Assembly (NCBI GenBank): GCA_029782135.1
Contig: JAKOVI010000162.1
Location: 1-64,000, forward strand
Source: Bacillota bacterium
Lineage (GTDB): Bacteria; Bacillota; UBA4882; UBA10575
Length of the DNA stretch: 64,000 nucleotides
Direction of reading: 5' to 3'
Shown: positions 1 through 64,000 of the stretch, piece after piece
Position numbering within the stretch: position 1 is the stretch's first letter
Layout of the letters: each line of letters begins with the position of its first letter
Translations under genes and position numbers: made by a program
The notes under the pieces: generated by a model
Databases searched by the model: none
Told to the model about the DNA's origin: nothing
What the model saw: the letters and a program-made list of their open reading frames with translations, nothing else

Positions 1-516
1 GTCGGCTCCCTCCGCGGCGGGATCATCGGGCTTGTCCCGATTATCTTCACCTTGGTCATCATCTATGGGTTCATGGGGTACACCGGGATCCCGCTTGATA
101 TCGCCACGGTCTTGGTGGCCGGTGTCTCCATTGGGATCGGGATTGACTACGCAATCCATTTCCTTAACCGTTTCCGCCAGGAGATCCGGATTACTCCTGA
201 GCCGAACACCGCCATCCAAAGGACCTTGCAAACAACCGGCAGGGGCATCATCATCAATGTCCTGACGGTCGCCGCCGGTTTCCTCGTCTTTCTCTTTGCC
301 GAATTGGTACCGCTCCAACGTTTCGGCGCCTTAGTCGCGCTCACCATGCTCAGCTCGGGTTTTGCCACCCTGGTCATCCTGCCGGCGCTCATTTTATTCT
401 TATATGATCGGACAAATATTTTTTCCGCCCCTGCTGAACCGGGGCAGGTAAGCCGGAAAGGACGGCTGCGCCAACCGGGGAAAGCAGTAGCGGAAAGTAT
501 AAATAAAGGAGTGTGA
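1..516 (+). CDS. RND/MMPL-type exporter, C-terminal fragment
   Basis: The reading frame is open from the first base and ends at a TGA at 514-516, so only the last 171 residues are in the window. They are strongly hydrophobic, with about four membrane segments and the motif GIGIDYAIHFLNRF, followed by a charged tail. Glycine-rich helices with a GxxIDY stretch are typical of the second half of RND/MMPL transporters. Directly downstream come a LolA-like protein and a beta-barrel-like protein, so this is probably the inner-membrane pump of an envelope lipid or lipoprotein export set. The substrate cannot be told from the sequence. The N-terminal half lies outside the window. Confidence 0.8.
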   Translation, partial: VGSLRGGIIGLVPIIFTLVIIYGFMGYTGIPLDIATVLVAGVSIGIGIDYAIHFLNRFRQEIRITPEPNTAIQRTLQTTGRGIIINVLTVAAGFLVFLFAELVPLQRFGALVALTMLSSGFATLVILPALILFLYDRTNIFSAPAEPGQVSRKGRLRQPGKAVAESINKGV

Positions 517-518
517 GG

Positions 519-1271
519 ATGATGAAAAAAACCATATTCCCCCTTTTCCTTATTGTTTGTCTCCTTCTCCCGGTCTGCCTTGCGGTCTCCGGTCAAGGAT
601 CAACCGCCCAATCGATCTTAGACCAAGTTAACGAAGTACTGAATGCGCCCAAGGACCAGAAGATGAGCATCAGATTGGTCTTGATCGATAAAGACGGAAA
701 AGAAGAAACACGGGAATTCATGATGATGCAAAAGGGCAAGGAGATGCGGATGGGTAAATTCCTTGCGCCGGCCAGTCAAAAAGGGATTGGCTTCCTCTCT
801 TTGCCCAATGATGTTTTCTATGTCTATATGCCGGCGTACAAAAAGACGCAACGGATCGCCGCCCGGCAGAAAAGCGGTAAATTCGCCGGTACCGACTTCA
901 CCTATCAAGATCTCGGCACCCAGCACTATGGTGACGAGTGGTCTTCCCAACTGCTAGGCACCGAAGAGAACCAATATGTTCTCGAGCTGAAGGCAACCCC
1001 GCAGAACGAGACCGGTTACGCCCGGTTACGCATGTGGGTGGATCAAGCATCCTATTACCCCAGACGCGTGGAGTTTTACGACCAAAAGCAGAACTTGGCC
1101 AAGATCCTCACCAGCCGGAAGATCGAAAAGGTTGCCGGTTATTTGGTCGCCCGGGAACTGGAGATGGAGGACGTGCAAAAGAAGCATAAAACGGTCATGT
1201 TCATCGAGGAGGTTGAGTTTGATACCGGCCTCAGTGACGAATTCTTTACCGAACGTTACCTCAGCCGGTAA
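519..1271 (+). CDS. LolA-like outer-membrane lipoprotein-sorting protein
   Basis: This 250-residue protein begins with a clear Sec signal peptide (Lys pair, then a leucine-rich core ending near AVSGQG). The body has the alternating beta pattern of the LolA-like fold (COG2834), including MMMQKGKEMRMGKFLAPA and a tail of paired strands. Proteins of this type bind a lipid or lipoprotein acyl chain and act outside the inner membrane. It follows the exporter by 2 bases and precedes a beta-barrel-like protein by 34 bases, so the three look like one operon. A GGAG motif lies 7 bases before the ATG at 519; an in-frame GTG at 513 overlaps the previous stop and is less likely. A LolA-like protein in a spore former supports a diderm envelope. 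Confidence 0.8.
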   Translation: MMKKTIFPLFLIVCLLLPVCLAVSGQGSTAQSILDQVNEVLNAPKDQKMSIRLVLIDKDGKEETREFMMMQKGKEMRMGKFLAPASQKGIGFLSLPNDVFYVYMPAYKKTQRIAARQKSGKFAGTDFTYQDLGTQHYGDEWSSQLLGTEENQYVLELKATPQNETGYARLRMWVDQASYYPRRVEFYDQKQNLAKILTSRKIEKVAGYLVARELEMEDVQKKHKTVMFIEEVEFDTGLSDEFFTERYLSR

Positions 1272-1305
1272 TCCACAGAGCTTCCCAAAAAGGAGGGTTC
1301 ATTGG

Positions 1306-2640
1306 ATGAAAAGGAAATTTAGTCGTTCTTTCACTTCTCTTTCGCTTTTCCTGCTTGGACTGGTTCTCTGCGTTCCGCCGGTCCATGCTGCTGAATTGGT
1401 CTGGAGTGGATCATTGGAGACGGAAAGCAGGTTCAGTCTTGGTAACGGGCAGGGACTGACCTGGTTGGAGTCAAATCTTCGCCTCCAACCCGAAGTCACC
1501 GCCAATGATGCCCACTTTTATGCCGAATTGCGCTACCGGATCCCCGGTCTTGATACTGCGGATGTCAGTACAGACAACGCCCCGACCCAGTTGGAGTCCA
1601 CCAAACTCTATCCGGCACAATTGGAGATCAACGAAGCTTATCTGGATCTTTATGCTTTTCCCCATAAAGCGATTGATCTCCGGATCGGCAAACAGTTAAT
1701 CCCCTGGGGAACAGGTTATCTGCTTAACCCGACCAATAACCTTAATCCGGAAGACTTAAGGGATATCTTTAATTTTGGTCAGTATCTGGGCTCTTATGCG
1801 CTGAAAGCCTCTGCCTATCTCGGTGAATTTACCATTACCGGTGTCTATCTCCCGGCCTTTGCACCCGCCACCCTAAACAAGGATTCGTTTATGTCCACGT
1901 CACCCACTTTCCCGGTACCCATTAAGAAATATGAGGACAAAACGATTATCCCTGAGAAGGAACCGGCCGGGTGGGGAGTTAAACTGGAAAAATCCCTGTT
2001 CGGGCTGGATTTCTCCATCAGCTATGTCGATGGCCGCTCCACCCTCCCGGTCCCCAAGTATACCTTCACTCCCCAAATGGGAGGTGTCGATTGTCTCTGT
2101 GAATGGGTTTATCCAACCAGGAGAATTTTGGGGTTTGATCTGGCCGGCTCCTATGGCGACCTTGGCTTCTGGGGAGAAATGGCGGTCTTCTTCCCGGAAG
2201 AAGTTAAGGCCACCTCGGATCTGACGCCGCTCATCGGACAGAAACTGGAGATTACTACCCTCGAGAAAAAAGCTTACCAAAAATACCTGATCGGCATGGA
2301 TTATGCGAGCGGCTCCTTCTATGCCAATCTGCAGTATCTGTATGGGTTCCCGCAAGAAATGGGTGCTGACAATCTCGGTTCGTACTTTGTCAGTTGTCTT
2401 GAATGGACGCTGGCCGACGGCAAAGTAAAAATCCCGTTCAACACATGCCTGGAAGTAAGGGATTTTAAGAATTTCCGCGATAATTACGCGATTCTTTATC
2501 AACCCCAACTCTGTCTTTACCCCGAAATGAACACTGAGATAATCCTTGGCGTACGCATAATCGACGGCCAGCCGGGGACCACCCTCGGGTCGCTCAAAGA
2601 TTTGGACGAAATCTGCTTGAAAGTTAAGTACAGTTTTTAA
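1306..2640 (+). CDS. Putative outer-membrane beta-barrel protein (DUF1302-like)
   Basis: The 444-residue product has a signal peptide ending near PPVHAAE. It then has many short amphipathic strands rich in Tyr, Phe, Gly and Asp, and ends in Lys-Tyr-Ser-Phe, the aromatic C-terminus expected of outer-membrane barrels. A stretch near residues 95-130 (KAIDLRIGKQLIPWGTG) resembles the region of DUF1302-type proteins that often follow RND and LolA-like genes. The start at 1306 is chosen because AAAGGAGGG lies 8 bases before it and a signal peptide follows; the frame is open further upstream but overlaps the previous gene. It is the third gene of the exporter set and is followed by an intrinsic terminator. 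Its role, pore or lipid acceptor, is inferred. Confidence 0.7.
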   Translation: MKRKFSRSFTSLSLFLLGLVLCVPPVHAAELVWSGSLETESRFSLGNGQGLTWLESNLRLQPEVTANDAHFYAELRYRIPGLDTADVSTDNAPTQLESTKLYPAQLEINEAYLDLYAFPHKAIDLRIGKQLIPWGTGYLLNPTNNLNPEDLRDIFNFGQYLGSYALKASAYLGEFTITGVYLPAFAPATLNKDSFMSTSPTFPVPIKKYEDKTIIPEKEPAGWGVKLEKSLFGLDFSISYVDGRSTLPVPKYTFTPQMGGVDCLCEWVYPTRRILGFDLAGSYGDLGFWGEMAVFFPEEVKATSDLTPLIGQKLEITTLEKKAYQKYLIGMDYASGSFYANLQYLYGFPQEMGADNLGSYFVSCLEWTLADGKVKIPFNTCLEVRDFKNFRDNYAILYQPQLCLYPEMNTEIILGVRIIDGQPGTTLGSLKDLDEICLKVKYSF

Positions 2641-2666
2641 CATAAGTCCCCCTAGACATACAAAAA

Positions 2667-2698
2667 CCGGTTCCCTTTTGGGAACCGGATCTTTTTTA
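2667..2698 (+). terminator. Intrinsic terminator after the exporter operon
   Basis: Nine-base stem CCGGTTCCC / GGGAACCGG with a TTTT loop, followed by ATCTTTTTT. It lies 26 bases after the stop of the beta-barrel gene and closes the plus-strand operon. Confidence 0.9.
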
Positions 2699-2702
2699 TA
2701 TT

Positions 2703-2778
2703 TGGTGGACCTGGAGGGATTCGAACCCTTGACCTCTGCGATGCGAACGCAGCGCTCTCCCAGCTGAGCTACAGGCCC
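2703..2778 (-). tRNA. tRNA-Ala (CGC)
   Basis: The reverse complement folds as a complete 76-base cloverleaf with encoded CCA. The anticodon stem CTGCG/CGCAG presents the loop TTCGCAT, giving anticodon CGC. The acceptor stem carries a G3:U70 wobble, the alanine identity element. The T arm contains GGTTCGAATCC. Confidence 0.95.
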
Positions 2779-2797
2779 GTGTGTAATCTGGTTAGAG

Positions 2798-2819
2798 AAA
2801 AAAAGCCCGTTCAGGGCTG
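2798..2819 (-). terminator. Intrinsic terminator overlapping the stop of the 60-residue gene
   Basis: On the minus strand AGCCC-TGAAC-GGGCT is followed by seven T. The TGA stop of the small Cys-rich gene sits in the loop. A terminator placed this way supports the small gene being transcribed. Confidence 0.75.
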
Positions 2820-2993
2820 GCCACGAAAAAGACATTTACCTCCGTAATGCTCATCCCACTTTTTACAGATACGAACAGTATTTAAGGTCCGGGCAGGTTC
2901 ATCTTTCTTGACACAGGATTCATTGTCTTCATCAAAACTATTACATTCTTTACAAACTTTTAGGACCTCTTCTTTAGATAGTTGGAAGACCAT
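2811..2993 (-). CDS. Small cysteine-rich protein of unknown function
   Basis: The 60-residue product has five Cys (positions 13, 16, 26, 43 and 53), including a Cys-Lys-Glu-Cys pair, and many charged residues. This pattern suggests a small metal-binding or redox protein. I do not recognise the family. The ATG is preceded by a weak GGTGGTG. Support comes from the intrinsic terminator that overlaps its stop codon and from the lack of any competing gene. It lies alone between tRNA-Ala and the DNA methyltransferase. Confidence 0.55.
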   Translation of the reverse strand: MVFQLSKEEVLKVCKECNSFDEDNESCVKKDEPARTLNTVRICKKWDEHYGGKCLFRGQP

Positions 2994-3177
2994 TAATCTT
3001 CACCACCCATCGAGGTCGATAAAAAGTTCATTTCGGTATTTTTATTATATCATATCTACGGAAGATTTCAACCCCCCCAGCGGGCAACAACGATCAGAAA
3101 CTCCCTTCTTTAAACGTATTTCCAGCAACTCCTCGCGTCACCTGCAAGCCGCCAGCCCGCGCGCCGGATTATCCCCT

Positions 3178-3996
3178 TTAACCTTTCCGGAAGATCAGAA
3201 TATTTTGGTGGGTAATATTTGAAACAAAACATTTGTTAATGGCATAAGGCCGCAATGGCCGCTGGGTGGCCTGATTCCACCAGATTCGCGTCCCTTTCCA
3301 TTTAAACCCGGTTTTTTGGATCTCCTCCGCCACTTTCGTACTTAAGGGGTAATATTCACCGTTCAGATAACGGTCCCCAATCAGTACGACCAGATACCGG
3401 CGGGGCAGCAGAATTCTCCAAGCCTCCCGGGCAAATGCCGCCATCTTCTCAAGATAGGTGGAGAGATCGGGGGCATTCCCCAAGTCCAAATCTTCCCCTG
3501 GATTATACATCGAAAAATTGGTCTCCGTCGCAAAATCAACCCGGTGGTTACACCCGTACGGGGGATCAGTGATCACGGCGGCCACTTGGCCGGCGGGGAA
3601 TTTCTTCAGTTCTTGCAGGCAGTCTCCCGTCAGCATTATCCCGTCAATCTTCCGTCCCGCCAAGCCCTCAACCAGCCTCTCTTCCTTAACCGAAAAGCAA
3701 GCGGTAATCTCCTGGTAAATCCGTACCCACTCCGGATTGATTTCAATCCCCACCGCTTTCCGTTCGGACAGTGCCGCCCCGAGTAAAGTGCTACCGACCC
3801 CGGCGAACGGGTCAACCACCAGTTCGCCTTTTTTTGTAAAAAAGCGGATAATCTCCGCCATTAATTCCGGCGGTTTAATCGCCCCGTGTCTTTTCCGTAA
3901 CCGGTGCGTCGGATCCGGCGGGTAGTTCGTCGGGTAGATTGTATTTGTCCAATACAGCCACTCCGCCCCGGATAAATGATTCAAGGGGTTTCCCAC
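3178..3996 (-). CDS. DNA methyltransferase of the N4-cytosine/N6-adenine family
   Basis: The 272-residue protein carries the SAM-binding motif DPFAGVGST at 62-70 and the catalytic motif DPPYG at 144-148. A motif X-like segment (HGAIKPPELMAEII) lies before motif I. The order X-I-IV, with the remaining sequence C-terminal, fits the gamma-like arrangement of the N-6/N-4 methylase family. The specificity is unknown, and DPPY alone does not decide adenine or cytosine. No restriction endonuclease or specificity gene is adjacent, so it appears to be an orphan enzyme, perhaps regulatory. Its 3' end lies inside a GC-rich stretch with no clear terminator. Confidence 0.9.
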   Translation of the reverse strand: MGNPLNHLSGAEWLYWTNTIYPTNYPPDPTHRLRKRHGAIKPPELMAEIIRFFTKKGELVVDPFAGVGSTLLGAALSERKAVGIEINPEWVRIYQEITACFSVKEERLVEGLAGRKIDGIMLTGDCLQELKKFPAGQVAAVITDPPYGCNHRVDFATETNFSMYNPGEDLDLGNAPDLSTYLEKMAAFAREAWRILLPRRYLVVLIGDRYLNGEYYPLSTKVAEEIQKTGFKWKGTRIWWNQATQRPLRPYAINKCFVSNITHQNILIFRKG

Positions 3997-4125
3997 TTTT
4001 TCTCCCCCGCTTTGGTCTTCTTCCTCTTATCTTATACTTTCTCCGCGCTGTTTATGTAGGAATCAGGCCAAAACCAGGCAAGTCCAAAGAAAATTTCCGG
4101 TCAGCCGGAAGCAGGCTAGAAAGCA

Positions 4126-4166
4126 TAAAAAAAGCACCTTTCCGGGCGAACCCTTTCAGGTGCTTT
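4126..4166 (-). terminator. Intrinsic terminator after the OstA/LptD-like gene
   Basis: On the minus strand AAGCACCTG pairs with an AGGTGCTT arm across a loop of about 17 bases and is followed by a T7 run. It lies about 50 bases past the stop of the gene ending at 4214. Confidence 0.85.
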
Positions 4167-4213
4167 CGGGCAAAAGTTTATTTCTCTACACCGGGGCAAA
4201 GCTACATGGTTTT

Positions 4214-5518
4214 TTACCAGTTAAACCCGAAATCAAACTCATAGCTCTCGCTAATGAGGTTATAGGCCAAACCAACCCTGAAACAGTGTAGATCCTTGAC
4301 CAACCTTACTTTATTCGTCACCCAATTCAGATCTAGCCCCTTTTGCCAACGATGTTTCCCTTCAACCTCAACCCGCCAGGTTGAAGCAAGCTTGAGCCTG
4401 CCGTTCCAGGAGGTTTCCCAGTACCAACCGTTAAATCTTCCGGCAGGCAAGGTTCCGTCGCCGTAAAAAAGGGCAGTCGACAGCGTAAACCCGGGCAGCA
4501 GGCTGGTTGATATTCTTCCGCCGTAATCCTGCCGTCTGCGGAGCCCCCGCTGATTATCGTTCATGTTTGTACTGTACACCAGTTCGCCCCTGGTCTTCTT
4601 AAAGAGCGGGAAGCCGAGGTTCAGCGTATCTTCACCGACCGTCGACCGGGTATACCAATCACGGTCTAGCTCGGCGCGCAACTGCACACTGCGTGGAAAA
4701 CGGTAAACCAGGACGGCATTGCCGTTCAGGTTCTTTCCCGGCTCCCAGTACAGCCTTGGAGTGATCGTCAAGTTAGGCGTTGGCGTCCAGCGAGCTCCGC
4801 TGCGCAAACGCTGCCACGGCTTGGTGCCTAACCCCAGCCCATAATCAAGGACAAATGTATCGCTGACTTTATGGGTGAAGATCCCCTCCACGAAAAGGCC
4901 ACGTGTACTGTTGGCCCCCACTTCCAACTGCGGCCAACCCTCATAGCCATCAGCCGGCAGGGTCAACGGCGGCAGCGGGAGGACCGGAATGTTTTTTAGA
5001 TATAACAAGCCTGCCTTGCTCTTAATCTTTCCATCCGCAACCACCACCCGGCTGGTTCTAATCTTAATACAAGGAACAGGCAGGTCACACCTGGTAAAGG
5101 TCACATCTTCCATATATTCCTGGTCACCGTCGATCACGCCGGAGGCCCCGATGAGCAAAGACTCGCCAACTCTCCCCCGTGGTTTGGTAATCCTTCCGCG
5201 GCCATCACGGAATGAATACTCTATTTTCTCCCCTTTCCAGGTTCCGGAGGAAGTAGTCAAGGTCACGTCCTTTTCGGCAATCACCAACTCTTCTTCCTGG
5301 TAATAAAAGACCTGCTCCGCTTCGAGCAGAAAATCCTCGGTTGAAAACTTTACGCCACCGGCGGCAGCATAAATCCGCTGTTCCGGATCATACTCGACCT
5401 GTAAAGCCTCAATCTCCAGCTTCTGATCGGCGGCCGCCACCGGGAGCACACCGGAGAAAAGAAGGAAGAAGGCCAGGATAACGGGGTTCAGAATATTCTT
5501 AAAGATTTTCATCCGCAT
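4214..5518 (-). CDS. OstA/LptD-like outer-membrane assembly protein, short form
   Basis: This 434-residue protein has a signal peptide ending near PVAAADQ. An OstA-like jellyroll region (about 30-165) contains the typical KLEIEALQVEYDPEQ and GGVKFST. The C-terminal two thirds are built of aromatic beta strands ending in Phe-Gly-Phe-Asn-Trp, like the last strand of a barrel. In Gram-negative bacteria LptD has this order and places lipopolysaccharide in the outer membrane, but it is usually much longer (over 700 residues). A short form in a spore former could serve another glycolipid or have fewer strands. It stands alone with its own terminator; no other lpt gene is in the window. The start could also be the ATG at 5512. 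Confidence 0.7.
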   Translation of the reverse strand: MRMKIFKNILNPVILAFFLLFSGVLPVAAADQKLEIEALQVEYDPEQRIYAAAGGVKFSTEDFLLEAEQVFYYQEEELVIAEKDVTLTTSSGTWKGEKIEYSFRDGRGRITKPRGRVGESLLIGASGVIDGDQEYMEDVTFTRCDLPVPCIKIRTSRVVVADGKIKSKAGLLYLKNIPVLPLPPLTLPADGYEGWPQLEVGANSTRGLFVEGIFTHKVSDTFVLDYGLGLGTKPWQRLRSGARWTPTPNLTITPRLYWEPGKNLNGNAVLVYRFPRSVQLRAELDRDWYTRSTVGEDTLNLGFPLFKKTRGELVYSTNMNDNQRGLRRRQDYGGRISTSLLPGFTLSTALFYGDGTLPAGRFNGWYWETSWNGRLKLASTWRVEVEGKHRWQKGLDLNWVTNKVRLVKDLHCFRVGLAYNLISESYEFDFGFNW

Positions 5519-5633
5519 CGGTTATTCTACCCTTTCCGCTCATACAAGCCCACAGTCAATCAGTCTTCATTTCTCGCTTTGCAGTGGGAAATCCTTTAAA
5601 AAAGCGGCAGCATATTATGTCAGCCCCGGCAGG

Positions 5634-7223
5634 CTAATCCAGTTTACGGGCCATCCGGAAAAGCGGAAAACCTTGCGGTGAGTAGGTCACCTTCTCCAGT
5701 TTGGCGGAGACCAGATACGGTTTAACACTAAAGTACAAGGGGATCACCGGTAAATCGGCCATCAGCTTTTCTTCGAGGAGATGATAGATCTTGTAGCGGC
5801 TGCTCACATCCATGCGCCGTGCCGCCTCCGTGAGCCAGTAATCATATTCCGCATCCTGATAACCGGTGAAATTCTCCGCCGCCTCAGAATGAAAGAGGCG
5901 TAAAAAGGTCATCGGATCCGGGTAATCACCCTCCCACCCCTGGCGCGCCAGGTAGAAGCGGGCGGTCGAAGCCAGTTCCATGAACTCTTCAAACTTCACG
6001 GCTTTCACTTTAACTTTTAACCCGAGGTTAAGCTCCCACATTTCCGCCAAAATCTTGGCCATCTCGGCGGGAACCGTGCTGTCAACCACTAAAATCTCCA
6101 GTTCCGGGTAACCGTCCTCATTGGGATAACCGGCATTATACAATTGTTCCAGACATTTCTGCCCGTCTGCCGGACCGATTAAATCGCCGCCCGTCTGCCG
6201 GAAATCCGAACCGCTTTTACTGTCGGAGAGCCCCGGGGGGATTAACCCTGTCGCCGGAATTCCACGGAAGCCTAAGGTCTTCGCGACCAGGAGATCGCGG
6301 TTAATCGCCAGCGACAGCGCTTTCCGGAAGGCAACCTGGTTGAGCGGCGGCCGCCGGGTATTCACATAGATAAAGCCTGTCCCCATCGTCGAAGCTTGCA
6401 CCAGGTCCGTCACGTAGCCCGGCAAAATCGAAAACGGCGGTTCTTCCAGGAGGTCAATCATCCCTGCGGTATAAAGAGCTACCGCAGTGTTTGCCGGGAA
6501 AAAAGTAACTTTAATCTCTTTGATATTTCCTCTTTCTCCCCGGTAATAATCATTCGCCACCAAGATCGCATGGTTCCGCGGCTCCCACTTATCAAGGCGG
6601 AAAGGTCCGTTACTGCAAAAGCCGGGGGCGTAATCAAAATTCTTCTCTTTAATATATTTCGCATGGACCGGTAGGAAGGCCGGAAAAGTCAGGAGGTTCA
6701 AAAAATAACTGCAGGGTTCCTCCAGGACAACCTGTAAAACCTTTTCATCGAGGGCTTTAATCCCGACTTCGTCCAGGTTCTTGATCTTCCCTTCCCGGTA
6801 CGAAGCCGCGTTCTTCACGACATCGAGGAGCCAGCGCGAGGGATTCTCCGTCGTCAGCAACCGTTTCCAGGCTAATTCAAAATCATAGGCGGTTAGCCGG
6901 TCGCCGTTTGACCAATAGGTTTCTTTGAGATGGAAAGTATAAGTCCGCCCGTCGGAGGAGATCACCCACTTCGCCGCTGCCCCCGGTAGCAAAACCCCTT
7001 GGTCGCAAACGACCAAACCTTCATGCAAATTGGCAAGAAGAATCTTTTCCGCATCATACAGCGCAAGCTGCGGATCAAATGACAAGGGATTGCTCGCCAG
7101 GTTAATCGCAATACTTTTCCCCTGCTCCGCGGTGCTCAAGTTCAGCGGGGGCAGAAGAAACAGTCCGATTATTAAGATTGAGAGCATCATCCGCCACAAA
7201 TATCCAATCTTTATTCTTTGCAT
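5634..7223 (-). CDS. Peptide/oligopeptide ABC transporter substrate-binding protein (OppA-like)
   Basis: The 529-residue product matches the SBP_bac_5 family: an N-terminal signal segment, then SIAINLASNPLSFDPQ, the block FHLKETYWSNGDRLTAYDFE, and a C-terminal half with FRKALSLAINRD and QGWEGDYPDPMTF. These proteins capture peptides outside the inner membrane and deliver them to an ABC permease. The signal segment lacks a lipobox Cys, so the protein is probably soluble in a periplasm rather than a lipoprotein. The ATG at 7223 is chosen for AGGGAG 7 bases upstream and because the signal peptide starts there. No permease or ATPase gene is adjacent, so it is an orphan binding protein. Confidence 0.9.
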   Translation of the reverse strand: MQRIKIGYLWRMMLSILIIGLFLLPPLNLSTAEQGKSIAINLASNPLSFDPQLALYDAEKILLANLHEGLVVCDQGVLLPGAAAKWVISSDGRTYTFHLKETYWSNGDRLTAYDFELAWKRLLTTENPSRWLLDVVKNAASYREGKIKNLDEVGIKALDEKVLQVVLEEPCSYFLNLLTFPAFLPVHAKYIKEKNFDYAPGFCSNGPFRLDKWEPRNHAILVANDYYRGERGNIKEIKVTFFPANTAVALYTAGMIDLLEEPPFSILPGYVTDLVQASTMGTGFIYVNTRRPPLNQVAFRKALSLAINRDLLVAKTLGFRGIPATGLIPPGLSDSKSGSDFRQTGGDLIGPADGQKCLEQLYNAGYPNEDGYPELEILVVDSTVPAEMAKILAEMWELNLGLKVKVKAVKFEEFMELASTARFYLARQGWEGDYPDPMTFLRLFHSEAAENFTGYQDAEYDYWLTEAARRMDVSSRYKIYHLLEEKLMADLPVIPLYFSVKPYLVSAKLEKVTYSPQGFPLFRMARKLD

Positions 7224-7330
7224 GAAAGTACTCCCTGTCTTGTTTTCTTCTATTTTACCAGAGTTTAGAGGTGAATTGAATAGTAAATCAATCTCTGATT
7301 CCGGCCTGCACATGCGAAATCCGCAATAAA

Positions 7331-7350
7331 AAACCCGGGAAACCCCCGGG
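7331..7350 (-). terminator. Intrinsic terminator after the 26-residue ORF
   Basis: On the minus strand CCCGGG-GGTTT-CCCGGG is followed by TTTTTTATT. It lies about 20 bases past the stop of the YjcZ-like small gene and supports that gene being a separate transcript. Confidence 0.8.
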
Positions 7351-7371
7351 ATTATCCTTCATTGGGTGGAT

Positions 7372-7452
7372 TTAGTAGCGGTGATTAACACCAAGCACCA
7401 GGAGAATAAGGATTAAGAAGATTAAAAACGGTAAAAAATCATTCTTATACAT
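7372..7452 (-). CDS. YjcZ-like tiny sporulation membrane protein
   Basis: A 26-residue ORF reads MYKNDFLPFLIFLILILLV followed by LGVNHRY. It is a single hydrophobic helix with a short polar start and an aromatic end. This is the shape of the YjcZ/SscA-type tiny proteins made during sporulation in Bacillota. A strong GAAGGGGG ribosome-binding site lies 7 bases before the ATG, and an intrinsic terminator follows about 20 bases after the stop, so the unit looks like a real monocistronic gene. Family assignment rests on length and hydrophobic pattern only. Confidence 0.65.
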   Translation of the reverse strand: MYKNDFLPFLIFLILILLVLGVNHRY

Positions 7453-7569
7453 TTAACTTCCCCCTTCGCATCATCGGATCCTTCACTTCATGTTATGACC
7501 GCCGGGGAAGTTTGGAACCGGGCTGATGGAATTTTATCTCCTTTGTCGCCCTGGTGCTTAGGATCGGTC

Positions 7570-8451
7570 CTAGATCAACCCAACCTGCCTTAAAACTTCT
7601 TTCAATTTATCAAGCTCATGTTGTTCAGGTTCGACCATCGGCAGGCGTGGCTTTCCGACCGGCACCCCCAAAAGGTTCAAGGCCGCTTTTACCATAATCG
7701 GATTAGTATTGATAAATAGGACTCTAAACAAAGGAAGTAACTCGTGATGGATTTTGGCGGCTTTTTGGATTTCGCCCTGGCAGAAATGCTCAATCATTTC
7801 TTTCAGCCGCCTCCCGACCAAGTGCGAAGCGACGCTCACCACGCCGACTGCGCCGACCGCCAGCATCGGCAGGGTTAAAACATCATCACCGCTATAGACC
7901 ATAAATTCTTTCGGTAATACCCTTACCATCTCCGCCGCCTGGGCCATGTCACCGGTTGATTCCTTTAAGGCCACGATGTTTTTAACCTCCGCCAGTCTGG
8001 CCATCGTGGCGGGAGTGATGTTCACCCCTGTCCGGCTGGGAATGTTATAAATCATCACCGGTAAGGAAGTTGCTTCCGCCACCGTTCTGAAATGACGGTA
8101 GAGCCCCTCCTGTGGCGGCTTGTTATAATAGGGCGCGACCAGGAGGATACCGTCCACCCCGGTGCGTTCCGCTTCCTTGGTCAATTCCACGGAATGTTTC
8201 GTATCATAACTTCCCGTCCCGGCAATGACGGTCGCTTTCCCGCCAACCGCCTCAACCACGGTCCGAAACAGTGTTAACTTTTCTTCCGTCGTCAGGGTCG
8301 GTGACTCGCCTGTCGTTCCAGAGATCACCAAACCATCCGATCCGTTCTCCACCAACCGTAATGCGAGGTTTTTCGCGGCTTGGTAATCCACCTCTCCTCG
8401 CTCATCAAAAGGTGTAACCATTGCGGTTATTACCTTCCCAAACTCAATCAT
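7570..8451 (-). CDS. dapA: 4-hydroxy-tetrahydrodipicolinate synthase
   Basis: DapA condenses pyruvate with aspartate semialdehyde in the lysine and dipicolinate pathway. The 293-residue product has full family length. It shows SGTTGESPT near residue 44, the catalytic Tyr in MIYNIPSRTG near 134 and the Schiff-base Lys in IVALKESTGD near 162. AAGGGAGG lies before the ATG. It is the last gene of the set dapB, dpaA, dpaB, dapG, dapA, all on the minus strand. This matches the Bacillus spoVF operon layout except that asd is missing here and dapB is upstream. In spore formers the operon is usually switched on in the mother cell to supply dipicolinate. Confidence 0.97.
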   Translation of the reverse strand: MIEFGKVITAMVTPFDERGEVDYQAAKNLALRLVENGSDGLVISGTTGESPTLTTEEKLTLFRTVVEAVGGKATVIAGTGSYDTKHSVELTKEAERTGVDGILLVAPYYNKPPQEGLYRHFRTVAEATSLPVMIYNIPSRTGVNITPATMARLAEVKNIVALKESTGDMAQAAEMVRVLPKEFMVYSGDDVLTLPMLAVGAVGVVSVASHLVGRRLKEMIEHFCQGEIQKAAKIHHELLPLFRVLFINTNPIMVKAALNLLGVPVGKPRLPMVEPEQHELDKLKEVLRQVGLI

Positions 8452-8522
8452 TGGAAAACCTCCCTTTCTTCAGGGGTATTCTTTATGCAGACTGCCTATT
8501 TTGCCGCCCAGCCATCCCCCCT

Positions 8523-9734
8523 TTATTCGCCTAACCCGAATTCATCATGTAAGGCTTTAAGCGCCTTCGTCATATCCTCCTGTTTTACCAAACACCCGAT
8601 ATTGGTATGGGAATCGGTCGTCTGGAAGAGCTGAACATTGGCTTTGTATAATCCGTTCACCACCCGCGCCATGACCCCCGGGACACCGCGCATCCCCGCG
8701 CCAACCACCGAAACCTTGGCAAAACCCTTTGCCCCTTTAAACTCAAGGCCGGTCTGTTCCAGGATCGCCGTTGTCCGCTCGAACAACGCTCCTTTCACCG
8801 TAAAGGTAATGCGTTGCGGGGAAACTTGAATCATATCAAGGCTAATCCCGGCCTCCGCCAACAGGTTGAATACTTCCAGGGCTTTTCCACTGGTATTTAC
8901 ATCCTGGGGACAAAAGAGATTAAACTGCGCGATTTCGGGAATATAAGCGAGGCCGGTCACCATCTTGTCGGTTTTGAGCTCGATGTCGGCCGTCGGAGGC
9001 TGATCACAGATTAATGTCCCCTCTTCGTCGGAGAAGACGGATTTAATCCGCAATGGGAGCCGCCCGTTCATTGCGATCTCCACGGCCCGCGGGTGAATCA
9101 CCTTGGCCCCCAGGTGCGCCATTTCGCAAAGTTCATTGTAAGTCATGACCTTTAACGGTTTGGCTTGCGGCACCAAACGCGGATCAGTCGTCATCACGCC
9201 GTTGACATCCGTATAGATCTCCACCGTCTCCGCATGCAAAGCGACACCAAGCGCGGCAGCAGTCGTATCACTCCCGCCACGCCCTAAAGTGGTCGCCTCG
9301 AAATCTTTCGTGACGCCTTGAAATCCGGCCACCACCGCCACTTTCTTCATTTTTAAAGCATCAAGAATCTTTTGCGGCTTGACCTCGATGATACGTGCCT
9401 CTCCAAACTGCCGGTCGGTGATAATACCCGCCTGTCCGCCGGTAAAAGCTTTCGCGTCAATCCCATGCCGGCGCAAAGTCTGGACCATCACCACCGTGGA
9501 GATCAATTCTCCGCACATCATTAACAAGTCCAATTCGCGCGGATTGGGGTCCGGATAGATCTCTTTAGCAAGGTTAATTAAAGTATCGGTCGCATAAGGC
9601 GCCCCGTAGCGCCCCATCGCCGAGACTACCACCACTACCGCATAGCCGAGATCGATCGCTTCCTTGATTTTTACCACGACCAGTTCCCGTTGCTCAGGGG
9701 TGGCAACAGATGTTCCGCCATATTTTTGTACCAA
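8523..9734 (-). CDS. dapG: Aspartokinase, DapG type
   Basis: The product phosphorylates aspartate at the start of lysine and dipicolinate synthesis. The 403 residues include VQKYGGTSVA at the N-terminus, the core GRGGSDTTAAAL near 153-164 and two C-terminal ACT domains. The first canonical start is TTG at 9734, but it lies 18 bases after the AAAGGAG site. Three codons earlier an in-frame ATT (9741-9743) has ideal 9-base spacing and would give the conserved start (M)KILVQKYGG, so translation may begin at AUU. It sits between dpaB and dapA, as in Bacillus dapG. Confidence 0.95.
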   Translation of the reverse strand: MVQKYGGTSVATPEQRELVVVKIKEAIDLGYAVVVVVSAMGRYGAPYATDTLINLAKEIYPDPNPRELDLLMMCGELISTVVMVQTLRRHGIDAKAFTGGQAGIITDRQFGEARIIEVKPQKILDALKMKKVAVVAGFQGVTKDFEATTLGRGGSDTTAAALGVALHAETVEIYTDVNGVMTTDPRLVPQAKPLKVMTYNELCEMAHLGAKVIHPRAVEIAMNGRLPLRIKSVFSDEEGTLICDQPPTADIELKTDKMVTGLAYIPEIAQFNLFCPQDVNTSGKALEVFNLLAEAGISLDMIQVSPQRITFTVKGALFERTTAILEQTGLEFKGAKGFAKVSVVGAGMRGVPGVMARVVNGLYKANVQLFQTTDSHTNIGCLVKQEDMTKALKALHDEFGLGE

Positions 9735-9809
9735 TATTTTAATCGGAGACCACTCCTTTTATTACCAATTTATTTTGGCACAATTCTCATTAGAATTCAA
9801 CTCTGATCA

Positions 9810-10409
9810 TCAGATTTCTTTCTTTATATTTCCCAAGATAACCGGTTGAATTTGTTCCCCGCGCAAGGCGGCGACAATCGTCTCGCATAACAACTCCATC
9901 CGCGCGACCAGGGAGCGTGGTTTGCCTTCGGGATCATCTTGACCGAACGGGACAAAATAAATATACTTCCGGTTCAGCATGGTCGCGACATTATGGAGAT
10001 TGGCCCCCAAACCGTCATTGGTCGAGATCGCCACCACCACCGGACGGCCGTTCCGCAGATGCGCTTTACAGGCTAGGGTCACAGCGGTGTCAGAGATTCC
10101 CATCGCCAAACGGCTCAAAGTCGTTCCGGTACAGGGTGCGACCACCATCACATCGAGAAGTTTTTTCGGACCGATCGGTTCAACTTCGACCAATGTGTAC
10201 CATGGTTTTCTTCCGGTGATTGTAGTAAGCGTTTTCTGGAGATCCTCGGCCTTCCCAAACCGGGTATCCGTCTCGAGGACCGCCGGTGATAAAATGGGGT
10301 ACAAATCCGCTCCTTCCTGCTTCAACCGTTTAATTTCCGGGATCACTTCCGGGATTGTACAATGGGATCCGGTGAGCCCGATCCCAATCCGTACACCTGC
10401 CAGTTGCAT
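9810..10409 (-). CDS. dpaB: Dipicolinate synthase subunit B
   Basis: DpaB (SpoVFB) is the flavoprotein-like partner of DpaA in making dipicolinic acid for the spore core. The 199 residues begin GVRIGIGLTGSHCTIPEV, carry VVAPCTGTTLSRLAMG near 108 and DGLGANLHNVATMLNRK near 148, all typical of this family. The ATG at 10409 is preceded by AGGAGGTG at 7 bases; an upstream in-frame start at 10436 has no site and would add residues not seen in the family. It lies 41 bases after dpaA and is read with it. Confidence 0.96.
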   Translation of the reverse strand: MQLAGVRIGIGLTGSHCTIPEVIPEIKRLKQEGADLYPILSPAVLETDTRFGKAEDLQKTLTTITGRKPWYTLVEVEPIGPKKLLDVMVVAPCTGTTLSRLAMGISDTAVTLACKAHLRNGRPVVVAISTNDGLGANLHNVATMLNRKYIYFVPFGQDDPEGKPRSLVARMELLCETIVAALRGEQIQPVILGNIKKEI

Positions 10410-10450
10410 GCCAAGACACCTCCTGTTCACTTCCAAGCATCTGTGTTAAT

Positions 10451-11338
10451 TCATTCACTTAGTGCCTGTTCGATCAAGCCTGGAAGTTGAGCAGCGAGGA
10501 TTCTCCCAGCCGTTAACGGCGCGACCTTTCCCGGCAAACCCAAAGCCAACAAAGCAGTGATTTGGTATTTTTCCGCCGCCGGGAAGTCAACACCGCCAGG
10601 AGCGGAGGCAAGATCTATAATGAGGGTCCCGGGTTTCATCCTGCTTAAAATCTCCTCAGTAACAACCAATGCCGGAACCGTATTAAAGATCACCTCGGCG
10701 GAGGCCACGTGCTCTGCCAAAGCGGAAAGTGCGATTGTCGTACAGCCCAATTCTTCAGCCTTGGCTAATTGCGCAGGATTCCGGGCAGCCACTTCAACCT
10801 TTGCCCCCCAGGCCACGAGCCGCGCCGCCAATGCCTGGGCAACCCGCCCGTATCCCAGGATCAGACAACGGGCATCCTGAACCGTAAAGGCTGTCTTCTC
10901 CATCATTAACTGGATTGCCCCCTCTGCCGTCGGAACAGCATTCGGGATCGCAATCGCGTCGCACTCCGCATATTCAAAAACCCGGATTCCGAGTTGAACA
11001 GCTTTTTCTTTTAAAAAACGCGGAAACGAACCGGTAATGATTAAAGCCCGTTCGGCAAGTGCGTCCCAAAACTCATCCCCAAGCCGAATCTCCACCGGTT
11101 CGCTGGTCTTCACCATTCCTTTACCATCGGCTCCACTGATCGGGAGGATTATAACCCTGGCGTCCGCGACTGCCTCTTTAATGCTTCTGGCCGGATATAA
11201 ACGCGGCCGGGCCGGAACTGGCGCCAACCCAAAGGTTTTAACCCAGGCCGCCCGCTCCAGCATTGTTTCAGCCACCATGAGCTGTCGCTGATCCCCGCCG
11301 AGGATCGCTACTCCGCTCTGCGCCAAAGCATTATTCAT
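10451..11338 (-). CDS. dpaA: Dipicolinate synthase subunit A
   Basis: DpaA (SpoVFA) is the NAD(P)-binding subunit that oxidises the dihydrodipicolinate pathway intermediate in the mother cell. The 295 residues have an N-terminal VAILGGDQRQLMVAETML and a Rossmann segment CLILGYGRVAQALAARL near 158. GGGAGGG stands 7 bases before the ATG. It is followed by dpaB, dapG and dapA. About 220 bases separate it from dapB upstream, room for its own mother-cell promoter, though I could not identify one with confidence. Confidence 0.96.
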   Translation of the reverse strand: MNNALAQSGVAILGGDQRQLMVAETMLERAAWVKTFGLAPVPARPRLYPARSIKEAVADARVIILPISGADGKGMVKTSEPVEIRLGDEFWDALAERALIITGSFPRFLKEKAVQLGIRVFEYAECDAIAIPNAVPTAEGAIQLMMEKTAFTVQDARCLILGYGRVAQALAARLVAWGAKVEVAARNPAQLAKAEELGCTTIALSALAEHVASAEVIFNTVPALVVTEEILSRMKPGTLIIDLASAPGGVDFPAAEKYQITALLALGLPGKVAPLTAGRILAAQLPGLIEQALSE

Positions 11339-11555
11339 CCAAGAGCCCTCCCTTTCTCACTATTACCAGGCTTTCAAGTCTATGCTACGCTACGCTTGAC
11401 AAAGGCATAGACTCATCAACAGTCACCAGTCAATAGTAATATATTCCCCGGGAAAAAGAGAGGTGCTAAAAAGTCGGATCCCATGGACTGCCTCTTCACT
11501 ATGATCGAATAGCCGCCTGCGCCGATGGCAAGATAGTGCTTTTTGGCGGTCTCCC

Positions 11556-12356
11556 TCAATCCACCAATGATTCCAACCCGTAATAGAACCCTTTTAAGGA
11601 CCGGAGCTTTCTGATCGCCATTAACACGCCGGGCATAAAAGACGAACGATCAAGCGAATCATGTCTGATGGTCAGGGTTTGTCCCTGGCTGCCAAAGATC
11701 ACCTCCTGATGCGCGATGAGCCCGGGCAACCGTAGACTGTGGATCTTCACCCCCAAGTATTCTCCCCCCCGGGCGCCATTGATCTTCTCCAAAGGCGCCG
11801 GTTTGGGGGTCGGTTCCGCCCGCCGGCCGGCGGCAATCATCTCCGCTGTCTTCAGCGCCGTCCCCGAGGGGGCATCTACCTTCCGGTCATGATGTAACTC
11901 AATAATCTCCACATCCGGAAAATACTTCGCCGCTTCCTTGGCGAACCGCATCATCAGCACGGCGCCGATCGCAAAATTCGGCGCCACCAGCAATCCTTTT
12001 TCCGTTTTGGCAACCAAGGCGCTGATCTCTTCCAGATTTTCATCGGTTAAACCGGTTGTCCCAATCACCCCAGCCACTTTATGCTCCAACGCCACTTTAA
12101 TATTCTCCATCACCGCCAACGGCGTTGTAAAATCAACCATCACTTCGGCCCGGGACTCTTGCAAAACCGCCGCCAAATCCTCCCTGATCCTTAACCCCAG
12201 CGGTTTAATCCCGCAAACCTGGCCAATCTCTTCCCCGACACCCGCTTTATCCACCACACCTGCCAAAACCATGTCGTCCTGGGCTGCAACCGCTTTTACG
12301 ACCTCTCTTCCCATCCGCCCAAAAGCTCCTGAAACAACGACCCGGATCCGTTCCAT
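11556..12356 (-). CDS. dapB: 4-hydroxy-tetrahydrodipicolinate reductase
   Basis: DapB reduces the DapA product to tetrahydrodipicolinate for lysine synthesis. The 266-residue product has the nucleotide-binding GAFGRMGREV near residue 10 and the active-site block ELHHDRKVDAPSGTAL near 155. The ATG at 12356 is preceded by AGGAGGTG at 9 bases; the in-frame GTG at 12368 overlaps that site and is not the start. It is upstream of dpaA on the same strand. Because dipicolinate branches before this step, its presence beside dpaAB lets lysine and dipicolinate supply be set together. Confidence 0.97.
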   Translation of the reverse strand: MERIRVVVSGAFGRMGREVVKAVAAQDDMVLAGVVDKAGVGEEIGQVCGIKPLGLRIREDLAAVLQESRAEVMVDFTTPLAVMENIKVALEHKVAGVIGTTGLTDENLEEISALVAKTEKGLLVAPNFAIGAVLMMRFAKEAAKYFPDVEIIELHHDRKVDAPSGTALKTAEMIAAGRRAEPTPKPAPLEKINGARGGEYLGVKIHSLRLPGLIAHQEVIFGSQGQTLTIRHDSLDRSSFMPGVLMAIRKLRSLKGFYYGLESLVD

Positions 12357-12509
12357 GTTGAACGACACCTCCTAATCCCAGTGCACAAGATTATTTTCTG
12401 CTTGGAAAAGAAAGACGACTCGCCGCCTGTTGATCACTGAAACTTACCCCACACAAGCTTTTGCCTGCCGTGCGGGTCTTTTCCGTGTAATCTAAATTTC
12501 AACCTTACA

Positions 12510-12539
12510 GTAAAAGGTTGGCCCAAGCCAACCTTTTCC
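12510..12539 (-). terminator. Hairpin after the PRC-barrel gene
   Basis: A perfect 11-base inverted repeat AAAAGGTTGGC / GCCAACCTTTT with a 4-base loop lies about 30 bases past the stop of the gene ending at 12569. The T run after it on the minus strand is short (TTTTACTGT), so termination may be partial and allow reading into dapB. Confidence 0.65.
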
Positions 12540-12568
12540 GCAAACACCCTCCGACGGGAGGCCGGAGC

Positions 12569-12820
12569 TTAGCCGTTTACCTTCTCCTGCGACTCCTTGG
12601 ATGTATCCTCCCAAAGCACCAAATCATCACTGATCTTTTTCACCGCTGTCCATAAAATTTCCTGCTCTCTCCGGAAGAAAAAACCTTTTCCCGGAACGAT
12701 CATCGATTTTACCTCGGCCGCCTTTAAATTAAGGATAAAATCGATCTTCCTGACCGGCCCCAGCTTACTCCCGTCGGCCAGGTTAATCAGTTCTTTCCCG
12801 ATCAAACTGGACAAACGCAT
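12569..12820 (-). CDS. YlmC/YmxH family PRC-barrel sporulation protein
   Basis: The 83-residue product begins MRLSSLIGKELINLADGSKL and has the small beta-barrel pattern of PRC-barrel proteins (YlmC/YmxH family), conserved in spore formers but of unknown molecular role. The ATG at 12820 is chosen because a G-rich GGGGGATTGGGGG precedes it and because homologues begin with this LSSLIGKE block. An upstream in-frame start at 12892 would add a poorly fitting leader. It follows sigK by 81 bases on the same strand and may be co-transcribed with it. Confidence 0.88.
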   Translation of the reverse strand: MRLSSLIGKELINLADGSKLGPVRKIDFILNLKAAEVKSMIVPGKGFFFRREQEILWTAVKKISDDLVLWEDTSKESQEKVNG

Positions 12821-12901
12821 CCCCCAATCCCCCCAATTTATTCTTATTGGCAGGGGAGGGAAAAGATACGTCAACAGGCTCACCGGCAACAAGATTTTCC
12901 C

Positions 12902-13609
12902 TTATTTATCTTCCCCAGAAAAATCCTTAAACAGCTTTTTCAGCGCCTTTTTTTCAATACGCGAAACATAAGAACGGGAAATCCCCAGGATTTTAGCAAT
13001 TTCCCGTTGTGTCTTGCTCAGTCCGTCTTTCAGTCCGTAACGCAATTCAACCACTTTTTTCTCACGCTGGTTCAAAATATTTAACTTTTGCCGCAGACTC
13101 TCCTCCTCAAGTTTCGTCTCCACCATCTCCGGAACCAGTTCAGCCCCGGTATCCATAATGTCCAGAAGCGTAATCTCATTTCCCTCTTTATCGGAACCAA
13201 TCGGGTCCTGGAGAAAAACATCATTCTTCAATTTTTTCGTCGCGCGGAGATGCATCAAGATTTCATTTTCAATGCAGCGCGCGGCGTAGGTGGCCAACCG
13301 GGTATTGTATTTTCGTTTATATGTATTAATCCCCTTGATCAGACCAATTGTCCCGATTGATATCAAATCATCGTTATCCTCTCCCGTATTATCAAACTTT
13401 TTGACAATATGCGCGACCAACCGCAGGTTCCTTTCGATCAAAAGATCCCGCGCCTGCCGGTCTCCCGCCTCCATCCGGAGGATCAATTCCCGTTCCTCTT
13501 CTTCACTTAACGGCATGGGAAAGACATTGGTATTGGAAAACGAAGAAAAGAGCCAGGCAAACTTTTCACCGATCAGGTTAAAAAGGAACTCCAGCCAGGG
13601 AATGGCCAT
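12902..13609 (-). CDS. sigK: RNA polymerase sporulation sigma factor SigK
   Basis: This 235-residue sigma-70 family protein directs late mother-cell transcription. It has a hydrophobic pro-sequence ([17 protein letters not shown]) that keeps the factor at the membrane until cleavage. The body carries [20 protein letters not shown] and [14 protein letters not shown] in region 2, and a region 4 helix-turn-helix ending [15 protein letters not shown]. The gene is one unbroken frame, unlike Bacillus subtilis where a skin element splits it. The ATG at 13609 is preceded by GGGGGTG at 8 bases. The upstream region borders a tandem repeat. The pro-sequence would be cut by a SpoIVFB-type protease, which is not in this window. 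Confidence 0.95.
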
Positions 13610-13872
13610 CAAAGTTTCACCCCCGCAAGAAAATACGGCGTGCATCTATCCATATGAGTGAAACTATTGTCCTGTGCCAGTCCCGAACCGGCCAGATCCT
13701 GGATCAAAGTAACAAGGCCGAGGATAGGGTTTTCGTTTTTACCTGGGCATGCCTTAGAATGTTCGAAAGGAGCTTTCTGTAAGCAGGAGACAACCCGTAC
13801 CTTAGCCCGGGGGAGGGTTGGCGGAGAGCGAACTCGAAAGTCTTCGTAGAGCTTTCTTGGTGAACGAAGGAT

Positions 13873-13949
13873 AAAACCGGGACGCGCGGCAGGATGCCGC
13901 GCGCCGCTTCCGAGGCCAGGGATGGACTCTGAAGCGGTTGCCCGGTTTT
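13873..13949 (+). ncRNA. Candidate three-way-junction RNA with GGA loops, copy 1
   Basis: Plus-strand fold: outer stem AAACCGGG/CCCGGTTT closes two hairpins. The first is GCGCGGC-AGGAT-GCCGCGC. The second is CCGCTTC/GAAGCGG around an inner CC-AGGGAT-GG. A T run follows the outer stem, so the structure can also end transcription. The same architecture occurs in copy 2 and, with different stem sequences, on the minus strand at 23680-23756. Exposed GGA loops are the type of site bound by CsrA-family proteins and seen in TwoAYGGAY-like RNA motifs. Transcription has not been shown. Confidence 0.5.
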
Positions 13950-14082
13950 CCCCTGGGCAAGCCTTAGAATGTTCGAAAGGAGCTTCCTGTAAGCCGGAGA
14001 CAACCCATACCTTAGCCCGGGGGAGGGTTGGCGGAGAGCGAACTTGAAGCTCTTCGTAGAGCATTCTTGGCGAGCGAAGGGC

Positions 14083-14159
14083 GAAACCGGGACGCGCGGC
14101 AGGAAGCCGCGCGCCGCTTCCGAGGCCAGGGATGGACTCTGAAGCGGTTGCCCGGTTTT
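14083..14159 (+). ncRNA. Candidate three-way-junction RNA with GGA loops, copy 2
   Basis: Same fold as the copy at 13873: outer stem AAACCGGG/CCCGGTTT, first hairpin GCGCGGC-AGGAA-GCCGCGC and second hairpin CCGCTTC/GAAGCGG. The only change in the first hairpin (T to A) falls in the loop and leaves GGA and all pairs intact. Confidence 0.5.
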
Positions 14160-14241
14160 GGCCTGAGCGAGCCTTAGAGTGCTCGAAGGAGCTTCCTGGA
14201 AGCCGGAGCCAACCCTCCCCCGGGCGGAGAGATTATTCAGT

Positions 14242-15894
14242 TTAATCCAGTTCAGAGTTTAAATAGAGCTCCAGGCACCGCCTCATCATCTCCCCGAACA
14301 CCTCCGCCGCCCGCTCCACGGCGCGCACTTCCTCCTCCAGGAAAACCACGCCAACCAACCGCGGCTGGTAAGCAGGGGCATAACCGGCAAACCATCCGAA
14401 AGAAAGCTCCCGGCCTTCCGGATCGACTTTCCCACTGTCGGCGCTCCCCGCCAGCCCGGCAGCGCTCTCCCGGATTTGTGCCTTTTTTCCGGTTCCATAA
14501 AGAACAACCGCTTCTAATATTTCCTGGAGCGCTGATGCCGTTTCTCCGGAAAGAACCTGTTCACCACGGGGTGGCGGGGCTTGCCAAGCCCACTCCCCAT
14601 CAACCGTCAGTAATCCCTCCACCACCCGGAGCGGGTAGTAAATTCCATTTCCCGCAATCGCCTGAAGAACCCCGGCGATCTGCACCGGGGTGACCAGTAC
14701 TTCCTGTTCCCCCTGGAGGATTCCGGCATCATCTTTCAGTTCCGCCGGTGCCGGTAAATACCCGGCCGCCTCTCCGGGCAATCCTAAGCCGCTTACTCTG
14801 TCAAAGCCCAGCTTCTGCCCGACCGCGATGACTTTTTCCCACCCAACCCGCTTCAGCACTTCCGCACCGACCGGCCGGCAAGCGTAGGCGACAGCCTGGG
14901 CAAAAGTAAGCACCCCATGACTCTGCGCGTGGTCAGGAAAGCAATAATACGCCGTTGTTTCCGCCTCGATCAGCCCGGGATCATAAAAGGTTGTCCGGGC
15001 GGTCACCGCTCCCACCTCTAAAGCGGCGGCAGCCAGGGGAAGATTGAATAATGTCCCGGCGGGATAGGCTTGTAAAGCCCTGTTCAGTAAGGGAGCATGC
15101 GGTGCATTAATACTTTTTTGTGGCTCATAAGGGTCGAACACCGGCCGGCTGGCGAGTGCGAGAATCTTTCCTGTTCCTGCTTCCGTGAGCAAAAGAGCTC
15201 CCTTCGTTATCTCTTTCTCCGCAAGCAATTCTTCGATTGCTTGCTGGAGGGCAAGGTCGATGGTGAGCACTAGATTCTTTGGGGGTTTTTCTCCGTTAAT
15301 CTCCCGGTATTTCCATCCGATCCCGGGGATCGGCCGCTGGTGGGCATCGGCCGTCAGCGCCAAGTTCACAATCGTGTCGCTGCTTAAAGCCTCCTCGAAC
15401 AGGTATTCAAGACCGGCGATCCCTTGTCCTCCGGCCGGATGGAGATAACCAAGCAGATGATTGGCCAACGGTTTACCGGCATAACGTAAAGGAAGGTTAC
15501 AAAGGGTTAACCCTTGTAAATTATGCTGCTGCGCAAGGGCGAGAAGGTGCTGGTTAGGATTGCTGATGATCACCGGGGAAAGTTTTTGCCCGGAGAAAAG
15601 CTGATCTCCCAAAACCGCCATAATCTGCTGTTTTTCTTCTTCCGTTAGCCGTTCCGGGAAAACAGCCAGATATGTACGGTGGTCCTGTCCGGTTAGCGCA
15701 CGGCCAAAACGGTCGAGTATCGCCCCCCGTTGCCGGTACAATGGCAAGCTGTCACTCCGTTGGTTGATGGCCCGGAGTGCCCAACTGATATTCTCCTTTA
15801 CCTGAATCTGGAACAGACAATTAACCAAGTATAAGCCTAAACCAAAAAAGACATAGAAAAGAAGCATCACACGCCGGCGATATCCTTTACACAT
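14242..15894 (-). CDS. Degenerate class B penicillin-binding protein (predicted pseudo-transpeptidase)
   Basis: The 550-residue product has a membrane anchor at 10-30, a dimerisation-type region and a transpeptidase-like domain, so it belongs to the PBP2/FtsI/SpoVD fold. All three catalytic motifs are changed. The SxxK box, usually PGSTFK, reads PAGTLFN at 278-284 (Ser to Thr, Lys to Asn). The SxN box reads ACR at 338-340. The KTG box reads LAG at 481-483. The frame is otherwise intact and full length, so it is a maintained pseudoenzyme rather than a decayed gene. It follows mltG and may be a structural or regulatory partner in septal or cortex peptidoglycan synthesis. A hairpin covers its ribosome-binding site. 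The start at 15894 has AGGGGTGG 5 bases upstream. Confidence 0.85.
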   Translation of the reverse strand: MCKGYRRRVMLLFYVFFGLGLYLVNCLFQIQVKENISWALRAINQRSDSLPLYRQRGAILDRFGRALTGQDHRTYLAVFPERLTEEEKQQIMAVLGDQLFSGQKLSPVIISNPNQHLLALAQQHNLQGLTLCNLPLRYAGKPLANHLLGYLHPAGGQGIAGLEYLFEEALSSDTIVNLALTADAHQRPIPGIGWKYREINGEKPPKNLVLTIDLALQQAIEELLAEKEITKGALLLTEAGTGKILALASRPVFDPYEPQKSINAPHAPLLNRALQAYPAGTLFNLPLAAAALEVGAVTARTTFYDPGLIEAETTAYYCFPDHAQSHGVLTFAQAVAYACRPVGAEVLKRVGWEKVIAVGQKLGFDRVSGLGLPGEAAGYLPAPAELKDDAGILQGEQEVLVTPVQIAGVLQAIAGNGIYYPLRVVEGLLTVDGEWAWQAPPPRGEQVLSGETASALQEILEAVVLYGTGKKAQIRESAAGLAGSADSGKVDPEGRELSFGWFAGYAPAYQPRLVGVVFLEEEVRAVERAAEVFGEMMRRCLELYLNSELD

Positions 15895-15935
15895 AAAAAC
15901 CACCCCTGGTTAATTTAACCAAAAAAGGGTGGTTT
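15895..15935 (-). promoter_or_regulatory. Hairpin overlapping the ribosome-binding site of the degenerate PBP gene
   Basis: On the minus strand AAACCACCC pairs with GGGTGGTTT, with an inner GGTTAA/TTAACC stem, then TTTTT and the ATG. The right arm contains the AGGGGTGG ribosome-binding site. The structure could act as a terminator after mltG, as a block on translation, or both. Confidence 0.55.
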
Positions 15936-16057
15936 CTTGCATTTTCTTTCTTGAGCTGCCGCTGTGAAGACTCAAAACTTCGTTCGTGAACCGGATCCGG
16001 CGGGAACGAACCTGTGTACCTGTTCAGCTACGTAGGTTTAAACCTCCGGCACCGTTG

Positions 16058-17173
16058 TTACCGGCTGGCTGTGGCCTGCGCCCGCAAATGCTCGCGGTAA
16101 GTGCGGGAGAAGATATGACTGCCGTCCGCTTTCGCGAAAAAGTATAAATAATCAGTTTGCACCGGTTCGAGGACAGCCAGCAATGATGCCCGGCCGGGAT
16201 TGCAGATCGGCGTCGGGGGGAGCCCTTTATACCGGTAAGTGTTATAAGGCGAATCCACCTGCAAATCCTTATATAACAACCGCTGTTTTCGTTCACCCAG
16301 GGCATACTGAACGGTAGCACATGATTGCAACAGTAAACCCCGGCGCAAGCGGTTCATAAACACCCCGGCAATCACCGGTCTTTCTTCCGCGACCTTTGCC
16401 TCCCCTTCGACGATCGAAGCGAGGGTCACTAACTCAATCGGGGAAAAGGCACTCCCGTTCCTCCCGTTCGATACTTGCGCCCAGACTTGCCGGAAACGCT
16501 GGAGAAAAATCGCCAGGATCTCTTCTTCCGTAGATCCTTTCGCAATCTCATAGGTATCGGGGAACAAAAACCCCTCCCCGGTTTGGGGTGAAAACTCAAC
16601 TAGATGTGATTGGAGAAACACCCGGTCGTGCAAAAGCTCTTCAAAGCGTTCAACTTTAATTAAACCCTTCTCTTTAAGCAAACGGGTGATTTCCTTGGTT
16701 GTATACCCTTCCGGAATGGTAATCTTATAAATCTCCGGCCGCCCTTTTTGCAACTCGGCAAAGACTTGCGAGAAAGAGATCTTAGGCCCAAATGTATAAT
16801 GGCCGGCTTTTAATGCGTCTTTTTTGCCGGTCAGATAGACATACCAGATAAAACTCTCCCGGTTGGTGATCAGCCCTTTTTCCTCCAAAATGCGCCCGAT
16901 TTGGAAGACCGAGGAACCCATCGGGATCTCGACCTTAATCCGTTGTCCGGAGATGAGACTGCTGTTTGCTTGGAGACCGGTATAAATCCAAATGAGCTGC
17001 CCCAGTATAAAGATTAATGCCAACCAAAACAGAGGCTGAATAATAGATTGGAGACGGGACCGGTCTGCAAAGACCGGTCGCAAAACTTTTCCGATCATCT
17101 GAAGCATAACCGGGATAGGATTATTCTTTGGTAATACCTGTTCTGTTTCCTGGGTAGCGGCGTGCTTCCTCAC
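16058..17173 (-). CDS. mltG: Endolytic murein transglycosylase MltG
   Basis: MltG cuts growing glycan strands at the membrane and limits their length. The 371-residue product has one membrane segment (about 47-68), a LysM-like region with GSSVFQIGRILEEKGL and a YceG domain. The catalytic Glu lies in SIVEGEAKV near 258. GFLFPDTYEI and SPYNTYRYKGLPPTPICNPG are also conserved. The start is GTG at 17173, with AGGAGGTG 5 bases before it. It lies between the DUF1292 gene and the degenerate PBP gene; a PBP partner beside mltG is common. Confidence 0.96.
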   Translation of the reverse strand: MRKHAATQETEQVLPKNNPIPVMLQMIGKVLRPVFADRSRLQSIIQPLFWLALIFILGQLIWIYTGLQANSSLISGQRIKVEIPMGSSVFQIGRILEEKGLITNRESFIWYVYLTGKKDALKAGHYTFGPKISFSQVFAELQKGRPEIYKITIPEGYTTKEITRLLKEKGLIKVERFEELLHDRVFLQSHLVEFSPQTGEGFLFPDTYEIAKGSTEEEILAIFLQRFRQVWAQVSNGRNGSAFSPIELVTLASIVEGEAKVAEERPVIAGVFMNRLRRGLLLQSCATVQYALGERKQRLLYKDLQVDSPYNTYRYKGLPPTPICNPGRASLLAVLEPVQTDYLYFFAKADGSHIFSRTYREHLRAQATASR

Positions 17174-17242
17174 GGCGGCACCTCCTCTCCCTAGATTATA
17201 GCTTATCTATTGCGGAGAGGCAATTAGAAGAAGATACAAAGA

Positions 17243-17662
17243 TTACTCGGTGTCTCCTCCTTGCCCGTCCTCCTTAGCCTGCTGCAGGGCGGCATCTCCT
17301 TCTTCTCCCTCGTAAGCATCCTCCTCGAGAGTGTTCTGATCTAATGTATCATCAGCATCCGCCCCGTCAGATTCGTCCTCTTCCTCCGCGAGCCAGTCCT
17401 CATCCATTTCTTCTCCCAACAATTGTTGGATCTTGTCCAGTTCCTCATCTTCGACATCCAGTAAAACCTCTTCTCCGTTTTCATCGGTCTCGAGGCGGAA
17501 GACATGCGCCTCTTCTTCCTGCGCATTCTCCTGAATCTCCGGGATTAATATAACATACTGTTTATCGTCAACCTCGATTACCCGCTCCATACTATAACGA
17601 TACTCTTGACCTTCCTCATCGACCAGGATGATCCACTCGTCTTCATTGTGATGATGGGACAT
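17243..17662 (-). CDS. DUF1292 family acidic protein (YrzB-like)
   Basis: A 139-residue, very acidic protein. The first 80 residues, with DEWIILVDEEGQEYRY and DDKQYVILIPE, match the small DUF1292 domain found beside ruvX in Bacillota. The last 50 residues are a low-complexity Glu/Asp tail, longer than in most members. AAGGAGGG precedes the ATG. In Bacillus the order is yrzL(ireB)-ruvX-yrzB; here ruvX and this gene stay together but ireB has moved next to murA at 52.9 kb. Function unknown. Confidence 0.85.
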   Translation of the reverse strand: MSHHHNEDEWIILVDEEGQEYRYSMERVIEVDDKQYVILIPEIQENAQEEEAHVFRLETDENGEEVLLDVEDEELDKIQQLLGEEMDEDWLAEEEDESDGADADDTLDQNTLEEDAYEGEEGDAALQQAKEDGQGGDTE

Positions 17663-17814
17663 CTTTTTCCCTCCTTAGTTTTTTATGGTTCTATTCTCCC
17701 CCAAACTCAACAAGATTACAAGAGAGATTTTTCTTAAATCTTCCTCTCCTAAAATATATTTTTTTGAAGCCTGGTTATGTTGATAAAAAAAAACGGAACG
17801 CACCAAGTGTCCTC

Positions 17815-18252
17815 TCAATCCTGATTCTGTTGCGCCCGGCGATAATTCAGATAACTGTCCAGAATGAGCTGGGCGGCTAACTGGTCAATGATCTCCCGCC
17901 GCCGTTTCCGGGAGATATTCCCCTCGAGCAAGGCACGCTCGGCCTGGACAGTAGTAAGCCGCTCATCCCAGAAAACCGGCTGGACCCCACAACTGGCCCC
18001 CAACCGCTGGCCGAATTTCATAATGGAGGGGGCCTCCGTCCCCAGGTCGCCGCTGAGATGACGGGGCAGACCGATGATCAATCCGGTACACTCGTATTTG
18101 CGAAAAAGATCCGTTAAATATGCCAGATCCTTACGGTCGCCGACCCTGGTATAAACCCCAACCCCTTGCGCAGTAACCCCCAACAGGTCGCTGACCGCGA
18201 TCCCTATCCGTTTTTCGCCAATATCCAACGCCATTAAACGCCCAACTGTCAT
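17815..18252 (-). CDS. ruvX: Holliday junction resolvase RuvX/YqgF
   Basis: The 145-residue product has the RNase H-like fold of YqgF: MALDIGEKRIGIAVSD at the N-terminus with the first catalytic Asp, GLPRHLSGDLG in the middle and VFWDERLTTVQAE with the second acidic residue. Family members resolve branched DNA and also take part in 16S rRNA processing. It follows the baseplate-J-like gene by 16 bases. A second ATG at 18234, directly before ALDIG, is an alternative start. Confidence 0.95.
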   Translation of the reverse strand: MTVGRLMALDIGEKRIGIAVSDLLGVTAQGVGVYTRVGDRKDLAYLTDLFRKYECTGLIIGLPRHLSGDLGTEAPSIMKFGQRLGASCGVQPVFWDERLTTVQAERALLEGNISRKRRREIIDQLAAQLILDSYLNYRRAQQNQD

Positions 18253-18268
18253 TCTCCGTTTGCTCCCT

Positions 18269-19783
18269 TTATTTTTCCGCCGGGGTGATCAGCCTCACCT
18301 GGTATGATCGCCGCGGAATCCGTTCCAGCCCATGGCTGTTCGAGAATTCAACCAGCCCCACCTCGGGGAAGGACGCTAAAACCTCTTTCGCCTGGTGTAA
18401 TGTTTTCCCGGCAATTGCTTGCAAAACCTTTTGCCGGTCAATTTTCCCGCGCACTTTCGCCATTGCCACCACGGATAACTCCGCTTGGCTGAGATCGCCC
18501 TTCGACCGGATCTCCCGGCAGGCAATCTCGTTGGTGACCGGGTGGAAACCGGGCGGGAGGGTTTGTTGGAGATTATGCTCCAACCATTTATAAAGGTGAT
18601 TCTTACTCAGCAGGGCTGTCCGGATCTTATAGGAAAGCTTAACCCCCACGCTGTTGCTTTCCGTCCCGACCGGATGCTCCGGCCGTACCTTCCCCACTTC
18701 GGTTTGGGTTAATTCGGGGAGCAGGATATAGCCTTCTTCCACCATCCCCCTGACCTCGGCTTCAGCACGTAAGGCCAGCTGGCGCTTTGCTTCATCTTCA
18801 GCGCGCCGGATATCCTCTTCTTCCACAACCGGAACCAGCCGATCCTCCCCTGAGGTAAAACTGCGGGAGTTAACTACATGCAGGGTGTTGGCGAGGTGCC
18901 CTTCGATCTTGGTGATCGTCTGTTTATCGACATTCCCGATCGTTCCTTTTTCCACCGCTTCGACTTCCACTTCAACCTGTCCGTAAGTTTCGCCGGTGGG
19001 AACTCCCATCTCGTATCTTGTTTGTTTGCGCGGTACCACCACCGGTTTCGTCGTTAAAAAACTGACTCCGGTTTTGGTCGAAACAACCGTCCCCTTCGGG
19101 ACAATTATTTGATTCGTCCCGCTGTTGATAAAGAGCACCGTCCCCTTGGCCGCAATATAACCGACCCTTTTCCGCCCGGTCGTGGAGATGGAAACCGACA
19201 ATTCATCCGTCTTCTCAACGATTTTGATCGGTAAGACTCCCTTGATCACTTCCCGCTCACTAAAGCCAATTCCGATGGTTCCCTGGGCGCTGAAGATATG
19301 CTCTTTCGTTGTCGGATGAATGATAATATCAATTTTCGGCCGGAGAAGGAAAAAAGCGGCCGCCACTAGACTAAAGAAGGTAAAGACCAAAGCGACAACC
19401 AAGCGTCCCCCGGAAGCCGGGGTAAACACCGGCGCCGGTTCTTCTTCACCGGCCGGAACGGCCTCGGTGGCCAGATCTTCCAGTTCAATTGGGAGATGAT
19501 TTTGGTAGAAACCGGCCTCCTCCGGTTGTAATTGATCATTCACTTTGATTTCCAGCTTCTGCGCCAGTTTCCGGACCGTCCGGTCTTTAACCACCAAGAC
19601 CAGTTCCTTGTTTTCTTCCTCACTGTAGTATTTCAACAGGCGAAGATTAATCTCATTACGGAGAAAAGGAACGCGTTTGTCGGAAAAAATGATAATTTTA
19701 GTGCCTAATGAGTCACGCATCTTTTTAATTAAGCCTTGGATTGACTCATCTTTCTCGACAGGAATGACCTCAGTTCTTGCCAA
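18269..19783 (-). CDS. Baseplate J-like membrane protein
   Basis: The 504-residue product has a basic N-terminal domain of about 115 residues, a Pro/Glu linker, one membrane segment (about 128-148) and a C-terminal region of repeated beta structure. That region includes AAKGTVLFINSGTNQIIVPKG and VEAVEKGTIGNVDKQTIT, the pattern of the baseplate J/gp47 fold. Similar chromosomal proteins occur in spore-forming Bacillota beside ruvX and are not part of a phage; no other phage gene is present here. It may form an extracytoplasmic assembly, but the role is unknown. The gene is 16 bases upstream of ruvX and probably in the same operon. Confidence 0.75.
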   Translation of the reverse strand: MARTEVIPVEKDESIQGLIKKMRDSLGTKIIIFSDKRVPFLRNEINLRLLKYYSEEENKELVLVVKDRTVRKLAQKLEIKVNDQLQPEEAGFYQNHLPIELEDLATEAVPAGEEEPAPVFTPASGGRLVVALVFTFFSLVAAAFFLLRPKIDIIIHPTTKEHIFSAQGTIGIGFSEREVIKGVLPIKIVEKTDELSVSISTTGRKRVGYIAAKGTVLFINSGTNQIIVPKGTVVSTKTGVSFLTTKPVVVPRKQTRYEMGVPTGETYGQVEVEVEAVEKGTIGNVDKQTITKIEGHLANTLHVVNSRSFTSGEDRLVPVVEEEDIRRAEDEAKRQLALRAEAEVRGMVEEGYILLPELTQTEVGKVRPEHPVGTESNSVGVKLSYKIRTALLSKNHLYKWLEHNLQQTLPPGFHPVTNEIACREIRSKGDLSQAELSVVAMAKVRGKIDRQKVLQAIAGKTLHQAKEVLASFPEVGLVEFSNSHGLERIPRRSYQVRLITPAEK

Positions 19784-19972
19784 GTCAACGCACCTTCTTC
19801 CAACAAATCTTTGATCGCTTACCCCGTTGATGAGTATCCTTCCTCTGCTTGGGGATCTTCGCTATCTTCTAGAGCACAAGAAGGTTAATCCTCGTGACCC
19901 CGGTTTGGCCCCTCATCCGAAGAGACTTTTTCACCTGGTCCCTGGATTTCTCCGGCTTGTTGGGGCGGGTGA

Positions 19973-22045
19973 TTACTCGCTCTCCGGCGTTTTCTTTACT
20001 AATAAAAGATAACAAAAGAGCAGTAACGGATATAACAAGATGGTTCCCAACACGGTAATCCCTGAATCATTCACCAGCAAAGCGAGGATGCCGGTATCCA
20101 GCGCCAGGGAAATTCCCGGCCAATACCATTCATTCTTATTTTTGGTAAATAAGACTGTTTTTCCTGCCGCCTTCTGAAAAATATACAAAAGTATAAAAAT
20201 GAACAATGATAGTTTAACCGCCGGATGGTAATTGATTAAACCCCAATTCATCTTCAGTTTCCGGCCGGCGATCTCCGCCAACATGTCCCAGCGGCCGCCT
20301 GCGATTAATTGTAACGCACCATGAAGGTGAGTGTTCCCGGCAACCGGCCGCAGGAAAAAGTAAAAGAGTCCCGCACTGAGAACAAGCAGAAAAAGGAGTA
20401 AATTACGTTTGACCGTCTTCTTCTCCGGCCACCGCCGGCAGATTTGGAGGGCTGCAAAACTCATACAGAGCCCCCCGCCAAAATTAGCCCCGCCCTGCGG
20501 GGAAAAGAGCACTAATGCACAGGCGCCCAGCCACAACCCGCCCCAGCGCCGCCCATAATCACCGGTAAACAACCCCGCCGCCCCTACTAGCAGCGCCCCC
20601 AGGAAGATCCCCAAATACTCATTGCCCAAACCGTAGAAACGGGCGCCGAGCACCTGACTCGGCCCTAAAAGGGAGGCGCTCATCAGGCCGCTCCCGCTGA
20701 CCAGATCGAACAGGATCATCGCCGCCGTGAAAGTTAAGAGCCAGCGGTAAGCCTGGAGAGTCGTCCGGCCGGTTTTCCGGAAGAACAGCCACAGGACGGC
20801 CGTCCCTCCGGCCAGCAGAAAGGAGAGCAGGACAATATTGCGAAGCCGGAACGGAGCCACCAACATTAAGGCAAGAGGAAAGGCCGCCAGCCCCGGCAGA
20901 AGCAACTGCAGACCGGTAACCAAATGCATCCGGCCAATAAAGGGTGCAAGAATGGACAACCCCGTAAAGAACAGCACCAAACCGAGATAGATCCGGAGAA
21001 TAATCTTCCGCTGCGCTAAATTGTTAAGCCAGGTATCCCGTTTGGCCGCCAGTTCCTGCCAGTCTCCCGGTTCAACGGTGAGGAGGCTTTCCCGCCCCTG
21101 GTCTTGCCCTGTTAAATATCGGAGCAGTCCAGCCGTAAAGTCCCCCATGGTCAGCAATCCTTTTTCCCGCGTTGAGGGGGAAGCGAGGAGGCCGGATTTG
21201 CCCGTTTTCGCGTAAACAAGCAAAGGCAGGAAGGAATCGTCGGCACTGGCGAAGGATGAAGGACCGGTGGACAGGAGACAGAGCACTGTTCCCTCCGGGA
21301 GTCCGGCGACCAGTTCCCCAACCAGCGCATCGATCCGCGTTAAACTTTCCCTGCGGAGTAGGGCAAAACGGGCATCACTCAGCATCCGCCGGTAGCCTTC
21401 CAGTCTTTCCAGATCGCCGGGGTTTACCAGAAGCAAGTGCACCTCCGGCAAGAGCCGGAAGATCTCGCCGGCGAGCAGACGGTAATCTGTCCGGAAACGA
21501 AAAGGAAACGCCGGATCGGCCAAGAGGAATTCGCGGCCGGTTAGCTCCCGGTCAATCGCTCCATACCCATCGGCCAGCATTAAGCGGACTTTCCTGTTAA
21601 TTTCCCATGGTAAATCGGCGTTCCCCAAAAGCGCCGTCTTCTTCCCCTCCCGGTGGAGGACCGCTCCAATCATTCCCTGGGGATCCGTCACAAGGCCAGT
21701 ACTGCTAAAGAACAGATCCCGGCCGGAACTGAAGGCCAGATAAACCTTCTCCGGCGTCAAGGCCCCTTCCATCCGGGTTGAAACCAAACCGCATCCCCCG
21801 TTGGCTAATAACCATTGAAAATTAGGGTAATGAGTGGCCGTCAGATCTGTGAAATCAGCACGGGCCAGATTGAGTAAGATTACGCGGGTTTCCGGCGCTT
21901 CCGCCCGGCCGTCCACCGCGGTGGAGCTGAACAGGAGCAAGAACGCCAAGGACAGCCAGCAATAGTGTTTTTTCTGACCGGAAATATACTTGCCCAACTT
22001 TATGCTTTTTCCTAGATCATAAATGAACATTCGCTTAACTGTCAA
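19973..22045 (-). CDS. AlkP-like domain fused to a multispanning membrane protein (paralogue 1)
   Basis: The 690-residue protein has a signal-anchor (about 28-45) and an extracytoplasmic domain of about 300 residues with the outline of the alkaline phosphatase superfamily. About 10 membrane segments follow. The usual Asp-His metal motif is absent, so the domain is probably not an active hydrolase. The membrane part carries GARFYGLGNEYLGI, GGANFGGG and LLVNDSGIT, shared with the gene at 46417-48591. The predicted start is TTG at 22045, with CGGAG 6 bases upstream; ATG at 22030 is an alternative. It follows the AI-2E-type transporter by one base. Function unknown; an envelope glycan or lipid role is only a guess. 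Confidence 0.75.
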   Translation of the reverse strand: MTVKRMFIYDLGKSIKLGKYISGQKKHYCWLSLAFLLLFSSTAVDGRAEAPETRVILLNLARADFTDLTATHYPNFQWLLANGGCGLVSTRMEGALTPEKVYLAFSSGRDLFFSSTGLVTDPQGMIGAVLHREGKKTALLGNADLPWEINRKVRLMLADGYGAIDRELTGREFLLADPAFPFRFRTDYRLLAGEIFRLLPEVHLLLVNPGDLERLEGYRRMLSDARFALLRRESLTRIDALVGELVAGLPEGTVLCLLSTGPSSFASADDSFLPLLVYAKTGKSGLLASPSTREKGLLTMGDFTAGLLRYLTGQDQGRESLLTVEPGDWQELAAKRDTWLNNLAQRKIILRIYLGLVLFFTGLSILAPFIGRMHLVTGLQLLLPGLAAFPLALMLVAPFRLRNIVLLSFLLAGGTAVLWLFFRKTGRTTLQAYRWLLTFTAAMILFDLVSGSGLMSASLLGPSQVLGARFYGLGNEYLGIFLGALLVGAAGLFTGDYGRRWGGLWLGACALVLFSPQGGANFGGGLCMSFAALQICRRWPEKKTVKRNLLLFLLVLSAGLFYFFLRPVAGNTHLHGALQLIAGGRWDMLAEIAGRKLKMNWGLINYHPAVKLSLFIFILLYIFQKAAGKTVLFTKNKNEWYWPGISLALDTGILALLVNDSGITVLGTILLYPLLLFCYLLLVKKTPESE

Positions 22046-22046
22046 T

Positions 22047-23075
22047 CTAAACTCCGTTCACGATCTTTTTCTTCCAGTAATATTTGAGGATCACCTGCAG
22101 GATCGCCCCAATCGGTACCGCGAAAACAATCCCGCCGAAACCGAACAACTCACCGCCAATTAAAACTAAAAAGATCACCCCCAACGGGTGCAAGCCTACT
22201 TTCCCCCCAATAATCCGGGGGAAAATCACAATTGATTCCAGTTGGTTCACCACCAGAAAGAGGAGCACCACATAAAGGGCTTTCCATAAACTAACCTGTG
22301 CCGCCAGCAAAACCGCAGGAAAGGCACCCAGGACCGGACCAAAATAGGGGATGATATTGAAGATTCCGCTCAGGACGCCGATCAAAATTGCCAAATCCAC
22401 TTTTAAAAAGAGTAAGCCGGCGGTTAAGATGAGCCCGACCAGTAAAGAAGAGAGTGCCTGCGCCCGCAAATAACCGGTCACGACACTAATGATCTCCACA
22501 ACAACTTCTTGTTCTTCCCGGAATAACTGTTTGCTCCAGTGGGCGACCATACGGCGGAGTTTGTCCATATCACGGCTGAAATTAAAAGCTAAAACCGGTG
22601 TTAAGAAAAGATACAGAATCTGCGAGAAAAAGGTGATTAATAGGGAACCTAAACGGAGAAGAAAGGCGCGGAGGACTTCCTCGCCCCGGTATAAAGCCTC
22701 GTCAGCCACCTCACGGATACTCGGCGGCAGGCTAAACCGCTTGTACTCCTTATTGAGCTTGTTGAACCAGCGTTGGAGATCGCTAACATAAACCGGTAGT
22801 TTCGTTAGTGCTTTGTTCAAGTCCCCAACCAACCCGGGAAGAAAGACCACCACCAAAACGGCCCCCAGGACGAACAATAATAAGAAAACCGTAATCACAG
22901 CGGCCAATCGGCTGGCGCCCTTTAATTCAAACCATTTAACCAGGGGCTCAATTAAAAAAGCAAGGAAAAAGGCGAGAAAAAAAGTGATGATCACCCGGGG
23001 GAAAAGGACCAATGAACCGACAAACAGCAACAAAACAATGATCAGAATAACCCAGGGCTGAATTTTTGCGTGCAT
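22047..23075 (-). CDS. AI-2E family transporter
   Basis: The 342-residue protein has about eight membrane segments in the layout of the AI-2E/YdbI permease family: FFLAFFLAFLIEPLVKWFE near 30-50, a central soluble region, and INIIPYFGPVLGAFPA and HPLGVIFLVLIGGELFG in the C-terminal half. Members include signal exporters and Na+/H+ antiporters, so the substrate is open. The ATG has AGAGGGAG upstream. It is the first gene of a pair with the AlkP-like membrane protein, which starts one base after its stop. Confidence 0.93.
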   Translation of the reverse strand: MHAKIQPWVILIIVLLLFVGSLVLFPRVIITFFLAFFLAFLIEPLVKWFELKGASRLAAVITVFLLLFVLGAVLVVVFLPGLVGDLNKALTKLPVYVSDLQRWFNKLNKEYKRFSLPPSIREVADEALYRGEEVLRAFLLRLGSLLITFFSQILYLFLTPVLAFNFSRDMDKLRRMVAHWSKQLFREEQEVVVEIISVVTGYLRAQALSSLLVGLILTAGLLFLKVDLAILIGVLSGIFNIIPYFGPVLGAFPAVLLAAQVSLWKALYVVLLFLVVNQLESIVIFPRIIGGKVGLHPLGVIFLVLIGGELFGFGGIVFAVPIGAILQVILKYYWKKKIVNGV

Positions 23076-23199
23076 CGCTCTCCCTCTGTTCTCTTCTTTC
23101 CGGCACCGGAATTATCTTCCGGTCTTACCCTTGCCCAACCGCTTGTTCCGGCAACATCATTTCGGCTAAAAGACCCGGTAAATCAAACCCTCCCTTAAG

Positions 23200-23224
23200 A
23201 AAGAAAATGGCCGGACGGCCATTT
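23200..23224 (-). terminator. Intrinsic terminator after the 65-residue gene
   Basis: On the minus strand AAATGGCC-GTCC-GGCCATTT is followed by TCTTTCTT. It lies about 18 bases past the stop of the small gene ending at 23242. Confidence 0.8.
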
Positions 23225-23241
23225 GCTTAAGAATCAGCCTT

Positions 23242-23439
23242 TTAACGCACCCGCCGGCGCACCGGTAACCACTTCTGGACAAACTCCAAACGCCCAATCT
23301 GCCTGAGTACCGGCACGGCGTTCGTTAATAAAACCCGTCTATTCTTTGTGAGCCATTTTCTTCGCCCCAGGCTTAAAATGACACTGGCTACTGCCCCGAA
23401 TAAACTCCCCCTTAGTAACCGGCGTAATCTCCTGTCCAC
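23242..23439 (-). CDS. Small basic protein of unknown function
   Basis: The 65-residue product has a short hydrophobic segment near 12-24 and is otherwise very basic (many Arg), ending VRRRVR. I do not recognise the family. The GTG start has an excellent AAAGGAGG site 7 bases upstream, and a clean intrinsic terminator follows, so the gene is well supported although small. It may be membrane-attached and bind nucleic acid or acidic polymers; that is inference from composition only. Confidence 0.65.
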   Translation of the reverse strand: MDRRLRRLLRGSLFGAVASVILSLGRRKWLTKNRRVLLTNAVPVLRQIGRLEFVQKWLPVRRRVR

Positions 23440-23610
23440 GCGGCCGCCTCCTTTTACACCAAGTCTTCTAAAACTAGTATTTCCGGCTGGGAAGAAGATT
23501 TACCCGCTTTAAGATCTGGTAATCCGGCATAAATTTTGGGCGTCAAACAGCCTAGCAATTCCCCAATCCTTCGCTTCCCATTAATAAAGAAAGCTCTCCT
23601 AAACCACTAC

Positions 23611-23826
23611 CTAGCAGGGCAGAATGGTATTTCCTTGTTCCGGTGAATTTCTTGGAGTATTCCAAAGCTCAGCTCCGTTAAAAAGCGGGCAACCGCTTTA
23701 TGGTTCCTCCTGAACCAAAAGCAGCGCGCGACGTCCATGTCGCACGACCCGCTTTCAATCTTCGCTTCGCGAGGATCTTTGCCAAGAAATTCAAGTCGAC
23801 GGTAAACACCATTCTACCCCGGCTAA
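23611..23826. repeat. 216-bp inverted-repeat element with an internal RNA-like fold
   Basis: Imperfect terminal inverted repeats of about 45 bases frame the element. The left arm has CAGGGCAGAATGGTATTTCC and the right arm, reversed, CCGGGGTAGAATGGTGTTTA; both continue to GAATTTCTTGG. The interior holds the three-way-junction fold on the minus strand. The AGAATGGT terminus recurs at 59683-59719, so this is a dispersed family. No transposase frame lies inside, which suggests a MITE- or REP-like non-autonomous element. The rest of the 465-base gap (23440-23610 and 23827-23904) shows no gene. Confidence 0.7.
23680..23756 (-). ncRNA. Candidate three-way-junction RNA with GGA loops, diverged copy
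   Basis: Minus-strand fold: outer stem AAAGCGGG/CCCGCTTT followed by T5. The first hairpin is TGCGAC-ATGGAC-GTCGCG, the second GCTTT/AAAGC around TGGTTC-AGGAG-GAACCA. The layout is the same as at 13873-13949, the stems differ by paired changes, and the linkers GCGCGC and AAGCGGTTGCCCG are shared. The loop ATGGAC fits the AYGGAY consensus. Confidence 0.5.
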
Positions 23827-23904
23827 GTGGAGATTACGAGAGCTATATTTTTTGATACACCAGTTTAAACCGGGGATAGACAAATACTTGATAAAAGAAA
23901 AGCA

Positions 23905-24453
23905 TTACGAGCCGAACCGGTACAGTTCCACCTCCCGGTAAAGCGGGCCTTGCGGCGTTAATTTGCTTTCCATGAGCGTAAACGCCACCACCGGCATTGT
24001 ACCATGTACCCCCTGTTCGAGCAGTTCCCGTTTGAAGCGGGCTCCAGGCGCTTTCACCCGCCCTAAAGTCAAATGTGGGACAAAGGGGCGATCCGGCCCC
24101 GGAAGTCCGGCCTGCTGACAGGCAGTACCAACCTGTTGCGCCAGCGCAACCAGGTCGCTCTTCCCGTCTTCCACCCCCAGCCAGAGAACCCGTGGTGCTT
24201 TCCAGGACGGAAAAACCCCGCCCCCGCCAAGGGTTAATTGGAAACCGGCTTGCCGGGCTGCGACGTTCCTTAACAACGGAGAAAGCCTGGAAACTAACTC
24301 CGGCGGCTGCTCCCCCAAAAAAAAGAGGGTAAAATGGGCTTGACGACTGTCAATCCATTTTACCCCATAACTATCCGTCGCATTCGCACTTAAAAACTCC
24401 TCAATCAACTGCCGGAGCTGACTGGATAAGTTCACCGCGATAAACAACCTCAT
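23905..24453 (-). CDS. thpR: RNA 2',3'-cyclic phosphodiesterase (ThpR/LigT)
   Basis: The 182-residue 2H-phosphoesterase has both HxTx motifs: HFTLFFLG near 41-48 and HLTLGRVK near 131-138. Members open 2',3'-cyclic phosphate ends of RNA. The length is normal for the family. The ATG overlaps the TGA of the upstream metallophosphoesterase gene by four bases, so the two are translationally coupled. Confidence 0.95.
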   Translation of the reverse strand: MRLFIAVNLSSQLRQLIEEFLSANATDSYGVKWIDSRQAHFTLFFLGEQPPELVSRLSPLLRNVAARQAGFQLTLGGGGVFPSWKAPRVLWLGVEDGKSDLVALAQQVGTACQQAGLPGPDRPFVPHLTLGRVKAPGARFKRELLEQGVHGTMPVVAFTLMESKLTPQGPLYREVELYRFGS

Positions 24454-25910
24454 TCCCCATTCCTGCCTTCCTTCTGGTTTTCCACCCCGCCGGCCGGGCG
24501 GTCAATGACCTTCCGTTCCAAACTGAACTTGCCGTGCAGATTATAAAGACGGATGATATCCACGGCTACTAACTGGTATTCGCCTTCCACACGGTTAAAG
24601 CGCAACAGGGCCAGACTGTAGGGCGGGGCATCGCTGGTCAATCCCCGGAGGCCGGCCGCCCCGGTCGTCCCGGCGTTCACGATGACACTCCCGCCGTTTT
24701 CGTTAATCCCTGCTTGATGCGTGTGGCCGTGTAAAATGACCGGCACCCGCCCTTCAACCAGGGCGGCTGCCTTCCGGTTATGCACCGCCAGGATATCGAT
24801 CTTTCTCCCGGAACTCTCCAGCGCTGCCGCCAGTTCTTCCGCGGCGGCCGCCTGCTCATCGTCGCCCAGGATCAACTTTGAGGGATCGGATGCCGCTGGA
24901 TCGGCCCACCCCATAATCGTCAGGCCGTCCGTCTCGTAGATTCTCTCCGTCATTACAATCACGTTTTTATATCTACGCAGGCGGGCAACCACTTCCGGCG
25001 AATCATGATTACCCGGAATAAACAGGTATTTTACGCCAAGGTTATCAATCTGCTGGTTAATCCCGGCCTCCAGTTTGGTGCCGTAATCCGTCAGGTCACC
25101 GGTATCGATCACTAAATCGACACCAAACCCGTCAATCACTCTCCGGATTATTTCAACCGCCGCCGGATTATTATGAAGATCAGAGACATGTAAGACTTTA
25201 AGCTCCCCATCCACTTTCGCCAAAGGCGCGAGCGTATCAACCTGCGCAAAAACGGAGTTTAAGTTACCGGCGACTAATGATAATTGCTCACTGAACTCCG
25301 GCAGACGGGTCAAACCTTGGTCAATCAGGCTCAGGAGCCAAGGGGCCGCTTCCAAAGCGCCTTCATAGCGCGGATTATTTAAAGCCCCCTCGTCGAAGGT
25401 TAAAAGGACAACGCCCATCAAGAGCAGGACCGATAACGCCCCGGCCGTCGCCATCCGCCACAAGCGCGCGAAGCGGCGTTCACCAAGGAGTAAAGTTGTC
25501 GCGAGCCCGGCCACTCCCCCAACCAGGCATAATTTCACCAGAAAGAGAGAGAGGCTTTTTCTGATTGCCTGTAGAAAACTTTCAAAGTATTGACTGGTCC
25601 CGGTGACCCCCAACAACTCATGCTGGAGGAGTGAGAGATCAATCCGGTCCAAGGTTGCCGAGAGGATCACCGGCCCGCGATGGGTAAAAGCTTTGATCTC
25701 CCCCAACGGCGGGATCACCAGTCTTGACTCCCCCGGCCAGCCCCAGTCAAAAGTGAGGCGCAAAGCAAAAGGCCCAAAATTCGCCTTCATCTCCCCAAAG
25801 GCCGACAGCAGGCCGGCTAAGAGCAGTAACGCAATGGCGACCGAGAAAAGCAGCCGGCCGTTCAGGCGGCGGAAATACGGATTCATCTCTTGCGCTGGTT
25901 TTGTCTGCAT
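24450..25910 (-). CDS. Membrane-anchored calcineurin-like metallophosphoesterase
   Basis: The 486-residue protein has a membrane segment near 20-40, an extracytoplasmic beta-rich part, a second membrane pair near 115-170 and a phosphoesterase domain. Metal ligands are visible in HVSDLHNNP, DTGDLTDYG, IPGNHDSPE and LHGHTHQAG, the full calcineurin-like set, so it should be active. The substrate is unknown; the catalytic domain probably faces outward. ATG at 25910 is chosen because AAGGTG lies 6 bases before it; an earlier in-frame GTG (25934) lacks a site. It is coupled to thpR downstream. Confidence 0.9.
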   Translation of the reverse strand: MQTKPAQEMNPYFRRLNGRLLFSVAIALLLLAGLLSAFGEMKANFGPFALRLTFDWGWPGESRLVIPPLGEIKAFTHRGPVILSATLDRIDLSLLQHELLGVTGTSQYFESFLQAIRKSLSLFLVKLCLVGGVAGLATTLLLGERRFARLWRMATAGALSVLLLMGVVLLTFDEGALNNPRYEGALEAAPWLLSLIDQGLTRLPEFSEQLSLVAGNLNSVFAQVDTLAPLAKVDGELKVLHVSDLHNNPAAVEIIRRVIDGFGVDLVIDTGDLTDYGTKLEAGINQQIDNLGVKYLFIPGNHDSPEVVARLRRYKNVIVMTERIYETDGLTIMGWADPAASDPSKLILGDDEQAAAAEELAAALESSGRKIDILAVHNRKAAALVEGRVPVILHGHTHQAGINENGGSVIVNAGTTGAAGLRGLTSDAPPYSLALLRFNRVEGEYQLVAVDIIRLYNLHGKFSLERKVIDRPAGGVENQKEGRNGE

Positions 25911-25974
25911 CGAAAACACCTTGTCCTTTACCACAGTTAACCGGAGGACTGCTCCGCTTTCTTCCCGCCACCCG

Positions 25975-27459
25975 TTAGGCGGTCTTCTGCAAAATAGTAC
26001 GAAACTCCTCCCCGGAGATCTTCTCTTTTTTGAAAAGCAGTTCGGCCGCTTGCTTCAGGGAATCAAGTTTCGCCGTCAGGATCCCCCGCGCCCTCTCCTC
26101 TTGTTCCTTCAGAATCCGGGTGAAGACTTCATTGATCTTATCCTTCGGTGTATACTCTTCATCGACGATCCCTAAAGGAGAGAGACCGCTTTTAATAATC
26201 TCCTTGCTTAAGTGGGCTGCTTGCTCAAAATCATTGGCTGCGCCGGTGCTGCGCGTACCGTAAACAAGCTCTTCCGCCAGCGCCCCGCCGAGAAAGACCG
26301 CAATTTGGTCCTCCAAATACTCTTTGGTGTATAAATAACGTTCCTCATTCCCGCTCGGGCGCATAAACCCTAAGGCCTTCCCCCGCGGAGTAACCGTGAG
26401 GTGGGCGACGGAATGCGGCCGCACCGTCTCGCTGACCAGGGCATGCCCGGCTTCATGGACCGCCACCCGCTGCACTTCCTGCCGCTCCGGTTTGCGTTCC
26501 AACTTCTCACCCAGAATCACTTTGTCAATCGCTTCCGCCAATTGTTCCGCTCCGATCTCCTCGTTTCCGAGCCGGAAAGCAAGAATTGCCGCCTCATTGA
26601 CCAGTGCCTCCAGATGGGCGCCGGAAAAGCCGAAAGTATCCTCGGCAATCTTCTCCAGGTCAACGTCGGCTGCCAATGGTTTGTTTTTGGTATGGATCTC
26701 CAGGATCCGCAAGCGTCCTTCCTTCTCCGGAAGATCCACCTTGACCTGGCGGTCAAACCGCCCGGGGCGTAACAAGGCTTCATCCAGGAGGTCGGCGCGG
26801 TTAGTTGCACCAATCACCAGAATCCGCGTTTCGGCATTTGGTTTAATCCCGTCCATCTCTACCAACAACTGGTTTAAAGTTTGATCATACTCCAGGTGGG
26901 AAGTGTGTTTGCCCCGCTTCCCCCCTAAGACTTCAAGTTCGTCCAGGAAGATAATTGCGTTTTTCTTCCCCTCTTTTTGCGCCAGTTTCCGGGCGCGCTT
27001 AAACAATTGCCGGACACGCTGCGCGCCAACTCCGGCGTAAAGCTCAATAAATTCACTTCCACTCGCCGCCAAAAAAACCGCCTCCGTGTAATGGGCAGCC
27101 GCCTTCGCCATCAGCGTCTTTCCAGTACCGGGCGGGCCGCTCAGCAGGATCCCCTTCAGCGGTCTGATCCCTAAATCCCGTGTTTTCTGATCGTCCTGCA
27201 GAAAAGCAAGGGCCTCCATCAACTCCCGTTTTGCCACCTCTTGGCCGCCAATATCGGCAAAGGTGACCGGGGCCACCGTCTCCTTTTCCCCGGTATACTC
27301 CAGGGTCTCTAAACTTTTTTCCACACCGCGGCCCTGGAAATAGAAGCGAAAGACGAGCAGAACACCACCCAAGAGGAGAAAAGGCGCCGGATCCAGGCCC
27401 TGGCTAACCAGAAAAACGAAGACCCCGGCCAGCATCCCGATTAGTGTCTCTTTCCACAT
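25975..27459 (-). CDS. FtsH-like AAA+ zinc metalloprotease lacking the periplasmic domain
   Basis: The 494-residue product has two close N-terminal membrane segments (about 5-40) with almost no loop, then the AAA+ domain with Walker A SGPPGTGKT near 109, Walker B IIFLDELEVLGG and an arginine-finger region RPGRFDRQV. The M41 peptidase has the zinc motif HEAGH near 339. Normal FtsH is over 600 residues with an extracytoplasmic domain between the two helices; here it is missing. The gene directly upstream, overlapping by one base, encodes a one-helix membrane protein with an external domain that might supply it. It may degrade membrane proteins during sporulation or stress. Confidence 0.92.
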   Translation of the reverse strand: MWKETLIGMLAGVFVFLVSQGLDPAPFLLLGGVLLVFRFYFQGRGVEKSLETLEYTGEKETVAPVTFADIGGQEVAKRELMEALAFLQDDQKTRDLGIRPLKGILLSGPPGTGKTLMAKAAAHYTEAVFLAASGSEFIELYAGVGAQRVRQLFKRARKLAQKEGKKNAIIFLDELEVLGGKRGKHTSHLEYDQTLNQLLVEMDGIKPNAETRILVIGATNRADLLDEALLRPGRFDRQVKVDLPEKEGRLRILEIHTKNKPLAADVDLEKIAEDTFGFSGAHLEALVNEAAILAFRLGNEEIGAEQLAEAIDKVILGEKLERKPERQEVQRVAVHEAGHALVSETVRPHSVAHLTVTPRGKALGFMRPSGNEERYLYTKEYLEDQIAVFLGGALAEELVYGTRSTGAANDFEQAAHLSKEIIKSGLSPLGIVDEEYTPKDKINEVFTRILKEQEERARGILTAKLDSLKQAAELLFKKEKISGEEFRTILQKTA

Positions 27460-28025
27460 TAAGCGCTCCCTCCTTTCAACTCCGCCGTCTTCCTCGCGGC
27501 CGCTCTGGGAACGACCTTGAAATAGGCATGGCCTTCTTTGCTTAATTGAATATAGAAAAAGTTCTCTCCGAGGTAGACACGGAAATTCCCGTCACCCGCC
27601 TGCTCCTGTAAGGCCTGGAGGGTCTGATAAAGATTGCTGTATTCCCCGGTGGCTTTGGCTTCCTCTAAAGCAAAACTGAGCCGGTAATCGACCTCAGCCA
27701 ATTCGGCCGTCGGTTGACTGTCAACCAGGACTTCGGTCACAGTTCGTTGCTTTTTTGCCTCCACCTCTTGGATCAATGGTTCAATCGTCTCTTGCAGGTT
27801 TGTCACCTGCTGCGGATCCAGTTTCACTTTCACCTTCAATTCCCTGCCTCTCTCGAGCAGTTGGAAACTTTCCACGGCAGGCAGATCTTTCACCCATTTT
27901 TGTAACGGGTTATAACTGAACAACCGCTCAATTAGTGTCCTTCCACCAAACAGGAGCCCGGTGGTGAGGGCAAAAACGCACACAACAATAAAGATCTGTC
28001 TCAGGCTCCAGTATTTCCGGGACAT
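27459..28025 (-). CDS. Single-pass membrane protein paired with the FtsH-like protease
   Basis: The 188-residue product has one membrane helix (about 10-27) and a C-terminal soluble domain with helical EQEAGDGNFRVYLGENFFY. I do not recognise the family. Its TAA overlaps the ATG of the FtsH-like gene (TAATG), and the protease's AAAGGAGGG site lies within its last codons, so the two are made together. The ATG at 28025 has AGGAAGGAG upstream; a longer frame to 28100 is possible but has no site. A role as adaptor or external domain of the protease is inference. Confidence 0.75.
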   Translation of the reverse strand: MSRKYWSLRQIFIVVCVFALTTGLLFGGRTLIERLFSYNPLQKWVKDLPAVESFQLLERGRELKVKVKLDPQQVTNLQETIEPLIQEVEAKKQRTVTEVLVDSQPTAELAEVDYRLSFALEEAKATGEYSNLYQTLQALQEQAGDGNFRVYLGENFFYIQLSKEGHAYFKVVPRAAARKTAELKGGSA

Positions 28026-28355
28026 CCTATATCTCCTTCCTAATGCGTAAATCTCATTTATGAAATGGCCAAGGATCAAACGGGCTGACCAAGCAAGCAA
28101 GAACCCGTTTCTTTAGCGCAGATCCAGGGTAATTGACATAAAAATTATAGCATATTTATGACAATCTTTCGAGTTAAATCCCCAGGTAGATGCTGGAATG
28201 TGCCCATCAAGTCCCTCTCATGCCCAAAGAAGCGGCGAACATCCCTTATCCTCCGGAGTGAGCGGTGGACATCCCTCCTAACACAACCGGGTGCCGTGCA
28301 TAGACATAAAAAAACAACCAACCATGTTAGGGTTGGTTGCCTGTTGCTTCTGCTT
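28026..28355. other. Intergenic region, no gene found
   Basis: About 330 bases between the FtsH partner and the HD-GYP gene. Near 28146-28151 the minus strand has TATAAT with a weak upstream hexamer, a possible promoter of the protease pair. Two direct copies of a GGGATGTYCRCCGCT motif, 31 bases apart, lie around 28226-28275 on the minus strand. The HD-GYP terminator is at 28308-28340. No open frame with a ribosome-binding site was seen. Confidence 0.6.
28308..28340 (-). terminator. Intrinsic terminator after the HD-GYP gene
   Basis: On the minus strand GCAACCAACC pairs with GGTTGGTTGT across an 8-base loop, followed by T7. It lies about 16 bases past the stop of the HD-GYP gene. Confidence 0.9.
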
Positions 28356-29480
28356 TTATTTTTTAGGTCTTTTCTCGATTTCATCCATGGCTCTCTTGTG
28401 TTCCGATGTTGATAACGTCCCTTTAATGAAGAGCAGATGGTTCGCTTCGTCACTCAAATCGAGCCGGACCGGTTCTTCCAACAGTTTCTCCTCCCGGTCG
28501 AAATGAATCTGGACCACAGGGCGGAATGGTTGTTTATTCCGTACTTTGATCACTTTTCCTATTTCGCCGGTATTCAATTTAACCAGCGAGCCGATGGGAT
28601 AAACGGCCATCGTGGAGATAAAGACCTTCAACAATTGCGGATCGTAGAGCTTCTGGTCAGCCACGATAATGCGCAAGGCCTCTTGCGGCGTAATCCGCTC
28701 ACGGTAGGGACGTTCCGAGATACAGGCATCATAAACATCAGCCAGCGCCACAATCCGCGCTTTATAATTAATATCACTCCCCTTGAGCTTGTTTGGATAA
28801 CCGGACCCGTCAAACCTTTCGTGATGCTGCGCGGCAACAGCCCTAATATCTTTTGACATATTATTCGCCGCCAAAAACTCCTCGCCAAAAATGGGGTGTT
28901 TCCGGATCTCATCATATTCTTCAGGGGTTAATGTCCCGGCCTTATGCGTGATCTCCATCGGGATCTTTAACATCCCGATATCATGCAAGAGCGCCGCGAC
29001 TCCGATCTGGTTCAGTTCTTCCGAGGAATAATTCAGTTGCTCGCCGATTAAGAGTGCTAAGATACTAACATTGACAGAATGGGAAAAGAGGTAATTGTCA
29101 TAGGTCTTTAAATGCGTGAGGTTCAAAAAGAGGCTGGCATCCATCTTAACATGCTCGAGAAGTTCCCCGACCAAACCCGCAATGATCGGTTCTTCCAATA
29201 AACGGTCTTCAGGATTGGTGACAATCTCCCGGACGGCATTGACCGCATTTTCATGCGCTTGCGCCATCACCGGGGCCAACCTTTCCTCTGCTTTTTCCTC
29301 TTCACTCTTTTGGAGCTCGGCAATAAAGACCTCATTAATGTTAAAAGAAGCAATCCGCCTGATCATTTCCACGGTCAAAACGGCATTACTGGGTAGCAGT
29401 GTCACGGCAGTTCTGGGGATTAAAACATCTTGCGCTAAGATCATCCCGGGAACCAGCTTGTCAACTTTTACTGCTTTCAT
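28356..29480 (-). CDS. HD-GYP domain protein, probable c-di-GMP phosphodiesterase
   Basis: The 374-residue product has an N-terminal region of about 110 residues, then an HD-GYP domain with HSVNVSILALLIGEQL, HDIGMLKIP and HHERFDGSGYPNKLKG. These carry the HD metal residues and the GYP motif needed to hydrolyse cyclic di-GMP. The last 80 residues form a small beta domain (VYPIGSLVKLNTGEIGKVIK) common to this subgroup. The ATG overlaps the stop of the upstream CheX gene (TAATG), linking second-messenger turnover with a CheC/CheX-type phosphatase. A clear terminator follows. Confidence 0.95.
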   Translation of the reverse strand: MKAVKVDKLVPGMILAQDVLIPRTAVTLLPSNAVLTVEMIRRIASFNINEVFIAELQKSEEEKAEERLAPVMAQAHENAVNAVREIVTNPEDRLLEEPIIAGLVGELLEHVKMDASLFLNLTHLKTYDNYLFSHSVNVSILALLIGEQLNYSSEELNQIGVAALLHDIGMLKIPMEITHKAGTLTPEEYDEIRKHPIFGEEFLAANNMSKDIRAVAAQHHERFDGSGYPNKLKGSDINYKARIVALADVYDACISERPYRERITPQEALRIIVADQKLYDPQLLKVFISTMAVYPIGSLVKLNTGEIGKVIKVRNKQPFRPVVQIHFDREEKLLEEPVRLDLSDEANHLLFIKGTLSTSEHKRAMDEIEKRPKK

Positions 29481-29968
29481 TAAAACTCCTCCCTATCTTC
29501 TGGCGCGCTCTCTTGTAAGGCAACATTGATATCTAGCTTGCCGATATCCATTTCAAACGGAATCACTAAGAATTGTGCCGCCGCAGTTGAAACAGTGACA
29601 TTTCTCCCAATAAACAAAGCCGGGGGGGTCAAATCACAGATATATCCCTTTCCCGCCAATTCGGTAACGGCGTTACCTATGATCATATTCCCCAACTCGC
29701 CGATCGCGCTTTTTGCCAGTTCGTCAAAAGTATCGGTCGCCAAGGCGAATAACATCTTCGAAGCCAGCACGAGGGCTGTCTCCTCCGTAAGGCAAAAGAT
29801 GATCTGCCCGGTCAGATCGCCGGTCACCCCAATCACCACATTAACCTCATTCCCTTTAATCGGCGAAGACTCCAACCGCAGTTCGCCTTTTCTCGCTTCC
29901 AACCCTGCGACATCTTTAATTACATTATAAGCAGCATTTAAAAACGGATTAATATAGACCGCTTTCAT
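29480..29968 (-). CDS. CheX-like chemotaxis phosphatase family protein
   Basis: The 162-residue product has the CheX/CheC fold with the catalytic helix motif in SAIGELGNMIIGNAVTELA (Glu and Asn of ExxN) and GVTGDLTGQIIF upstream. CheX dephosphorylates CheY-P. The ATG at 29968 has GGGGGG at about 8 bases. It is translationally coupled to the HD-GYP gene, and no flagellar or chemotaxis operon is nearby, so its partner may be a response regulator outside the window. A second CheX-like gene lies at 53230. Confidence 0.88.
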   Translation of the reverse strand: MKAVYINPFLNAAYNVIKDVAGLEARKGELRLESSPIKGNEVNVVIGVTGDLTGQIIFCLTEETALVLASKMLFALATDTFDELAKSAIGELGNMIIGNAVTELAGKGYICDLTPPALFIGRNVTVSTAAAQFLVIPFEMDIGKLDINVALQESAPEDREEF

Positions 29969-30082
29969 CACAATCCCCCCTTGACGTTTGCTATGGGCAA
30001 AACGGCAACCCGTAAGGTTTCCGCCTGTTCTTTTTTTTCTTGTTATATTCTGTACAATTCTGGGAATACCTTTTTTCTCAAC

Positions 30083-30110
30083 AAAAAAACCTCCCTGTTA
30101 TGGGAGGTTT
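30083..30110 (-). terminator. Intrinsic terminator after the L,D-transpeptidase gene
   Basis: AACCTCCC-ATAACA-GGGAGGTT on the minus strand with a following T run. It lies 14 bases past the stop at 30124. Confidence 0.88.
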
Positions 30111-30123
30111 TGTCGGTTAAAAA

Positions 30124-31044
30124 CTATTCTTCAGAAAACAGGCCCAACGCTTGGTATTCCGCCCATCCGACCTGTCCGGTCACCGGCAACCGTTTTTCGG
30201 CTTGGAACTTTTTCACCGCCTGTTCGGTTGCGTAGCCGTAGATACCATCGGCCTTTTGGTCATAATAACCCAATTGCCTCAGGCGTTTCTGCAAAAACAT
30301 CACATCGGACCCTTTTTCTCCTTTAACCAGCCTCCGCCTGCCCATAAACGGATCACCAATGATATGAACCGGCGTCCCGATCTTCACCCAGTGGTATAAT
30401 TGCTCGACATCCTTGTTAAACATGCGCACACAGCCTTGGCTCGCCAGCCGGCCAATCGACCAAGGTTTGTTGGTTCCATGAATACCGTAGGTGCCAAAGG
30501 GTACATTCAAACCCAACCAGCGGGTCCCAAATCCGCCGCTCCAGACCCCCTTTGAGATTAATTTCCAATTGCCAACCGGGGAGGGGGTCTCCCGTTTACC
30601 AATCGCCACCGGAAAACTGGCAAAGGGCTGATTATCCACTAATACGGTGAGGGTTAAATATTTGAGATCGACAATGATCCGGAGATCTCCAGGGGGCGGG
30701 GTTGTTAACACCGGAGTAGCGGCGCGCTGGCCGAGCACACCCCAGGTTGCCAGGTCTACCTTTCCGGTGACCGGCAAACCGTTTTTCCTTTGGAAACTGT
30801 TCACCGCTTCCCTGGTTTCGGCATCAAAGACCCCTGAGATCTCATGAAAATAAAGGTTTTCATTCTTCAAAAACCTTTGTAGTTCGGCGACATCCTCCCC
30901 TGCAGCCCCCATGGCCAGTTCAATCTCATCCGGACAAGCGCACCGTTCGCCGGCCGCCCAGCCAGGGATGACACTCACCAAGAATAAACCCAGCAAAAAG
31001 GAGAGAACCCACCGCCGTTTGCTGGTAACCTGTCCCATTCCCAC
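30124..31044 (-). CDS. L,D-transpeptidase with two peptidoglycan-binding domains
   Basis: The 306-residue protein has a signal peptide, an N-terminal PG_binding_1 domain (FQRKNGLPVTGKVD), a YkuD catalytic domain (about 118-232) and a second PG_binding_1 domain at the C-terminus (FQAEKRLPVTGQV). The active site is clear: HGTNKPWSIGRLASQGCVRM contains the His, Ser, Gly, Cys and Arg of YkuD enzymes. It would form 3-3 crosslinks or attach proteins to the wall. The start is taken as GTG at 31044 with AGGAGG 6 bases before it; ATG at 31038 is possible. It is monocistronic with its own terminator. Confidence 0.94.
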   Translation of the reverse strand: MGMGQVTSKRRWVLSFLLGLFLVSVIPGWAAGERCACPDEIELAMGAAGEDVAELQRFLKNENLYFHEISGVFDAETREAVNSFQRKNGLPVTGKVDLATWGVLGQRAATPVLTTPPPGDLRIIVDLKYLTLTVLVDNQPFASFPVAIGKRETPSPVGNWKLISKGVWSGGFGTRWLGLNVPFGTYGIHGTNKPWSIGRLASQGCVRMFNKDVEQLYHWVKIGTPVHIIGDPFMGRRRLVKGEKGSDVMFLQKRLRQLGYYDQKADGIYGYATEQAVKKFQAEKRLPVTGQVGWAEYQALGLFSEE

Positions 31045-31155
31045 CAGTCGCCTCCTCTACAAGCCCGCTCTTTACATCGATATCTCTATTATTGACGGAC
31101 TGCCGGAAGCTTATTAAGGCTTTTTGGTCCCCCTTTGGTTGCCAGCCGTTCCACC

Positions 31156-32307
31156 CTAACTGCCGGGCCGGAGACTCATCTTTACCGGGTTCATCGGCTT
31201 TCTTCCATAAAACAGATAAGCAAGGAGTAGTCCGTTGCCAACAATACGCCCGGCCAAGCTGAAAAAGTAACCAATGTACGGAAGGATTTTCAAAAAGGTC
31301 AGGACAAAACCACCGGCGATAAAGAGGAGAACGGGATGTGGCTGCCGCTCTTTCCTGAAAGTGCGAAACAGGAGATTCCCAACCAAGAGATAACTGGGGA
31401 GCTCACCGAAGAGCACCAGGATCAGAAAGAGGAGCAGCAGGCAGATGCCCAGCGGTAACCCGATGACCAGCGCCGAGGTGAAGAATGCGAGGAAGGGCAA
31501 TAAAATTGAGCCACCCAGTCCCAAACCGACGATCCGCCGCCAAGCGGGGCGTACCGCCATCAGCTCCATCCAGCGGTACGGGAAAACTAAGAGCCAGAGG
31601 ACCCCGAGGAATAACCCGCCGATAAACCAGAGACCGCGAAAAGCCGTTAAAGCCGGAGAAAGCGGGATAAATTCTCTTAACTTCCCACCCACCTGGGCAC
31701 CGGGCTGCAGCACTGGTGTAATCCCCTGCCGGTAGATCAGATCCCCGCCGACCCGCGCACCCTGGGTAATCATTACCCTGCTCCCGCCGGCCTTTAAATC
31801 TTCTCCGACCTTTCCGTGCAAGACTAAGGCCGTCCCCTTGATATGGGCCGCCTCCGTGACCTCCCCGGCAATCCTTGCCAGCGTATACCAGGCCAACAAA
31901 GAAGAAGTTTTCGCTTGGGGTCCGAAGAAAAGTTCATTCCCGGCCGCCGAGATATTGCCGGCGATTTCACCGTTCAGATTGGTCAACAATGAAAATAAAC
32001 GCAGATTGCCCAGGACGCGCCCGGATAACTCAGTTTGTGCGGTAATCCCTAAAAGATCGCCATCTATTTGCCCGCTGACTTTGAGTTGCTCGGCAACGAT
32101 CAAGAGATCTCCTTTGATCCTTCCTTTAATCTCGACCGCCCGGCTGAACACCCAGACATCACCCTCAATCTCCTCACCTTCCCGGAGCAATACTTCATCA
32201 CCGGTGATTGTCTTCCAGGCGGCTGCCGCCGGTTGACCGGAGTTCAAACAAAACAGAAATACCGCCCCGGCAACCAGCAGTACCCTTAAGAATAAAAAGC
32301 GCTTCAT
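31156..32307 (-). CDS. Polymer-forming (bactofilin-like) domain membrane protein
   Basis: The 383-residue protein has a signal peptide, then a beta-helix-like region (about 30-190) of repeated short strands such as GRIKGDLLIVAEQLKVSG and GQIDGDLLGI, the pattern of polymer-forming cytoskeletal domains. Four to five membrane segments follow in the C-terminal half. The beta helix would sit outside the inner membrane. ATG at 32307 is chosen for AGAAGG 6 bases upstream and a signal peptide directly after. Its function is unknown; related proteins are common in Bacillota. Confidence 0.8.
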   Translation of the reverse strand: MKRFLFLRVLLVAGAVFLFCLNSGQPAAAAWKTITGDEVLLREGEEIEGDVWVFSRAVEIKGRIKGDLLIVAEQLKVSGQIDGDLLGITAQTELSGRVLGNLRLFSLLTNLNGEIAGNISAAGNELFFGPQAKTSSLLAWYTLARIAGEVTEAAHIKGTALVLHGKVGEDLKAGGSRVMITQGARVGGDLIYRQGITPVLQPGAQVGGKLREFIPLSPALTAFRGLWFIGGLFLGVLWLLVFPYRWMELMAVRPAWRRIVGLGLGGSILLPFLAFFTSALVIGLPLGICLLLLFLILVLFGELPSYLLVGNLLFRTFRKERQPHPVLLFIAGGFVLTFLKILPYIGYFFSLAGRIVGNGLLLAYLFYGRKPMNPVKMSLRPGS

Positions 32308-32387
32308 TTTCATCCTTCTCACTGTCAATTACTTGTCAATATTCTCCACCCAACTGCCGATCATAAGCTGGACACTATGAAATTGAA

Positions 32388-34670
32388 TCAGAGGGTAACT
32401 TCAACCAGATCCCGGTCGATCTTATTCATACAATTCTTCAATTTTGCCGCCAGAATCGGATCTTCCACCAAACAGGCCGCCCGGATCTGGCGCAAAAGAT
32501 CAATCCCGCGCCGGAAAGCCGAAACAATGTCGCCTTCCTGGAGATCGGTATAATTAAGTAATTCAAAAAAGTCGCACCCCTGACTCCAACGATAGGCCAA
32601 CGGGGATAAACTTGGGAAAAACTGAATCTCCCGGTCGTCAACCCCGTGCCGGTAGATTAAATCCCGGATAATCTTCTTAATTGGCCTTTGGTCAAACGGG
32701 AGGAGACTGGGGCTGGGGAGCTTTTCTCCTTTCCGCGGTTCATAATCCACTGCCACAATTACCGCGTTGATCTGATCCTCATCCCATTCGTGGAAGAAAC
32801 CGGCGAAATAAAATTCGGTAATTAAAAGCTCCTGCGCATAAATCTGCGCCGCAAATTCCCCCCGGGGCAACAATTGGCCATCCTTCAAGTAGTCCAGCTC
32901 TTCCAGGATCGCCGTTTTGGCGGTAAGGTCCTCTTCAAAGCGGCCGGCTGTTTTCATGGTGGCGAGGCTTTCTTCCAGTCCCGTTTGTTCCCGGTAGATA
33001 TTCTCGTAAAACTCTACCCTTTGGGCGCATTTTCTTTGCTGTTCCGGTGTGCATTGCCGCGGCCTGGCTTGAGCGAGCGCCGATTTGATCTCCTCGATCT
33101 CCCGGGCGGTCGCGGCCCGGGCAATCCGCCCTTTGATGAACCTGAGCCGCCGTTCTTTTTTGCGCAAACGTTTCTGCGCCAATGACCTGGCGTGGGGACA
33201 AGACAAATCGCCCCAATCCTCACAGAGCACTTCACGGAGCTTTCCGGTCTTCGTTCTGAGTTGCGCAAGGCGTTGTTCGAGACGGATTTTATCCTTTCGG
33301 GCCTGGAAAGTGGCGAAGTTTTGGTTTAAAATCACCGAGATCTGCGGCCGCTGGTGATTCTTGTAAAGGTTAAGCACTGAATTGTAGCTTAAATTAAACC
33401 TGCTGGCCAACTCCTCAATATCATTAACATTCGTACTGGGGAATTCGGAGAGTTGGTAGCGGTCGAGATCCGCTAAAATGTAAACAAAACCTTGCTCGTC
33501 AATCCCCCGGCGCCCGGCCCGGCCCGCCATCTGGAAATACTCCAAAGTAGTGAGCGGGCGGAACGAAACCCCGTCCCATTTCGTCGGGGCATCAAAACAG
33601 ACGCTCCGCACCGGATAATTGATCCCCACCGCGAAGGTCTCCGTGGCATACATCACTTTGATCAAATTTTTCGCAAAAAGGATCTCCACCAGTTCTTTCA
33701 GCGCCGGTAAGAGTCCGGCGTGATGAAAGGCGATTCCCTTCAGGAAAAGCTGTTTCAAGCGGTAAAGGGTCGGCCAGCTTTCGAGTCCATATTTGGCACT
33801 GACCTCTTCGACGACTTCCTCAACCACCGCCCGTTCTTTGGCGGCCAAAAAGTTGAAGCGTTCCCCTAATTCGAGGGCTTTTAATTCGCATTGCTGCCGG
33901 CTAAAGACAAAATAGAGGCAGGGCAGTCCGTTCCGCTTGCGGATCTCGCGGATTAGATCAATATGCGTACAAAGCGCCTTGTTCCGTCCCCGCACCGGCG
34001 CTCCCCTCGCCTCCGCCTGGAGCTTTTTCTCCCAGGCTTTCCGGAGTTGCGGGAGGGTCGTCACCCCGGTCAACGGGTTGTACACAAAATGGGCCAAGGG
34101 GACAATCCGGTCCGTCTTTTGCACCACTTTGACCTGGTGTCCCTTGATCTCCGCAATCCATTCCGCCAACTCGCCCGCATTTGGAATCGTCGCTGACAGC
34201 CCCAATAAACGGATCTGGGGAGGCATAAAAATAATCGATTCTTCCCAGACCGTTCCCCGGCTTTCATCGGAGAGGTAATGGATCTCATCGAAGATCACAT
34301 GCGAAAGGTCGTTCAGCTCCTCTTTCTCCTGCTGGAGCATATTGCGGAAGATCTCCGTGGTCATAATGGTCACTTGGGCTTCCGCATTGATCACAACATC
34401 GCCGGTGATAATTCCGACCTTCTCCTCCCCATACCACTCCTTGAACTCTTTATACTTCTGGTTGGAAAGCGCTTTAATCGGCGCGGTGTAAATAACCCTT
34501 TTGTTCTGGCTAATGGCATGGGCAATTAAATAATCGGCAATCAAGGTCTTCCCCACACCGGTAGGCGCGGAGACGAGAACCGAAAAACCTTCCAATAAAT
34601 AATCAATTGCCTCTTTTTGGAAATCATCCAAAATTAAACCGCGAAACGTAATCCCCGTCTGCTCCTGCAT
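32388..34670 (-). CDS. Ski2/Mtr4-like DEAD/DEAH-box RNA helicase
   Basis: The 760-residue product has Walker A SAPTGVGKT near 34-42, DEIH near 128, SATIPN and QMAGRAGRRGID in the two RecA domains. Further on are a helical arch and a DSHCT-like end with LLPRGEFAAQIYAQELLITE. This is the Ski2/Mtr4/HelY type, which unwinds structured RNA ahead of degradation; it is uncommon in Bacillota. The arch region holds two Cys pairs (CEDWGDLSC and CTPEQQRKC) that could bind metal. GAGGAG lies before the ATG. It stands alone; no exonuclease is adjacent. Confidence 0.9.
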   Translation of the reverse strand: MQEQTGITFRGLILDDFQKEAIDYLLEGFSVLVSAPTGVGKTLIADYLIAHAISQNKRVIYTAPIKALSNQKYKEFKEWYGEEKVGIITGDVVINAEAQVTIMTTEIFRNMLQQEKEELNDLSHVIFDEIHYLSDESRGTVWEESIIFMPPQIRLLGLSATIPNAGELAEWIAEIKGHQVKVVQKTDRIVPLAHFVYNPLTGVTTLPQLRKAWEKKLQAEARGAPVRGRNKALCTHIDLIREIRKRNGLPCLYFVFSRQQCELKALELGERFNFLAAKERAVVEEVVEEVSAKYGLESWPTLYRLKQLFLKGIAFHHAGLLPALKELVEILFAKNLIKVMYATETFAVGINYPVRSVCFDAPTKWDGVSFRPLTTLEYFQMAGRAGRRGIDEQGFVYILADLDRYQLSEFPSTNVNDIEELASRFNLSYNSVLNLYKNHQRPQISVILNQNFATFQARKDKIRLEQRLAQLRTKTGKLREVLCEDWGDLSCPHARSLAQKRLRKKERRLRFIKGRIARAATAREIEEIKSALAQARPRQCTPEQQRKCAQRVEFYENIYREQTGLEESLATMKTAGRFEEDLTAKTAILEELDYLKDGQLLPRGEFAAQIYAQELLITEFYFAGFFHEWDEDQINAVIVAVDYEPRKGEKLPSPSLLPFDQRPIKKIIRDLIYRHGVDDREIQFFPSLSPLAYRWSQGCDFFELLNYTDLQEGDIVSAFRRGIDLLRQIRAACLVEDPILAAKLKNCMNKIDRDLVEVTL

Positions 34671-34727
34671 CTGGTTTACTCCTCAACTTTGATCCCTAAG
34701 AGAATTATCCATTACTGGAGAACTTAT

Positions 34728-35195
34728 TCAATCAGTACCACCGGTTTCAATAATTAACGCCGTCTCGTCACAATTCGGGAACTTCGGACAATCGATACAC
34801 TCTTTCCAGACCTTGGTCGACAGTTTTTCTTTCGGGATCTCATGAAAACCGCATTTTTTGAAGAATCCCGGTTGATAAGTAAGGACAAACACCTGGGGAA
34901 TCCCCAATTGTTTTGCTTCTTCAATCAGTTTGCCCACTAATTGGCGGCCGATTCCTTTTCGGACGGCATGTTCGGCCAGCGCCAACGCCCGGATCTCCGC
35001 CAAATCCTCCCAGATAATATGGAGACCGCCAACCCCCAAAAAAACGCCGTCTTCCTCGGCAACCGTAAATTCCCGCAGAAACTGGTAGAGCATGCTCCGC
35101 GAACGGGGCAGCATTAACCCGCGCTGGGCATAATGATTTATTAAAGCATGGATGTTCTCGACATCTGCTACTTTTGCTTTTCGCAATTCAACCAT
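34728..35195 (-). CDS. GNAT N-acetyltransferase, N-acetylglutamate synthase-like
   Basis: The 155-residue product is a GNAT fold protein with LRKAKVADVENIHALIN at the start, the acetyl-CoA loop RKGIGRQLVGKLIEEA near 85 and FVLTYQPGFFKKCGF near 115. The C-terminal CIDCPKFPNCDETAL is typical of short ArgA-like enzymes. It probably acetylates glutamate for arginine synthesis, but other amines are possible. The start at ATG 35195 fits the family N-terminus; an upstream in-frame ATG at 35246 would add 17 residues and cannot be excluded. Confidence 0.85.
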   Translation of the reverse strand: MVELRKAKVADVENIHALINHYAQRGLMLPRSRSMLYQFLREFTVAEEDGVFLGVGGLHIIWEDLAEIRALALAEHAVRKGIGRQLVGKLIEEAKQLGIPQVFVLTYQPGFFKKCGFHEIPKEKLSTKVWKECIDCPKFPNCDETALIIETGGTD

Positions 35196-35296
35196 AATCC
35201 CAAGCTCATCCTTTCCCGTAATCTGCCGTTTATTATTCGGCATCATCCCTTCTATTCCCTTTTCGCGCTAACTTTCTTTACAGAATATCAAAACTG

Positions 35297-35329
35297 AAAA
35301 AGGCCTCTTCATCAAAGAAGAGGCCTTTT
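35297..35329 (-). terminator. Intrinsic terminator after hydA
   Basis: A perfect 13-base stem AAAAGGCCTCTTC/GAAGAGGCCTTTT with a 6-base loop and a T run on the minus strand. It closes the long hydrogenase transcript. Confidence 0.92.
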
Positions 35330-35346
35330 CCGGCAAGGTGTAATCC

Positions 35347-37359
35347 TTATTCCAGTTCCGGGAGGATCTTTTCTTTAAATACCTTTTCCGCTTTGTCCGG
35401 TGTCACGCCATTAATGATCTTATTGTTTATCTTAATCGCCGGGCTTTGTTCACAACCCTCCAGACAGAAGGTCGCATAGAGATTGATCTTCTCCGTGACC
35501 TTAGCTGCTTCAGCCTGTTGCATAAATTTCTTCAGCGTATCATATGAACCTTTCAAGTAACAGCAGGTCCCGACACAAACGGCCACGTCTGCCTGCTCCT
35601 TCTGTTTACTGGTCAAAAGCTGGATCTGCTCGCCGTTGATCCGGCTCCGGTTCACGTAAGCGGTATGCAAAGCTTCATGCGCCACATGGCTGTTCGGTTT
35701 TTCCAGCCACCGCTCGTAAAACTTCGCCACCACCGGGTTGTCCTGAGCCTTGCGGATCTGTGAAAGCTTATCCGCATTATAAATCCCCTTCGCCCGTTCT
35801 TTCTTTGTCTCCGGGTTGGTGGCAATCGGTTGGCCGGCGCCGCCGATACAACCACCGGGGCACGCCATTACTTCAATGAGATCGTAATGGACCTTCCCTT
35901 CCTTCAGATCTTTGAGGAGGGCTTTCGCGTTCCCCAGCCCGTGCACAACCGCCACCTTCAACTGCTGCCCGGCAATCTCAACCGTCGCTTCCTTCCGGTG
36001 CTCAAACCCTCGGACGGCAGTGAAGTTAACCTGCTCAATCGGCTCGCCGGTGACCAACTCATGGGCCGCCCGGAGCACGGCTTCCGCCACCCCGCCGGTG
36101 GCGCCGAAGATCACGCCGGCGCCCGTAGTGAAGCCGAACGGCGTGTCAAAGGACTCCACCTCCAACTGGTCAAAGCGCAAGCCGGCTTCCCGGATCATCC
36201 GCGCCAGTTCCTGGGTGGTGAGGACCAGATCGACATCCGGCACCCCGTCCGTAGTGAACTGCGGGAGGCGGGCTTCATATTTCTTCGCGGTACATGGCAT
36301 AATCGAAACTACAAAGATCTCCGCGGGTTTTTTCCCCAGTTCGGGCGCCCAGTGTTTCTTCACCAGTGAACCGAACATCTGCTGCGGTGAACGGCAGGAA
36401 GAAAGGTTCTTTACATATTCGGCCTCATTATGCTCGGCATACTTCACCCAACCCGGGCAACAGGAGGTGAATTGGGGTAATCTTTCACCCTTCTTTAACC
36501 GGCCGATGAACTCGTTTGTCTCCTCAATCACTGTTAAGTCGGCGGCCAGCGAGGTGTCGAACACTTTGTCAAACCCGAGCCGCTTCAGGGCGGCAACGAC
36601 CTTCCCCGTTACCAGTTCCCCGGCGGGCAAACCGAACTCTTCGCCCAAGGCCACCCGGACGGCCGGCGCCACCTGCGCGACGACCAGTTTCGCCGGGTTG
36701 TTCAGTGCCGCCCAGGCCTGGTCCGTCTCATCCTTCACGACAATCGCCGCGGTTGGGCAGACGGCACTGCACTGTCCACAGTTCACGCAGTCGACTTCGG
36801 CCAGTGCTTTATGGAAAGCAGGCGTCACCTGCGCACTGGAACCACGCCCGTTGAAGTCGAGGACACCGATCCCCTGTACTTCAGAGCACATCCGGACACA
36901 GTCACCGCAGAGAATACACTTGTTCGGATCCCTGACCAGAGAAGGGCTGGAAGTATCCAAGGGCAGCTTCAGATCCCGCTCGCCAAAGCGGATCTTCTTC
37001 ACCCCGAAGCGGTTCGCCAGTTCCTGAAGCTTACAAGTCCCGTTCCGGTCGCAGGTTGTACATTCACGGTCGTGATTGGCCAGTAATAACTCGAGGACGG
37101 TCCGGCGGACCCTTTGCACCCGCGGGCTGTTGGTCAAAATTTTCATGCCGGGCGCCGGCGGGGTGGAACAGGACGCCATAATCCCGCGCCCCTCGATCTC
37201 AACCACACACATCCGGCAAGCGCCGTACAGACTAAGTTCCGAATGGTAACAGAAGGTCGGGAGCTCAATCCCAATCTTCCGCGTCAACTCCAGGATGCTC
37301 TTCTCCCCGTTCAGCGGCACGACCTGACCATCGATCAGCACTGTATTTTTTTCTGTCAT
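35347..37359 (-). CDS. hydA: NADH-dependent bifurcating [FeFe] hydrogenase, HydA subunit
   Basis: HydA evolves or takes up H2 in the trimeric HydABC complex, coupling it to NADH and ferredoxin. The 670 residues have an N-terminal [2Fe-2S] ferredoxin domain (CRMCVV), the His-containing cluster region, two [4Fe-4S] sites (CILCGDCVRMC; CVNCGQCSAVC) and the H-cluster motifs TSCCPGW at 298-304, MPCTAKK at 354-360 and VMACPGGCIGGAGQP near 498-512. A thioredoxin-like [2Fe-2S] domain (CVGTCCYLKGS) is at the C-terminus. It is the last gene of hydC-hydB-hydA, 2 bases after hydB. The cluster maturases HydEFG are not in the window. Confidence 0.97.
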   Translation of the reverse strand: MTEKNTVLIDGQVVPLNGEKSILELTRKIGIELPTFCYHSELSLYGACRMCVVEIEGRGIMASCSTPPAPGMKILTNSPRVQRVRRTVLELLLANHDRECTTCDRNGTCKLQELANRFGVKKIRFGERDLKLPLDTSSPSLVRDPNKCILCGDCVRMCSEVQGIGVLDFNGRGSSAQVTPAFHKALAEVDCVNCGQCSAVCPTAAIVVKDETDQAWAALNNPAKLVVAQVAPAVRVALGEEFGLPAGELVTGKVVAALKRLGFDKVFDTSLAADLTVIEETNEFIGRLKKGERLPQFTSCCPGWVKYAEHNEAEYVKNLSSCRSPQQMFGSLVKKHWAPELGKKPAEIFVVSIMPCTAKKYEARLPQFTTDGVPDVDLVLTTQELARMIREAGLRFDQLEVESFDTPFGFTTGAGVIFGATGGVAEAVLRAAHELVTGEPIEQVNFTAVRGFEHRKEATVEIAGQQLKVAVVHGLGNAKALLKDLKEGKVHYDLIEVMACPGGCIGGAGQPIATNPETKKERAKGIYNADKLSQIRKAQDNPVVAKFYERWLEKPNSHVAHEALHTAYVNRSRINGEQIQLLTSKQKEQADVAVCVGTCCYLKGSYDTLKKFMQQAEAAKVTEKINLYATFCLEGCEQSPAIKINNKIINGVTPDKAEKVFKEKILPELE

Positions 37360-37361
37360 CC

Positions 37362-39245
37362 TTATCCCTCCTTAATTGCCTTAAACGGACATGTGCTAAC
37401 GCAAGCTCCACATTTGATACACTTTTCCTGATCGATTGTAAACGGTTTTTTGATCTCGCCGCTAATCGCTTGTACCGGACAGGACCTTGCGCATTTGCTA
37501 CAACCTTTACATTTTTCCGGGTCGATCGCGTACCCTTTGAGGGCGGAACAAACCCCGGCCGGACACTTCTTATCCACTACGTGGGCGATATACTCGTCTT
37601 TAAAGTACTTCAGCATCGTCAGCACCGGATTCGGCGCTGTTTTCCCCAAACCGCAGAGCGACCCGTCACGCACCGCTTCCGCCAAATCCTGCAGAAGCTC
37701 AACATCTTCCGGCCGTCCTTGCCCGTCGACCGCGCGTTGGAGAATTTCGAGCATCCGCTTGGTCCCTTCCCGGCAGGGCACGCATTTGCCGCAGGATTCA
37801 TTCTGGGTAAAATTCATAAAGAACCGGGCGACCTCCACCATACAGGTGTCCTCATTCATCACGACCAGCCCGCCGGAGCCAATCATCGCACCGGCCGAGA
37901 GCAACGAATCATAATCGAGTTTTAAGTCAAGATGTTCTTCGGTCAAACACCCGCCCGAAGGACCGCCGATCTGGACCGCTTTGAACTTTTTCCCGCCGCG
38001 GATCCCGCCGCCAATCTCAAAAACCACTTCGCGCAGGGTAATACCCATCGGAACTTCAATCAGCCCGGTATTCGCCACCTGGCCGGTGAGGGCAAATGTC
38101 TTGGTCCCCGGACTCTTTTCCGTGCCAAACTGCCGGAACCAGTCCGCGCCATGCTGGATAATCAGGGGGACATTGCCTAGAGTCTCCACATTATTGATGA
38201 CAGTCGGTTTTCCCCAGAGGCCGCACTGGGCCGGGTAGGGCGGTTTCGGACTGGGCATCCCGCGTTTCCCTTCGATCGAAGCGATTAAGGCGGTTTCCTC
38301 ACCGCAGACAAACGCTCCGGCCCCTTCTTTGATATGGATCTCGAAATTAAAACCGGTTCCTAAAATATCCTGACCGAGCAGTCCGAACTCCCGCGCGGCG
38401 GCAATCGCGGTTTTCAGCCGTTGCACGGCCAACGGGTACTCCGCCCGCACATAGATATAACCTTCATCCGCCCCGATCGCGTAACCGGCAATCATCATCC
38501 CTTCCAGGATAAGGTGCGGATCGCCTTCCAACAGGCTCCGGTCCATGAAAGCACCGGGGTCTCCTTCATCGCCGTTACAGATGACATATTTCTTCGGGCT
38601 CTCTTCGATCCGGGTTAATTCCCACTTCCGCCCGGTCGGGAAACCGCCGCCACCCCGCCCCCGCAGCCCGGAATCGGTAACTTCCTTACAAACTTCCGCC
38701 GGGGTCATCGTCGTCACGGCGCGGATTAAGGCCTGGTAACCACCGTCCGCAATGTATTCGCGGATATCATCCGGCGCAATCACGCCGCAATGCTGCAGTG
38801 AGGTTCTTTTCTGGTAACGGTAAAACGGAATCTGGTTCTCCTGGGCAAAGACTTCGCCGGTCACCGGATGCCGGTACAAGAGGCGTTCGACCGGTTGCCC
38901 GCCGCTCAATAAGGCCTCAACAATCTCCGCCGCATCTTCCGGCTTTACTTTGGTATAAAGCACGCCGGAGGGCTCGAGCCGGACGAGAGGACCTTTTTCG
39001 CAGAACCCGTGGCAACCGCTGGTCACAACGGTCACGCCGGTTTTTTCCGCTTCCAAAATCAAATCAACGGTAACAAACACGCCCCGGGCCTCTACTTCCT
39101 GCTTTAAAGCCTGATAAACCTGTAAGGAACCGTTCGCCACGCACCCGGTCCCGGCACAAACAAGAATCCTTGCTTTTTCTTTCTGAAAAGCCTGCTGCCA
39201 TTGTTGCTGCCACTGTTTAAGCTGGTCTAAGGCTGGACTATTCAT
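37362..39245 (-). CDS. hydB: Bifurcating hydrogenase subunit HydB (NuoF-like)
   Basis: HydB binds FMN and NADH and is the bifurcation centre of the complex. The 627 residues run: thioredoxin-like [2Fe-2S] domain (CAGTGCVANGS), NuoF core with RGRGGGGFPTGRKWE and CNGDEGDPGAFMD (NAD and FMN sites), SLBB-like region, the [4Fe-4S] motif CGKCVPCREGTKRM, and a C-terminal two-cluster ferredoxin domain (CKGCSKCARSC; CIKCGACVSTC). AGGAGG precedes the ATG, which overlaps the end of hydC by 8 bases. Confidence 0.97.
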   Translation of the reverse strand: MNSPALDQLKQWQQQWQQAFQKEKARILVCAGTGCVANGSLQVYQALKQEVEARGVFVTVDLILEAEKTGVTVVTSGCHGFCEKGPLVRLEPSGVLYTKVKPEDAAEIVEALLSGGQPVERLLYRHPVTGEVFAQENQIPFYRYQKRTSLQHCGVIAPDDIREYIADGGYQALIRAVTTMTPAEVCKEVTDSGLRGRGGGGFPTGRKWELTRIEESPKKYVICNGDEGDPGAFMDRSLLEGDPHLILEGMMIAGYAIGADEGYIYVRAEYPLAVQRLKTAIAAAREFGLLGQDILGTGFNFEIHIKEGAGAFVCGEETALIASIEGKRGMPSPKPPYPAQCGLWGKPTVINNVETLGNVPLIIQHGADWFRQFGTEKSPGTKTFALTGQVANTGLIEVPMGITLREVVFEIGGGIRGGKKFKAVQIGGPSGGCLTEEHLDLKLDYDSLLSAGAMIGSGGLVVMNEDTCMVEVARFFMNFTQNESCGKCVPCREGTKRMLEILQRAVDGQGRPEDVELLQDLAEAVRDGSLCGLGKTAPNPVLTMLKYFKDEYIAHVVDKKCPAGVCSALKGYAIDPEKCKGCSKCARSCPVQAISGEIKKPFTIDQEKCIKCGACVSTCPFKAIKEG

Positions 39246-39771
39246 CTTTCGCTTCCTCCTTCATGATCTCGTCTATGATCAAATTGATCGCCTCCGGGGT
39301 CATTTGCCCGTAAATCTTATCATTAATCATCACAACCGGTGCCAATCCGCAAGCCCCCAGACAGGAGACTGTTTCCACGGTAAACCGCAGGTCATCGGTT
39401 GTCTTCTTTTTCCCGGCCAGATTGAACCGCTTCAGCACAGCTTCCCGCACCGGATCAGAACCCCGGACATGGCAGGCCGTCCCGTCACAGATCTTGATCA
39501 CATATTTGCCCTTCGGTTCCAACGAGAACTGGGCATAAAATGTGGCCACCCCAAAGACGCTCGCCGGTGAAAGATCCAAAGCCGTCGCAATATAGGTCAG
39601 GATCTCTTCCGGTAAATAACGGTACTCTTCCTGTACTTCCTGAAGGATCGGGATCAGGGCCGATCTGGAGCGCCCCAGCCGGTTAATCACCTCGTTTACT
39701 TTTTCAAATTTCCGCTGGTAGGTAGAGGATTGTTTCTCCCCGGGCATCGCCATTGCTAACTCTTGTTTCAT
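39238..39771 (-). CDS. hydC: Bifurcating hydrogenase subunit HydC (NuoE-like)
   Basis: The 177-residue product is a thioredoxin-like [2Fe-2S] protein that passes electrons in HydABC. The four cluster ligands lie in CDGTACHVRGSD and CLGACGLAPVV; the helical N-terminus with RSALIPILQEVQEEYRYLP is typical of NuoE. AAGGGG lies about 10 bases before the ATG. It is the first subunit gene and follows the SpoIIE-type phosphatase by 88 bases, without a visible terminator between. Confidence 0.97.
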   Translation of the reverse strand: MKQELAMAMPGEKQSSTYQRKFEKVNEVINRLGRSRSALIPILQEVQEEYRYLPEEILTYIATALDLSPASVFGVATFYAQFSLEPKGKYVIKICDGTACHVRGSDPVREAVLKRFNLAGKKKTTDDLRFTVETVSCLGACGLAPVVMINDKIYGQMTPEAINLIIDEIMKEEAKDE

Positions 39772-39858
39772 CCGTTGCGTCCCCTTTCATCAATGTAATT
39801 GTTTTGCTCATCAAGCTAACTGTCTTGCAATCGACCGGTCTGAAAGAAACCGTCGCGG

Positions 39859-41019
39859 TTAAAAGTAAAGTAATTCGACCTGTTTCCCCCGCTGTTCCAG
39901 GTTTTCGGCGATCTCTTTCACCACTTGCATTTTCAGCGCCATATTTAATGGTAAATCCGGATTCTGGTGGGCCGGGTTAATCGCTCTTCCCACCAAGAAT
40001 TTAATCCGGTCGCTTTCCAGTAAATACTGTGAGAGCAGGGTTACGGCATTCTTCTTCTTCTTGCTGTTTTTCTCAACAGGCTGGGTTTCCGGATTTTTCA
40101 ACAACTCAAGGGTCTTACTCAGGGTGATAATCCCTTCGGTCACCAGATCAATCCCCCGCAGTTTTCCGTACGGTGGAACCTCGGGATCCAATTCCTTTAA
40201 ATCGACTTTGATCTCTGTCCCCAGTTCCCGGGCAAGGATCGAGCCGGTCGTCCCGCCGCAGACCACTTTTTTCCCATCCTCTTCCTTGAGCAGCTGGACG
40301 ATCCTCCGGTCGTCTTCCCGGTTCTGCGGCGGACCAACCGCTACCGTTAAAGTCCGCGGCGTCCTGATCTTCAGTACTAATGCGGTTGTGTCGTCACCCG
40401 GCCGGCAGGCATAAAGTTGCTCGCAGGCTGCGATGATCTGCTGGCTTAAACTCCGGGCATCCGGATTCTTTTTAACCAGTTTTTTAAGGTAGTCGGCGAC
40501 ATCACTCCACTGCCAGCCGAGGTTCAATACCCCGCCGATCCCGGCATGGATCACCCCGTCGGAGACGGTCACCATGACGTCACCCGGGACGGCCTGGAAC
40601 CGGCATTCTTTAATCCGGCGGCCGCAGATCTCAATCTCGTGCCAAGGAAGCGGGATGATCTCCCCCTCCCGCAGGAAAAAGAGCGTGGGATTGTCAAATT
40701 CGGCGACGTAAACCTCGCCATTGACCGTAACCTGAATGATGGTAAAAGTGGAATAGGCCAGATCCCGTTTTTGGCAGACCGGAAGGGTCTGGGAGACGGT
40801 CTCGACCACCTCTTCAAGGGCGGCGCCGTTTTTGAACATGGTGGTAATAATCTTCGCCGTCATCTTGGAGAGGATATTGGCCTTCACGCCGCTCCCCAGA
40901 CCGTCGGCCAACACGGCAACGACAAAATCGGGGGTGCGTACCACCTCGACATTGTCCCCGCAGAGTTCCTCGGCATATTTCGCCAGACCGGCCCACTCCA
41001 GGTCGATATAGATCTTCAT
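39859..41019 (-). CDS. SpoIIE/PP2C-type protein phosphatase of the hydrogenase locus
   Basis: The 386-residue product has the SpoIIE phosphatase fold in its first 225 residues: VVAVLADGLGSGVKAN, VSDGVIHAG and GDDTTALVLKI carry the metal-binding Asp residues. The last 160 residues are an extra domain of unknown type with CGGTTGSILARELG. It removes phosphate from Ser or Thr of an unknown partner. Its ATG overlaps the TGA of the sensory hydrogenase gene, so the two are made together. Such phosphatase/sensor-hydrogenase pairs occur beside bifurcating hydrogenases and probably control their expression or activity. Confidence 0.88.
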   Translation of the reverse strand: MKIYIDLEWAGLAKYAEELCGDNVEVVRTPDFVVAVLADGLGSGVKANILSKMTAKIITTMFKNGAALEEVVETVSQTLPVCQKRDLAYSTFTIIQVTVNGEVYVAEFDNPTLFFLREGEIIPLPWHEIEICGRRIKECRFQAVPGDVMVTVSDGVIHAGIGGVLNLGWQWSDVADYLKKLVKKNPDARSLSQQIIAACEQLYACRPGDDTTALVLKIRTPRTLTVAVGPPQNREDDRRIVQLLKEEDGKKVVCGGTTGSILARELGTEIKVDLKELDPEVPPYGKLRGIDLVTEGIITLSKTLELLKNPETQPVEKNSKKKKNAVTLLSQYLLESDRIKFLVGRAINPAHQNPDLPLNMALKMQVVKEIAENLEQRGKQVELLYF

Positions 41020-42749
41020 TGGGCATTCCCGTCCTCATTCTTTATTAACTTAATCAGCTTCGTGAGTAGGACTTTTGTTTCCGCGGTCGTCTCTCCCAGC
41101 AACCCGGCAATCTCCTGGGCGACGCGCATCTGCTTGTCAATCACTTCCTGTGCTTTCGTGAGCGTCTCCCCCCGCACCAAAGTCAGCTTGTCGCGTTGCT
41201 CTTTTTCCCGCGTAATATCAACAAAGATCCCGATGATCACGTCCTCCGGCTCAACATAGAAGACTGCTTGCCAGGTATAGATCGCATAAGCCGGGTAACC
41301 GACCTCGCCGGTGACCAACTGCTTTGTCTCGAGCGCCTTTACAAACGGGGCTGGATCGATCAACACCTGGAGATTTTGCCCGGCCACCTGCTCCTGGCGG
41401 CACTGAAATTTCTTTTCGGCCGCCGGATTGACCTCAATGATCCGTAATTCGCGGTCCACGACAATGATCGCGTTCGGTGTATTGCTGCAGATCAGATTGG
41501 CCCGCGACTCGGCTTTCGCCCGCATATACGGAATGCACATTTCGGTCTCCGCCATCCCCTCCAGGACGGCTCGTGCTTTCTCCCGGCATGAGTTATAGCC
41601 GCAGGCACCGCAGTTCAGCTCGTCGTCCGGACTGAACTTCCCGGTCTTGGCCAACACCTGCCTGATTGCTTCCTCGCTTGGCGCCGGGGAATGAACCTGG
41701 CGCTTGGTGTAAAGCGTGAAGAGCTTGCTCCGGTCCAAACCCGCTTCTTTACCCGCTTCTCCTGGTGACCGGTCTTGCTGTTGGGCATTGACCCCGGATT
41801 GGGTGTAACGGAGCAGGCGTTCCCGCCGGGCGTAAAGACTAAGTCCACTCTTTAATCCGGGCCCCATCAGGCATCCGCCCCGGCAGGCCAAGAGCTCAAC
41901 CAGGCGCAAACTGTTTTTAACCTGGTCAAACTCCCGCAAAAACGCAGTAATCTCATCCAGCCCGTCGACGGTTAAGATCTCCTCCGCCAAGAGATCGGTA
42001 CTCAAGCGCGCCGTTTTGGCCAGTCCGCCGGGGGCCGGGAAAATGCGGGCTTGTCCACCCACCCGGTCAAAAACGCCCGGTTGTAGGCTTGAAGAATCAA
42101 CCTCCACCTCTGCCAACAGCTCGCTTAACTCGGTAAAGGTTAAAACAGCATCAATGACCCCGCGGTGCTCCGCCCGCCAGTACTCTGCCTTCTTCCCCAG
42201 GCAGGGTCCGACAAAGACGACTTTCACCTCAGGGCCGTATTTTGCTTTCAGCAGCTTCCCATGGGCAACCATCGGGGAGACTACCGGTGCCAAATACTTG
42301 ATTAAATGGGGATAATAAATCTCGATTAAATTCACCACCGCCGGGCAACAACTGGTAATCAACGGCTGCCCGTCATTGAGCAACCGTAAATGCTCCTGCG
42401 CCACCAGTTCCGCTCCTTCGGCAGTTTCAGTCACATAGGTGAAACCGAAGGCCCGTAAAGCACTCACCAACTGTTCCGGGCTGGCGAATTCTTCGGTCGC
42501 CACAAAGGAAGGGGCTAAACTGACGGCAATTTGCTCACCATCGTCAAGCATCTTTCGGACCTGCGCTTTACCGTCCACCGCCCGTTTCGCCTGTTGCGGG
42601 CAGACCATCACACACCACCCGTCAGCGATGCAGCGCTCTTCGATGACTTCCGCGTGTCCGGCCGTGACCTTAATCGCTTTCACCGGGCAGTGGCGAACGC
42701 ATTTATAACAATCGCGACAACTGGCTTCGATCGTTGTGATAATTCCCAT
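41016..42749 (-). CDS. Sensory [FeFe] hydrogenase with PAS domain (HydS-like)
   Basis: The 577 residues run: ferredoxin-like clusters (CRDCYKCVRHC at 11-21; CIADGWCVMVC at 40-50), H-cluster motifs TSCCPAV at 132-138, GPCLGKK at 181-187 and LLACRGGCLMGPG at 286-298, a [4Fe-4S] motif CGACGYNSC at 380-388, and a PAS domain at about 413-525. Replacement of the usual TSCCPGW and MPCxxKK forms is typical of group C sensory hydrogenases, which are thought to sense H2 rather than make it. It is coupled to the SpoIIE-type phosphatase. ATG at 42749 has AGGGGG upstream; the longer frame is not needed. Confidence 0.92.
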   Translation of the reverse strand: MGIITTIEASCRDCYKCVRHCPVKAIKVTAGHAEVIEERCIADGWCVMVCPQQAKRAVDGKAQVRKMLDDGEQIAVSLAPSFVATEEFASPEQLVSALRAFGFTYVTETAEGAELVAQEHLRLLNDGQPLITSCCPAVVNLIEIYYPHLIKYLAPVVSPMVAHGKLLKAKYGPEVKVVFVGPCLGKKAEYWRAEHRGVIDAVLTFTELSELLAEVEVDSSSLQPGVFDRVGGQARIFPAPGGLAKTARLSTDLLAEEILTVDGLDEITAFLREFDQVKNSLRLVELLACRGGCLMGPGLKSGLSLYARRERLLRYTQSGVNAQQQDRSPGEAGKEAGLDRSKLFTLYTKRQVHSPAPSEEAIRQVLAKTGKFSPDDELNCGACGYNSCREKARAVLEGMAETEMCIPYMRAKAESRANLICSNTPNAIIVVDRELRIIEVNPAAEKKFQCRQEQVAGQNLQVLIDPAPFVKALETKQLVTGEVGYPAYAIYTWQAVFYVEPEDVIIGIFVDITREKEQRDKLTLVRGETLTKAQEVIDKQMRVAQEIAGLLGETTAETKVLLTKLIKLIKNEDGNAQ

Positions 42750-42774
42750 CACTTTTCCCCCTTCCGCTCCGGGA

Positions 42775-43017
42775 TCAATCGGCCAAGATCCACTGCCGAA
42801 AAAACTTCCCCACATTGTCTTTGGTGATTGAGGTGTAAAGCACTCCATCGAGCGCGACGGTAACTCCCGATTGACACTGGCCCAAACAAAAGGTTGCCTT
42901 CAGCTCGACCTGTTCTTGCAGTTGGTATTCTTGGAGTAATCTTTGCAACTCTCTGATTACCTCATAAGCACCTTTCAGGTGACAAGAACTGCCGACACAG
43001 ACCGAGAGTGTTTTCAT
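42775..43017 (-). CDS. Thioredoxin-like [2Fe-2S] ferredoxin
   Basis: The 80-residue product keeps the cluster ligands in CVGSSCHLKGAYE and CLGQCQSGVTV, like the C-terminal domain of HydA and like HydC. It may carry electrons to the sensory hydrogenase encoded 25 bases downstream. ATG at 43017 has AAGGAGGGG upstream. A Rex operator-like palindrome lies 21-38 bases before the start. Confidence 0.92.
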   Translation of the reverse strand: MKTLSVCVGSSCHLKGAYEVIRELQRLLQEYQLQEQVELKATFCLGQCQSGVTVALDGVLYTSITKDNVGKFFRQWILAD

Positions 43018-43037
43018 CAAAACCCCTCCTTGGCCCT

Positions 43038-43055
43038 TTGTGAATACTTTCACAT
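43038..43055. promoter_or_regulatory. Rex operator before the ferredoxin/hydrogenase genes
   Basis: TTGTGA-ATACTT-TCACAT matches the Rex palindrome TTGTGA-N6-TCACAA in 11 of 12 bases. It sits just upstream of the start at 43017, so Rex bound here would block the hydrogenase transcript at high NAD+/NADH. Confidence 0.82.
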
Positions 43056-43079
43056 GCTTTGCGAAAAAAAATTACGCTC

Positions 43080-43718
43080 TCACCCAAGTTTCCTTGATAA
43101 ATGATGGACCAGTGTTAAGACTCCTGCGACTAAATCTTCATATTGGACAATGATATTCTCCGGTACCTCCAAGCGGATTGGTGCAAAGTTCCAAATGGCT
43201 TTAAATCCCGCTTCAACCACCAAATCCGCCACTTTTTGCGCGGCCGCCGCCGGGACGGTCAAAACCGCAATCTCCAAGCCAAGCCTGGCGGTTTGGGCGT
43301 GAAGTTCCGCCAATGGATAGACCGGGACACCGGCGATCGCCGTTCCAATCTTTCCTTTGTCGATCTCAAACAGCGCTTTTACTTCCAGCCCATGCTGTTG
43401 CAACCCGCGGTAACCGGCTAGTGCCGTCCCCAATTTCCCGGCCCCGATAATCGCCAAGCGCCGTTTCTTTTGCATCCCCAGGATCTCTTTGATTCTGCCA
43501 AGTAAACAAGCGACATCATAACCTGCTCCCCGGATCCCAAGCCCACCGAAATATGAGAGGTCCTTTCGCAGTTGACTTGAGGTGATCCCGAGCTTCTGCG
43601 CAATCTCTTCCGAAGAAACCAAAGTAATTCCCAAGTGGTCATACTCCGTCAACGCCTGCAAATACAGGGGAAGCCGGGAAACCGTCGCTTTAGGAATTAC
43701 AACCAATCCTTCTTCCAT
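43080..43718 (-). CDS. rex: Redox-sensing transcriptional repressor Rex
   Basis: Rex represses fermentation genes when NADH is low. The 212-residue product has a winged-helix domain with SSEEIAQKLGITSSQLRKDL and SYFGGLGIRGAGYDV, then a Rossmann domain with AIIGAGKLGTAL near 91. AGGTT-type spacing before the ATG is moderate. It is the first gene of the redox locus. Two Rex boxes lie directly upstream, which fits autoregulation, and a third lies before the next gene. Confidence 0.97.
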   Translation of the reverse strand: MEEGLVVIPKATVSRLPLYLQALTEYDHLGITLVSSEEIAQKLGITSSQLRKDLSYFGGLGIRGAGYDVACLLGRIKEILGMQKKRRLAIIGAGKLGTALAGYRGLQQHGLEVKALFEIDKGKIGTAIAGVPVYPLAELHAQTARLGLEIAVLTVPAAAAQKVADLVVEAGFKAIWNFAPIRLEVPENIIVQYEDLVAGVLTLVHHLSRKLG

Positions 43719-43730
43719 CCGCTTGTCTCC

Positions 43731-43748
43731 TTGTGATTATTTTCACAA
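43731..43748. promoter_or_regulatory. Rex operator 1 upstream of rex
   Basis: TTGTGA-TTATTT-TCACAA is a perfect Rex palindrome, 13 bases before the rex start. Confidence 0.9.
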
Positions 43749-43763
43749 TGTTATTGTAACTGA

Positions 43764-43781
43764 TTGTTACTTTTTTCACAA
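43764..43781. promoter_or_regulatory. Rex operator 2 upstream of rex
   Basis: TTGTTA-CTTTTT-TCACAA differs from the consensus by one base. Its centre is 33 bases from that of operator 1, about three helical turns, so two dimers could bind on the same face. Confidence 0.65.
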
Positions 43782-43931
43782 GATCATCTTTGTAAATTCA
43801 CCGTAAAGTTCGGACCGACCCGGCTTTGTTCGTTCGTATTTGACCAGCGGCCTTGTGGAACCGGCTAATGTGATCTTTCGTATTGCCAATCTTCCCCGCT
43901 TTTTTCGCTTCTTACCGCAGAGTTGCTATTT

Positions 43932-43962
43932 GGAAAAATAAAGCCTCCTGGTGGAGGCTTTT
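43932..43962 (-). terminator. Intrinsic terminator of the tRNA operon
   Basis: AAGCCTCC-ACCA-GGAGGCTT on the minus strand followed by TATTTTT. It lies 14 bases after the 3' end of tRNA-Phe. Confidence 0.9.
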
Positions 43963-43975
43963 CTGGCAAAAAAAA

Positions 43976-44051
43976 TGGTGCCAAGGGACGGAATCGAACC
44001 GCCGACACGGGGATTTTCAGTCCCCTGCTCTACCTACTGAGCTACCTTGGC
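43976..44051 (-). tRNA. tRNA-Phe (GAA)
   Basis: Complete cloverleaf with encoded CCA. Anticodon stem GGGGA/TCCCC holds loop CTGAAAA, anticodon GAA. Last gene of the five-tRNA operon. Confidence 0.96.
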
Positions 44052-44069
44052 ACGTTGTTTATTCAAATA

Positions 44070-44146
44070 TGGCGGAGCCGACGGGACTCGAACCCGCGAT
44101 CTCCAGCGTGACAGGCTGGCATGTTAAACCACTACACTACGGCTCC
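44070..44146 (-). tRNA. tRNA-Asp (GTC)
   Basis: Complete cloverleaf with encoded CCA and G discriminator, as expected for Asp. Stem CCAGC/GCTGG with loop CTGTCAC gives anticodon GTC. Confidence 0.96.
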
Positions 44147-44154
44147 TCGCAGAT

Positions 44155-44231
44155 TGGTGGTCGCGACTGGATTCGAACCAGTGACCTCTGCGATGTGAAC
44201 GCAGCGCTCTAACCAACTGAGCCACGCGACC
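44155..44231 (-). tRNA. tRNA-Val (CAC)
   Basis: Complete cloverleaf with encoded CCA. Stem CTGCG/CGCAG with loop TTCACAT gives anticodon CAC. Confidence 0.96.
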
Positions 44232-44347
44232 TTTCATACCTTGGTCTTTATATTATACCAAGTTTTTTGAAAAAATGAAAGGGTAATTTATCAGGGAATC
44301 ATTTCAGAAAAACGGCCGGGAAATCCGGCAGTTTGAATTTTTTTATT

Positions 44348-44422
44348 TGGTAGTCCCAAGGGGATTTGAACCCCTGCCGCCGCCGTGAAAGGGCGGTGTC
44401 CTAACCCCTAGACGATGGGACC
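44348..44422 (-). tRNA. tRNA-Glu (TTC)
   Basis: Complete cloverleaf with encoded CCA. Stem CCGCC/GGCGG with loop CTTTCAC gives anticodon TTC. Confidence 0.96.
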
Positions 44423-44425
44423 ACA

Positions 44426-44501
44426 TGGTGGGCCATCGGCGACTCGAACGCCGGACACCCTGATTAAAAGTCAGGTGCTCTGCCACCTGAGCTAATGGCC
44501 C
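44426..44501 (-). tRNA. tRNA-Lys (TTT)
   Basis: Complete cloverleaf with encoded CCA. Stem CCTGA/TCAGG with loop CTTTTAA gives anticodon TTT. First gene of the operon, just downstream of a strong promoter. Confidence 0.96.
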
Positions 44502-44519
44502 AAAAAACAATGCCTTTTT

Positions 44520-44548
44520 ATAATACAACATTTTATTCCCGGTGTCAA
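44520..44548 (-). promoter_or_regulatory. SigA-type promoter of the tRNA operon
   Basis: On the minus strand TTGACA and TATTAT are separated by exactly 17 bases. The tRNA-Lys 5' end lies about 19 bases past the -10 box. Confidence 0.88.
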
Positions 44549-44668
44549 CAGTTGTGATCTGTTTTTTCGTGAAATAAAATTAGGAAATATTGGACCAGTT
44601 ATTCTTTTTCCGCATCTCCGATCAGTATTATACACACTTTTCAGCGCATGTAAAGTAAAGAAAGGCAA

Positions 44669-44713
44669 AAAAATGAGGAGCAGGGCAAAGACCATCTCTT
44701 TGCCCTGCTCCAT
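44669..44713 (-). terminator. Intrinsic terminator after the SPOCS-domain gene
   Basis: A 15-base stem GGAGCAGGGCAAAGA/TCTTTGCCCTGCTCC followed on the minus strand by TCATTTTTTT. It lies 24 bases past the stop at 44737. The remaining bases to the tRNA promoter hold no gene. Confidence 0.9.
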
Positions 44714-44736
44714 TTGACCAAAGCCACCAGCGTTCG

Positions 44737-45297
44737 TTATAAGATGCGAGTTACCGTGTTAACCGGTGGTTTTACCTTCGGAAAACACTTAATCCGCTGC
44801 ATCGAGTTTATTTTGGGGAAGAGCTGGACATTGGTGACCACATCAACCTGCGCCCATTCGGCGGCTTTCACCAAAATATGGGCGACCACCTTCTGCTTGA
44901 GAATCGCCTTGGGCCCATCGTCGTGGTGCTTCCGGCAGGGCTCGAGGTGGTAGTCGATGTCAATATCCACCAAATGGTTTTGGATTTCAACATAATCCGA
45001 GGCTTTGACGCCCGGGATTTCAACCGTTAGCATATAAGGGAGATCTTCGTGGATATGCCGGACATAATTATCGTGGTCTACATAAAAGACTTGTTTATGG
45101 ATGACCCCTTGCTTAACGACTTTGTTATCAAATACATGGTCCTCAAAGGGGCCGAGTTTAGCCTCGATCTTATCAATTTTAATCGCATCGATTGGGGTTT
45201 CGCTTTCGAGCACAACCTGGGCGACTTTTTCCCCAATGACCCTCAACACTTTAAGCCGTTCGGTATCGAACACCAATTCTTGCTTCTTGACGAACAC
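44737..45297 (-). CDS. SPOCS (DUF3794) domain protein
   Basis: The 186-residue product begins FVKKQELVFDTERLKVLRVIG and has the beta-rich SPOCS pattern, with VKQGVIHKQVFYVD, VRHIHEDLPYMLTVEIPGV and a second similar half. SPOCS domains occur in SipL and other spore coat or envelope proteins, usually with a LysM domain, which is absent here. GTG at 45297 is preferred because GGGGGTG lies 5 bases upstream; the longer frame from ATG 45351 has no good site. Probably involved in coat morphogenesis; inferred from the domain only. Confidence 0.82.
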   Translation of the reverse strand: MFVKKQELVFDTERLKVLRVIGEKVAQVVLESETPIDAIKIDKIEAKLGPFEDHVFDNKVVKQGVIHKQVFYVDHDNYVRHIHEDLPYMLTVEIPGVKASDYVEIQNHLVDIDIDYHLEPCRKHHDDGPKAILKQKVVAHILVKAAEWAQVDVVTNVQLFPKINSMQRIKCFPKVKPPVNTVTRIL

Positions 45298-45503
45298 CGC
45301 TTCACCCCCTTCAGGGAAGAGCTTGGATAAACCTCTTCCTTCTACCGCCATCTTATGAAGCAGTGTTCCCCGGTGAACTGTTAGGAAAGTATTTTTTCCG
45401 GTTCAAAAAGCCTGTCTGCTTTGTTTTCGCAGACCGATATGTTAAAATTGATCTTATGATTTCCACTATTGCCTATTATCGAAGACAAAGGAGTATGCAG
45501 ACA

Positions 45504-46388
45504 ATGTCCAGACATTTTTCCCGCGCCAACATCCTGCTCATCCTGATCGCTCTCATTTGGGGTGGTACTTTTATTATCGTCAAACAATCTTTAGCCGTCC
45601 TTCATCCGATGCAGGTCATCGCCTACCGTTTCACTCTGGCCTTTATCCTTGTTTTCCTCGCCAAGTACCGCACCGTGCGGCGCCATTGGCGCGCCTCGTT
45701 GCTTCCCGGGATCGGCTTGGGTCTACTCCTCTTTATCGCCTTTACAACTCAGACTTATGGCCTTAAATTCACTTCGCCCTCCGTCTCCGCATTGATTACC
45801 GGGACCAATGCCGTCCTGGTGGCTATTTTCGAAGCGCTTTTCCGGCGGAAAAGGCTCTCCCGGAATTCAATAACCGGGGTGCTTGCCGCGACCACCGGAT
45901 TAATCCTGATTACCTGGTCCGGGGCATCCTTTACCTTCGGATATGGGGATCTGCTCACCCTGGCCTGTGCCATCTTCTTTGCCCTGCATATCAATGCGAC
46001 TGGACAAGCCCTCACCCGCTGTGACCCGTCAACGATCAGTGTCATCCAGTTTGCCTTTGTCGCCCTGGCCGCCTGGTGTACACTCATCACGGCGTCAAAC
46101 CTGGAAGTGAATTTTCCGGCGACAACCTGGTATGCACTGATTTACCTTGGTTTGATGGCAACCGGCCTGGCTTTTCTCGCCCAATCCTATGCGCAGCGTG
46201 ATGCCTCCCCGGTCCATACCGCGATTATGCTGGCGACCGAACCGGCTTTTGCAACGGTGCTGGCGGTCAGTTTAGGCTTTGAACCGTTGACGATCCGTTT
46301 ACTCATCGGCGGGGTGCTGATCATTACCGGTATCATCTTCAGCTCCTACGGGGAATCATTCAGCACATCCGGGGGAAAACTGAACTAG
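45504..46388 (+). CDS. EamA/DMT family transporter
   Basis: The 294-residue product has ten membrane helices in two EamA repeats: ILLILIALIWGGTFIIVK starts the first and LLTLACAIFFALHINATGQA the second. Members export amino acids or other metabolites; the substrate is unknown. ATG at 45504 has AAAGGAG 10 bases before it; ATG at 45495 is too close to that site. A possible promoter, TTGTTT and TAAAAT 16 bases apart, lies near 45419-45446. The gene is followed after 28 bases by the AlkP-like membrane protein. Confidence 0.92.
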   Translation: MSRHFSRANILLILIALIWGGTFIIVKQSLAVLHPMQVIAYRFTLAFILVFLAKYRTVRRHWRASLLPGIGLGLLLFIAFTTQTYGLKFTSPSVSALITGTNAVLVAIFEALFRRKRLSRNSITGVLAATTGLILITWSGASFTFGYGDLLTLACAIFFALHINATGQALTRCDPSTISVIQFAFVALAAWCTLITASNLEVNFPATTWYALIYLGLMATGLAFLAQSYAQRDASPVHTAIMLATEPAFATVLAVSLGFEPLTIRLLIGGVLIITGIIFSSYGESFSTSGGKLN

Positions 46389-46416
46389 TACTCAAATACG
46401 TCGACGAGGTCTCTTC

Positions 46417-48591
46417 ATGCGCCGCTTGTTCAAACTGACCGTGTTCCTTTTTCTCTTGGAAATAATGAGCATTTCACCGTGTGCGGGGCAACCGGCGAAA
46501 ATTACGATCCTGCTCATCGACCGGCTCTCTCTGGAGGATCTGCATACCCTGGCCGGTCCTTTTTGCGCGGAAATGATTAGAAGCAGCGCTCTCGCCTTAA
46601 TGACCACAAATACGGCAGGCGCCCGTACCCCCGGGAACACACATGCCACGATCGCCGCCGGCGCGCCGGCCTTGAGTGATCGCCCCGGGGGACTGGCCTT
46701 AAATTTTGAGGAGGAATGGATGGGAATTAACGGCGGCGAACTTTATCGACAACTCAGCGGGGAGAGTTCTTCCCAAGCTGCCGTCTTCATTCCCCAAATT
46801 GCCGAGGCCTTACGATTGAACTACTCCGCCTCACGTACCGCCCTTCCCACCCTTTTAGGCTCTACTTTAAAAGAGAACAATTTTTCTAGCGCCGTGCTTG
46901 GCAACGCCGACCCGGCGCCCCCGTCCGCCGGGAATATTTACACTCCGTATGCCAGGTTTGCACCTTGGCTGGCGGCGGACCCCGCCGGTCTTGTTGAGCG
47001 GGGCGATATCGGTCCGCAAACTTTACAACGGAGCAACGGTCTCATTCCCTGGGAGTCCAATTACCGGTATCTTTTTAAAAAATACTGCGAACTGCGGACG
47101 GAGTCTGATCTGATCATCCTGGAATTAGGGGATTTTTCCCGCTTGGAGGCGTTAAAACCGTATCTCTTTGACCAACAGGTAAGTACCGAGAAGCAACGTC
47201 TATTTTCGCGGCTGGAGCAGTTTCTTCAGGAACTGTGGCTGGTTCCCGACTGGGAAGAAGAATTGTTAATCCTCGTCTCTCCTACACCCTCCTCCGCTGC
47301 CCTGAAAACCGGCAATACACTTACGCCCTTGCTTTTTTGGGGAAAGGGGATGAAGCCCGGCTTTCTGACTTCACCCACCACACGCCACCCTGGTTTGGTT
47401 GCCAATCTTGACCTTGCACCAACCATTCTCCAGTTCTTCGGAGTCAATATTCCGGCGTATGTCAGTGGCCGGCCCATTACCTGCACAGCAACGGGTAACC
47501 TCGAAGCCCTTCTCCGGATCAACCAGCGTCTCGTCCGGACCTCTCTTTTCCGCCGGCAGACCATCCCGCTCTTTCTTAACTTTACCGCGCTTGCCCTTCC
47601 GCTCCTTTTGGCTCTTTATCTCATCTTGCCCAAATTGGAGCTTCCCGCTTCCGCCGCCACCTATCCTTGGTGGTATGACAGCATGTATTTCCTTTCCATT
47701 TTACCGCTCAGTCTCCATCTAACCGCTCTGTTCCCTGCTGACTCCTTGTTGGTCTTTCTAACGATCAGCGTGGGGTCGGCCGCTTTCTTCACCCTTCTGT
47801 GCCGGAAATTGGGGACCAAATTCGAGGTTTTCCCCTTAGAGTTGCCCTTTTCAACAATGGCATTAATTATCCTTGCCGACCTTTTGACCGGCAACCATCT
47901 GGTCCAAAACTCCATCTTCGGTTATGACCCGATGGCCGGCGCCCGCTATTATGGCCTGGGTAATGAAGGGGCCGGCCTTTTCCTCGGCGCCCTGGCCGCC
48001 CTTTTGGTTTTACAGTCTCCTGCCAAAAGCCGTTTTCGTACCCGGTTCTTTTTTGCGGCTTACCTTGGCAGCGCTTTGCTCCTCGCCACACCGTTTACCG
48101 GGGCGAATTTTGGTGCCGCTCTTTCCGCAGTGGCATGCACCCTCACGCTTTCCTTCGCCGGGCGGAAATCAAGCCGCCCGGCACACCAACTTCCCCGTTA
48201 TCTGTTTTACCTGACACTCTTTGCTTTGCTCTTTTTGGGTTTTGATTATCTCCGCGGCGACCTTGAGCATCAAACACATTTTGGCCTGCTCCTTAAGAAC
48301 CTACGTGCCCGGGGCCCGAGCGCCGTGACGGAAGTCGTCCTCCGTAAACTCCAAGTAAATCTGCGTCTCCTCTCTTCCAAATGGGCACTGCTCTTTGCTT
48401 CCAGTTTAATAACTTTGTTGGTCACCTATCTCCACCGGAAAAAGCACTTTGCCCATCTTCCTTTATCCGTTGCGCTCAGCGGTGGCTTGGCCGGACTCCT
48501 CCTCAACGACTCCGGCCTGGTCTTTTCCGCCCTTTATTTTTACCTCTCCGCAACCGCTCTCCTTTTAAAGGCGGCAACTTTAGAACCATGA
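46417..48591 (+). CDS. AlkP-like domain fused to a multispanning membrane protein (paralogue 2)
   Basis: The 724-residue product has a signal peptide, an external domain of about 350 residues of the alkaline phosphatase superfamily (ILLIDRLSLEDL; ARTPGNTHATIAAGAP; NLDLAPTILQFFGV) and about ten membrane helices. The usual DH metal site is replaced (LVSPTPSS), so hydrolase activity is doubtful. The membrane half shares GARYYGLGNEGAGLF, TGANFG and LLLNDSGLVF with the gene at 19973-22045. GAGG precedes the ATG at 7 bases. It follows the DMT gene and ends at a shared terminator. Function unknown. Confidence 0.78.
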   Translation: MRRLFKLTVFLFLLEIMSISPCAGQPAKITILLIDRLSLEDLHTLAGPFCAEMIRSSALALMTTNTAGARTPGNTHATIAAGAPALSDRPGGLALNFEEEWMGINGGELYRQLSGESSSQAAVFIPQIAEALRLNYSASRTALPTLLGSTLKENNFSSAVLGNADPAPPSAGNIYTPYARFAPWLAADPAGLVERGDIGPQTLQRSNGLIPWESNYRYLFKKYCELRTESDLIILELGDFSRLEALKPYLFDQQVSTEKQRLFSRLEQFLQELWLVPDWEEELLILVSPTPSSAALKTGNTLTPLLFWGKGMKPGFLTSPTTRHPGLVANLDLAPTILQFFGVNIPAYVSGRPITCTATGNLEALLRINQRLVRTSLFRRQTIPLFLNFTALALPLLLALYLILPKLELPASAATYPWWYDSMYFLSILPLSLHLTALFPADSLLVFLTISVGSAAFFTLLCRKLGTKFEVFPLELPFSTMALIILADLLTGNHLVQNSIFGYDPMAGARYYGLGNEGAGLFLGALAALLVLQSPAKSRFRTRFFFAAYLGSALLLATPFTGANFGAALSAVACTLTLSFAGRKSSRPAHQLPRYLFYLTLFALLFLGFDYLRGDLEHQTHFGLLLKNLRARGPSAVTEVVLRKLQVNLRLLSSKWALLFASSLITLLVTYLHRKKHFAHLPLSVALSGGLAGLLLNDSGLVFSALYFYLSATALLLKAATLEP

Positions 48592-48635
48592 AAGATAAAA
48601 GTCGCATATGCCCTGTACAATCCGGAAAAGTAAAA

Positions 48636-48663
48636 AACGGAGGCCAAAGCCTCCGTTTCCTTT
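48636..48663. terminator. Bidirectional intrinsic terminator
   Basis: AAACGGAGGC-CAAA-GCCTCCGTTT with T-rich flanks on both sides. It ends the plus-strand DMT/AlkP pair and the minus-strand SASP gene, which converge here. Confidence 0.88.
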
Positions 48664-48668
48664 AACCA

Positions 48669-49001
48669 CTACTGAGGTTGAGTAAAGCCTGGAATAGAAC
48701 TTAACACCGACGGCCCACCCGGATTCTGACCAGTCACGGGTTGGTTCACAGTCTGCTGGAAAGCAGAAGAAGCCTGGAAAGCGGCTTGATCGGCCAAGGA
48801 GCGCTGGGCGGCTTCAATCATCTTCCTCACCATATGTCCACCCACGGCTCCGCAATCACGGGCAGTCATGTACCCCCAGTAATCGCCTTGAATCGGTTGG
48901 GTATTAATGTTCAACTCATTGGCCACTTCATACTTGAATTTCTCCATCGCCTGCGCAGCTTCTTTTACCATTAAGGTATTACTTCTCTGTCCGGCTCCCA
49001 T
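48669..49001 (-). CDS. Alpha/beta-type small acid-soluble spore protein
   Basis: The 110-residue product has the SASP blocks KFKYEVANELN near 25-35, which holds a germination protease site, and CGAVGGHMVRKMIEAAQRSL near 53-72. It coats and protects spore DNA. The last 40 residues are a Gln/Pro/Gly-rich tail not found in the usual 60-75-residue SASPs. ATG at 49001 has AGGAGGTG upstream. It would be expressed in the forespore. It shares a bidirectional terminator with the convergent gene. Confidence 0.93.
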   Translation of the reverse strand: MGAGQRSNTLMVKEAAQAMEKFKYEVANELNINTQPIQGDYWGYMTARDCGAVGGHMVRKMIEAAQRSLADQAAFQASSAFQQTVNQPVTGQNPGGPSVLSSIPGFTQPQ

Positions 49002-49149
49002 ATGTAACACCTCCTTTCACCCTTTAATCTTTCCCAAGCTCAACCTCATAAAACTAGTTTTCCGTTGGCGCTTTTGGTGTTAATAAACATGGAAATCAAC
49101 TACAATCCGGCCACTGTTTGCCCGGTATCAACCTGCCGTAAGCAGGCAA

Positions 49150-49177
49150 AATAAAAATGCTCCCTTTAGGAGCATCA
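49150..49177 (-). terminator. Intrinsic terminator after the ylbJ-like gene
   Basis: ATGCTCC-TAAAG-GGAGCAT on the minus strand followed by TTTTATTTT. It lies about 108 bases past the stop at 49285. No gene was found between 49002 and 49284. Confidence 0.85.
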
Positions 49178-49284
49178 TAAAATACCTTTATTACTCAGTT
49201 TTACCAGAAAAAACACTAGTTTTGCATGGTGTTTCCTTATAGCCATGCGGCCGCGGCAGAGATTACGGTATAAGCTTTTTACTC

Positions 49285-50568
49285 TTAACTGAACATCGGC
49301 TTACGATTGGTCCCCTTCCTCCCTTTTCGAGGCGCTTCATCCACCACTACCAGCCGGAACTTTGAAAGAAAGTGGAAAAGAAGGGCGGCTCCGATCAAGA
49401 TCCCGATAATGATTAGGAGTTGGGTCAGGGAGAGGTACCACCGTTGTAACACTCCTGTTGACTGGTAAACGGGAGCGGTAGTCACTGTTCCCACCACCCG
49501 GAGCGTACCAAGTAAAAGATAAGTATAGAAACCACCGAGGAAAGCATGGAGGACCCGCGCCACCAGGTAAGGTGTAATCCGGATATCCGTCTCATGGATC
49601 ACACTGATTACCTGGCCATGCACAGATAACCCGCTCCAGGCAATGATGGCGGAGGCGACCACCAACCGTTGCCCGAGTGGCGCCATCGCCTGCGCCGCCG
49701 CCACCGTTCCGAGGTCAATCTCGAAAAAACCCTTAATCACAGCTACTCCCAAGGCCGGGTCCAAGCCGAAAATTCTGAGCAGTCCTTTCAATCCAGGGAG
49801 GATCAAACTCATCAGACCGATCTCTTCCATAATGCGGCTCAATACCGAAAAGACAATGATAAAACCACCGATCATGAGCAGCGTAGTGATCGACTCGTTA
49901 ACGGCATCGCTGGCCAACCGGCCCAAAGGCCGGTTATCTTCCTGATGGGCCCGGCGCATCTCCCGGATCGCCCGTCGGAAAATATTCCCGTCTTCCTGTC
50001 CAAAGTGTTCCGCCTCCGGAGACGGTTGCTCTTTTACTTTTGATCCATAAAAGCGATAAAGAAAGCCGACCGAAAAGGCTGAGAGGTAATGCGCAACCGC
50101 GATCGTTGCTCCGAGTTCGGTGCGGCCAAACATGCCGACGGCAACCGCGCCAAACATGAAAAGCGGATCGGCGGTATTGGTAAAAGCCAGCAACCTTTCT
50201 CCTTCAATCCGGCTGCACATCTTCATCCGGCGGAACTTCGCGGTGATCACCGCATCCATCGGATAGCCGGCGGCCAGACCCATCGAAAGGGCAAACGCCC
50301 CTACCCCGGGCACATTAAAAACCGGCCGCATTAAAGGCTCCAGAAATACACCGATAAAATGGACAACCCCTAAGCCCAACATTACCTCTGTCAGCACAAA
50401 GAAAGGAAAAAGGGAAGGAAAAACGATCTGGCTAAAGATCCGCAATCCCTCTTTGGCCGCTTCTAAACATTCACGCGGATAAACCGCCAAAGAAATCGTA
50501 ATAATCGTAAAGACCAGCGCCAACAGGTAAAAAGCATTTTTCTGGATCCCGCTTGCGCTTACTTTCAT
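49285..50568 (-). CDS. ylbJ: Sporulation integral membrane protein YlbJ
   Basis: The 427-residue protein has about eight to ten membrane helices and the nucleoside-recognition (Gate) fold: IFSQIVFPSLFPFFVLTEVML near 46-66, LSMGLAAGYPMDAVITAKF near 95-113 and LPGLKGLLRIFGLDPALGVAVIKGFFE in the C-terminal half. This fits YlbJ, a mother-cell protein needed for spore maturation. ATG at 50568 has GGGGAG 6 bases upstream. Upstream genes on the same strand are yqhV-like and DUF441. Confidence 0.9.
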   Translation of the reverse strand: MKVSASGIQKNAFYLLALVFTIITISLAVYPRECLEAAKEGLRIFSQIVFPSLFPFFVLTEVMLGLGVVHFIGVFLEPLMRPVFNVPGVGAFALSMGLAAGYPMDAVITAKFRRMKMCSRIEGERLLAFTNTADPLFMFGAVAVGMFGRTELGATIAVAHYLSAFSVGFLYRFYGSKVKEQPSPEAEHFGQEDGNIFRRAIREMRRAHQEDNRPLGRLASDAVNESITTLLMIGGFIIVFSVLSRIMEEIGLMSLILPGLKGLLRIFGLDPALGVAVIKGFFEIDLGTVAAAQAMAPLGQRLVVASAIIAWSGLSVHGQVISVIHETDIRITPYLVARVLHAFLGGFYTYLLLGTLRVVGTVTTAPVYQSTGVLQRWYLSLTQLLIIIGILIGAALLFHFLSKFRLVVVDEAPRKGRKGTNRKPMFS

Positions 50569-50690
50569 CTCCATCTCCCCTCTCCTCCTCTTTTTTTTAA
50601 GGCTCTCCTCTTTAAAACAACAGTCGTTCCATCAGCAAAGCTTCTCCAGCAACCGCTTTCGGGTTCCTTGTCTCCAGGAGAAGGAGAAGC

Positions 50691-50963
50691 TTAGCTTTTC
50701 GTCCCGAGAATGGTAAAAAGGACGCCCAAAACAATGAGGCAGACTTTGACCAGCGAGAGCCGGACAGCCACCGCGACCAGTCCTAAGGTGCTGACCAACA
50801 AAAAGACCATGGGCCCAACCAAACCCAAAATGGCATTGAGTTGGAGCGCGGTTTCCACCTTCTGGAGACGGAGGAAGAGGAGCGCCGCTATGATCTCCAA
50901 CAACCCGGAGAGTAACCGTAAAATGGCCATTCCGGAAAGGATTTTCTGTTCGATCTCCTCCAC
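50691..50963 (-). CDS. yqhV: YqhV-like (DUF2619) membrane protein
   Basis: The 90-residue product has three hydrophobic segments with AILRLLSGLLEIIAALLFLR and NAILGLVGPMVFLLVSTLGL, the pattern of YqhV of spore formers. The GTG start at 50963 follows the DUF441 stop almost at once, so the pair is co-transcribed. Function unknown; in Bacillus yqhV is near the spoIIIA locus and is expressed in sporulation. Confidence 0.85.
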   Translation of the reverse strand: MEEIEQKILSGMAILRLLSGLLEIIAALLFLRLQKVETALQLNAILGLVGPMVFLLVSTLGLVAVAVRLSLVKVCLIVLGVLFTILGTKS

Positions 50964-50964
50964 C

Positions 50965-51423
50965 TCACTTTTTCACCAACTCAAACAGTCTGAGAAGGAT
51001 TGCGGTTAAACCGGCCGCCGCCAAGGGTCCGACCGGTATTCCCTTCAAAAAGGTCACCCCGATGACCGTTCCAACCACTAACCCGGCCATCACCTCCGGC
51101 CGCTCCTGCAGCAGACCCACACCTTGCCCGCAAAGGTAAGTCGCTATCGTTCCGCCGAGCAGCGAAAGGAGGCCCACCGGTGTAACAAAACTCTGGATGA
51201 TCTCTTTTCCCCCGATTTTATCCCTTGCTAACGGAACCATGACCGCAATCAACAAAAAAAGAAGCCCCCACTCCAAGGCGTGCCGTTCGGCAACCTCAAG
51301 GAGGAAGGGCGTCTTTAATAACTTAATAACCAAAAGAGAGCCGGCACTAGCCGCCAGGAGACTGTTGCCGGCGAGCATTCCAAGGAGAAAGAGCGCAACC
51401 AGGACAAGATTGGCTTTGAGCAT
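50965..51423 (-). CDS. DUF441 family membrane protein (YtwI-like)
   Basis: The 152-residue product has four or five membrane segments with WGLLFLLIAVMVPLARDKIGG and VVGTVIGVTFLKGIPVGPLA, matching DUF441 proteins. Function unknown. ATG at 51423 has GGGGTG 6 bases before it and is preferred over GTG at 51432. It is followed directly by the yqhV-like gene. Confidence 0.88.
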   Translation of the reverse strand: MLKANLVLVALFLLGMLAGNSLLAASAGSLLVIKLLKTPFLLEVAERHALEWGLLFLLIAVMVPLARDKIGGKEIIQSFVTPVGLLSLLGGTIATYLCGQGVGLLQERPEVMAGLVVGTVIGVTFLKGIPVGPLAAAGLTAILLRLFELVKK

Positions 51424-51493
51424 TATCTTCACCCCGCTCCACCAATCTATGTCAAAAAATGATTGTTTATGACAAGCGGCGGGTCTTTGTATG

Positions 51494-51518
51494 AAAAAAC
51501 CGCCCCGGCGGGCGGTTC
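51494..51518 (-). terminator. Intrinsic terminator after murA
   Basis: AACCGCCC-GCCG-GGGCGGTT on the minus strand followed by TTTTC. It lies about 75 bases past the murA stop. Confidence 0.85.
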
Positions 51519-51591
51519 GTGATCAAGACATTATCTCTTAAATATAACTGTTCTTCCCTTACGTCGTACTTTTCCCGGGGGGATCACTTGC

Positions 51592-52872
51592 TTAAGTCTG
51601 CTGCTCACATTCTTCCTCGTCTTCAAGGCGTTCAATCACGGCGCCGGCGCCCCGCAGCTTTTCCACCATCCGTTCATAACCGCGGTCAATACATTCGGCA
51701 CCGGAGACCAAAGTCACCCCTTCCGCGGCCAGTCCCCCAACCACCAACGCCGCACCGGCCCGCAAATCGGTCGTCTCCACCGGCGCTCCGCTTAGATGAG
51801 GCACTCCCTTGATAATCGCCCGGTCCCGGTCGACTTTCACGTCGGCGCCCATCCTGGTCAATTCGTCCAGATAACGGAAACGGTTGTCAAAGATGGTCTC
51901 CCGGATAATACTGGTTCCGTTGGCGATCGACATCAACACCCCAAACGGTTGCTGTAAATCCGTCGGAAAACCTGGATAAGGAGCAGTTTCCAACTCTGTA
52001 CTCCGTAAACGTTCTTTCGCGACCACCCTGATTGTTGTTTCGCCCTCTTCGATCTGGACGCCCGTCTCTTTTAATTTGATAATTGGCGTCCGTAAGTGAT
52101 CGGGCATCACATTCTCCAAGACTAAATCACCGCGGGTCGCAGCCGCCGCCATCATGTAAGTGCCGGCTTCAATCCGGTCGGGAATAATTGCATGTTCGGC
52201 ACCGCCAAGCCTGTTTACTCCCTGGATCCTGATCACTTCTGTACCCGCACCCCGGATCCGCGCGCCCATCGAATTCAGCAACACGGCCAGATCAACGATC
52301 TCAGGCTCCTTGGCGGCATTTTCAAGGACAAAAGTCCCCGGGGTCAGCGCGGCCAAATACATCAGATTAACTGTCGTCCCGACGCTGCTGCGATTAATAA
52401 AAAACCGGTCCTCTACCGGTGTCCCGATCTTCGCCTTCATCAATCCGTGTTCAATACTTACTTCCGCTCCCAAAGCATGGAAGCCCTTGATATGGAAATC
52501 AACCGGCCGCGGTCCGAGAAAACAGCCTCCCGGCAAAGGCACTTCCGCTTCTTTCAGACGGGCGAGCATTAAACCGGCAACGTAGAAAGAGCCCCTCAAT
52601 TTCCTGGCCATCTCATAGGGGACCTGCGTAAGTTTCAAGCCACTCCCATTAATCAGGACCGTCCCCGGTTTTTGCTCTTCGATTTTCACTCCCACATGAC
52701 GCAGGATCTCCGCTAAAACCACCATATCCAGATCACGGGGAAAGTTGGTCAGAATAACATCCTCTTCTCCTAAAGCCGCTCCCACCATCAAGGCCAGTCC
52801 GCTGTTTTTGGAACCGCTAATCTGAATCGAACCTTTTAGGGGATTTCCTCCCTCAATACGAAAAAAGGCCAT
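51592..52872 (-). CDS. murA: UDP-N-acetylglucosamine 1-carboxyvinyltransferase
   Basis: MurA adds enolpyruvate to UDP-GlcNAc, the first committed step of peptidoglycan synthesis. The 426-residue product keeps GSKNSGLALMVGA near 20-32, the catalytic Cys in PGGCFLGPRPVD near 115-126 and DLRAGAALVVGG near 377-388. The active-site Cys predicts sensitivity to fosfomycin. Its ATG overlaps the ireB stop by one base (TAATG), so the two are translationally coupled. Confidence 0.97.
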   Translation of the reverse strand: MAFFRIEGGNPLKGSIQISGSKNSGLALMVGAALGEEDVILTNFPRDLDMVVLAEILRHVGVKIEEQKPGTVLINGSGLKLTQVPYEMARKLRGSFYVAGLMLARLKEAEVPLPGGCFLGPRPVDFHIKGFHALGAEVSIEHGLMKAKIGTPVEDRFFINRSSVGTTVNLMYLAALTPGTFVLENAAKEPEIVDLAVLLNSMGARIRGAGTEVIRIQGVNRLGGAEHAIIPDRIEAGTYMMAAAATRGDLVLENVMPDHLRTPIIKLKETGVQIEEGETTIRVVAKERLRSTELETAPYPGFPTDLQQPFGVLMSIANGTSIIRETIFDNRFRYLDELTRMGADVKVDRDRAIIKGVPHLSGAPVETTDLRAGAALVVGGLAAEGVTLVSGAECIDRGYERMVEKLRGAGAVIERLEDEEECEQQT

Positions 52873-53126
52873 TAGTTCCCCTCTCTTTCCAGATAATACC
52901 GGACAAGTTCCTCCAGAATCTGATCCCGGTCCAGTTTTCTGATCAGAACACGTGCGTTTTTGTGGCTGGTAATATAGGCCGGATCACCAGAGAGGAGATA
53001 TCCTACTATCTGATCAAGAGGGTCATAACCCTTTTCGTTTAAAGCCGTACAAACCTCTTTCAGAACCTTCCTGACTTCCAATTGTTCTTCATCTTTAGGT
53101 TCAAAGCGAATGGTTTGGTCATTCAC
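52872..53126 (-). CDS. ireB: IreB/ReoM family regulatory phosphoprotein
   Basis: The 84-residue product has the family blocks [21 protein letters not shown] and [18 protein letters not shown]. In Enterococcus and Listeria, IreB/ReoM is phosphorylated on Thr by the PASTA kinase, and ReoM controls ClpCP-dependent loss of MurA. A Thr near the N-terminus (NDQTIRF) fits the known phosphorylation region. The start is GTG at 53126 with AAGGAGG 8 bases upstream. Instead of the usual ireB-ruvX neighbourhood, here it directly precedes murA, its likely target. Confidence 0.95.
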
Positions 53127-53229
53127 CTCATTTACCTCCTTAACCTGAGCTCATTACCACCTGCAACTTCTCGGCAACCATTTTTTCATCAGCAATATTA
53201 TCTGTGTAATTTCCGGAAAAAACCCTTAA

Positions 53230-53706
53230 TTATGCCGAGAGTTCATCTTTTTGCAAGAAAAGGTTCAATTCGATCTGCCCGTAGGGGATGGTAATGGGAA
53301 TCGTAAAGGCCATATTGATATGTTTCAAAAAGTTGGGAACCTCGCCATCCATGATCAGCAAAGGCGGGGTAATCGTGCAAAAATAACCCACCTCCGCCAG
53401 GTTGGTGCTTGCCGTTCCGACGATAATATTTTTTAACTCGCAAAGCGCACTCTGCCCCAAGGCATCGATCTCCGGGGAACTCTCCCCGAGCATTTGCGCG
53501 ATGATCTTTTTCGCCGTTTCCTTGGACATCCCGCAGATCACCTGTCCCTGAAGGTCACCCAAAACGCCAACTAAAACCGCAATCTCATACTTAGATAACG
53601 GATCCTCATTAAAGAACGGTTTGCCTGTTTTCACATCGGGATTCAACATACTTTCAATCACTGTATGTACTGCCTTCACAAACGAATCAATATGTTGAAA
53701 CGGCAC
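53230..53706 (-). CDS. CheX-like phosphatase family protein, second copy
   Basis: The 158-residue product has the CheX pattern GVLGDLQGQVICGM and the ExxN helix in SALCELKNIIVGTASTNLAE. GTG at 53706 has AAAGGAGG 8 bases upstream; earlier in-frame starts overlap that site. It is 104 bases before ireB and 37 bases after rpe. It differs from the copy at 29480, which is coupled to an HD-GYP gene. The target is probably a CheY-like receiver not in the window. Confidence 0.85.
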   Translation of the reverse strand: MPFQHIDSFVKAVHTVIESMLNPDVKTGKPFFNEDPLSKYEIAVLVGVLGDLQGQVICGMSKETAKKIIAQMLGESSPEIDALGQSALCELKNIIVGTASTNLAEVGYFCTITPPLLIMDGEVPNFLKHINMAFTIPITIPYGQIELNLFLQKDELSA

Positions 53707-53743
53707 AATCAAAACCTCCTTTACACTGGCATCCAATTCGGCA

Positions 53744-54409
53744 TTAACAACTGAGCTTTTTCAGTTCCTGAATGACCTGGGAGGGACTCTCTTGGTTCCG
53801 AAACACGTAAGTGCCGGCAATTATAAAATCCGCTCCGGCGGAAACCACCTCCGCCGCAGTCGTCCGGTTAATCCCACCGTCGACGCCAATCCGGCAATCC
53901 AGTTTTTTCTCGTTAATCACCCGGCGAAGCCGTTCAATCTTTTTTAATACCCCCTTAATCAGAGTTTGGCCGCCAAAACCCGGGTTGACCGTCATCAACA
54001 AAACAATCTTCAATTCCGGCAGGATCAGATCAAGATCCAGCATCTCCAATGGAGTGGCCGGATTCAAGGCGACGCCCGCTTCCATTCCTTCTCCTTGGAT
54101 CATCTGGACCAACCGGTGCAGGTGAACGGCGGTCTCAACATGCACAATCACCCGTTGACAACCGGCCTCCCGGAAAGGAACGACATAAAAATCGGGGTTG
54201 GTGACCATCAAATGCGCTTCAAAAGGTAAAGTGGAATATTCGCGAATTGCTTCGACCACCGGCGGGCCAAAAGTAAGATTCGGGACAAAATGGCCGTCCA
54301 TAATATCCAAATGAAGCCAATCGGCATTCTCCACCTTCGCTAATTCCGACCGGAGGTTGGAAAAATCGGCATTGAGGATCGAAGGTGCTACTTCGATTGG
54401 TTTGGACAT
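53744..54409 (-). CDS. rpe: Ribulose-phosphate 3-epimerase
   Basis: The 221-residue TIM-barrel enzyme interconverts ribulose and xylulose 5-phosphate. It has APSILNADFSNL, HLDIMDGHFVPNLTFGP (His and Asp metal ligands), HLMVTNP, MTVNPGFGGQ and VDGGI, all as expected. ATG at 54409 has AAAGGAG upstream and lies 4 bases after the rsgA stop. The order prpC-prkC-rsgA-rpe is conserved in Bacillota. Confidence 0.97.
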   Translation of the reverse strand: MSKPIEVAPSILNADFSNLRSELAKVENADWLHLDIMDGHFVPNLTFGPPVVEAIREYSTLPFEAHLMVTNPDFYVVPFREAGCQRVIVHVETAVHLHRLVQMIQGEGMEAGVALNPATPLEMLDLDLILPELKIVLLMTVNPGFGGQTLIKGVLKKIERLRRVINEKKLDCRIGVDGGINRTTAAEVVSAGADFIIAGTYVFRNQESPSQVIQELKKLSC

Positions 54410-54413
54410 TAAA

Positions 54414-55328
54414 TCATCTCCTTTTGCTACGGTTCTCCCCACTCCGCGGATATGGCCGGGCTTCCCCTTTTTTCAATTCCTCCAGAAACAACAGGTAATG
54501 TTCATAACGCCAGGGGAAGATCTTCCCCTCTTGCACGGCCGTTTTCACTGCGCAATCCGGTTCCTGTTGATGGAGACAACCAACAAAACGGCATTCCGGG
54601 CTATATTCAGCAAACTCGATAAAATACTGAGCCAGATCGCGGGGGGAAATAAAATCCAAGTCCAGCTTGGTAAAACCGGGAGTATCAAACAGGAAACCCT
54701 TCACTTCCGGCAAAGGTAGCAACTGCACTTCACGGGTGGTGTGCCGGCCGCGGCCAATCTTCTCACTAACCTGGCCGGTCTTCAACTGATATTGGGGAGC
54801 AAGCATATTGATCAAAGCGGATTTTCCTACGCCGGACGGGCCCGCCAGGGTCGTCGCCTCACCGGCAAGTTCGGCCAGCATTTCTGCACGTCCTTGCCCG
54901 GTTTTGGTGCTGGTGCAAAGCGCCCGGTAACCAATCTTCCGGTACGGCCCGGCATTCTCCGCAGCGCACTCCGCCTCCACCAGATCAGATTTGTTAAAAA
55001 CCAGCAAGGGGGAGAAATGATAGGCCTCCAGCATGACCAAAAAACGGTCGATCAAAACGTAATTAAAGTCTGGATCTTTATGGGCAAAAACCAAGGCCAC
55101 TTGGGTTACATTGGCCACATAAGGCCGTTTAAGCACCGTGCTGCGGGGGTGAACCTTTTCAATCACCCCTTGTGCGGTTGGGAGCAGCTCATAATCGACC
55201 AGGTCACCGACATAAATATCTCCACACTGCCGGAGTTTCCCACGCGGAACAGCAACAATCGTTTCTCCACACTCATTCAGTAGATAATAAAAACCGCCAA
55301 TAATTCTGACAACCCGCCCAACCGGCAA
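54414..55328 (-). CDS. rsgA: Ribosome small subunit-dependent GTPase A
   Basis: RsgA helps late 30S assembly. The 304-residue product has an N-terminal OB domain, the circularly permuted GTPase motifs NKSDLVE (G4), GPSGVGKSALIN (G1) and DTPGF (G3), and a C-terminal zinc site (CRFVGCLHQQEPDC). The start is TTG at 55328, with AGGAGGGG about 6 bases before it. It sits between prkC and rpe in the conserved order. Confidence 0.97.
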   Translation of the reverse strand: MPVGRVVRIIGGFYYLLNECGETIVAVPRGKLRQCGDIYVGDLVDYELLPTAQGVIEKVHPRSTVLKRPYVANVTQVALVFAHKDPDFNYVLIDRFLVMLEAYHFSPLLVFNKSDLVEAECAAENAGPYRKIGYRALCTSTKTGQGRAEMLAELAGEATTLAGPSGVGKSALINMLAPQYQLKTGQVSEKIGRGRHTTREVQLLPLPEVKGFLFDTPGFTKLDLDFISPRDLAQYFIEFAEYSPECRFVGCLHQQEPDCAVKTAVQEGKIFPWRYEHYLLFLEELKKGEARPYPRSGENRSKRR

Positions 55329-55478
55329 CCAATCCCCTCCTGGAGTAAAAAAGTAAGTGCTATCTTATTTCTCGGCAAGGACAAAGCATTTCTACAGCGC
55401 TTCTTGATCCCACAAACGTAGAAAAACCGTTCACGGATCACTTAACCGCTCGCGAACCGGCTCCGGTCGGTCATCCCC

Positions 55479-57164
55479 TCAGTTCTCCTCAAACATCTGC
55501 TCCGGCCCGGTACTAATCCCGGTTGGACCGGCGCTGACCACAAAACTCATCTCAGTGTTGATCGGGACAACCTCGCCGGGAAGCGGTTTTTGATCCAAAA
55601 TGTTCCCTTGGAGATAGGGGCTTGTTTTATAGATCACGGAATTATTGAAAACCAAACCCAAACTTGGCAATTCCGACTGAACCTTCACTAAAGGCGCACC
55701 GATAAAATTCGGAACCTCCACATACTCAGGGCCAAGACTCCGGTAAATATCGACCGTTGCCCCTTTTTGAATCTTTGTGTTCGGAGCAGGCTTTTGCCGG
55801 ATAATATGGTCTTCGGGTACATTCCGGTTACTCTCCGAGTAGATGTCGCCTCTCTTTAAACCCGCCTGGTCCAAGAGAATTTCAGCTTCAATTAAAGTTT
55901 TTCCGGTTAAATCCGGGACCATTACCGTCTCGATCCCCGAACTGACCACGACATCAATAACGCGGCCTTTCCGGACAATCATCCCGGGTTTGGGTACCTG
56001 CGAAAGAATCCCCCCCGGTTGCACCGTCTCATTTGGTTCGCGTTTTACCACATTCAGCCGCAAACCATTTTTTTCCGCGAGTTTTTCCGCCTCGGTCACC
56101 TCAAAACCGATTAAGTTCGGAACCGCAACTTCAGGTTTGGCCGGAATCAAGTATAAATAACCGACTCCCGCCAACGCCAGCGCGGCAAAGATCGAAAAGA
56201 GCACCGCGGTAAAATTGAGCAATCTGGTTTTAAAGGTTTTCTTCGGTTTCTCCGCCCGCTGACCTTTTCCTGGATCCTTCTCTTCTTCAAGCCGTGGCAA
56301 CTCGAGGATTTGGGTCGGATAATCCTCGAACTCTTCATGCTCCGGTTTTAAGCCTAAAATTTCCTGAAGGTCTTTGCTCAAGACCAAAGCGGAAGGATAC
56401 CGTTTCTCTAAATCTTTCGCCAGTAACCGTTGGATTAAAACCCCGACCGGCTTCGGATTTTGCGCCACAATCTCTTTGAGCAGCGGCGGCTCTTCTTGCA
56501 AATGTTTCAAAGCAACGGCAATCGGGCTTTCTCCTTGAAACGGCACTTCCCCGGTGAGCATTTCGTAAACGACGCACCCGAGTGAGTACAGATCGGACTG
56601 CGGTCCGACCGGCAACCCCTTGGCTTGCTCAGGTGAGAAATACTGTACCGAACCCATGACCACCCCGGTCTGGGTGTAGCCGCTGGTCGTCACCGCCCGG
56701 GCAATTCCGAAATCAGTAACCTTGACCACTCCATCATTGGTGATGAGAATATTATGCGGTTTAATATCACGATGAATAATATTATGCTCATGGGCATGGC
56801 GCAATGCCTCGCTGATCTGAAGCGTAATCCGTAATGCACGGTTTAAGGCAAAGGGCGCTTCTTTCTTGATCAATTCTTTAAGATTGGTGCCTGCAATATA
56901 TTCCATGACGATGTAGTGCGTCTCACCGTCTTGACCGACATCAAAGATATTGACCACGTTCGAATGGGAAAGACTAGCCGCGGATTGCGCTTCCCGCCTG
57001 AACCTTTCCACAAATTCTTTATCTGATGAATACTGTGACCGCAGAATCTTGATGGCAACCGTCCGTTGCAGCAGAGTGCATTCTGCCTTATAGACTAATG
57101 CCATCCCACCTTCACCGATCAGCTCGAGAATCCGGTATCGATTACCCAAAAGACTACCTATCAC
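55479..57164 (-). CDS. prkC: PASTA-domain Ser/Thr protein kinase (PrkC/Stk1)
   Basis: The 561-residue product has a kinase domain (about 8-265) with GEGGMALVYKAE, the VAIK lysine, HRDIKPHNIL and DFGIA, a juxtamembrane linker, one membrane helix (about 323-345) and three PASTA repeats outside (VPNLIGFEVTEAEKLAEKNG and two more). PASTA domains bind muropeptides and cell-wall precursors. GTG at 57164 has GAGG 6 bases before it. Its partner phosphatase prpC lies upstream, an FHA protein further upstream and ireB/murA 3 kb downstream, so the full signalling set is clustered. Confidence 0.96.
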   Translation of the reverse strand: MIGSLLGNRYRILELIGEGGMALVYKAECTLLQRTVAIKILRSQYSSDKEFVERFRREAQSAASLSHSNVVNIFDVGQDGETHYIVMEYIAGTNLKELIKKEAPFALNRALRITLQISEALRHAHEHNIIHRDIKPHNILITNDGVVKVTDFGIARAVTTSGYTQTGVVMGSVQYFSPEQAKGLPVGPQSDLYSLGCVVYEMLTGEVPFQGESPIAVALKHLQEEPPLLKEIVAQNPKPVGVLIQRLLAKDLEKRYPSALVLSKDLQEILGLKPEHEEFEDYPTQILELPRLEEEKDPGKGQRAEKPKKTFKTRLLNFTAVLFSIFAALALAGVGYLYLIPAKPEVAVPNLIGFEVTEAEKLAEKNGLRLNVVKREPNETVQPGGILSQVPKPGMIVRKGRVIDVVVSSGIETVMVPDLTGKTLIEAEILLDQAGLKRGDIYSESNRNVPEDHIIRQKPAPNTKIQKGATVDIYRSLGPEYVEVPNFIGAPLVKVQSELPSLGLVFNNSVIYKTSPYLQGNILDQKPLPGEVVPINTEMSFVVSAGPTGISTGPEQMFEEN

Positions 57165-57285
57165 ACGCTTCACCTCAATCAGCTAGTCAAACCCTGAAAA
57201 ATACGATAATTCGGGACGATTTTCACAAAGTGGTTTTTCGCCATCAACCAGGTAAATTCCTTCTCCGCCTTATGATGGAGACAAC

Positions 57286-57981
57286 TCAAAGAAAAGCGAC
57301 AATGACGGAGATATTATCGATTCCGCCCTTCTCATTGGCCGTCTGCACCATCTGCTCGGCAATCTCTTGGGGTGAAAGCTCCGCGCTGAGCAGCGCAGCA
57401 ATCTCTTCATGGGAGAGCATCACCGTGAGCCCGTCCGAACAGAGTAAGACCCGATCGCCCGGGGCGATGGCATACTCGGCATACTCCACCTTGACTTCCA
57501 TGGGTGTCCCTAAGGCCCTGGTCAGAATATGCCTTTGCGGATGGTTTCTGGCTTGCTCTTCCGTGATTCCGCCGTTCCGCACCAGCTCGGCCACCAAAGT
57601 ATGATCCTCCGTCAATTGGGTCAATACACCTTGCCGCCACAGGTAAACGCGGCTATCCCCCACATGGGCCACACAAATCCGGCCGTTTTCCACTTTGACG
57701 ACCGCTACCGTCGTCCCCATTCCTGTGCATTCCTCGTGCTCACCGGCATATTTTAACAGAACATGATTGGCTTCTTGGATGACGGACGCTAAAGCTTCCT
57801 TAAAATCCGGGCCTTCCGCTTCCAAGGCCAGCACCCGTTCGACCACTAAGGCACTGGCTACTTCGCCGGCCTGGTGGCCACCCATGCCGTCCGCCAAGAC
57901 CAAAAGCGTTCCCTTACGGCCAATACAATCTTCGTTGATCTCGCGCACCTTACCTACGTGGGTTGCCATTCCAACCTTCAT
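57286..57981 (-). CDS. prpC: PP2C-type protein phosphatase (PrpC/Stp)
   Basis: The 231-residue PP2C reverses PrkC phosphorylation. Motifs: VGKVREINEDC, VLADGMGGHQAGEVAS, HVGDSRVYL, LCSDGLTVML and GGIDNISVIV, with all metal-binding Asp residues. ATG at 57981 has GGGGGAG just before it; a longer frame to 58047 is not supported. The gene lies 121 bases before prkC, in the usual order. Confidence 0.96.
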   Translation of the reverse strand: MKVGMATHVGKVREINEDCIGRKGTLLVLADGMGGHQAGEVASALVVERVLALEAEGPDFKEALASVIQEANHVLLKYAGEHEECTGMGTTVAVVKVENGRICVAHVGDSRVYLWRQGVLTQLTEDHTLVAELVRNGGITEEQARNHPQRHILTRALGTPMEVKVEYAEYAIAPGDRVLLCSDGLTVMLSHEEIAALLSAELSPQEIAEQMVQTANEKGGIDNISVIVAFL

Positions 57982-58095
57982 CTCTCCCCCACCTCGCAAC
58001 CTCTTTACGGCTCGCAACCAGATGACCGGGGACTTTTGCACCATCATCTGTCTTCCTAATAACTATGCGGCGCTAATCTCTTGCAGCCTGGAATC

Positions 58096-58524
58096 TTAGC
58101 TCTGTGGCCGCTCTTGATGTAGCGCAATAACTTTAAGCACCGACCCGCCAACTTTGACCTCATCTCCGGGAGAAATAAAGGTGGCCTCGATCCGGCGGTT
58201 ATTACAGTAGGTGCCGTTCGTACTCCCTAGATCCTTTAATAAAAAGGCCTTCTTCTTAGGGTGATATTGCAAAATCGCATGCTCCCGCGAAACTTGCGGA
58301 TCGTTCAGTTGGATATGATTCTCCATTTGCCGGCCAATCTTCATCGTCATTGGCGTCAAGAGAAACTCCCGGCCTTTGTCAGGGCCGTCAATCACTACGA
58401 CGGCAATCTGTGGCAGCGGGGGTGTCTGCAGTTTGGATCTTTTAAAAACCTTAGTGTCATCAACCAATTCTTCCGGGTTTACCCGGTTTTTTCCCCAACT
58501 TAACCACCATTCTTTAATTTTCAT
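58096..58524 (-). CDS. FHA domain protein
   Basis: The 142-residue product has an FHA domain (about 60-130) with KIGRQMENHIQL, VSREHAIL and LGSTNGTYCNNR, the Arg, Ser and Asn residues that bind phospho-Thr. The N-terminal 40 residues hold a Thr in VDDTKVFKRSK that could be a kinase site. It lies between rlmN and prpC, so it is a good candidate reader or substrate of PrkC. This gene is not part of the classical prpC-prkC pair. Confidence 0.9.
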   Translation of the reverse strand: MKIKEWWLSWGKNRVNPEELVDDTKVFKRSKLQTPPLPQIAVVVIDGPDKGREFLLTPMTMKIGRQMENHIQLNDPQVSREHAILQYHPKKKAFLLKDLGSTNGTYCNNRRIEATFISPGDEVKVGGSVLKVIALHQERPQS

Positions 58525-58588
58525 TATAACACATCTCCTATGATTGAAGTGTAAAACAAAGCACCGCCGCGAAAAGTTAAAGATCTAT

Positions 58589-59623
58589 TCATCTTTTCTT
58601 CATTTGTTTCAATCTTTGTCGTAATTGACCGCAGGCCGCCTCGATCTCTGCCCCTCTTTCCTGCCTGATACTTACTGCGACATTACTCCGTTGCAACGTT
58701 TGATAAAAGCGGCGGAGTGTCGCCGAGGCCGAAGGATGGTAACCGGTACCAGGGACCGGATTATACGGAATCAAATTGACATGACAGAGCCAACCGTTTG
58801 TAAGGGCCAACAACTCCTTAAGATCCTCTTCCCCGTCGTTGACCCCGTCAATCATGATGTACTCTAAAGTCACCCGGCGTTTGGTCCTGGCGGCATAATG
58901 ACGGCCGGCTTCCATTAAGACCGGCAAGGGGTAAGTCCGGTTGAGCGGAATCAGTTCCGATCTTAAATCATCACGGGCGGCATGAAGAGAAATCGCCAAA
59001 TTGATCTGGAGATCCTCTTCAGCCAAACGGTAAATGGCGGGGACAATCCCGCTTGTTGAGATTGTCAGGTGGCGGGCGGCAATACCCAACCCGTAATCGG
59101 CATTCAACAGCCTAATCGCCTTTAAAGTTGCCTCATAGTTGGCCAAAGGTTCACCTTGCCCCATGGCGACCGCATGCGTGATCCGCGTCTTCCGTTCTAT
59201 CCCGATCCGGCGTACCTGATCGACAATCTCGGCAACCCTCAGATTGCGGACGAATCCTTGCTGGCCGGTCGCGCAAAAGGCACAACCAATCGCACAACCG
59301 ACCTGGGTCGAAAAGCAAACCGTTTTACGCCGTTCCTCCGGGATAAAAACACTTTCCACATGACAACCATCTAGTAAACGAAAATAATACTTTTTAGTTC
59401 CATCCGCTGCCTCCCGGGCGCCTTCCTCTGTTACGGCCGCCGTCACCAAACCCTTCTCCGCCAACTGCCGTTGGAAAGCAAGCGGCAGATTACTCATCAG
59501 TGCAAAATCGTCAACTCCTTGTTTGTAGAGCCATTTAAAGATCTGCTCCGCCCGGTAACGAGGTTGCCCCAGGCTTGTTACGAACTCTTCCATCTCCTGA
59601 AGTGTCATTCCAAGGATCTCCAA
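58589..59623 (-). CDS. rlmN: Dual-specificity rRNA/tRNA methyltransferase RlmN
   Basis: RlmN makes 2-methyladenosine at 23S A2503 and in some tRNAs. The 344-residue radical SAM enzyme has CAIGCAFCATGQQG near 109-122, the CxxxCxxC cluster motif, and a Cys near the C-terminus (EAACGQLRQ). The start is TTG at 59623 with GGGGAG 7 bases before it, giving the family N-terminus. Upstream is a 340-base gap. Confidence 0.96.
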   Translation of the reverse strand: MEILGMTLQEMEEFVTSLGQPRYRAEQIFKWLYKQGVDDFALMSNLPLAFQRQLAEKGLVTAAVTEEGAREAADGTKKYYFRLLDGCHVESVFIPEERRKTVCFSTQVGCAIGCAFCATGQQGFVRNLRVAEIVDQVRRIGIERKTRITHAVAMGQGEPLANYEATLKAIRLLNADYGLGIAARHLTISTSGIVPAIYRLAEEDLQINLAISLHAARDDLRSELIPLNRTYPLPVLMEAGRHYAARTKRRVTLEYIMIDGVNDGEEDLKELLALTNGWLCHVNLIPYNPVPGTGYHPSASATLRRFYQTLQRSNVAVSIRQERGAEIEAACGQLRQRLKQMKKR

Positions 59624-59682
59624 ACTACTACTCCCCTCTTCCGCTGCCGTCCTTCGAGTCCTGGCTCGCTTTAATCTTAATC

Positions 59683-59719
59683 GCCGGGGCAGAATGGTAA
59701 GGAAACACCATTCTGGACG
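59683..59719. repeat. Solo terminus of the AGAATGGT repeat family
   Basis: CCGGGGCAGAATGGT and its inverse ACCATTCT are only 8 bases apart (59691-59698 and 59707-59714). The same terminus ends the 216-bp element at 23611-23826. It looks like an element that lost its interior, or a hairpin related to it. A nearby CGAG-CCAGGA-CTCG hairpin at 59653-59666 again shows GGA in a loop. Confidence 0.6.
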
Positions 59720-59876
59720 CGGCTAAATAACTTTCAAGCAACTAGCTAGAAAAAATGCCTTACCACTAGATTGGCCACCATTCAATTTGTTCCTGTAAAA
59801 CAAATAACGAAAGTCAAACTTTTTCAAAGGCACCCCGGGTATTATGCCCCTTTCCCCTCCTGTTTAGTTCATACGG

Positions 59877-59920
59877 CAAAAAGACCCGGGCGGAATGTTC
59901 CTGACATCCTTCGGGTCTTT
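59877..59920 (-). terminator. Intrinsic terminator after spo0A
   Basis: On the minus strand GACCCG and CGGGTC enclose an inner GGATGT/ACATTCC hairpin, followed by TTTTTG. It lies 43 bases past the spo0A stop. Confidence 0.85.
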
Positions 59921-59962
59921 GCAAAATATAATTCGGGCGGGACAACTAGATTACTAATATAT

Positions 59963-60772
59963 CTAATAAGATAGTTTCAGTTGGAGTCGAATCCGGTCCG
60001 CTACTTTAGCAATAAATGAAGCTGCTGTCGGGAAGCGCGCATTCACCCCCTGCGAACTGTCCGTCCCAAACATCTTCTTGAAGGACTCAATGTTCCCTCT
60101 TTCCCAGCCGATTTCGATCGTATGCCGGATCGCCGATTCTACCCCACTGGCGGTCGAGTTGTACTTCTCCGCAATCCGGGGATACAAATTCTTGGTGATG
60201 TTTCCTAAAATGTCTTCTTCCTGGATTGCCATGATGATCGCATCACGCAGGTATGCATAGCCGCGAAAATGTGCCGGGATCCCAATCTCATGGAAGATCT
60301 TGGTGACCTCCAGTTCAAGCTGGTGACGGGAGACTCCTTTGCCCTGTACGGGAAGTGCTTTATACTGGTGCGAACTATCTTTTATGTATTCCTGATTTTG
60401 ACGGCCGAATTGACGGATCCTCTCCAGTAAAGTGTTAATATCAAACGGCTTGACCATGTAATAGACTGCCCCCATCGCGATCAACCGCTGAACCATTGAC
60501 TCTTGTTCGAAAGCGGTCAGAACGATTACTTGAGGCGCATCAGGGAGCTCCGCCAAACGCTCCATCACCCCGATCCCATCCAGATATGGCATGGTAATAT
60601 CAAGGATTAAGAGATCGGGTTTGTACCCCTTAATCATTTCCACAGCCTGTAGGCCATCATAAGCTGTAGCTACCAGCTCCATATCTTCTTGCATATTGAT
60701 GTGTTCAGCAAGGATACTGCATAATTCCCGGTTATTATCCGCCAGAACCACACGGATTTTCCTTTCCTCCAA
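59963..60772 (-). CDS. spo0A: Master sporulation response regulator Spo0A
   Basis: The 269-residue product has a receiver domain with DNNRELC, the phosphorylation Asp in LLILDITMPYLDGIG near 56 and Lys in YMVKPFD. The C-terminal DNA-binding domain has HEIGIPAHFRGYAYLRDAI and the recognition helix block RIAEKYNSTASGVESAIRHT. It controls entry into sporulation. The start is TTG at 60772 with AGGAGGTG 5 bases before it. An 0A-box-like site lies about 40 bases upstream. The usual neighbour spoIVB is absent. Confidence 0.97.
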   Translation of the reverse strand: MEERKIRVVLADNNRELCSILAEHINMQEDMELVATAYDGLQAVEMIKGYKPDLLILDITMPYLDGIGVMERLAELPDAPQVIVLTAFEQESMVQRLIAMGAVYYMVKPFDINTLLERIRQFGRQNQEYIKDSSHQYKALPVQGKGVSRHQLELEVTKIFHEIGIPAHFRGYAYLRDAIIMAIQEEDILGNITKNLYPRIAEKYNSTASGVESAIRHTIEIGWERGNIESFKKMFGTDSSQGVNARFPTAASFIAKVADRIRLQLKLSY

Positions 60773-60808
60773 AAATACACCTCCTCTCCTTTACGTAAAA
60801 AATTACCA

Positions 60809-60821
60809 TTTTTCGTCGAAT
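60809..60821. promoter_or_regulatory. Possible 0A box upstream of spo0A
   Basis: TTTTTCGTCGAAT resembles the 0A box TTTTGTCGAAA with one mismatch in the core. It would fit autoregulation of spo0A. A matching -10 or SigH promoter was not clear. Confidence 0.4.
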
Positions 60822-60872
60822 CATTTCTACACAAAAATCCCATTTCCTGCTCACGAAAAGGAGGTGTTTATC

Positions 60873-61397
60873 TTACGCCGGCGTCTTCTTTTCCCGGTTA
60901 TCCAGTACCATCAGATAAATATCTTTCCAGTGCGGATCAGAATTCCGTTTCAGCATGGCTTTCTTTTTAAAGCCAAGCTTTTTATAGCAATGAATTGCCC
61001 GGTGGTTAAAGGCATAAACCCGAAGATAGAGGAGGTTCAAGCGGAGTTCGTGGAAGACATACTCGATGATCTGCTGCAGGGCTAATGTTCCATAGCCTTT
61101 ATTCCAATACTCTTTTTCCCCAATCCGCACCCGCAGTTCCGCTTCCCGGCGGCGCCAGCAAATATGGTCAAGTTCCAAATCCCCTATTACATTCCCGTTT
61201 TCATCCTCGATCGCGTAAAGCTGGTACTCCTTATGCTGCATCATCTCTTCAAACCAGCGTTCGCATTCCGTTAAATCCTGGGGTAAACCGCGGTCGACAA
61301 ACTGCTCAACCTCGGGGTCGCGATTCCAGATGATCATCTTCTTCAGGTCCTCCTTCCGGAAAGGACGAACCTGAACCGCACTGCCTTGCTCCGACAT
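60873..61397 (-). CDS. GNAT acetyltransferase, RimJ/RimL type
   Basis: The 174-residue product has VQVRPFRKEDLKKMIIWN at the start, IGEKEYWNKGYGTLAL with the acetyl-CoA loop near 95, and VYAFNHRAIHCYKKLGF near 130. It acetylates an N-terminus or small molecule; the substrate is unknown. ATG at 61397 has AAGGAG 9 bases before it. A large-loop hairpin lies upstream and could control it. Confidence 0.88.
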   Translation of the reverse strand: MSEQGSAVQVRPFRKEDLKKMIIWNRDPEVEQFVDRGLPQDLTECERWFEEMMQHKEYQLYAIEDENGNVIGDLELDHICWRRREAELRVRIGEKEYWNKGYGTLALQQIIEYVFHELRLNLLYLRVYAFNHRAIHCYKKLGFKKKAMLKRNSDPHWKDIYLMVLDNREKKTPA

Positions 61398-61461
61398 GAC
61401 TGCCACTCCTTCGTCGACTAAACTTCAATAGGTGCTGCTTCTATGCTTGGACTAAAGAATA

Positions 61462-61536
61462 AAAAGCTCCCTGCGGCCGGTTGATTATTAATCTTCGCCT
61501 CACTGCGGGGTGTTGTGAAAGTAAACGCAGGGAGTT
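61462..61536 (-). terminator. Large-loop hairpin before the acetyltransferase gene
   Basis: On the minus strand CTCCCTGCG pairs with CGCAGGGAG across about 50 bases and is followed by CTTTTTATTC. It is about 65 bases upstream of the GNAT start and about 100 past the dipeptidase stop. A simple terminator for the dipeptidase gene is most likely; the long internal loop, which has its own CGCAG segment, leaves attenuation possible. Confidence 0.55.
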
Positions 61537-61633
61537 AACGAGGATTCTTACCCTAATATTCTTTCACTTCAGGTATAACCCTCTAAGTAAAAACAGGCAG
61601 GATCGTGGGGTTCTGGTCTTTTTAACACCTTTT

Positions 61634-62593
61634 TCAGCTCATTTCTGTAAACTTTTCCGCCAGGAAACGGTAGAGGTTACCCCCGGCCAATTTCCGGATG
61701 ATTTGCTGCTCGAAACCATAGTCCTCCAGGATTTTTAGTAAATAATGAAGGCGGGTGACATCGGTTAAATCGACGGGCGTCTCGTCAATCCCATCCCAGT
61801 CGCTCCCCAAAGCAAGGCAATCTTCGCCTCCAACCGCTAAAAGCATTTCTAGGTGAGGGATCAAATCGCCCGCGCTAACCTCCCCCTCTTTAATAAAGGG
61901 AGGATAAAACGTCAAACCAACCGTCCCCCCGCCCGCCGCTACCATTCTGATCTGCTCGGCAGTAAGATTCCGGCGGTGGGGATACGCAGCATCGACATTC
62001 GCATGGGAAACACAGACCGGCTTCCGTACCAATCCCATCAGGTCTTTGAAGCTCCGGCGCCCCAGATGGGAAAGGTCCAGGATCATCCCTAACGCCTCGG
62101 CACACTCCACGCATTTTTTCCCGAGTGGCGTTAAACCCGGATCCTCCGGAACCGCAACCCCGGACGCAAAAGGGTTCCCCCCGTTCCAGGTCAGCGAGAT
62201 CATGCGAATGCCCAGCAGGTAAAACTCTTCGAGCCGCGCCAGTTTCCCCTCCAAGGGTTCCAAACCTTCAAGCGCTAAAATAATCCCGATCTTACGACTT
62301 TTTTCCCACGTTGCAAAATCATCCCGGGACCGAAGCCAAATCATCGCTTCCCGCAATTGTTCATACTCGGCCTGCCAGTAGTCGATCACTTGACGGGCCC
62401 AGCGGTAAGGCTCCGGCCTGGAGGTCGCACAGATCGCCAACACCTGCAGATCGACCCCCGCATACTGTAATCTGGGTAGATCGAGATGGCGTCCCGGAGT
62501 ATAGCCGGTTAAACTTCCTCCCTCTTCATAGTTTTTAACAAGTGTGTCCGCATGCCCGTCAATCAGCGGATAATAACGGCCGGGTTCCCCCAT
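61634..62593 (-). CDS. Membrane dipeptidase (renal dipeptidase family)
   Basis: The 319-residue zinc enzyme has DGHADT near the start (His and Asp ligands), LALEGLEPL with the bridging Glu near 115, LDLSHLGRRSF, CVSHANVDA and GSDWDGI near 243, the full set of the family. It cleaves dipeptides, including D-amino acid ones, and may help in wall recycling or sporulation. ATG at 62593 has AGAGGAAG upstream. Lies between the GNAT gene and spoVS. Confidence 0.92.
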   Translation of the reverse strand: MGEPGRYYPLIDGHADTLVKNYEEGGSLTGYTPGRHLDLPRLQYAGVDLQVLAICATSRPEPYRWARQVIDYWQAEYEQLREAMIWLRSRDDFATWEKSRKIGIILALEGLEPLEGKLARLEEFYLLGIRMISLTWNGGNPFASGVAVPEDPGLTPLGKKCVECAEALGMILDLSHLGRRSFKDLMGLVRKPVCVSHANVDAAYPHRRNLTAEQIRMVAAGGGTVGLTFYPPFIKEGEVSAGDLIPHLEMLLAVGGEDCLALGSDWDGIDETPVDLTDVTRLHYLLKILEDYGFEQQIIRKLAGGNLYRFLAEKFTEMS

Positions 62594-62657
62594 CCTGCTC
62601 TTCCTCTCTGTAAACTGTCTTCGCCAAAACAATCCGCTATACTGTTAATTTTTGAAA

Positions 62658-62690
62658 CAAAAAAAGAACCTATAACAAAATTTATAGGTC
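62658..62690 (-). terminator. Intrinsic terminator after spoVS
   Basis: ACCTATAA-ATTTTG-TTATAGGT on the minus strand followed by TCTTTTTTTG. It lies about 25 bases past the spoVS stop. Confidence 0.88.
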
Positions 62691-62714
62691 CCAACAGTAG
62701 CTAACCAGGAATTA

Positions 62715-62975
62715 TTATCTCGGTTCAATGATCAGTTTAATCGCTGTTCTTTCTTGTCCATCGATAATAATGTCCGTAAAAGCCGGAATACAAATTAAGT
62801 CAATTCCGCTGGGAGCAACAAAACCTCTGGCAATCGCGACTGCCTTTACCGCTTGATTTAAAGCCCCGGCGCCAATCGCTTGGATCTCCGCCGCACCCTT
62901 CTCCCGTAAAACCCCGGCTAATGCCCCGGCCACCGAATTTGGATTAGACTTTGCCGAAACTTTTAATACCTCCAT
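62715..62975 (-). CDS. spoVS: Stage V sporulation protein S
   Basis: The 86-residue product is a near-complete SpoVS: MEVLKVSAKSNPNSVAGALA, IQAIGAGALNQAVKAVAIAR and a hydrophobic end. SpoVS has an Alba-like fold and affects sporulation and septation. AGGGGG lies about 10 bases before the ATG. The AT-rich upstream region has AGGAATT, which fits a SigH -35 box, but I saw no convincing -10. The order ymdB-spoVS is conserved in Bacillota. Confidence 0.96.
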   Translation of the reverse strand: MEVLKVSAKSNPNSVAGALAGVLREKGAAEIQAIGAGALNQAVKAVAIARGFVAPSGIDLICIPAFTDIIIDGQERTAIKLIIEPR

Positions 62976-63070
62976 TGCTTAATCCCCCTTCTGAAACATT
63001 TCATCTTTGTTAACTATATATTATTATATTTTATACTCACCATAAAATTCCTTTTTATTTTCATTAATTT

Positions 63071-63853
63071 TTACTTGATACTGTAAATTATGCGGTTGAT
63101 CCGGACCGTATTACCACTTTCGTCCAGTTCCAAGTAAACTCCGTTCACTTCGGCGAACCCGGAGGCTACCTCAAACTTAACGGGCCGTTTGGTTAAGAAC
63201 TTTGCAATCGCCAACTCTTTTTTCACCCCAAGCACGGAATCGACCGGGCCGCACATTCCGGCATCAGTAATATAACCTGTCCCACCCGGAAGAATTCTCT
63301 CGTCGGCGGTCGCCACGTGCGTATGGGTGCCTAAGACCGCGGAGGCTTTCCCGTCTAGAAAATTGGCGAGCGCAACCTTCTCGGAGGTTGCTTCGGCATG
63401 AAAATCAACCAGCACATATGGTGTCTTGCTTTTTAAGAATTCAACACTCTCTTCCGCCACGCGAAAAGGACATTCCAATGGCGGTTCAAGGTAAACCTGG
63501 CCTAATAGGTTAAGGATACCGACCTCATAACCATTTTTGGCCACAAACAGACCATACCCTTTCCCTGGTGTCCCCGGTGGATAGTTCGCCGGCCGCAATA
63601 CTTGCTGGAAACGCTCGAAGACCTGGTTAATCTCCCGGTTCTTCCAGGTATGATTCCCCAGGGTAATCACATCAATCCCATGGTTAAGTAATTCCGCCGC
63701 CACCTCTATACTCAGCCCGAAACCGCCGGCCGCATTCTCGCCGTTCGCCACCACCAGGTCCGGAGCGTATTCCTCTTTAATCCGGGGTAGCAATTCTTTG
63801 ACGGCCTTCCGCCCCGGCCGGCCGACGATATCGCCAAGAAAAACAATCTTCAA
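63071..63853 (-). CDS. ymdB: YmdB family metallophosphoesterase (TIGR00282)
   Basis: The 260-residue product has FLGDIVGRPGRKAV, VANGENAAGGFG, TLGNHTWKN, VDFHAEATSEK and GTHTHVATAD, carrying the two-metal site. YmdB is a phosphodiesterase, active on cyclic nucleotides in Bacillus, linked to biofilm and motility choice. The predicted start is TTG at 63853 with AAGGAGG 10 bases before it, which gives the family N-terminus LKIVFLGDIVG. An upstream in-frame start at 63886 overlaps the previous gene. Confidence 0.95.
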   Translation of the reverse strand: MKIVFLGDIVGRPGRKAVKELLPRIKEEYAPDLVVANGENAAGGFGLSIEVAAELLNHGIDVITLGNHTWKNREINQVFERFQQVLRPANYPPGTPGKGYGLFVAKNGYEVGILNLLGQVYLEPPLECPFRVAEESVEFLKSKTPYVLVDFHAEATSEKVALANFLDGKASAVLGTHTHVATADERILPGGTGYITDAGMCGPVDSVLGVKKELAIAKFLTKRPVKFEVASGFAEVNGVYLELDESGNTVRINRIIYSIK

Positions 63854-63882
63854 GCGAGCGCTGCCTCCTTCGCGCAACCCCA

Positions 63883-64000
63883 TCACGGAGAGTCGGAATG
63901 GTTAAAGAGCATAACCCGTCCGTCCTCACGGATCCCGATCAGCTCTTTTTCCTGTTGCGTTTCTTTGATATCTTCCAACATATGATCGATCATTTCTTCC
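63883..64000 (-). CDS. C-terminal end of an unknown protein
   Basis: A 38-codon frame enters from the right edge and stops with TGA at 63883-63885, just before ymdB. It reads EEMIDHMLEDIKETQQEKEL and ends MLFNHSDSP. In many Bacillota rny precedes ymdB, but this end does not look like ribonuclease Y. I do not recognise it. Confidence 0.5.
   Translation of the reverse strand, partial: EEMIDHMLEDIKETQQEKELIGIREDGRVMLFNHSDSP

Follow-up and report, generated by a model that had tools for sequence, protein, structure and literature searches.

Between sigK and a gene for a penicillin-binding protein (PBP), a Bacillota bacterium carries a tandem repeat whose units can fold into a junction with two GGA-loop hairpins. 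An earlier note on this DNA took it for a local array of small-RNA genes, possibly a protein sponge. We asked what the array is and why its units fold. The window, that is, the whole stretch of DNA analysed here, is 64,000 nucleotides long. It is likely (probability about 0.8) that the array is a local duplicate of a mobile element, MITE-like, non-coding and non-autonomous, with a core from a branch of the TwoAYGGAY fold. The observations behind this reading are the dispersal of copies with empty sites in relatives, target duplications in other genomes, a fold kept by compensatory changes, a folding strand that carries GGA, and homology to the Rfam family RF01731.

The array at the sigK locus and the fold of one unit

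Using Tandem Repeats Finder, we confirmed the 210-bp tandem repeat between the two genes: positions 13735-14215 have a period of 210, 2.3 copies and a 90% match. The array consists of two full units, W1 and W2, which are 92% identical to each other, and one half (Table 1). The PBP gene had been called degenerate. Its reading frame is full-length (553 aa), and what is missing from the translation are the catalytic motifs SxxK, SxN and KTG, which suggests a catalytically dead penicillin-binding protein. Other residues, for example GTLFN and GSADSG, replace the motifs.

Table 1. Positions of the array, its parts, its neighbours and the dispersed copy in the window
Feature	Position	Strand	Basis and details
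sigK, flanking gene	12902..13645	-	NCBIfam NF004471, 347 bits; array upstream of the sigK start
3' half unit (truncated first repeat)	13735..13796	+	Tandem Repeats Finder and repeat finder; matches 13945-14006
Full element copy W1	13805..14006	+	arms GGGTTGGC.../...ACAACCC; outer right end altered
Full element copy W2	14015..14225	+	perfect 18-bp terminal inverted repeat GCCCGGGGGAGGGTTGGC / GCCAACCCTCCCCCGGGC
W2 apical three-way junction	14084..14158	+	outer stem AAACCGGG/CCCGGTTT at 14084-14091/14151-14158; fold and covariation
W2 hairpin 1	14093..14113	+	loop CAGGAAG, GGA 14102-14104
W2 hairpin 2	14114..14147	+	loop CCAGGGATGG
PBP-like protein, flanking gene	14242..15903	-	Pfam PF00905, 128.6 bits; array after the PBP stop codon
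Full dispersed copy, main subfamily	23617..23824	-	127 bits with model R1

The real unit turned out to be an imperfect palindrome of about 200-225 bp, in which the three-way junction sits on a long bulged stem. The plus strand of one unit folds with -110.9 kcal/mol (z = -5.1), and none of 200 shuffles was equally stable; for the minus strand the values are -94.7 kcal/mol and z = -3.3. In the plus-strand fold an outer stem encloses two GGA-loop hairpins, as had been described, and the long stem beneath this apical junction has symmetric internal loops. The T residues reported after the junction are present. They belong to the 3' arm of the stem and do not form a terminator U-run, and a consensus scan of the plus strand of the array gave neither a promoter nor a terminator. 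The diverged copy, placed by the note at 23680-23756, does keep the fold with paired changes; the whole copy is longer and lies on the minus strand (Table 1). Its loops are CATGGACG, which is of the AYGGAY type, and CAGGAGG.

Covariation, the folding strand and the phylum-wide family

We aligned 29 copies from the family of the window's genome (alignment A1). Changes on both sides were found in 22 of 47 pairs, compared to 10.9 ± 2.3 in shuffles. The first model, R1, used the RNAalifold structure of A1 and did not recover the three-way junction, for which the G.A pairs are the probable reason. It was replaced by R2, in which the structure with the junction was set by hand. Both models were made from own-family copies only and were searched in 399 genomes of the phylum. 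R1 matched 31 of them and R2 matched 45, including 37 outside the own family. With a covariance model of this kind, homologues are found in about 21 further families, often in multiple copies. In the window, R2 scores the cores of W1 (13851-13972, or L001 1617-1738) at 90.8 bits and of W2 (14061-14182, or L001 1827-1948) at 106.3 bits; R1 also matches W1. The remote scores rose steeply once the junction was in the model (from 62 to 100 bits for L144 and from 46 to 96 bits for L097), which supports the junction. A pattern scan of viral contigs gave no match.

Since fitting to the model biases the remote alignment (A3, 53 distinct rows) towards structure, the contrasts with shuffled and slid partners outweigh the percentage of paired positions. 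Compensatory changes were seen in 46 of the 47 model pairs. The covariation score was 0.713; it fell to 0.188 after shuffling, and slid partners reached no more than 0.106. The covariation in A1 and A3 bears out the proposed selection on a folded strand. It could be suggested that the paired changes come from template switching within palindromes and not from selection. Template-switch correction occurs in long imperfect palindromes, and the element is one. Such correction, however, would erase the internal loops, which are symmetric and made of purines, and it has no way to create coupled GA/GA steps. In the element, the loops and the C-G pairs that close them stay constant, and every stem varies. 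We consider this explanation hardly credible. Conservation by a protein-coding frame was rejected, since no frame is open in every one of the 29 copies and the best one is open in 16.

Which strand folds can be judged from a two-pair step in hairpin 1 (columns 36-37/54-55 of A1). In A1 this step is GC/GC in 8 rows and tandem GA/GA in 14; in A3 it is GA/GA in 25 of 52 rows and GC/GC in 8 of 52. GA opposite GC occurs in no row of either alignment. W1 and W2 have Watson-Crick GC/GC at this step, and L053, the ortholog of W2, has GA/GA. Since GA/GA would become C.U mismatches if read on the complementary strand, it is the GGA strand that folds. Among the distinct rows of A3, GGA stands in loop 1 of 49/52 and in loop 2 of 51/52, and the extended motif CA(N)GGANG is found in 44/52 and 46/52, respectively. 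The loop-closing C-G pair is kept in 47/52 and 48/52, though the neighbouring pairs vary through all forms. The CA(N)GGANG loops resemble the RsmE/CsrA consensus reportedly described by Schubert in 2007. The GGA hairpin loops are of the CsrA type, as the note had assumed.

To describe orientation, we took the longest open reading frame on each side of a copy as the neighbour gene, so that single calls may be wrong. With the GGA strand as plus, the right-hand gene lies on the minus strand in 39/48 own-family copies and in 23/33 copies elsewhere. Since this gene mostly faces the element, readthrough mRNA mostly bears the UCC strand. It may be asked whether the functional RNA comes from the UCC-loop strand instead and, as a REP-like hairpin in the 3' UTR, protects the mRNA of the upstream gene or tunes it. 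Of the 81 scored copies, 62 have the right-hand gene pointing towards them, often with its stop codon near, and UCC is then in sense. However, the fold of this strand is the weaker one, and the coupled tandem G.A pairs turn into mismatches in it. The orientation may also have arisen because insertion favours it, or because copies that place the stronger fold in mRNA are selected against. Thus, a working UCC strand appears improbable.

Dispersal and mobility of the element

When a single full copy from another site of the genome (L003) was used as a DNA query, it gave 25 whole or partial matches in the window's genome and 20 in a genome of the same genus. Copies were found in 12 of 16 own-family genomes by DNA and in 14 of 16 by model. 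In this family, full-length copies additionally carry a leader and a tail of conserved sequence. Many other copies consist of the 5' or the 3' half alone, joined at the breakpoint to unrelated DNA, and some are truncated inside a hairpin.

Comparison of relatives shows where insertions occurred. One unit, the ortholog of W2, occupies the space between sigK and PBP in the same-genus genome. In two genomes of genus g2 (G011 and G013) only 20-52 bp lie between the sigK and PBP matches, and there is no element. The copy at 23.6 kb is absent from the same-genus genome. These single and empty sites indicate that the sigK and 23.6-kb loci both received insertions. For the array in the window, the simplest explanation is a later local duplication, 210 bp long, of one element. 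Thus, the idea of a local array of small-RNA genes is not supported: the units are dispersed and mobile, the array is secondary, most copies are antisense and no promoter was seen in the scan.

Direct marks of insertion come from other genomes. Halanaerobium sp. MA284_MarDTE_T2 carries about 45 near-identical copies of a unit with a constant length of 259 bp, bounded by 9-10 bp AT-rich target duplications. At L177:5735-5800, also in Halanaerobium, there is a palindromic mini-element of about 50 bp, whose ends resemble the ends of the 259-bp unit and which lacks the structured core. In genomes G058 (5 copies: L222, L223, L224, L225 and L113) and G274 (3 copies: L226, L227 and L112), the flanking hairpin is duplicated in 8/8 cases. 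The unit ends close to CAGACTGTAGACAAAC.../...GTTTGTCAACAAGCTG, and a copy-specific palindrome of 17-27 bp flanks it left and right, with hardly any variation in the spacing. The right-hand palindrome is usually followed by a T-rich run and is terminator-like. The two flanks of the same copy score 15-23 against each other, and the best of 56 cross-copy comparisons scores 11. It looks as if insertion in these two genomes duplicates a terminator hairpin. IS1630, which is of the IS30 type, targets and duplicates terminator inverted repeats, and its behaviour is similar to that in G058 and G274. In contrast to this likeness, no IS30 element carrying the ends of our element was found. Target duplications were looked for in own-family copies and were not found.

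Like a MITE, the element is short, has terminal inverted repeats (perfect over 18 bp in W2) and is non-coding, with no frame open across copies. The search of the draft genomes with Y1 and IS30 models revealed no autonomous partner with matching ends. An IS200/IS605 or REP/RAYT origin, hinted at by GTAG-like ends, was rejected, as the Y1 transposase was found in 0/6 own-family genomes. An IS30 partner was also rejected, because the IS30-family matches were fragments only and no matching ends were seen. In the literature, we found no papers on MITEs in Halanaerobium, on dispersed structured repeats in Clostridia or linking IS1630 with terminators.

Mobility leads to another explanation of the fold, in which it acts as single-stranded DNA: the GGA strand would fold while the element transposes or is replicated, the enzyme that mobilises the element would recognise it, and there would be no RNA function. 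The constraint tracks the mobile lineage and copies move, and sheared G.A pairs form in DNA too. In three pairs of orthologous copies, a small sample, 11 pair changes were kept, 12 were broken and 5 were G.A switches, so that broken and kept pairs are nearly balanced in resident copies. Unlike strong selection on each copy, these changes look close to decay, and they are too few to decide. On the other hand, the single-strand Y1 transposase is not found in the six family genomes, target duplications point to double-strand insertion, and the CsrA-type signature of the loops would be a coincidence. We regard a purely single-stranded DNA role as rather doubtful.

Under our main reading of a mobile TwoAYGGAY-branch element, its core would consist of a long stem, with G.A internal loops rich in purines, on top of which a three-way junction displays two C-A-(N)-GGA-N-G hairpins. 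A DNA transposase, predicted to act in trans, would move copies into intergenic sites, mostly by the 3' ends of genes. Possibly, the GGA strand is then transcribed, and the paired hairpins bind one dimer of the CsrA family, so that the element serves as a small CsrB/RsmX-like decoy; we put this step forward tentatively. Alternatively, the fold may serve transposition itself.

CsrA and comparison with known RNAs and repeats

The csrA gene is present in the window's genome. It was found in 40/45 element-bearing genomes and in 245/354 others (Fisher p = 0.005, phylogeny ignored); counted by genus, in 30/32 versus 165/235 (p 0.005, phylogeny ignored). In the drafts of genus g3 (G003, G008 and G010) csrA was not detected, and the other sampled family genomes have it. 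The copies in g3 mostly keep GGA in both loops. Like RNAs of the CsrB/RsmX type, the element has multiple CsrA-type GGA hairpins. From the loops and the distribution of csrA, binding of CsrA by the GGA-strand RNA is conceivable, though the odds are somewhat against it. The copies in g3, the mostly antisense orientation, the consensus scan of the window with no promoter and the changes in the few orthologous copies count against it.

These data also bear on whether each copy is a CsrB/RsmX-like small-RNA gene with its own promoter, which sequesters CsrA and was multiplied for dosage. The CsrA-type pattern in both hairpins, the csrA frequency in element-bearing genomes and the earlier proposal for TwoAYGGAY (PMC4333381) agree with this. 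However, the GGA strand in the window has no promoter or terminator by the consensus scan, and many copies are halved or cut within a hairpin. Besides, the copies are mainly antisense to the neighbour gene and persist in g3, and the orthologous copies, in a small sample, broke 12 pairs and kept 11. Thus, we believe that dedicated small-RNA genes are unlikely. The combined picture goes further than the mobile element: transposable elements would be spread across the phylum with a CsrA-target-mimic RNA as their sole conserved part, each transposition would add a decoy, TwoAYGGAY would be the visible part, and in at least two lineages insertion into terminators would duplicate the hairpin. As a whole, this is speculative and more probably wrong in some part. 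High-copy genomes, such as that of Halanaerobium sp. MA284_MarDTE_T2 with its approximately 45 copies, allow expression, CsrA binding and transposition to be measured directly.

Several known systems share features with the element. The repeats bcr1-bcr3 of the Bacillus cereus group are also small, dispersed and mobile (PMC6542083), and bcr1 was recovered as a conserved-structure family (PMC2267715). In contrast to the element, their insertion is TTTAT-associated and they are restricted to one species group (PMC6542083); the descriptions of bcr in these two papers contain no two-GGA junction. CsrB, RsmX and RsmZ present GGA hairpin loops fit for a CsrA dimer, as the element does. They are dedicated small-RNA genes with many sites, whereas the element, known from sequence alone, has two sites per mobile unit.

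The reverse complement of Bacillaceae-1 RNA (RF01690) has two CAGGA-loop hairpins in an order similar to that of the element. It matches element L095 (1537-1598, minus strand) with 24.1 bits and E 0.012, the cut-off being 35. Bacillaceae-1 differs in being shorter, and its model has no long basal stem. Its strand is given as uncertain in PMC4333381. TwoAYGGAY and Bacillaceae-1 may belong to a single superfamily, in which the Rfam entry for Bacillaceae-1 represents the opposite strand.

The closest relative is TwoAYGGAY (RF01731, clan CL00106, which also holds RsmW). Several remote members found with R2 pass its gathering score of 43 bits with full-length matches: L103, L214 and L113 score 55.8, 53.0 and 51.8 bits in RF01731 and 59, 52 and 38 bits in own-family R2. 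L215, L212, L208 and L144 score 29.5-39.6 bits, and the window copies, with 21.8 and 22.0 bits, are below the cut-off. Since remote members pass and the window copies fail, homology runs via intermediates, and the window's element is a sister branch and not a member. By these model searches, which support the TwoAYGGAY lead of the earlier note, the core belongs to a branch of the TwoAYGGAY fold that is homologous but has diverged. At L212:1360-1760 a TwoAYGGAY-type copy lies between repeats of about 100 bp built on ATATCTGGT/ACCAGATAT hairpins.

The element and TwoAYGGAY have in common the long stem, the three-way junction with two terminal GGA hairpins and the tandem G.A stem pairs, which are present in A1 and A3 and have the Watson-Crick form in W1 and W2. 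The loops differ, being usually AGGA or ANGGA in the element and not AYGGAY; in the window AYGGAY is matched by a single loop, AUGGAC (loop 1 of the copy at 23.6 kb), and the others are AGGAN or AGGGAU. In addition, the element's copies are dispersed mobile repeats. Weinberg et al. in 2010 (PMC2864571) described TwoAYGGAY as a probable RNA that is not cis-regulatory. In 2014, CsrA binding or sequestration was proposed for it, and tandem G.A pairs were noted in its stem (PMC4333381). The accounts of this RNA in the two papers, as far as their passages on it go, do not mention mobility. Thus, of the "undescribed system" suggested for this locus, the mobile character and this branch appear to be new, and the sponge idea had already been published. 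The link to a jumping element makes the proposed CsrA binding testable. The function of TwoAYGGAY has been unknown since 2010, and its mobile relatives shift the question from which small-RNA gene it is to why a transposon keeps a fold with two GGA hairpins.
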